DNA of 24,330 bases, taken from positions 1 through 24,330 of IMG/VR virus record IMGVR_UViG_3300027906_000150; one strand, 5' to 3'. The DNA is from a virus. Position numbers and translations under genes: made by a program. Within the stretch, counting starts at the first letter, position 1. The number at the start of each line of letters is the position of its first letter. The notes beneath the pieces are model-generated. The model was given only the letters and a program-made list of their open reading frames with translations, had not been told where the DNA came from and made no database searches. Below, piece after piece: positions 1 to 24,330 of the stretch.

Positions 1-825
1 GGTCTAGTCCCTAATGGTAGTTCTGCTGGAAGTACTAAGTTCTTAAGATCCGATGGAAGTTGGGCCGATGCTGGTGGTGGTAATCCTACAATAAGAACTG
101 ATAATGATTCTGATTGGCATTATCCAATATTTGTTGATAGTAGTACTGATAATATAAGTCAAATTCTTAAGCTTGATTCTGGATTAAAATATTATCCTGG
201 TGCTAATTGGTTGCAACTTACTTCAGTGCAATGTCAAAAGATGTATGATTGGGGTAACAATTCTTATGGTAGTTCTGGACAGTTTCTTATGTCTCAAGGT
301 GCTAGTTCTTGGAAGTGGTCAACTTACATACATCAGGAAAGTAATGGCGAAATAAGACTTAGTGGTCCAACTGGTGCAACAACTACTCTAGAAGGTGCTC
401 ATCTTCAATTTGAGGATATGAACGGTAGTACATCATATGCAATAGATGTTTATAGAAATTCTACTGGTGGTTCAGGAATGAATCCAAAAAAAGTAATGAG
501 ATTCATTGATCAAAGTACAGGAACTGAAAGATTTAGTGTTGGTCCAGAAGGTCAATGGGGAATAGGACATGTTGGTGGTCGTAGTTTTGGTCAATTAGGT
601 CAGGTAATGGTTAGTAGGGGTCCAGATTTATCCCCTCAATGGGCGAATCATAGTGCTATATCTGGTTCTGGAGAATTTGCAACTAATGCACAAGGTGCAA
701 CAGCAGACGCTGCCAATGCTGAAATAGATCACATATATAGTCAGTTGAATGCGATTGGTAATGACAACTCAATCATATCAGTCGCACAACTTAAGACTGC
801 ATTATTAGCATTAGTAAGAAATTAA
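1..825 (+). CDS. Tail-fibre-like structural protein, C-terminal part (5' end outside window)
   Basis: The reading frame is open from base 1, so the gene begins upstream; the first possible start inside the window (TTG at 211) is not needed. About 274 residues are visible. Short fibre-type motifs recur: STKFLRSDGSWADAG near the left edge, then SSGQFLMSQGASSWKW, then QLGQVMVSRGPDLSPQW. These G-Q-hydrophobic-x-S-x-G...W units are typical of tail-fibre shafts in T4-like cyanophages and other tailed phages. The last 45 residues (AQGATADAANAEIDHIYSQL, then a NDNSI segment and VAQLKTALLALVRN) look helical and could be a trimerising or capping end. No S74-type intramolecular chaperone is visible. It probably belongs to the virion surface; receptor specificity cannot be read. 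The stop is 7 nt before the next gene, so the two are probably co-transcribed. Confidence 0.75.
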   Translation, partial: GLVPNGSSAGSTKFLRSDGSWADAGGGNPTIRTDNDSDWHYPIFVDSSTDNISQILKLDSGLKYYPGANWLQLTSVQCQKMYDWGNNSYGSSGQFLMSQGASSWKWSTYIHQESNGEIRLSGPTGATTTLEGAHLQFEDMNGSTSYAIDVYRNSTGGSGMNPKKVMRFIDQSTGTERFSVGPEGQWGIGHVGGRSFGQLGQVMVSRGPDLSPQWANHSAISGSGEFATNAQGATADAANAEIDHIYSQLNAIGNDNSIISVAQLKTALLALVRN

Positions 826-832
826 TTAAATT

Positions 833-1168
833 ATGGCAATCACTCATACCGAAACTGTTACTGCCTTAACAGTATTAAATGATGGAACAGATGTTGTTTC
901 AATAATAGACATTACAACTGTTTCTGTTGATGATTCAGATCCTTCAAATCTTACACGAACATTTTATGATACCTATAAAGTAGATACTTCTGGTGGAACA
1001 TCTGCTGCTGGATTCGTAGCATATGGTAGTTTATCAGAGGATGTTGTTAAGGGTTGGATAGCAGACGAACTTGCTGCAAGTGAGAGAAAGGCACTTGCGG
1101 TGGCATGGATAGAAGAGAAAAAGAATCCTCCAACACCTCCTGAAGTGAGTAAAGCACTACCTTGGTAG
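833..1168 (+). CDS. Small conserved phage protein of unknown function (111 aa)
   Basis: Starts at ATG 833, 7 nt after the fibre gene, with no clear Shine-Dalgarno sequence, so translational coupling is likely. The N-terminal half is beta-type with alternating V/T/I, and the middle has a YKVDTSGGTSAAGF turn. The rest is a short helix (ELAASERKALAVAWIEEKKN) and a proline-rich tail ending in KALPW. Small proteins with this MAITHT-type start and a Pro-rich, LPW-type end are common next to fibre genes in T4-like cyanophages; I recall them as a DUF family but cannot name it with certainty. There is no signal peptide, membrane segment or catalytic motif. A role in fibre assembly or as a minor structural protein is inferred from position only. 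Confidence 0.7.
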   Translation: MAITHTETVTALTVLNDGTDVVSIIDITTVSVDDSDPSNLTRTFYDTYKVDTSGGTSAAGFVAYGSLSEDVVKGWIADELAASERKALAVAWIEEKKNPPTPPEVSKALPW

Positions 1169-1171
1169 TCG

Positions 1172-1179
1172 TATAAATA
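1172..1179 (+). promoter_or_regulatory. T4-type late promoter box TATAAATA
   Basis: A perfect TATAAATA, the sequence read by the T4-family late sigma factor gp55, lies in the 35-nt gap upstream of the ATG at 1204. By T4 spacing transcription would start near 1185. It is one of only three exact copies I found in the window, and all three are intergenic. It would drive the 65-aa gene and the genes after it. Confidence 0.75.
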
Positions 1180-1203
1180 TCATTATATTACCCATTGATT
1201 ATT

Positions 1204-1401
1204 ATGGATCCTACTTCGTTAAAAGCTGAATTTGAAAAACAAATCAAAGATGCTGATACTAAAATCTCAGCAGCTGAAAAACAATTGAAAATGTTACAAG
1301 ATTATAAAATGAAAATCATGGGTGGTTTAGAAACTTTAGAATTGTTGAATCCAAAAACTGAAGTTTCCGAACAAGCTCCAGCTGAAGTTCCAGCTGAATA
1401 A
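1204..1401 (+). CDS. Small coiled-coil protein (65 aa)
   Basis: I chose ATG 1204 over the in-frame TTG at 1195: it gives MDPTSLKAEFEKQ, and the TTG would add only three residues and sits closer to the late promoter. Residues about 5-45 form a charged amphipathic helix (KQIKDADTKISAAEKQLKML) with heptad-like hydrophobic spacing, so a coiled coil is likely. The last 20 residues are acidic and rich in Pro/Ala (EVSEQAPAEVPAE) and probably disordered. There is no transmembrane segment or known catalytic motif. The size and position among fibre genes would suit a minor virion component or assembly helper, but no family is recognised. Confidence 0.7.
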   Translation: MDPTSLKAEFEKQIKDADTKISAAEKQLKMLQDYKMKIMGGLETLELLNPKTEVSEQAPAEVPAE

Positions 1402-1404
1402 ATA
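1397..1404 (+). promoter_or_regulatory. Possible late promoter box AATAAATA
   Basis: AATAAATA overlaps the stop codon of the coiled-coil gene and lies 20 nt before the next ATG (1425). It fits the looser NATAAATA form reported for T4-like cyanophage late promoters. In AT-rich DNA a one-off match like this is weak evidence. Confidence 0.35.
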
Positions 1405-1424
1405 AAAATAGTCTAGGTAAGTAA

Positions 1425-1760
1425 ATGGCAGCCATCCCTTTAAATCTATTACTGGAAAGAGGAACGGATTGGGATGCCACCTTTAATATCCAGAATGAAG
1501 ATAATACAACACCTCTTAATTTAACTGGTTACACAGCAGAGGCTAAGATGAGGCGTAGTTATTATTCAACTACTGCAACCGATTTTGTTGTTACATTCGT
1601 GGATCGTTATAATGGCATTTTAAAAATTGGATTGGATAATACTGCCACTGCTGTATTAGATCCAAGACGATATGTGTATGATATTGTTCTTACATCACCT
1701 CAAGGTATTAAAACTAGAGTTATAGAAGGGATAGTTGAAGTAACCCCAGGTGTAGTCTAA
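1425..1760 (+). CDS. BppU N-terminal-like structural protein (111 aa)
   Basis: ATG 1425 follows an AGG at 1415-1417. The protein is an all-beta domain: it opens LLLERGTDWDATFNIQNED, has the LTGYTAEAKMRRSYYS turn near residue 38, a middle GILKIGLDNTATAVL, and ends on PRRYVYDIVLTSPQGIKTRV. This order (R-G-D/T-W start, LTGYTA, a strand ending in Y-x-Y-D) is what I know from BppU N-terminal-like domains that attach distal proteins to baseplates. T4-like cyanophages carry similar standalone proteins of about this size next to fibres. The stop overlaps the next start (TAATG), so translation is coupled to the 241-aa gene. It is probably an adaptor between baseplate and fibre; attachment to a specific partner is inference. 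Confidence 0.65.
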   Translation: MAAIPLNLLLERGTDWDATFNIQNEDNTTPLNLTGYTAEAKMRRSYYSTTATDFVVTFVDRYNGILKIGLDNTATAVLDPRRYVYDIVLTSPQGIKTRVIEGIVEVTPGVV

Positions 1761-2485
1761 TGCCAAATTATAATGTTTCGGTAAAGACTTCTAATTATCA
1801 GGTTCTTTCAGAACCACAAAAGAAGTATAATGTAGGGGTTAATTACGAAATACCTAGTAAGTATCTCCAGTATGGAAATGAGATACTTAATACTACTATT
1901 TGGGTCTTTGATGGAACCACAACTATATACCCTTTAATAGATGCAGGAAATGATCCATACACACCTGTTAATGATCAACAGTTAATTGTTGCTATTAATG
2001 GGTTAGTTCAGGTTCCTGGTATTGACTATACTATTAATGGGACAGACATCGTATTTACTAATGCTCCTTCTCAAGGAGATCAAGTATACGTTGTAGCACT
2101 TTCTACTACTGCTGATCTTACTAGAACAATTAATTTTGTTGTTGACGCTGGATCAGCACCAATGTCTTCTGGTATTAAAGGAGATATGACTCTTGATGTT
2201 ACTGGTAAAATCCAATCATGGACTATTATTGGTGATCAGGATGGTCAAGTTCAATTTGATATTAAGAAGGTTGACTATTCAAATTTTCCAAACTTTTCAT
2301 CTATATGTGGTACAGAAAGACCACAGTTAGGTGATATTAATCAAGGAGTTATGGAAAGGATAAATAGGAATACTACAATTTCAACATGGAACACAGCATT
2401 AAATGCTGGAGATATTCTACAGTTTGAAATTGTTTATGCGATAAATATACAAAGGTGTGTAGTTTCAATGAAGCTGGCACTTTGA
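1760..2485 (+). CDS. Virion structural protein, two beta domains (241 aa)
   Basis: The start ATG 1760 overlaps the preceding stop by one base. Residues 1-45 are a linker. Residues about 48-112 form a fibre-type domain with FDGTTTIYPL, QLIVAINGLVQVPGIDYTI and a DIVFTNAPSQGDQVYVVAL ending; this NG-h-x-Q-x-P-G-x-D-Y pattern recurs in marine phage tail-fibre proteins. Residues about 125-241 form a second beta domain (INFVVDAGSAPMSSGIKGDM, then WTIIGDQDGQVQFDIKKVDY, ending GDILQFEIVYAINIQRCVVS), of a type I associate with cyanophage fibre proteins that bind or join other beta domains. There is no membrane segment or enzyme motif. The gene lies between the BppU-like protein and the 486-aa structural protein, suggesting all three form one baseplate or fibre sub-assembly. 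Confidence 0.65.
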   Translation: MPNYNVSVKTSNYQVLSEPQKKYNVGVNYEIPSKYLQYGNEILNTTIWVFDGTTTIYPLIDAGNDPYTPVNDQQLIVAINGLVQVPGIDYTINGTDIVFTNAPSQGDQVYVVALSTTADLTRTINFVVDAGSAPMSSGIKGDMTLDVTGKIQSWTIIGDQDGQVQFDIKKVDYSNFPNFSSICGTERPQLGDINQGVMERINRNTTISTWNTALNAGDILQFEIVYAINIQRCVVSMKLAL

Positions 2486-2491
2486 TAAATA
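2484..2491 (+). promoter_or_regulatory. Possible late promoter box GATAAATA
   Basis: GATAAATA starts on the last two bases of the previous stop codon, 39 nt upstream of the ATG at 2530. It matches NATAAATA. The downstream gene also has the best Shine-Dalgarno in this part of the window, consistent with strong late expression. Other GATAAATA copies at 2359 and 2440 lie inside the coding region upstream and may be chance. Confidence 0.5.
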
Positions 2492-2514
2492 ACTAAACAT
2501 AGGAAAAGAACTAC

Positions 2515-2520
2515 GAGGAG
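2515..2520 (+). promoter_or_regulatory. Strong ribosome binding site of the 486-aa gene
   Basis: GAGGAG lies 9 nt before ATG 2530. Most neighbours have only AGG or AGGA, so this gene is probably translated at a higher level, as expected for a multi-copy structural protein. Confidence 0.7.
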
Positions 2521-2529
2521 TAAACTTAA

Positions 2530-3990
2530 ATGGCACTGCTAGTTACCGACCAGGGTGAGATTGATTCACTCCGAACTTTACTGAATTCAACTCATCAGAT
2601 ACCAAGGAATTTGGTACTGAAGTTGTATACTGGTCCTTCTGCTGCACCTACAGAACAGGATGTTCCTGGTCTTATTGCTGGAGATACAGAGAATCAGGAT
2701 GAAAAATATTTTGAACCATACAACAACAGTAACACAACTGGTTATGGTTCTGCTCCTACTACAGGATATCCTTATTGTATAGACAATAGAACGGAAGAAG
2801 ATCAAAAGTTTACCAATCAAACTGGTATACTCCTCAATGGTAACAGATGGACTGTTGGAACAGAAACTAATACTACTGCTACAACAACCGTAACATCTGG
2901 TACTGCAAACACTTATCAGATTGTAGTTGATTCTGCTGCTCAAATAAAGAAAGGTGACTACGCAGAAGGACCAGGTGGAATACCTACAAATACCTATGTT
3001 GTTGATATTCAAAATACAGAGATTGAACTAAGTCAAAGATTGACTGCTGATATTCCTGCTACTACAGCAGTTTCCTTCGGTAGAGGTCGTACAACTGCTT
3101 CTTATCCTGAGCAAGTATTTACATTTGATGATGCTGCTGGTAACGTACAAGGTTATTACCTTTCACGTGCTAACAACATGCCTATTGCTCTTCAAGGTGT
3201 TAAGGATGCTGGTACTGCCGCTGCTGGCACAACAATCGCTAAAGCAGAAGTTAAGGGTGTTATTGGTAAGAACTGGTTAGAACTTAAGAATGTTGATGTA
3301 ACTCCAAACATTACTTCTGGTGCTGTTGGCACATATGAGATTGAAGTTGATGATAATGCTGGTGTTGCTGCTGGTCAAATTGTTACTGGTACAGGAATTG
3401 ATGATGATACCGTTGTAATCGGTACACAAGGTTCTGCTGCTGTATATCTAAGTAAGGCACTTACAGGTGCTGCTTCTGGTGTTGCTACATTCAAAGTTGA
3501 AGTTGCTAAAGAATTAACAATTGGTCAATCAGTTTCTAAGTTTGTTGATGCATCTAACGCAGGTCCAGATGGATTTGCTGCTAACACAACAATCGTTGGT
3601 ATTGATTACGCTACTCTTACTGGAGAGCAAGGTCCACGTGTTTATCTAAGTGAGAATTTAGTAGAGAACGTAGGTGTTGCTAGTGACAATGATAAGGTTA
3701 ATTTTGATTTCTCAGTAACAACAACTTCTGTGGCTCATAAATTAAATCCTGGAGACGTGATTTATATCTCTAGACACCTTGATGGTACTACAACAGTTCA
3801 ACCTGGACACTACACAATATTTGAAGTACCTTCTGATACTACATTTACTACAACTCCAGCACTTGCAGGAGTTGGTAATTCTACACTTTATCCAAGTATC
3901 TTCTTTGCTGAGAAGTTTACAAATGGTCCATACGCTATTCAAAACGATGGTGACCAAATTAAAGTTACTCTAAATGTCAGCCTAGACTGA
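2530..3990 (+). CDS. Virion structural protein with tandem beta domains (486 aa)
   Basis: ATG 2530 is supported by GAGGAG 9 nt upstream. Residues 1-50 (MALLVTDQGEIDSLRTLLNS, then NLVLKLYTGPSAAPTEQD) are a compact start seen in marine phage structural proteins. Residues 51-115 are Asn/Tyr/Thr-rich. Three related beta units follow at about 118-186, 257-324 and 326-396. Each has a Thr/Ser-Gly opening, a Y-x-I-x-V-D strand or equivalent, a G-I-x-x-x-T-h-V turn and a Y/E-L-S strand (IELSQRLTAD, VYLSKALTGA, VYLSENLVEN). Residues 400-486 form a C-terminal beta domain with LNPGDVIYISRH and end in KVTLNVSLD. The strong ribosome binding site and the terminator 41 nt after the stop mark it as the last and probably well expressed gene of its unit. 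The exact virion location is unknown. Confidence 0.7.
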   Translation: MALLVTDQGEIDSLRTLLNSTHQIPRNLVLKLYTGPSAAPTEQDVPGLIAGDTENQDEKYFEPYNNSNTTGYGSAPTTGYPYCIDNRTEEDQKFTNQTGILLNGNRWTVGTETNTTATTTVTSGTANTYQIVVDSAAQIKKGDYAEGPGGIPTNTYVVDIQNTEIELSQRLTADIPATTAVSFGRGRTTASYPEQVFTFDDAAGNVQGYYLSRANNMPIALQGVKDAGTAAAGTTIAKAEVKGVIGKNWLELKNVDVTPNITSGAVGTYEIEVDDNAGVAAGQIVTGTGIDDDTVVIGTQGSAAVYLSKALTGAASGVATFKVEVAKELTIGQSVSKFVDASNAGPDGFAANTTIVGIDYATLTGEQGPRVYLSENLVENVGVASDNDKVNFDFSVTTTSVAHKLNPGDVIYISRHLDGTTTVQPGHYTIFEVPSDTTFTTTPALAGVGNSTLYPSIFFAEKFTNGPYAIQNDGDQIKVTLNVSLD

Positions 3991-4031
3991 TTATACATAG
4001 AATATACCCAGTTTATATTCATTACTTTGTG

Positions 4032-4058
4032 GGGGTTGCATTTTGCGACCCCTTTTTT
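4032..4058 (+). terminator. Rho-independent terminator after the 486-aa gene
   Basis: GGGGTTGC (4032-4039) pairs with GCGACCCC (4045-4052) over 8 bp including one T-G wobble. The loop is ATTTT, and six T residues follow. It sits 41 nt after the stop of the 486-aa gene and 18 nt before the start of the giant gene. Confidence 0.9.
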
Positions 4059-4076
4059 GTTGGCATTTAGGTTGAT

Positions 4077-7000
4077 ATGACAACTTTTTTCTACAAATCA
4101 GGTGGAAGAATATCCCGTTATCTTATTGATTATGGGACATATCCTATTGCTCAATTAAGAATTGATACATTAGATGATTTTTGGGAAGAACAATATCAAA
4201 CAAGAAGAATAGAAGAAATTACATATGGCACTGTTGGAGATGCTGGTGCATATGGAATTGGTAGTAAAATTAAATCATTACGTAGTACTTCATATACTGG
4301 TGATGATGATCAATGGTCTAATGGTGGATATTTTATTGTAGGAGAAAGTGGTACTAGTATTGGTAGATTTACTAATGCTTGGGAAAGCAGATCTTATAAT
4401 TATTATCCTGGAATTATTGATTACTATACAGAACTTGATTATGGATTAATATCTAACACACCAACAACAATTAATGATTGTGGAAGTATAACTGTTGGTG
4501 TTGTTAATGAATCTGTTGATCATGGTCATATATGGATAGAGACTACGCAGTGGGCATTCCTTCCAGATATTAAAGTTATTAGTGCAGTTTCTTGGAAGGC
4601 AACTGAAGCATTTGTTGGTGATGGTAGATTGTGGAGTTGGGGTGAACAGAGTTCTCCAGCCGTCTATGGTTCTATAACTGATGGTAAGGTCCGAATTAGT
4701 GGTACTGCGGATGTTGACTTCTCTCCTGCCATTGATGGTAGGGGAGTTGCTCCGCTACAGGGAACTTCTGGAATTGTATTCTCACCATCTATTGTTGGTG
4801 TAGGTACTCTCAGTAAGTTTACTGGAACTGCTTATTCTCTTACAGTTAATCCATATGAGAAGCAAATTCTCTTCTCATTCACTGGTGTACTTGGCGAGGT
4901 TAGAGCTGCAAATTACTATGGATCAGGATATCTTAAGAACTTCTCTAATACTGATGGAGATAAGTCTTTTGCATATGTTGGATCTGGTTCTATTCGCCTA
5001 TTTGCAAGAAAATTATACAGTCCTTCGGACGAGAAACATACAGAATCATATAACCCAAGTTCTATAGTTGTATGGAATAGTGTTGATTGGGGTACGATTG
5101 GTGGATGTAATAATATTGAGACTATCTCTACATCAAGTGATGTAACTGGGGTCTCCACTGGATGTATTGTTAAGATTGATCAAGGTGTCACAGCGAGAGT
5201 TGATACCTCTTATCAGATTGCAGCAAATAATAATGCTGCTTCTAACTTCATTGATTATGGAGAAGTTGCACACTCACATACTACATTTGAGAATAGAGGC
5301 AACATACTAGTTACCAGTAATCTTATGCCTCTTGGGGATATTAAGATTGATCCTACTAAAGGTGCTGGTACGATATTTAAACCCAATTGGGTTGGTCGTG
5401 GTACTATCAAGATTACTGGTGATGCTAAGTTACCACTATTTGCTAGTGTTCTTGCTGATGGATTATTTAAAGTTGGTGGTGCAGCAATTACCAACTTCGC
5501 TCTTGGAACACCTGGAACTGGATTATTCAAGATTAGTAGTCTTACTAACACCCCAAGATCTAGAATTCATATTGGATCTGGTAATCTTAGAAAACTTGGT
5601 GGTTCAGCAGAATCTATTACTATTAATCCAACAGAGAAGCAATTGCTCTTCTCATTCGTTGGAGAACATCAAGTTAAATTTGGTTATGGTACTTGGCAAG
5701 GATCTGGAAATATTAAGAACCTTGCTGGTGGTATTGAGACAGGTACGTTTGATTACGTTGGTTCTGGTTCCATCATCACATGGAATAAACTTGAAGAAGC
5801 TGTAACATCTGCATACAACTGTAGTTCTGTTGTTCCTTGGGTTGATTTAAATTATGGATTAATACTTGATAGGAATAATACAACATGTGTAACAGATAGT
5901 GGCGATAAGACTAGTAATGTCACTGCTGTTAGTGGATGTATTAAGGTTGCTCCTGGTACTACATTATCAATTGCAGATCCTAATACTTATACTATTCCAT
6001 CACAACAAACCCTTCCATCAATTACTGAGGATTATGGTTCTGTTGCTAAGTCAACTCCAATTACTCGTGACTATGGTTGGATTCTTGGTACTGTTACACA
6101 TGGAATGCCATCATGTGTTTATGGAGAAATTGATGTATCTGGATCTGCTGCAATTAAATTCATACCCAATTGGGTTGGTAGTGGTATCCTTAAACTTAGT
6201 GGTGATGCAAAACTACCACTATTTGCTAGTCATATTACAGAAGGTCCATTTGGTCCCCTCACTGGTGCAGCAATTACCAACTTCAGTCTTGGAGCACCTG
6301 GAGATGGATTGTTTGATATTGTTGGAGACACACTTACTAGCGTTGGTAGGAATGAAATTATTGATGGTCTCCTCTCTACGTTCTCAGGTGCAGCAGAGTC
6401 TGTTGCTTGGAATCCAGAAGAGACACAGATGCTATTCTCCTTCACTGGAGGATATTCAAGTCTTGAGTTTTCTTATGGTTCATTTATTGGTGATGGTGTA
6501 TTATTCACATTCTCTGGAGGAGATGAAAAGGGAACATTCTCTTATAATGGATCTGGATCTATACTCACATGGAACAAACTTGAAGAGGCAATAACATACT
6601 TCTACAACTGTAGTTCTATAGTTGAATTTGGTGTATATGATTATGGTGAATTAGTTGATCTATCTAACGTAGCATGTGTTCTTGATAGTGGTGATAAGAC
6701 ATCTGATGTCACTGCTGTTAGTGGTTGTATCAAGGTTGAGCCTGGTACTACATTATCAATTGCACCAAATAATACTTACACAATCCCATCACAGACAACC
6801 ATACCATCAACATATCTTGATTATGGTTCTGTTACCAGACTTGCTGCTCCAACTGATGACTATGGTTGGATTCTTGGTACTGTTACACATGGAATGCCAT
6901 CATGCATTTATGGAACGATTGATGTTGTTGGTACTGCATCAACACAACATGTTCAGGGATATGTTGGTGGAGTTGACTTCGTTGGTACTGGTTTAGGATA

Positions 7001-10000
7001 CATTTACTTAAGTGGTGAAGCAAGACTTCCACTATTTGCAAGTCATACTACAGAAGGTCCATTTGGTCCCCTTACTGGTGCGGCATTTACCAGTCTTAGT
7101 ACCAAGTCTGCTGGAGATGGATTATATCATATTGGTGGAATTGGTTCTGTTAATATTGGAAGAAAAGAAATTGGAGAAGGTCTCTTCTCTACATTCTCTG
7201 GTTCTGCTGAATCTATTACTTGGAATCCAGAAGAGACACAAATGCTATTCTCCTTCACTGGAGGATATACAGATCTTAAATTCGCTTATGGTACATTTGA
7301 AGGTGATGGAATACTTTGGAACTTTGCTGGAGGAGATGAGAGAGGAACATTCTCTTACACTGGATCTGGTTCTATTGCTACATGGAACAAACTTGAAGAG
7401 GCAATAACATACTGGTATAACTGTAGTTCTGTTGTTCCTTGGACTGATTTAGATTACGGTTTACTTGTATCTTCTGCTCAGGCCACATGTGTTACAGACA
7501 GTGGACTTAAGACTGGTGATATCACTGCTGTTAGTGGATGTATTAAAGTTGCTCCTGGTACTACACTTACTATTGATTCAGGTTCTACTTACACAATTCC
7601 AAGTCATCGTACAGTTCCAACATCCTTTGAGGATTATGGTTCTGTTACTAGACTTGCTGCTCCAACTAAGGATTATGGTTGGATTCTTGGTACTGTTGAT
7701 GATGGAATGCCATCCTGTATTTACGGTACAATTCAGATTTCTGGTACTGTTGATGCTAAGTTCCAGCCTAGTTGGACAAGTCGTGGTGGACTTAGACTTG
7801 ACAATGATGCTAAGACTAACTTCTCTCTACTTCATAATGGATTCGGAACTCTCTTTGAATTCAGTGGTGCATCTGAAGTATTATCTGCTGCTATTGAAGG
7901 TCGTGGATTATTCAGAATTAGTTCTCTTACTGAGACTCCACGTGCGAGAGCATATGAAGGATATGGTACTCTTAGAAAAATTAGTGGTACTGCTGTTTCT
8001 CTTACTGTTAATCCAGAAGAGACACAAATGCTCTTCTCCTTCACTGGTGGTGTTTCCAGTGAGAAACATACAGAAGCATACTCTGGTTCTGGATTCCTTA
8101 GAAACTTTGCTAGTGTTGAGACTAGAACAGCATTTGATTATGCTTCAAGTGGTGTTATCAAGTTACGTTCTAGAACAGAAGAGAGTGAGACTCATGTATA
8201 TGATCTCAACCTCTGCTATAGCCCACCACACTATGATTACGGTTTATTAGTTTCTACTACTCAGGCTACATGTGTAGTTGATAGTGGAATTAAGACTACT
8301 GATGTTACTGCTGTTAGTGGTTGTATTAAGGTTGAGCCTGGTACTACACTTGCTATTGCGTCTTCCAACATATACACAATACCAAGTCATCTTACAGTAC
8401 CTACATCCACAGAAGATTATCATAATATTACTGATCTTTATAGAGGTACTAGAGATTACGGTCATATTCTTGGAAGTCTTTCTAGAACATGTCCATTTGG
8501 TTCTATTGAATTCTGGAATGAAGCAACATGTGCAGAAGTTCAGGTATACACATTTGTTGGTACTGGTGAAAGTGCTCACTGGTCTACACAAGGAATTAGA
8601 ATTGATAATGAAGCAATTGTTACTGTTCCACCTCAGTGGAATGGTTATGGTGTACTTGATATTTCCAAATTCAGTGTTGGTAGTAAGACTGGATTTAGTC
8701 TACTGCATATTGGTGATGGAAATCTATTCAGTATGGGTGGTGCTGCTGAATCTGTTAGATACTCACCTGATGAAGAACAATTATTATTCAAGGTTGTTCC
8801 TGGTCCATTTGGTAGATGGACATCTTACGATTGGCAACCTTCTTGGGTTTCTAAGGGTTATATTAAGGGAGCAATTGGTGAGGCTAAGACTCATTATGTT
8901 CCTAATATTACCACAACTGGTTATCTTAAGAGTCTCTCTGGTGGTGCTGAAGCAATTGCTTACAGTCCTGATCTTGGTGAACAATTTGTATATGTCTGTG
9001 TTGATGTTGAAGGAGTTATCACAACAACTACTGTTGCAAATAGTGGTTGTATCAAGGTTGCTCCAGGAACAACTCTTGAAATTACACCTGGTGTTTACTA
9101 TCAAGTACCACCAGATCCATCAGCGTCTACAACTATTGACGACAGATCAATCGGTCAGATTGGTGGAGAAGCAACCGAGTCCTTTACTTCAGTTGAGACA
9201 GGAAGTGGACTTGTTAACTTCAATAATCTTGGAATTGCCTCTGCTGTATTCTTTATACCCAACTATCCAGGTTACGGGGTCATTCCTGTTACTGGTGATG
9301 CAAGAATATACTACACTCCACATGTTATTGGTGAAGGTATTATTTGGAATTACAGTGGTACAGCTGAGTCTATCACTGTTAATCCAGATGAGAAGCAGAT
9401 GCTCTTCTCCTTTATCGGAACAAGAGAATCTGAAGTTATATCAGTTACAGAAACAGGATTTGGTACTGCAATATTTGGTGGAGAAGTATATACTACTACA
9501 TCAATATCCGAAGATGGATTTGGAACAGTTTCTGTTCTTGGTGCTGGAGATACTACAAGATCAAGAATCAAGGTTGGTTCTGGTACACTCAGGAAATTAT
9601 CAGGTGCAGCAGAGTCTATCACTGTCAATCCAGAAGAGAAGCAGATGCTATTCTCCTTTATTGGAGAAGGAGCAGACAGCAAATCTGTTGTTACAACTGG
9701 GGATGGAAGACTATTTGCATTTGCTGGTGCAGCAGAAACAACACTGGTTGCATGGGAAGGATCTGGATTATACAGAATCAGTGGAGATGCTTATGTTATT
9801 GGATCTCTATCACATGTTGGTTCTGGTACACTCAGGAAATTCTCAGGTGCAGCAGAATCTCTTACTGTCAATCCAGACGAGAGACAACTTCTCTTCTCCT
9901 TCACAGGTGAAAGCAGAGAAAGACACACTGAATCTTATGATGGATTTGGAAGTCTCAATGTATATGGAGAACTCACTCATCCAGATATTGATTACACTCC

Positions 10001-11087
10001 ACATATTACAGGTAGTGGTACATTCAATGTACTTGGTAATGCTGGAATTAGATGGGTTCCAAATAATGTTGGTGAAGGTACAATATTCACTATTGCTGGT
10101 GGTGCTGAATCTATCACTATCAATCCTGATGAGAAGCAAATGCTCTTCTCCTTTACTGGAGAACATCAGGTCAGCTTCACTGCCAACCCACCAGAGGAAG
10201 GAACAGAGATTCTTATTTCTGGTACATCTGGAGATCCATTACTTACATTTGCAGAGCAACCATTTGTTCAGACGAAGATCAGTGGCGAAGTTCGCTTTAC
10301 TGTTCATCGCAGTATATTTGGTACTGGTTCACTTTACACAATCAGTGGTGCAGCAGAGTCTATTGCAGTCAATCCAGAAGAAGAACAAATTCTCTTCTCT
10401 GTTGCTGGAGAGTCTACAGTCAGAACTACAAGTTCTTATGTTGGTACTGGATCTCTCAGAAAACTCAGTGGTTCTGCGGAATCTATCAGCTTCAATCCAG
10501 ACGAGAAGCAGCTCTTATTCTCCTTTACTGGAGCTGGTACACAATCCACTACCACGAGAGAGATTGGAACAGGAACCCTGTCCACCACTGGAGAAGCAGG
10601 AGTTCTTGTCAGATTCGCACACACTGGAGAAGGTACAATATCTCTCAGTGGAGATGCTCATACAACCAGAACAAGAGATTACGTTGGATTTGGTACATTC
10701 AGAAAACTTTCTGGTACTGCGGAATCTATCAGCTTCAATCCAACAGAAAGAGATATGCTCTTCTCGTTCCACGGAACAAGAATTGCAGAAATTACAACAG
10801 TCGCAGAACTCAGCAAAGGCGGTACTCTTGTCGTTGGAAGCACATCGGGAGATCCAAATCTCACATTTGCAGAGCAACCATATGTCAACATTGATGTTAC
10901 AGGTGACAGTTATGACATTCGCACCCGTGCATATCAAGGATCTGGAACTCTATCTAATCTTCACAGTGCAGATGAATCACTTGCTCTTGCTCCATACATC
11001 GGTAGCGGTACTACAAGAATTAGTGGAATTGCAATTGTACAAGTACAACTATTCCAGCCAGCACACGTACAGGTCTGGATTATATAA
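4077..11087 (+). CDS. Giant repeat-rich virion protein, probable fibre (2336 aa)
   Basis: ATG 4077 is preceded by AGG at 4069-4071. Residues 1-160 are unique, apart from early DYG motifs. From about residue 200 the protein is built of short beta units of about 21 residues with the form h-G-x-G-x-h-x-x-h-x-G-x-A. A 40-residue longer form, G-G-S-A-E-S-x-x-x-N-P-x-E-K-Q-h-L-F-S-F-x-G, occurs about 14 times. Its LFSF part lies near residues 264, 524, 785, 1057, 1318, 1569, 1776, 1857, 1938, 2022, 2105, 2144 and 2228, with a degenerate copy near 1636. In residues about 340-1480 a second, Cys-containing module (VTAVSGCIKVAPGTTLSI; DYGWILGTV; GMPSCIYG) alternates with it. T4-like cyanophages carry large AAES/LFSF repeat proteins, usually called structural or tail-fibre-like. 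No signal peptide or enzyme motif is seen. Function beyond a large extended virion protein is inference. Confidence 0.75.
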   Translation: MTTFFYKSGGRISRYLIDYGTYPIAQLRIDTLDDFWEEQYQTRRIEEITYGTVGDAGAYGIGSKIKSLRSTSYTGDDDQWSNGGYFIVGESGTSIGRFTNAWESRSYNYYPGIIDYYTELDYGLISNTPTTINDCGSITVGVVNESVDHGHIWIETTQWAFLPDIKVISAVSWKATEAFVGDGRLWSWGEQSSPAVYGSITDGKVRISGTADVDFSPAIDGRGVAPLQGTSGIVFSPSIVGVGTLSKFTGTAYSLTVNPYEKQILFSFTGVLGEVRAANYYGSGYLKNFSNTDGDKSFAYVGSGSIRLFARKLYSPSDEKHTESYNPSSIVVWNSVDWGTIGGCNNIETISTSSDVTGVSTGCIVKIDQGVTARVDTSYQIAANNNAASNFIDYGEVAHSHTTFENRGNILVTSNLMPLGDIKIDPTKGAGTIFKPNWVGRGTIKITGDAKLPLFASVLADGLFKVGGAAITNFALGTPGTGLFKISSLTNTPRSRIHIGSGNLRKLGGSAESITINPTEKQLLFSFVGEHQVKFGYGTWQGSGNIKNLAGGIETGTFDYVGSGSIITWNKLEEAVTSAYNCSSVVPWVDLNYGLILDRNNTTCVTDSGDKTSNVTAVSGCIKVAPGTTLSIADPNTYTIPSQQTLPSITEDYGSVAKSTPITRDYGWILGTVTHGMPSCVYGEIDVSGSAAIKFIPNWVGSGILKLSGDAKLPLFASHITEGPFGPLTGAAITNFSLGAPGDGLFDIVGDTLTSVGRNEIIDGLLSTFSGAAESVAWNPEETQMLFSFTGGYSSLEFSYGSFIGDGVLFTFSGGDEKGTFSYNGSGSILTWNKLEEAITYFYNCSSIVEFGVYDYGELVDLSNVACVLDSGDKTSDVTAVSGCIKVEPGTTLSIAPNNTYTIPSQTTIPSTYLDYGSVTRLAAPTDDYGWILGTVTHGMPSCIYGTIDVVGTASTQHVQGYVGGVDFVGTGLGYIYLSGEARLPLFASHTTEGPFGPLTGAAFTSLSTKSAGDGLYHIGGIGSVNIGRKEIGEGLFSTFSGSAESITWNPEETQMLFSFTGGYTDLKFAYGTFEGDGILWNFAGGDERGTFSYTGSGSIATWNKLEEAITYWYNCSSVVPWTDLDYGLLVSSAQATCVTDSGLKTGDITAVSGCIKVAPGTTLTIDSGSTYTIPSHRTVPTSFEDYGSVTRLAAPTKDYGWILGTVDDGMPSCIYGTIQISGTVDAKFQPSWTSRGGLRLDNDAKTNFSLLHNGFGTLFEFSGASEVLSAAIEGRGLFRISSLTETPRARAYEGYGTLRKISGTAVSLTVNPEETQMLFSFTGGVSSEKHTEAYSGSGFLRNFASVETRTAFDYASSGVIKLRSRTEESETHVYDLNLCYSPPHYDYGLLVSTTQATCVVDSGIKTTDVTAVSGCIKVEPGTTLAIASSNIYTIPSHLTVPTSTEDYHNITDLYRGTRDYGHILGSLSRTCPFGSIEFWNEATCAEVQVYTFVGTGESAHWSTQGIRIDNEAIVTVPPQWNGYGVLDISKFSVGSKTGFSLLHIGDGNLFSMGGAAESVRYSPDEEQLLFKVVPGPFGRWTSYDWQPSWVSKGYIKGAIGEAKTHYVPNITTTGYLKSLSGGAEAIAYSPDLGEQFVYVCVDVEGVITTTTVANSGCIKVAPGTTLEITPGVYYQVPPDPSASTTIDDRSIGQIGGEATESFTSVETGSGLVNFNNLGIASAVFFIPNYPGYGVIPVTGDARIYYTPHVIGEGIIWNYSGTAESITVNPDEKQMLFSFIGTRESEVISVTETGFGTAIFGGEVYTTTSISEDGFGTVSVLGAGDTTRSRIKVGSGTLRKLSGAAESITVNPEEKQMLFSFIGEGADSKSVVTTGDGRLFAFAGAAETTLVAWEGSGLYRISGDAYVIGSLSHVGSGTLRKFSGAAESLTVNPDERQLLFSFTGESRERHTESYDGFGSLNVYGELTHPDIDYTPHITGSGTFNVLGNAGIRWVPNNVGEGTIFTIAGGAESITINPDEKQMLFSFTGEHQVSFTANPPEEGTEILISGTSGDPLLTFAEQPFVQTKISGEVRFTVHRSIFGTGSLYTISGAAESIAVNPEEEQILFSVAGESTVRTTSSYVGTGSLRKLSGSAESISFNPDEKQLLFSFTGAGTQSTTTREIGTGTLSTTGEAGVLVRFAHTGEGTISLSGDAHTTRTRDYVGFGTFRKLSGTAESISFNPTERDMLFSFHGTRIAEITTVAELSKGGTLVVGSTSGDPNLTFAEQPYVNIDVTGDSYDIRTRAYQGSGTLSNLHSADESLALAPYIGSGTTRISGIAIVQVQLFQPAHVQVWII
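5814..8516 (+). repeat. Four in-frame long direct repeats in the giant gene (period about 783-813 bp)
   Basis: Units begin near 5814, 6603, 7416 and 8199, giving spacings of 789, 813 and 783 bp, all divisible by 3. Anchors are the CATGTGT copies at 5884, 6673, 7486 and 8269. Each unit encodes Y-N-C-S-S (diverged in the fourth), D/N-Y-G, T-C-V-x-D-S-G, VSGCIKV-x-PGTTL, Y-T-I-P-S, D-Y-G-W/H-I-L-G. A nearly identical block is found at 6237 and 7050 (GGTCCATTTGGTCCCCT), again 813 bp apart. More diverged relatives lie near 5100-5345 and 8990-9110. Confidence 0.9.
9325..10780 (+). repeat. Short direct repeats (period about 243-252 bp) in the 3' third of the giant gene
   Basis: Seven AES/LFSF units follow each other with starts near 9325, 9568, 9811, 10063, 10315, 10438 and 10681. 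Most spacings are about 243-252 bp; one is only about 120 bp, half a period. Units share nearly identical DNA, for example GGTGCAGCAGAGTCTATCAC near 9603, with the close form GGTGCAGCAGAATCT near 9846. A last degenerate unit lies near 10933-11020. Confidence 0.9.
10221..10265 (+). repeat. TSGDPxLTFAEQPxV repeat, copy 1
   Basis: Encodes TSGDPLLTFAEQPFV. A second copy lies 618 bp (206 codons) downstream, with long shared DNA such as TTTGCAGAGCAACCAT. It is separate from the AES/LFSF repeat and sits in a linker between two of its units. Confidence 0.85.
10839..10883 (+). repeat. TSGDPxLTFAEQPxV repeat, copy 2
   Basis: Encodes TSGDPNLTFAEQPYV and shares TTTGCAGAGCAACCAT with copy 1. It is located after the last intact AES/LFSF unit. 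Confidence 0.85.
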
Positions 11088-11089
11088 TT

Positions 11090-11097
11090 CATAAATA
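11090..11097 (+). promoter_or_regulatory. Possible late promoter box CATAAATA
   Basis: CATAAATA lies just after the stop of the giant gene and 26 nt before ATG 11124. It matches the NATAAATA form. It would open a new late transcript for the Mtd_N-like fibre gene. Confidence 0.55.
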
Positions 11098-11123
11098 GTT
11101 TTTGAGAAAAAGTGCGTAAATAG

Positions 11124-11582
11124 ATGACCACACAGGTACAATTTAGAAAAGGCACGACATCTGAACATGCTCAGTTTACTGGTGCTGTTGCTGAGATTAC
11201 GGTTGATACCGAAAAGAATGTAGCAGTTGTTCATGATGGGAGTGATATTGGAGGCTTTGAACTTCAAAGATCTCGTTGGGAAGTTATCAATTCTAACGGA
11301 CAATTATCATGCGGACTTCGTTATTTAATTGATACTACTAATACTGCTCTTGAATTAACAATGCCATACGAACAAAGTGGTATTGTTCCTCATGTAGGAG
11401 ATATGCTTGAAGTTGTTGACTTTAAAGCAACGTGGGCTCTAAATAATGTTACGCTTTTAGCTAGTGGTAATCAAAAGTTTTTGAATTTATTTGGGAATAG
11501 TGATACCACATTTATACTTGATGTTGCTGGCATGTATTGTCAGTTTGTTTGGGACGGAACTTTCTGGAGGATCTTAGCATGA
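11124..11582 (+). CDS. Mtd_N-like tail fibre protein (152 aa)
   Basis: Residues 1-45 (TTQVQFRKGTTSEHAQF, TGAVAEITVDTEKN, VAVVHDGSD) match the short domain known from the N-terminus of the Bordetella phage major tropism determinant (Mtd_N). It is common at fibre N-termini and in cyanophage structural proteins; the F-R-x-G-T-T, E-I/V-T-V-D-T and V-V-H-D-G motifs are all present. Residues 90-152 form a beta domain of the fibre type: VGDMLEVVDFKATWALNNVT, then FLNLFGNSDTTF, and a FVWDGTFWRIL end. The protein is short compared with fibres in which Mtd_N is followed by a long shaft. The stop overlaps the next start by 4 nt (ATGA), so the two gene products are probably made together and may assemble together. 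It is probably a structural protein near the baseplate or fibre root. Confidence 0.75.
   Translation: MTTQVQFRKGTTSEHAQFTGAVAEITVDTEKNVAVVHDGSDIGGFELQRSRWEVINSNGQLSCGLRYLIDTTNTALELTMPYEQSGIVPHVGDMLEVVDFKATWALNNVTLLASGNQKFLNLFGNSDTTFILDVAGMYCQFVWDGTFWRILA
11566..11570 (+). promoter_or_regulatory. Ribosome binding site that sets the start at 11579
   Basis: GGAGG inside the end of the Mtd_N-like gene lies 8 nt before ATG 11579. It favours this start over an in-frame upstream codon near 11537, which would add 14 residues that overlap the previous gene. Confidence 0.8.
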
Positions 11583-11947
11583 GTTTATATCTCAGTGCAA
11601 GTACAGCTGTTGTTGGACAAACAGTAGCACAATCAAATGACTTTACTGTTCATGCTCTTCGTAGAGACAAGGATGGTATGCTTCATTACACAAATGCTAG
11701 ATCTACAGAAAATGAGGTCTACGATTTTCACCGTACAGATGGTGAAGAATATACAGATTTTCTTCAAGGGCAAGAATACATTGATGCAACTCCAAATGCA
11801 GCAAGGGAGTATTCAAATGACCCTGATGATAAATACCAACAGTTCAGATTTGATTTTCGTCATCTGACTTATTTTATTGACAGTGATGGTTACTTAGTTG
11901 CAAGACTAAATAAAACATATGATCATAACACTAACGGACCTAAGTAG
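11579..11947 (+). CDS. Small structural protein of unknown function (122 aa)
   Basis: The start is ATG 11579, chosen for the GGAGG 8 nt upstream and the ATGA overlap with the previous stop. The protein begins MSLYLSASTAVVGQTVAQSN. A core rich in charged and aromatic residues follows (FTVHALRRDKDGMLHYTNAR, VYDFHRTDGEEYTDFLQGQE, KYQQFRFDFRHLTYFIDSDG). It ends YLVARLNKTYDHNTNGPK. The Y-F-I-D-S-D-G-Y-L-V-A-R-L end looks like a beta hairpin. There is no membrane or signal segment and no enzyme motif. The family is not recognised with confidence; small proteins of this kind occur between fibre genes in T4-like cyanophages. It is placed between an Mtd_N-like protein and a very large fibre, so a connector role is plausible. 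Confidence 0.7.
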   Translation: MSLYLSASTAVVGQTVAQSNDFTVHALRRDKDGMLHYTNARSTENEVYDFHRTDGEEYTDFLQGQEYIDATPNAAREYSNDPDDKYQQFRFDFRHLTYFIDSDGYLVARLNKTYDHNTNGPK

Positions 11948-11958
11948 GATTTTAACAA

Positions 11959-14900
11959 ATGGCAGATTTTAGACTCGGCAGACTGAAGTTTAAGTGGCGT
12001 GGCGATTGGGCTACGAGCACTGCTTACGTCATTGATGACATTATTAAGTATGGTGGCAACACATACGTGTGTACAATTAACCACACTTCAGCAGATTCAG
12101 TAGCAGGTTTCTATACTGATGAAGGTGGTAGCAAATGGGATCTTCATACTGAAGGTAATGTTGATACAGGAGCATGGGCTTCATCTACTTACTACAAATT
12201 AAATGATATAGTTAAGTATGGTAATATTGTTTATCGTACAACAACTGCACATAGTTCTAGTTCATCATTTGATCCTACTCAATTTACTGTTTATCTTGAA
12301 GGTCTTAATTTTGAAGATAATTGGGATCCTAATGCCGAGTATCAGAAGGGAGACGTTGTAACCTATAAGGGTTATAGTTATATTTCTAAAGGAATTCATA
12401 CTACTGCTACAACTCCTAATGTAGACACAACCAATTGGGAAGTATTAACAACTGGTTTCTCTGCTGAAGGTGAATATGTCGGAGCAACAACATACGCCCC
12501 AGGTGATGTTGTAAGATATGGTGGTAATACATTTGTAAACATTGTAGGTTCTACTGGTGTTGCTCCTACTAATACTGGTAATTGGAAATTACTCAGTGAA
12601 GGTTTAAGTTGGACAGGTAACTGGGATGCTGGTACTGTTTATCAGAAAGGTCATGTTGTTAATAGAAACTCCAACTCATATGTTTGTAAAGCAGATGACG
12701 TAACTGGTGCTGCTACTGCTCCTGAATTAGATCCAAACGGTGCATATTGGAATTACGTTGCACAGGGTGGTGACACTGCACAAGTTCTCCAAGACACTGG
12801 AGACCTTCTCTATCAGGCAGCAAGTGGTGTTAATAGAATTGCACTACCAACAGGGTCTACAGGTACAGCAGCGGAGCAAGCAGAAGCATCTGGTCAGATT
12901 CTAACTGTTGGTGGTTCTCCACTACTTCCAAATTGGGAGAGAAATAATGTAACTGATAGTGTTTATTATGTTACTAAGGATGGATCTGATGCTAACAGTG
13001 GTAGAAATATCTCTAGAGGTTTTGCTTCACTAAGACATGCTTGTGATACTATCGGAGCATTATCTGGTAATCTCAAGCCATCTGCTGGAAATCCAATTAC
13101 AATTTTTGTTAAAGCAGGTGAGTATCAAGAACAACTTCCAATCCTTGTTCCTGAGCATGTTTCAATTATCGGTGACAACCTAAGAACTTCTGTTCTTAAG
13201 CCTGCTCCTGGTTCTTCTGATATGCAAGCATTAGTACTTGCAACTAGTGTAAATCATCTTAAGTTTGGTGATACTGTTTGGAACGATGCTGGCACTAAGA
13301 GTGCTATGGTTCTAGATTCTGATTATGCAAATAATGTTCATCTACTTAATTTAACAGGTGGAGCATGGACTACTGGTGATAAGTACCTTGATCTTGTTAG
13401 CAATATTGCTTCAGATGGTTCTTCATTACTTACAGCAAACAAGACATTTATTGCTCATAATGCATATCATCAACATGTAAATGATGATGGTGCTGTAACT
13501 GGAGATGAATCAACAGTTAAGACTCGTCTTACTGAGTTAGTTGAAGCTATTGCATTCAACATTAAGCATGGTTCTAACAATAAAGTTTATGAGTATACTC
13601 AAGCTTTAGTTGGTGGTACTGCAATTACAGGAAATAATACTCAGGATACTACTCTTCTTACATATCTTGCTGCTGCCGCACAAGATTGTGCAAGCAATGT
13701 ATCAGTAGCAGTCGCATCAGGTAATACTGAGTCTCAAACAATTGACGCAACACTTACTGCTGATACTAATAATCCTAAGTGTCCTACTGTAAGATCTGCT
13801 ATTAATACACATGTAAACTTTGTTACTGCTGCTATTGCTCTTGGGGGCATGGGTAATTCTGGTGTTATACAAGAACCTTTTATCTCAATATCTTCAGCAG
13901 GTACTCGTGATAATGATGAATCTACATTCTGTCTATTAGGTTCACACACTACTCTTAATGATCTAGTGTTTGAAGGAATGAGTGGATTTGTTCCTTCTGG
14001 TTCTGATGATAAGGACATGGATACCGCTACAGTTAAGGGTGTCTTCTTTAGATTTAATCCTAACTCATCTGTTCAGAAATCACCATATATTCAAAACTGT
14101 ACAATCTTTGGTAGTGCAGCAGTTGGTGTTCTTCTTGATGGTGCGGTACATGCTCATTACAATCTATCGTCAAGTCCGTCTTATAAGACAATGGTGTTTG
14201 ACTCCTTCACTCAAGTCCTAGACGGTGGTGTTGGTTTCTATGTTACTAACGGTGCTGCAACTGAGATTGTATCATCCTTCACATACTACGCACATATTTC
14301 TTACACCTGTACACGTGGTGGTAGAATTCGTGGTGTTACTGGTAACTCATCTTACGGTAAGTACGGTGCAATTGCTAGAGGATTTGATACTACTGAAACA
14401 ACCATTGATGGTAATGTTAAAGGTCTTCGTCTTTCACTTGATAAGAATGCAGATAATTTCCCAATCTCAAGTGGTCTTCAGATCGGAGAATATCTTGTTG
14501 GACAAACATCAGGTGCTGTTGGTGAATTAAGAAATGACCAGTCTAACTCTGGATATCTTTATTACTTCCCAGTTAAGGGAACATTCACACAAGGTGAAGA
14601 TGTAACATCCCAGACATCTAATATTACAGGAACACTTGTAAACAATACAGATGCTGTTAGTGGACAAAAAGGTTTTGCTCTCGTTGTTACTGGTTTAACA
14701 ACTGGTCCTGACGCTGGTGGTTCTGTTGAACTAGTAGATAATGGTGTTAACGATGACTCTGGTTCATATGTTATTACCAGCTCTAGTTATGATGCTCCAG
14801 ATGGACGTGGTACTTTAGTTGTTGCTGCTAGAGGTGCTTTAGGAACTTCTGCTGCTGCACAGTCTGGTACTGATGATATTGACCACTTTAAGGAAAATAT

Positions 14901-16401
14901 TAACGGAACTTCAACATCTCTTACTGCTGGAATAACTTCTAGTGATGGTCCTACTTTCAATATTAATATTGATAGTACAAATGGAATGGTCTCTAGTGGT
15001 TACGTTGTTATTAATAATGAGATGTTCCTCATTACTCAGTTCTTTGGATCAACTCAGATTGAAGTTACTAGAGCACAAGAAGGAACTGTTGCAGGAAACC
15101 ATAATGTTGGTGATGCTGTAACTATCTTTGATCCTCCTGCAAGAGGTCAAGATAAGTTGATTGAAGATGTTAATAATACTAGCACTTCCTTCCGTGTTAA
15201 AGCTGCGAATGTTGCATTCGGTGTTAATGACTTAATTAAGATTGGTAGTGAGTTTGGTAAATTAACTGCTGTAACTCCAGACACAACTGGTATTACATCA
15301 TTCTTATTTGCTGATGAGAAAGTTGTTGCTGCTGGTGATGGACAGGAATTCAAGACTCGTTATCGTTACTCTCAAGTTCGCTTGACTGCTCACGACTTCT
15401 TGGATGTTGGTACTGGAAGTAAAGCTAATACTAATTGGCCTGGTCTTCCACTTTCACCAAATATTCCTTCACAGGAAACCAGCGAAGATCGCCCAGGTCG
15501 TGTTTACTACGTATCTACTGACCAAGATGGTAACTTCTCTGTTGGTAAGTACTTTAGGGTTGAACAGGCAACTGGTAAGGCAACCTTGGATGCTACAGCG
15601 TTCAACTTGGATGGTCTATCAACATTGAGATTGGGTGCTATTGGTGCTCAGTTAGGTGCTACTATTAACGAGTTCTCAACTGATGGAACTCTATCTCAAA
15701 ATAGTCCTAACAAATGTCCTACACAGTCTGCTGTTAAGACATATGTTGATGGTTTAAGTGCTGTTGTAGGAGACTTTAGTATTGCTGGAAACTTGACAGT
15801 TAAAGGTACTACAACTTCTGTTAACTCAGTTACTTTAACTTCTAAGGATCGCAACATTGAATTGGGTACTGTTGCTGTTGGTGCATTTACTGGTGACATT
15901 GCTGCTTCAGCTGCAACTATCACAAATGTAAGTGATACAACCAATATTGCTCCTGGTGTTGAAATAACAATTTCTTCTGGAAATGGAACAGTTACTGGTC
16001 CTTCTAACCACAGAGTTTTAAGTATTTCTGGTACTACTGTAACCTTAGATCAGACCTTTGGTGGAAGTGGAACTGCTACATCAGTTTCGTTTGCAACAAC
16101 TGGTGCAACAGATGTTACCGCCGATGGAGGTGGACTTACAATTAAGGGAGATTCCGACAAGACACTTTTGTGGGATAACATCTCTAATAGCTTTGATTTC
16201 AACCAAGGTGTTAACCTTGAAACTGGATTAGAATTTACGATTGGTGACACTAGTGTTCTAAGTGCAACTACTGTTCTTGGTAAAACTATTGAAACTGATT
16301 TCAGTTCAAAAGATGATAGTAAAATCCCAACAGTGAAAGCTGTTACTGATTACGTTGCAAATGCAGTGACAGCTGCTACTTTCTTTGCATCTGCAATATA
16401 A
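11959..16401 (+). CDS. Large fibre with sugar-binding-like repeats and pectin-lyase-like region (1480 aa)
   Basis: ATG 11959 has AGGA 9 nt upstream. Residues about 13-268 hold five repeats of some 50 residues of the form W/Y-x-x-x-x-x-Y-x-x-x-D-h-V-x-Y-x-G-x-x-Y ... W-x-x-L-x-x-G (for example YQKGDVVTYKGYSYISKG), resembling small carbohydrate-binding modules of the CBM5/12 (chitin-binding type 3) kind. A fibre linker follows (SGQILTVGGSPLLPNW). Residues about 332-810 start with VYYVTKDGSDANSG and ITIFVKAGEYQEQLPILVPE, the signature of right-handed beta-helix (pectin-lyase-like) proteins. The C-terminal part has FSTDGTLSQNSPNKCPTQSA-VKTYVDG and ends IPTVKAVTDYVANAV, two fibre-type trimerisation segments. 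It probably forms a trimeric fibre or tailspike-like protein; I see no proven catalytic residue, so sugar binding is likelier than cleavage. Confidence 0.75.
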   Translation: MADFRLGRLKFKWRGDWATSTAYVIDDIIKYGGNTYVCTINHTSADSVAGFYTDEGGSKWDLHTEGNVDTGAWASSTYYKLNDIVKYGNIVYRTTTAHSSSSSFDPTQFTVYLEGLNFEDNWDPNAEYQKGDVVTYKGYSYISKGIHTTATTPNVDTTNWEVLTTGFSAEGEYVGATTYAPGDVVRYGGNTFVNIVGSTGVAPTNTGNWKLLSEGLSWTGNWDAGTVYQKGHVVNRNSNSYVCKADDVTGAATAPELDPNGAYWNYVAQGGDTAQVLQDTGDLLYQAASGVNRIALPTGSTGTAAEQAEASGQILTVGGSPLLPNWERNNVTDSVYYVTKDGSDANSGRNISRGFASLRHACDTIGALSGNLKPSAGNPITIFVKAGEYQEQLPILVPEHVSIIGDNLRTSVLKPAPGSSDMQALVLATSVNHLKFGDTVWNDAGTKSAMVLDSDYANNVHLLNLTGGAWTTGDKYLDLVSNIASDGSSLLTANKTFIAHNAYHQHVNDDGAVTGDESTVKTRLTELVEAIAFNIKHGSNNKVYEYTQALVGGTAITGNNTQDTTLLTYLAAAAQDCASNVSVAVASGNTESQTIDATLTADTNNPKCPTVRSAINTHVNFVTAAIALGGMGNSGVIQEPFISISSAGTRDNDESTFCLLGSHTTLNDLVFEGMSGFVPSGSDDKDMDTATVKGVFFRFNPNSSVQKSPYIQNCTIFGSAAVGVLLDGAVHAHYNLSSSPSYKTMVFDSFTQVLDGGVGFYVTNGAATEIVSSFTYYAHISYTCTRGGRIRGVTGNSSYGKYGAIARGFDTTETTIDGNVKGLRLSLDKNADNFPISSGLQIGEYLVGQTSGAVGELRNDQSNSGYLYYFPVKGTFTQGEDVTSQTSNITGTLVNNTDAVSGQKGFALVVTGLTTGPDAGGSVELVDNGVNDDSGSYVITSSSYDAPDGRGTLVVAARGALGTSAAAQSGTDDIDHFKENINGTSTSLTAGITSSDGPTFNINIDSTNGMVSSGYVVINNEMFLITQFFGSTQIEVTRAQEGTVAGNHNVGDAVTIFDPPARGQDKLIEDVNNTSTSFRVKAANVAFGVNDLIKIGSEFGKLTAVTPDTTGITSFLFADEKVVAAGDGQEFKTRYRYSQVRLTAHDFLDVGTGSKANTNWPGLPLSPNIPSQETSEDRPGRVYYVSTDQDGNFSVGKYFRVEQATGKATLDATAFNLDGLSTLRLGAIGAQLGATINEFSTDGTLSQNSPNKCPTQSAVKTYVDGLSAVVGDFSIAGNLTVKGTTTSVNSVTLTSKDRNIELGTVAVGAFTGDIAASAATITNVSDTTNIAPGVEITISSGNGTVTGPSNHRVLSISGTTVTLDQTFGGSGTATSVSFATTGATDVTADGGGLTIKGDSDKTLLWDNISNSFDFNQGVNLETGLEFTIGDTSVLSATTVLGKTIETDFSSKDDSKIPTVKAVTDYVANAVTAATFFASAI

Positions 16402-16407
16402 TTCAAT

Positions 16408-16415
16408 TATAAATA
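16408..16415 (+). promoter_or_regulatory. T4-type late promoter box TATAAATA
   Basis: A perfect TATAAATA lies 7 nt after the stop of the 1480-aa gene, in a 55-nt gap. Transcription would start near 16421 and give a leader of about 36 nt with GGAG at 16445-16448, 8 nt before ATG 16457. It would drive the small beta protein and probably the duplicated cassette. Confidence 0.8.
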
Positions 16416-16456
16416 AAACAACAAACCATTTGATTTAAAAATACGGAGAAACCCCC

Positions 16457-16768
16457 ATGGCTTCAGGAATTTATGGAAGATCTGACTTAACTGCTAACTC
16501 TTGGACAGAGATTGCATCTCCTCCAGGATCAGGTATTAAGGTCACAACGATCAATATCACAAATCGTACCGATGCTTCTAAAAAAGTACGTATCGGTCTT
16601 GCTTCAAGTACATCTGTTAATGATACTGATGTAATTGAATATGATGTAGTTATTCCAGCAAACGGAGTACTTGAGAGAACAGGTATTGTTCTTGATTCAT
16701 CTAACGGACTTTATGCATACTCTAATGCAGCTGGATGCACAGCAATTGCTTGGGGTCTAGACGGCTAA
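16457..16768 (+). CDS. Small beta-sandwich virion protein (103 aa)
   Basis: ATG 16457 has GGAG 8 nt upstream and its own perfect late promoter. The chain is a compact beta domain: it opens GIYGRSDLTANSWTEIASPP, has VTTINITNRTDASKKVRIGL in the middle, IEYDVVIPANGVLERTGIVL near residue 60, and ends SNAAGCTAIAWGLDG. This layout (a strand with V-x-x-I-x-x-x-N-R followed by I-E-Y-D ... L-E-R-T-G-I) occurs in short proteins encoded next to tail-fibre genes in many marine phages. No enzyme motif is present. The strong promoter and ribosome binding site suggest high copy number, and its placement directly upstream of the adhesin-like cassette suggests a base or decoration for it. That role is inference. 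Confidence 0.7.
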   Translation: MASGIYGRSDLTANSWTEIASPPGSGIKVTTINITNRTDASKKVRIGLASSTSVNDTDVIEYDVVIPANGVLERTGIVLDSSNGLYAYSNAAGCTAIAWGLDG

Positions 16769-16786
16769 TATATTAAAACAACTGTT

Positions 16787-16794
16787 CATAAATG
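16787..16794 (+). promoter_or_regulatory. Weak late-promoter-like box CATAAATG
   Basis: CATAAATG lies 11 nt before ATG 16806 and differs from NATAAATA at the last base. With T4 spacing the start would fall at about 16800, leaving almost no leader, so this is doubtful. The 16408 promoter can serve this gene. Confidence 0.2.
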
Positions 16795-16805
16795 GATAAA
16801 ATCAA

Positions 16806-18341
16806 ATGGCACGAAAGTTAACCGAAATACCAGCAATCTCTGCTAAACGGACAGAAGACCCTTATCTTCAGCCAGCGTTTTCACTATACACTTTGCACTA
16901 TAGTTGGGGTGGTGGTTATTACACATATGACCATAACTTTAATTTAGTTAATCAACACTATGGTGATGGTGATGGTTCTTACGGTGAGTTCAGAACGTAT
17001 ACTACGGCTGCTAGGGACTTTTACGAGGATATGAACAGTTATGAAGACGTAAGAACTAACAGTTATCCAGGTTCTTCATATAGCTATATGGGTAGTAGTA
17101 CAAACTTCAATGGGTATGGGGGTCATCAATCTCATTCTAGTGCTGTTGCTTCTTCTAATGGTGGTATTGAACCAGGATGTATGTCTTGTAGGTCATCTGG
17201 TTATGACAGAAGAGCTTATTTTAATAGAGACGTTTCTACAATACCTGGACATCCACATCAAGATTTTGCTATTTGTACTGAGCATGGTTCAAGTTCAGGA
17301 TGTAAGTTTTGGGTTGGACCACGTTCCATGAACATTTATTATTCTCAACATTACCAAAATGGTAGTGATTCTTGGTGTTATGTTCCCCTCAAAACATTAG
17401 GCACTTCTGGATATGGAACATGTTCTTGGAATTACAAGAATAATAAGTTCGTTCAAATGGAATGTGATGGTGGTGGTACTTGGAAACCAACAGTTTGGAG
17501 TAACTGTCCTGATTTTAGAAAGTATGCTTTAGAAGGTAATAGAACATATATTTCAAAGCAAGAACAATATTCTGCATATGGTAGTCAGACTCATGACTTA
17601 AATGATTACTTCCAAACTAGTGCTAATGCTGATAGTACGACTTATGAGCAATTCGCTTTCCAGAGTTCACCTCAAGGATATTCTAATGCATCAGAGGCAC
17701 ATTATAGAGGAGTTGTTGTTCTCTGTGATAATGATAAGATCGTTATGTTTACTTGCCATCCTGGTTATACTGGAACAGGTGGATTTAGTTGTGTAAGATG
17801 GAATGCTAGTGGACAGGTTGAAACTGGAGGGACAAATCCACAACCAACTTCTAATCATCAACTATTCCACAAGTGGCAAAGTAGTTGGACTCATTATGGA
17901 TATGAAAATGGTACTCATTTAGGTATAAGATGGCAGATGTCATCTGATGGTAAGTATGTTTGGGCGTATTGTAGTGAGTATTACTGGGGTGCTGGAGCTT
18001 ATTGGGGATGCTGTAGAGTATCTGATGGTAAGGTTATATTCTGGAATATGGATGATTCAAATTATGGATATTCTTTCCTTCCAGTTGGAAAATCTTCAAT
18101 GATGGTATTCCATCAATGGGATACTGATGGTGGTCAAGGTGCTTATCATAAGATGCATGATTTAGATTTATGGTTTAATAATAGAGATGATGCACATGAC
18201 TGGGGTGCTACTGCTAAGAATCAGTATTATTCAAGATATTTTGAAGCTGGTGGAGCAAATAGTAGTTCGTATTACATAGCAATACCTGCTCATTATGATA
18301 CTTCTTTATTCCAAAAACCCCAGATTAATGAATTTGAGTAA
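16806..18341 (+). CDS. Adhesin-like protein A, probable beta-propeller (511 aa)
   Basis: Starts MARKLTEIPAISAKRTEDPY and is exceptionally rich in Tyr, Trp, Gly, Ser and Cys. Repeated blade-like segments can be traced: GGGYYTYDHNFNLV (about 35), DFAICTEHGSSSGCKFWVGP (about 153), NYKNNKFVQMECDG (about 211) with KPTVWSNCPDFRKY, VVVLCDNDKIVMFTCHPG (about 303) with FSCVRWNASG, SSDGKYVWAYC (about 379) with CCRVSDGKVIFWN, and FLPVGKSSMMVFHQWDTDGG (about 424). These strand pairs separated by SDG/DN turns are what one expects of a beta-propeller. The chain ends YDTSLFQKPQINEFE. The gene starting at 18934 encodes a homologue with the same order of segments. Paired with the 179-aa gene 19 nt downstream, it is probably a virion surface or receptor-binding protein; no name is known to me. 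Confidence 0.7.
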   Translation: MARKLTEIPAISAKRTEDPYLQPAFSLYTLHYSWGGGYYTYDHNFNLVNQHYGDGDGSYGEFRTYTTAARDFYEDMNSYEDVRTNSYPGSSYSYMGSSTNFNGYGGHQSHSSAVASSNGGIEPGCMSCRSSGYDRRAYFNRDVSTIPGHPHQDFAICTEHGSSSGCKFWVGPRSMNIYYSQHYQNGSDSWCYVPLKTLGTSGYGTCSWNYKNNKFVQMECDGGGTWKPTVWSNCPDFRKYALEGNRTYISKQEQYSAYGSQTHDLNDYFQTSANADSTTYEQFAFQSSPQGYSNASEAHYRGVVVLCDNDKIVMFTCHPGYTGTGGFSCVRWNASGQVETGGTNPQPTSNHQLFHKWQSSWTHYGYENGTHLGIRWQMSSDGKYVWAYCSEYYWGAGAYWGCCRVSDGKVIFWNMDDSNYGYSFLPVGKSSMMVFHQWDTDGGQGAYHKMHDLDLWFNNRDDAHDWGATAKNQYYSRYFEAGGANSSSYYIAIPAHYDTSLFQKPQINEFE

Positions 18342-18360
18342 CATCTAATAGGATAAACTA

Positions 18361-18900
18361 ATGGCTTTTTTCGCATTTAATAAAAAACTTAACATTGTAG
18401 AATCATCACCTTATCCAACTGCTGATGATGTACCTACTCCAATAGACGCTCCAGGCTGTTCTAATCGTCATGATTTTGAAAGTGTTGTTGTTCTTGAATA
18501 TCCAGGATTTGATCCTGAAGTTGATTATGTCAATTGTATCAGAATTAATGCTGCTGGAACTGCTTTAGAAAATCCTGAAAAGGATAAGTCTTTTGAAGAT
18601 CAAAAATCTTCAGATGCAACATATAGAGATTCTTTAGCATTGAAAACTGAAAGACTGTTGAAGAGACAACAAATTAGAAGTGAATGTGCTAATCTCATAA
18701 AGGAAACTGCATGGGAAGATATCAGAGCAGGAGATAATGATATTACTAATGGTAATGATGCTGCTATCAGAGCTTTATATCAAAAAAGACAAAATATGAG
18801 AGATCAAAGTAATGTTGCTGAAGCTGCATTAATGGCTTTTAATACATTACAAGAAGCTAAAGACTATAGTGCTGCTTCAAAAAATTGGTATACACCTTAA
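18361..18900 (+). CDS. Helper-like protein of adhesin A, helical C-terminus (179 aa)
   Basis: ATG 18361 has AGGA 7 nt upstream, 19 nt after adhesin A. Residues 1-75 are beta-type and acidic (MAFFAFNKKLNIVESSPYPT; VVVLEYPGFDPEVDYVNCIR). Residues about 85-170 are a long charged helical region (TERLLKRQQIRSECANLIKE, TAWEDIRAGDND, YQKRQNMRDQSNVAEAALMA), ending YSAASKNWYTP. The I-K-E-T-A-W-x-D-x-R-A-G-D segment resembles the A-E-T-D-W segment in the helical C-terminus of many tail-fibre assembly proteins. The gene starting at 20483 encodes a protein of nearly the same size and layout behind adhesin B. I infer a dedicated chaperone or connector for the adhesin. It could instead be a virion component. 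Confidence 0.6.
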   Translation: MAFFAFNKKLNIVESSPYPTADDVPTPIDAPGCSNRHDFESVVVLEYPGFDPEVDYVNCIRINAAGTALENPEKDKSFEDQKSSDATYRDSLALKTERLLKRQQIRSECANLIKETAWEDIRAGDNDITNGNDAAIRALYQKRQNMRDQSNVAEAALMAFNTLQEAKDYSAASKNWYTP

Positions 18901-18903
18901 TTA

Positions 18904-18911
18904 GATAAATA
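18904..18911 (+). promoter_or_regulatory. Possible late promoter box GATAAATA
   Basis: GATAAATA lies just after the stop of the 179-aa gene and 22 nt before ATG 18934, and matches NATAAATA. GAAGGA at 18917-18922 follows as ribosome binding site. It would let the second cassette copy be expressed on its own. Confidence 0.55.
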
Positions 18912-18933
18912 CACACGAAGGATAAAAAATACA

Positions 18934-20445
18934 ATGGCAAGGACTCTTACAAGAACCGCTACGGTTTCAACCAAAAAAACAAAAAATCCCTGGCAACAGC
19001 CTTGCATGGCCGTATATACTATGGAATATGGTACTTATGGTGGTGGGTACACCCTGTTTGATCACAATATGAACAATATTGGATTCAAGATGGGTGATGG
19101 TGGATACGCTTACAACAGCTATAGAACTTATACTTCATATGCTCCTGAATTTCACCAGAATTATGCAAGTTCTGATTACTTAAATACTCAATCTTATCCT
19201 TCAAGTAGTAGTAATTATGCCAACAACACTTGCTATGTTGGTTACTTGGGTAATATGTTCCATGCCAGTGTTACTCCAAATTCCACAGAACCTGGATGGC
19301 CTCATGTTGATGATGCTGGATACTATGGAAAAGCTAGAGGGTTTAGAGATGTGTGTTCTGTTCCCAGTGAGTTAACTCAAGATTATGCTATTTTCCTTCA
19401 ATCAAATGGTACTAGTAGTAGATTAAGGATTCTGAGTAGATCTGCCTTTAAATACTATCATCAATCAAATTGGGGTTGGGGTGGAATTGATATTCCATGT
19501 AAGCAGAATAGCGGTAATGCTAATGGAATGTATGGTTGTGGATCTTACAATCCTAAGATTAAGAAGTTCTGTGTTATGGAGAACTTCTCTGCTGATCAAT
19601 CATTTAGACATAAGCCAACTGTTTATGACAGTGTTCCTGATTTAAGAAAATATGGTAATGCTGATTCAGTTCATGCTGATTTACCAGACTCATATACAGG
19701 GCAAACTCAAATGCGTGGAACAATGCATGACTTCTTTTCCACAGCAGCAGGAAATTATGATGCGAATAGATACAATGAATATAATGTAAATAACCGTAAT
19801 GGTTCTGCTGAATCTAGTTGGAGAGGACAGTGTGTTCTTTGTGATAATGAAAGAATTGTATTATTCAGAACTACTAATGGTGGTAATAGTGGATATGTTA
19901 TTACCAGATGGAATGGACCAAATGAAGCTTCACAACCAGGAGAACATAATGGAGAGTGGATTTATAACTCCCTAGGTTGGAATCAGTATGGTTATGAGCA
20001 AGGTGAAAGATATGGTAGTAGATTCCAACAATCATCTGATGGTAGATATGTTTGGATGTATCATCATGCTTATTACTATGGTGCTGGATGCTATCTATGT
20101 GTAGTTAGAGTATCCGATGGTAAGGTAATTCATTGGAATGATCAAAGATCTGATCATAGTATGTGTCCTTTCCCTGTTGGTAAGAGTTCTATTGGAATAA
20201 TGCCTTCTTGGAATGCAGATAACCAAGGTGCTTGGTATAATATAATCAACCTAGATAAGATATTTGCCGAACAAAGTGATGGATCACAATACAACTTTGA
20301 AAGTGGTATGAACAGAAAATTACATGATGTTTGTGGAAACTCTACAAATTATCCTGTACTGGTTCCATCAATGTATGATACTTCACTATTCTCGGAACCA
20401 CATGTGGATGAATTTGCTCCACCTGATGTTAATTCTTTCATATAA
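18934..20445 (+). CDS. Adhesin-like protein B, paralogue of adhesin A (503 aa)
   Basis: GAAGGA lies 11 nt before ATG 18934. The protein follows adhesin A from end to end: MARTLTRTATVSTKKTKNPW at the start, GGGYTLFDHNMNNIG (about 36), QDYAIFLQSNGTSSRLRIL (about 149), NPKIKKFCVMENF (about 206) with KPTVYDSVPDLRKY, CVLCDNERIVLFRTTNGG (about 300) with YVITRWNGP, SSDGRYVWMYHHAYYYGAG (about 368), VRVSDGKVIHWN (about 392), FPVGKSSIGIMPSWNAD (about 413) and MYDTSLFSEPHVDEFAPP near the end. Segments at turns and strand ends are conserved while residues 50-140 have diverged strongly, as expected for surface loops under selection. Like A it is rich in Tyr, Trp, Gly and Cys, and lacks a signal peptide. 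A role as a second receptor-binding protein is inferred from paralogy, composition and the position before gp13. Confidence 0.7.
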   Translation: MARTLTRTATVSTKKTKNPWQQPCMAVYTMEYGTYGGGYTLFDHNMNNIGFKMGDGGYAYNSYRTYTSYAPEFHQNYASSDYLNTQSYPSSSSNYANNTCYVGYLGNMFHASVTPNSTEPGWPHVDDAGYYGKARGFRDVCSVPSELTQDYAIFLQSNGTSSRLRILSRSAFKYYHQSNWGWGGIDIPCKQNSGNANGMYGCGSYNPKIKKFCVMENFSADQSFRHKPTVYDSVPDLRKYGNADSVHADLPDSYTGQTQMRGTMHDFFSTAAGNYDANRYNEYNVNNRNGSAESSWRGQCVLCDNERIVLFRTTNGGNSGYVITRWNGPNEASQPGEHNGEWIYNSLGWNQYGYEQGERYGSRFQQSSDGRYVWMYHHAYYYGAGCYLCVVRVSDGKVIHWNDQRSDHSMCPFPVGKSSIGIMPSWNADNQGAWYNIINLDKIFAEQSDGSQYNFESGMNRKLHDVCGNSTNYPVLVPSMYDTSLFSEPHVDEFAPPDVNSFI

Positions 20446-20455
20446 TCATCAACCA

Positions 20456-20463
20456 TCTAAATA
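20456..20463 (+). promoter_or_regulatory. Weak late promoter box TCTAAATA
   Basis: TCTAAATA differs from TATAAATA at one position and lies 19 nt before ATG 20483, in the gap after adhesin B. With T4 spacing the transcript would begin near 20469, so only part of the AGGA at 20468-20471 would be in the leader. Weak support. Confidence 0.3.
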
Positions 20464-20482
20464 GTATAGGATTTGTAGAAAA

Positions 20483-21016
20483 ATGGCAAAATTTTTAAAA
20501 GTTTGTTTAATAGAACCAAGAAGTGTGGTTGCTGTCTATGACGAGAAACCAGACTACACAGATAGTGAGCATCATAAAATTGTTGCTTATAACTTTGATG
20601 ATTCAACTGAGGAACGTAAATCTTTAGTTGTAGCTGCTGATGGATCTGTAACTAACAAACATACAGGTAAATCTAAAGCAGAGCAACAAGCTTTAAATGC
20701 AGTAGAAGCTGTTGATTGGGTTATTGATGTTGAAAAAACAAAATTGAAAAAGAGAATTAATTCTAGAACTGTAGAAAAACTTGAAGCTATTGAATGGAAA
20801 ACTCAGAGGGCAAAGGAGCAAGATTATCTTGCTGGAACTACTGATAAATCAGCAGCAGTAGCAGCAGAGAAGAAAGCTATTAGAGATGAAGGAAATGCTC
20901 ATGAAGCAGGTGTAGATGCTTTAACAAATTTAACTGATGTTCAAGCATATAGTAATAAACCACCTACTTGGGGTAAAAATACTGAGTGGACAGGCATTAC
21001 TTGGGAGAATTCATAG
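20483..21016 (+). CDS. Helper-like protein of adhesin B, helical C-terminus (177 aa)
   Basis: ATG 20483 follows AGGA (20468-20471) with an 11-nt spacer. Residues 1-62 are beta-type (KFLKVCLIEPRSVVAVYDEK; HHKIVAYNFDDSTEERKSLV), then ADGSVTNKHTGKSKAEQQ leads into a helical region. Its motifs are VEKTKLKKRINSRTVEKLEA, IEWKTQRAKEQDYLAGTTDK and AAEKKAIRDEGNAHEAGVDA, ending AYSNKPPTW and a Trp-rich tail. Size, order of beta half and helical half, the W-x-x-x-R-A-x-x-x-D segment and the A-x-x-Y-S tail agree with the 179-aa protein behind adhesin A, though sequence identity is low. The two are probably diverged paralogues acting on their own upstream adhesin. The gene ends 53 nt before gp13, at the terminator-promoter junction. 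Confidence 0.6.
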   Translation: MAKFLKVCLIEPRSVVAVYDEKPDYTDSEHHKIVAYNFDDSTEERKSLVVAADGSVTNKHTGKSKAEQQALNAVEAVDWVIDVEKTKLKKRINSRTVEKLEAIEWKTQRAKEQDYLAGTTDKSAAVAAEKKAIRDEGNAHEAGVDALTNLTDVQAYSNKPPTWGKNTEWTGITWENS

Positions 21017-21033
21017 AATAGTTCATTAGAAGT

Positions 21034-21041
21034 TATAAATA
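21034..21041 (+). promoter_or_regulatory. T4-type late promoter box TATAAATA of gp13
   Basis: A perfect TATAAATA. By T4 spacing the first transcribed base would be about 21047, giving a leader of about 23 nt before ATG 21070. The box overlaps the left arm of the hairpin annotated at 21037-21069. Confidence 0.8.
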
Positions 21042-21069
21042 CCCCTAGGAAACACTAGGGGTATTTTTT
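21037..21069 (+). terminator. Rho-independent terminator overlapping the gp13 promoter
   Basis: AAATACCCCTAG (21037-21048) pairs with CTAGGGGTATTT (21055-21066) over 12 bp, with loop GAAACA, followed by the remaining T residues up to 21069. It would stop transcripts arriving from the adhesin cassette. Its left arm contains most of the late promoter box. Its right arm contains AGGGG (21057-21061), which is the likely gp13 Shine-Dalgarno, 8 nt before ATG. Confidence 0.85.
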
Positions 21070-21885
21070 ATGGCTGAACCTGCCAGTAGATCCCAACTAA
21101 AAGATTATTGTTTGAGGAAGTTGGGGTTCCCAGTCCTAGAGATCAATGTTGATGACGATCAGATTGAGGACGCAATTGATGATGCTCTTCAATATTATCG
21201 TATGCGTCATTATGATGGCGTAGAGCTTGCATACATGAAGCATGTATTCACTGCTGATGATGAAACAAAATTTGATACTCAAGAGACTACAACTACTATA
21301 GGTAGTGGGGCAGCTGCTACAATATGGAAGACAAATGATAAGTACCTTGACCTTCCAGCAGATGTTGTTGGTGTATCTAAGGTATTTGGTCTTGCTAGTA
21401 ATGCTATAAGAAATAATCTTTTTGGTATTGAGTATCAGATTTTCTTAAATGACTTATATGCTGTAGGTTCTCTTGACTTTCTTAACTATTATATGGTTAA
21501 GACATGGATGGAAACTATGGATATGGTATTGAATAATGGTTCTTTTGTTCAATTTAGATTTAACATGAGACAAGATAGACTATACATTGATGTGGGTAAA
21601 GATATGTTGGATGAAGATGTTCATGTTATTGTTGAATGTCATAGAGCATTAGATCCAGATACATATACTCAAGTCTACAGTGATATATTTTTAAAGAAAT
21701 ATACTACTGCTCTTATTAAGAGACAGTGGGGTCAAAACTTAATTAAATTTAATGGCATACAACTTCCTGGTGGAGTTGCCATTAACGGAAGAGAGATCTT
21801 TGAAGATGCAGAAAAAGAAATTGCTGTTATTGAAGAAGCATCTACCAGTACATACGAATTACCACCATTTGACATGATCGGATGA
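21070..21885 (+). CDS. gp13: Neck (head completion) protein gp13
   Basis: The N-terminus MAEPASRSQLKDYCLRKLG, then PVLEINVDDDQIEDAIDDAL and QYYRMRHYDGVE, is the hallmark of the T4 gp13 family in T4-like cyanophages. The length of 271 aa is somewhat under T4 gp13 (309 aa). In T4, gp13 and gp14 form the neck that closes the filled head and offers the tail attachment site. Further conserved-looking stretches are DKYLDLPADVVGVSKVFGL (about 93), the NDLYAVGSLDFLNYYMVKTW region (about 132), and KKYTTALIKRQWGQNLIKF (about 214). The stop overlaps the gp14 start by 4 nt (ATGA), giving translational coupling. Its own late promoter and hairpin-sensitive ribosome binding site are described separately. 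Identification rests on sequence motifs plus synteny with gp14, gp15 and gp16. Confidence 0.93.
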   Translation: MAEPASRSQLKDYCLRKLGFPVLEINVDDDQIEDAIDDALQYYRMRHYDGVELAYMKHVFTADDETKFDTQETTTTIGSGAAATIWKTNDKYLDLPADVVGVSKVFGLASNAIRNNLFGIEYQIFLNDLYAVGSLDFLNYYMVKTWMETMDMVLNNGSFVQFRFNMRQDRLYIDVGKDMLDEDVHVIVECHRALDPDTYTQVYSDIFLKKYTTALIKRQWGQNLIKFNGIQLPGGVAINGREIFEDAEKEIAVIEEASTSTYELPPFDMIG

Positions 21886-23291
21886 AAAAAGTATATTTTC
21901 CCCAACATGGTGGTGTTGCCACCGAACAGAATCTTGTACAGGACTTGGTTGATGAACAAATCAAGTTGTTTGGATCTGATGTGTTTTATATTCCTAGAGT
22001 ACATCTTAAGGATAAAACATTGGGGGAAGTTATCCAATCTGAATTTAGTCAAAGTTATATGATTGAGATGTTCCTTGTGAATGTAGAAGGATTTGGTGCT
22101 GGTGCAGAGTTTGTAAGTAAGTTTGGTTTAAGAATAACAGATGAGATTAGTTTTGTTGTATCACGTAGAAGATGGGAACAGTCTGCTAATCCAGCGTTGA
22201 ATCTTGCTGTAGATGGCAGACCTAATGAAGGAGATTTAATCTACTTCCCATTAACAGAGGATCTATATGAGATTAAGTATGTTGAGCGAGAGAATCCTTT
22301 CTTCCAGTTAGGTAAACAGTATTTCTATCAACTCACTGCTGAGATCTACGAGCAGGGTGCTGATAAGTTTGATACAGGTATTGACGAAATTGATGATGTT
22401 GAAAGAGAATTTAGTAACATCACTACTCTTAATGTTGGTTTAACTACAAGAGAAACAGCAACTGGAACTCTTACTGTTGATTCTAATGGTAGTATAGCAT
22501 CTGTAAATGTAACTCTTGCTGGTACTGGATATAATACAGCACCTAGTGTTACTTTAGGAAACACTGGTAATGGTAGTGGAGGTATAATTGAAACTTCAAT
22601 TTCTGATGGTGGAGTAGTTTCATTGACTATTGTAGATGGAGGTTCCAATTATGATCCTAACAGTATACCAACTCTCACAATAGAATCTCCACCAGAAGCC
22701 ATTCATTTTACTACTGATGAACATGTTGTTATTGGTGGATTCACACAACAAGGTGGTGGAAGAAGTTGGACTTCAGATAATAATGTATCTACTGTAACAG
22801 CATTAGGTAGTTTTGATCCTATATTTGCTACTACTACACAAAAGAAATACTTCTATTGGAAATTTGAAGATAAAAGAATTTGTTATGTTTATACTTACAA
22901 TGGAACAAGTCCTACAACAGTACCTGGACATTTTTATTATGATGAAACTAATGTCAGATATATTATCAATACATACACAGATACTGATACAAGTGGATCC
23001 CAAGCAACGATGTATGATCTAATGAGTGCTACTATAGCAGAGGTAGCAGATTGGAATGGTGTTACAAATACACTAGAGGTCATGAACCGTACAGGTAACT
23101 TCCTTGATGGTGATATGATTAGAGGGGTTGAATCTAATGCCATATATACATTAGGGACATTCTCTACAATTGATAATGAGAGTACAGAGTGGGATCAAAA
23201 TGCTGCAATTGAAGATGGTGCAGATGAGTTGATTGATTGGGGAGAAAAGAATCCCTTTGGTGAATTTGGTAATTATACAGGTAGCTTCTGA
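21882..23291 (+). CDS. gp14: Neck protein gp14 with large insertion (469 aa)
   Basis: Residues 1-165 match the T4 gp14 plan: LVQDLVDEQIKLFGSDVFYI (T4: LVAESIQMRGVECYYV), FGLRITDEISFVV, NEGDLIYFPLTEDLYEIKYV and NPFFQLGKQYFYQLTAEIYE (T4: [28 protein letters not shown]). The C-terminus (GEKNPFGEFGNYTGSF) corresponds to the short acidic/aromatic end of T4 gp14. T4 gp14 has 256 aa, so some 200-240 residues are extra, mainly at about 190-430. The extra part includes two beta units at about 203-269 (IASVNVTLAGTGYNTAPSVT and VVSLTIVDGGSNYDPNS) and a Tyr-rich stretch (KKYFYWKFEDKRICYVYTYN). gp14 acts with gp13 in the neck. The start overlaps gp13 by 4 nt and the stop overlaps gp15 by 1 nt. Confidence 0.92.
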   Translation: MKKVYFPQHGGVATEQNLVQDLVDEQIKLFGSDVFYIPRVHLKDKTLGEVIQSEFSQSYMIEMFLVNVEGFGAGAEFVSKFGLRITDEISFVVSRRRWEQSANPALNLAVDGRPNEGDLIYFPLTEDLYEIKYVERENPFFQLGKQYFYQLTAEIYEQGADKFDTGIDEIDDVEREFSNITTLNVGLTTRETATGTLTVDSNGSIASVNVTLAGTGYNTAPSVTLGNTGNGSGGIIETSISDGGVVSLTIVDGGSNYDPNSIPTLTIESPPEAIHFTTDEHVVIGGFTQQGGGRSWTSDNNVSTVTALGSFDPIFATTTQKKYFYWKFEDKRICYVYTYNGTSPTTVPGHFYYDETNVRYIINTYTDTDTSGSQATMYDLMSATIAEVADWNGVTNTLEVMNRTGNFLDGDMIRGVESNAIYTLGTFSTIDNESTEWDQNAAIEDGADELIDWGEKNPFGEFGNYTGSF

Positions 23292-24088
23292 TGTTAGGAA
23301 CACAATTTTATAATCAAGCAGTTAGAAAAACTGTTATAGCATTTGGTACTCTTTTCAATAATATTGAATTGAAGAAGACTGTTGACGGACAAGTATTAGA
23401 GGTTGAAAAAGTTCCTCTTGCTTATGGTCCAAAACAAAAGTTTTTATATAGACTTCAAGGTAATCCTACCGATGGTAAAAAGGTGGCAATTACTTTACCA
23501 AGAATTTATTTTGAAATGACTGGTATTGATTATGATGCTGCTAGAAAAACTCCTGCTACCCAGAAATATAAAACAGTTGTTAATGAGGAAGGTAATGAGG
23601 TAAGAACTCAATATGTTCCTGTACCATATAATATATCATTTGAGGTTGGTATACTTGCTAAATCACAGGACGATGGATTACAGATATTAGAACAAATATT
23701 ACCATTTTTCCAACCATCATTTAGTATGAGTCTTAAGTTCATTCCAGATATGGATGAAGTTAGAGATGTTGCTGTTGTTTTAAACAGCGTTGATTTTGAT
23801 GATGATTGGGAAGATGATTTTAGTACAAGACGTAGTATAACTTATTCAATGCAGTTTACTGCTAAGTCTTACATCTACGGTCCATATAGTAAGGCAGATA
23901 TTATTCGTAAGTCTCGCATTATTGAAACTATTGGTGATCAGGATGTTGGTAAGAGAACTGTTGAGTTATCTTATACACCTAAAGCTAAAACAGATATTAA
24001 TCAAGATGGTCAGGTAGATGCAGCAGATGATCTCCTAGTAACTGCTGATGATGATTTTGGATTTAATGAGGGGATTAATTTCTTATGA
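23291..24088 (+). CDS. gp15: Tail terminator / sheath stabiliser gp15
   Basis: At 265 aa it matches the T4 gp15 length (272 aa). Shared landmarks are QFYNQAVRKTVIAFGTLFNN-IELKK at the N-terminus (T4: FYNSSFRRYATLMGDLFSNI), VPLAYGPKQKFLYRL, ITLPRIYFEMTGIDYDAARK, YVPVPYNISFEVGILAKSQD, ILEQILPFFQPSFS and FSTRRSITYSMQFTAKSYIY. In T4, gp15 is a hexamer that caps tail tube and sheath and joins the tail to the neck. Residues 235-246 are unusual: DINQDGQVDAAD has Asp/Asn at positions 1, 3, 5, 9 and 12 with Gly at 6, as in an EF-hand or dockerin-type calcium loop. The start shares a base with the gp14 stop, and the stop overlaps the gp16 start by 4 nt, so the three are one translational unit. Confidence 0.94.
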   Translation: MLGTQFYNQAVRKTVIAFGTLFNNIELKKTVDGQVLEVEKVPLAYGPKQKFLYRLQGNPTDGKKVAITLPRIYFEMTGIDYDAARKTPATQKYKTVVNEEGNEVRTQYVPVPYNISFEVGILAKSQDDGLQILEQILPFFQPSFSMSLKFIPDMDEVRDVAVVLNSVDFDDDWEDDFSTRRSITYSMQFTAKSYIYGPYSKADIIRKSRIIETIGDQDVGKRTVELSYTPKAKTDINQDGQVDAADDLLVTADDDFGFNEGINFL

Positions 24089-24330
24089 ATAGTCTAGAAA
24101 ATAATATGGAAGAACTTCTTAATGTTGAAGTGTCAGATACACCCGAAGGCGGTTGTGCTAAACGTAAGGATCAACTCAGAGATGTCTCAGAGGACAGGGA
24201 TAAGGACTATGAATATACCAGAGGGGAATTGTATAGTCTTATAGATCAAGGTCAGGAGGCGGTCAGAGGGGCGTTAGAGGTCGCACAGGAGTCAGGGCAT
24301 CCAAGAGCATATGAAGTTGCTACAAACGCC
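24085..24330 (+). CDS. gp16: Small terminase subunit gp16, N-terminal part (runs off window)
   Basis: ATG 24085 overlaps the gp15 stop (ATGA). The frame is open for 82 codons to the right edge. The N-terminus is acidic (MNSLENNMEELLNVEVSDTP), followed by a basic stretch (CAKRKDQLRD) and an acidic/basic mixed stretch. The family signature then follows: YTRGELYSLIDQGQEAVRGA and LEVAQESGHPRAYEVATNA, as in gp16 proteins of T4-like cyanophages. gp16 forms a ring that recognises phage DNA and regulates the packaging motor gp17, which in T4 is encoded next. Placement after gp13-gp14-gp15 is the T4 order. The C-terminal half is outside the window. Confidence 0.9.
   Translation, partial: MNSLENNMEELLNVEVSDTPEGGCAKRKDQLRDVSEDRDKDYEYTRGELYSLIDQGQEAVRGALEVAQESGHPRAYEVATNA

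Follow-up and report, generated by a model that had tools for sequence, protein, structure and literature searches.

Fibers encoded together with a downstream chaperone are an established kind of gene pair, with T4 37/38, Mu S/U, the R-type pyocins, V22, A5, and Pam3 as described examples (PMC7289586, PMC10579305, PMC9608196). In the cyanobacterial myophage Pam3, gp24 and gp25 are a tail fiber and its chaperone, the latter consisting of a beta-sandwich (residues 1 to 55) and a helical part (64 to 162), with a variable N-terminal half and a more conserved C-terminal half (PMC9608196). In the marine Alteromonas phages V22 and A5, the receptor-binding proteins gp26 and gp8 are followed directly downstream by an essential or capping chaperone, gp27 and gp9, respectively (PMC7289586, PMC10579305). 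Several diverged receptor-binding proteins on one virion, with their genes side by side, are known from the branched tail spike complexes of Ackermannviridae (PMC11414711, PMC8432352), and receptor-binding proteins with a propeller fold from phi11 (Gp45), PRD1 (P2), and phiKZ (gp131) (PMC4901313). In pelagimyophages and cyanomyophages, a variable host-recognition cluster lies in the structural region, contains tail fiber genes, and ends at the neck genes (PMC7029224).

The window analyzed here, meaning the whole virus record of 24,330 bases, derives from the genome of a T4-like cyanophage, of which it covers a part, and has four plus-strand genes in the order large-small-large-small. The first large protein, L1 (16806-18341, 511 aa), has a 75%-identical orthologue in contig L001 and is a probable receptor-binding protein, and the first small protein, S1 (18361-18900, 179 aa), is its probable dedicated assembly chaperone; L2 (18934-20445, 503 aa) and S2 (20483-21016, 177 aa) are the respective paralogues. 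The positions and lengths of these open reading frames are exactly those of an earlier note made from the sequence, with which the start offsets of 2,128 nt between the large genes and 2,122 nt between the small genes also agree. L1 and L2 are 34% identical over 520 columns, end to end (BLASTP E value of 5e-85), which bears out the proposal in that note that the large proteins are homologous throughout their length. S1 and S2 match at 23% identity over 115 aa (E value of 4e-8), and the corresponding comparison gives 7e-20 for the pair in locus L017 and 1e-13 to 1e-27 in most other loci. The homology of the small proteins, on which the idea of a duplicated pair hinges, is further upheld by a profile-profile comparison of 12 first-position with 12 second-position small proteins, which match over 159 columns with an E value of 3.6e-39 (Prob 99.96).

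As in Pam3 gp24/gp25, a fiber-type gene is followed by a small gene (162 aa in Pam3, 177 to 179 aa in the window), and the beta-then-helical layout of S resembles that of gp25, with the beta part of the window proteins predicted at low confidence. In contrast, the Pam3 pair is single and that of the window doubled, and the Pam3 client is a TNF-like/Gly-rich trimer, whereas the model of L is propeller-like. Unlike in gp25, the C-terminal half of S is not the more conserved one, the two halves being about equally variable (column entropy of 2.14 bits in the N half and 2.07 bits in the C half), and no sequence similarity to gp25 was detected, with no match among PDB sequences at an E value of 10. 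The V22 and A5 pairs are likewise single, and their chaperones have a DUF4376-type C terminus and a beta-hairpin tentacle; none of 37 small proteins matches the tail fiber assembly families of Pfam (Caudo_TAP/Tfa, DUF4376, and related families) at an E value of 1. The tail spikes of Ackermannviridae belong to a different family, have N-terminal docking domains, and lack a dedicated small gene after each.

A parallel in layout lies in the isolate S-MbCM7 (Synechococcus phage ACG-2014h), where genes 084 to 087 encode two tandem adhesin-like proteins, 44% identical, with a small gene after each, in the same position between the tail fiber gene and gp13. Here the protein families are unrelated to those of the window (the S-MbCM7 proteins belong to phrog_1325), and homology between the two small genes was not found by BLAST. 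Contig L048 has three copies of an adhesin-like plus small pair, again of an unrelated family, at a locus of the window type. As both hold unrelated pairs at an equivalent locus, the tandem-pair plan is not unique, and the earlier statement that no described system has this layout was too strong.

The genomic context of the four genes is constant across loci and consists of a tail fiber gene, a gene for a protein of 103 to 107 aa, the cassette, gp13, gp14, and gp15. In the window, all of these lie on the plus strand. The tail fiber protein (11959-16401, 1,480 aa; phrog_9851, E value of 0) contains five CBM_5_12 stretches and marks the upstream boundary of the cassette region, and the conserved 103-aa protein (16457-16768), directly 5' of the cassette and syntenic in double and single loci, is 34% identical to S-CAM3 gp160. 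Downstream, the T4-like genes are recognized by PHROG matches: the neck or head-tail adaptor gp13 (21070-21885, phrog_211), which forms the downstream boundary and is about 60% identical to gp13 of cyanophage S-CAM3, the head closure protein gp14 (21882-23291, phrog_460, E value of 1e-114), and the tail sheath stabilizer gp15 (23291-24088, phrog_227, E value of 3e-91). With a phrog_9851 tail fiber gene on its 5' side, neck genes on its 3' side, and other content in relatives, among it fibrinogen-like or Gly-rich-like adhesin genes, the cassette interval corresponds to the cluster for host recognition known from marine T4-like phages (PMC7029224). Nearly all nucleotide matches of the window are Synechococcus phages, and its neck genes are closest to those of cyanophages, which indicates a T4-like cyanophage, Kyanoviridae-like in affiliation. 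A cyanobacterial host is likely because a related record of 192.8 kb bearing the same cassette contains two Photo_RC (psbA/psbD-type) genes. As a short fragment, the window could not be expected to include such photosynthesis genes.

The distribution of the cassette was surveyed mainly in IMG/VR contigs, with gp13 as an anchor and then with large-protein profiles, plus one scan of bacterial genomes. Initial scans of viral contigs with two or four query sequences returned only L001, and the family opened when the diverged L017 pair, found in the gp13 survey, was added as a query. The arrangement L-S-L-S is present in 26 contigs, window included, with gp13 next in all that extend far enough; one of these, a 9.3-kb contig from a Euryarchaeota bin and the single match of the bacterial genome scan, is probably a misbinned phage. 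A further 18 contigs have the order L-S-gp13, and as two of them (L116 and L157) are cut just upstream, at least 16 are single-pair loci. Several contigs are near-identical, and at a threshold of <95% identity the first set holds about 16 distinct double and 8 distinct single loci. In the 26 contigs of the double type and at least 16 of the single type, a large gene is directly followed by a small gene on the same strand, and the distance between L and S is never more than about 100 nt and as little as a few. Four contigs (L115, L165, L167, and L169) have the order L-L-S, with two large genes and one common small gene. Outside loci of this L115 type, a partner gene adjoins every complete L copy, and every complete L has an S in its array, which removes the concern that the large proteins occur mostly on their own.

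More distant relatives of L add to this picture. Partial profile matches (about 450 to 530 aa; E values of 1e-8 to 1e-45) tend to occur as two or three tandem copies. In L195, L196, and L201, the partners are proteins of 93 to 111 aa and in L173, L178, L182, and L184 proteins of 86 to 106 aa, in both cases duplicated along with the large gene. Similarity to the S family of the window extends over 44 columns in this second set of partners (hhalign score of 32.9 against at most 17.6 for shuffled columns). As these divergent proteins come in two or three tandem copies, several with other small partners, multiplication of this type of adhesin, usually with its partner, looks recurrent.

Phylogeny points to an old duplication of the window cassette. 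When 45 large proteins are placed in an IQ-TREE tree, 15 first copies, joined by the truncated L113, form one group and 15 second copies another, with support of 87/95 and 84/89, which is moderate and not decisive; the single-pair loci branch outside both. The order of the two L types is constant in 15 distinct loci, and no locus within this two-copy clade has lost a copy. The tree of the small proteins is less resolved, and the S copies of most loci sort by position. As the copies form separate clades across 15 loci in constant order, one old duplication of the whole pair appears to have been kept, and the simplest reading is that it took place in an ancestor of the group and was retained in fixed order. 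The duplication and subsequent divergence of the whole pair proposed in the earlier note are in line with this result, with homology of both members and single-pair outgroups. L094 and the L115-type loci depart from the pattern. In L094, both copies are each other's neighbors in the tree, and as the AU test rejects their placement with the first group (P = 0.003) and with the second (P = 0.035), this locus was duplicated again or homogenized; L115 is a further, separate duplication.

The L family, with at least 45 members, has no relative in Pfam, PHROGs, PDB sequences, or 50,697 phage records, and the more distant L proteins used as tblastn queries also gave no match. The small proteins match nothing in Pfam, the PDB, or the same 50,697 phage records, and in PHROGs only phrog_26358, a family of unknown function, is weakly matched by 28 of 37; as control genomes match it too, we judged this hit weak and unspecific and did not adopt it as the identity of S. 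Neither L nor S has a sequence match to known adhesin or chaperone families. Both protein families are new, and so is a duplication that took in the entire pair, is old, and has stayed fixed. Since Pfam, PHROGs (for L), and isolate records lack these families, metagenome annotation is at present blind to the locus.

Structure prediction offers a lead on the fold of L. The AlphaFold2 model of L1, built from four sequences, is poor (mean pLDDT of 38, pTM of 0.50). With that limit, its leading matches in the PDB are almost all beta-propellers (best Foldseek E value of 2e-5), and propellers also lead in VIA at a Z score of about 8 and an rmsd of 6 to 8 Å. Among them are the PLL/PHL and FleA fucose-binding lectins and neuraminidases. 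It is conceivable that L shares a sugar-binding propeller head with phi11 Gp45, PRD1 P2, phiKZ gp131, and the PLL/PHL lectins, the fold of L coming from a low-confidence model and its sequence showing no similarity to any of these proteins. A profile comparison of putative blades detected no internal blade repeat in L, the score between b6 and b7 being due to overlap of the segments. For S2, the model contains confident helices at residues 65 to 117 and 121 to 145, which form a long helical hairpin, and strands within residues 1 to 58, with pLDDT below 50 up to residue 47. The earlier description of S as beta in its N-terminal and helical in its C-terminal half is thus supported for the helical part, and the beta part is tentative. 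A fold search with this model gave no significant viral match and just generic helical matches in the PDB.

The cassette changes far faster than its neighbors. When the window is compared with L001, dN amounts to 0.185 for L1, 0.285 for S1, 0.176 for L2, and 0.166 for S2, compared with 0.023 for gp13 and 0.002 for gp14, so that protein change in the cassette is 7 to 12 times that of gp13; the contrast in dS is far smaller, at 0.48 to 0.75 in the cassette genes, 0.27 in gp13, and 0.16 in gp14. In close pairs from other loci, dN/dS of the cassette genes ranges from 0.1 to 1.0, and S, which changes as fast as L, approaches 1 (0.9 to 1.0) in some of them. Such rapid change fits host-facing parts and is not proof of positive selection. 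Specific coevolution of L1 with S1 or of L2 with S2 was not detected, as all distances correlate (0.89 to 0.97) with no preference for the own partner, and signs of specialization are thin since L1 and L2 show fixed differences at only four columns.

When these results are taken together, the explanation that we favor, and hold to be more likely than not, is that a receptor-binding protein and its own assembly chaperone were duplicated as a unit and that both copies were kept and became specialized. That L would bind receptors is suggested by its locus, its rate of change, and the hint from its fold, and S, whose predicted layout is like that of Pam3 gp25, is its putative assembly chaperone. 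A fast-evolving L and an intermolecular chaperone S would have been duplicated as a unit in an ancestor of a T4-like marine cyanophage group, and both pairs would be expressed late. The beta-rich N-terminal part of each S could hold its own L during folding, and the helical C-terminal part could trimerize, as described for Pam3 gp25. L1 and L2 would then be mounted as two different distal adhesins, presumably as trimers, with which the virion might contact two surface ligands or attach in two steps. The retention of both copies suggests that the phage keeps two host-binding parts that are not interchangeable.

Alternatively, S could remain in the finished virion as a structural tip or cap and share receptor contact, like the gp38 adhesin of T2-type phages and S16 or like Mu Tfa. 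Chaperones are retained in Mu and Ur-lambda (PMC9608196), and the rate of change of S, no lower than that of L, is what one would expect of an exposed part; a chaperone that follows a changing client would evolve fast too, however, and the predicted helical hairpin and the absence of Gly-rich adhesin motifs from S speak against this role, which we consider unlikely. It is about equally unlikely, in our estimate, that L1 and L2 are subunits of a single adhesin, an obligate heteromer such as a mixed trimer or a two-layer tip, with a chaperone for each subunit and a single complex in place of two specificities. Fixed copy order and number without single-copy loss in the 15 loci would be expected of such a complex, and L1 and L2 distances are strongly correlated (r = 0.98 overall and 0.92 in the close group), but a correlation is to be expected of any linked genes, and one L is enough in close relatives.

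The position of the cassette beside the neck genes, together with the neuraminidase-type propellers among the fold matches, could also point to a decoration, a collar protein, or a sugar-cleaving enzyme on the virion surface or neck. We consider this somewhat less likely still, since related phages have their host-recognition cluster at this place (PMC7029224), adhesin genes are found there in other loci, and every complete L has a partner gene in its array. Chance retention of recent tandem copies that await loss is very improbable for the window clade, whose L copies are only 33 to 44% identical and yet intact in all 15 loci, so that the tree disfavors it; among the divergent relatives, L195, L196, and L201 do have copies that are 68 to 75% identical, from which it follows that copy number changes. 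Beyond the favored explanation of a duplicated receptor-binding protein and chaperone, a wider proposal, which we regard as doubtful, is that these proteins represent an unrecognized superfamily of phage adhesins of about 500 aa, absent from cultured-phage records, that expanded into two- or three-copy arrays several times independently, usually with its own small partner per copy. The reason for such arrays might be hetero-oligomers or specialized adhesins with copy-specific chaperones, and the pair in the window clade would be ancient and obligate.

Cyanophage host range shapes ocean photosynthesis, and few receptor-binding proteins are known from marine cyanophages that have not been cultured. 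With its two ancient paralogues, a conserved and easily recognized locus allows the retention of two related adhesins by one phage to be studied directly, and the matched helper genes allow one to ask whether chaperones are client specific.

The earlier note also reported boxes resembling late promoters in the spacers of the cassette, which is only partly right. In the window, the claim holds on the plus strand before L2 (GATAAATA at 18904-18911 in the S1-L2 spacer, with ATAAATA at 18905), before S2 (CTAAATA at 20457-20463 in the L2-S2 spacer), and before gp13; no such box precedes L1 or S1, and ATAAATA is not in excess over the whole window (10 occurrences against 8.8 in shuffled sequences). 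Across loci, a box is present in 6 of 16 nonredundant S1-to-L2 spacers (1.4 expected), in 11 of 17 L2-to-S2 spacers (1.5 expected), and in 24 of 25 spacers between S and gp13 (0.8 expected). In the window, this last box is part of a boundary element just 5' of gp13 (21034-21069, plus strand), in which TATAAATA, with ATAAATA at 21035, overlaps a 12-bp hairpin and T run; the stem pairs 21037-21048 with 21055-21066, and the hairpin covaries.

Immediately 5' of gp13, the gene directly downstream of the cassette, a late-promoter-like box (TATAAATA) and a 12-bp hairpin overlap each other and are accompanied by a T run (21034-21069). Box and hairpin are present in 40 of the 109 gp13 loci. Across 15 diverse loci the element is conserved: 98.3% of cells are paired, and at two pairs both sides of the hairpin have changed. 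It is conceivable that the element represents a terminator of the cassette fused to a late promoter of gp13.

The slot ahead of gp13 also accommodates other genes. In contig L048, three tandem Gly-rich adhesin-like proteins of ~340 aa each are encoded upstream of gp13 (L048:5844-9714), separated by small genes of 152 and 91 aa whose products share 36% identity over 78 aa. The related phage contig L015 carries enzyme-like genes where the cassette would sit (L015:4507-9970), which shows how interchangeable the slot is; judged by eye, one gene product resembles a flavin halogenase and another a carbamoyltransferase.

An array of alternating large and small genes (L-S-L-S) is found at L146:2968-7034, on a 9.3-kb contig binned with a marine Euryarchaeota genome, and this contig is probably phage DNA that was wrongly binned. 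In loci L165, L167, L169, L173-L190, L195, L196, and L201, more distant members related to the large protein are encoded in two or three tandem copies, several accompanied by small partner genes of other kinds, which are likewise duplicated.

Elsewhere in the window, the 111-aa protein at 1425-1760 hits phrog_3304 ("L-shaped tail fiber protein assembly") and weakly matches Pfam LtfC and BppU_N; it is a second putative adhesin-type partner. The gp14 of the window (21882-23291) has 469 aa, compared with 292 aa in cyanophage S-CAM3, and its residues ~200-276 also hit the baseplate wedge profile phrog_2885; match and extra length together suggest an inserted domain.
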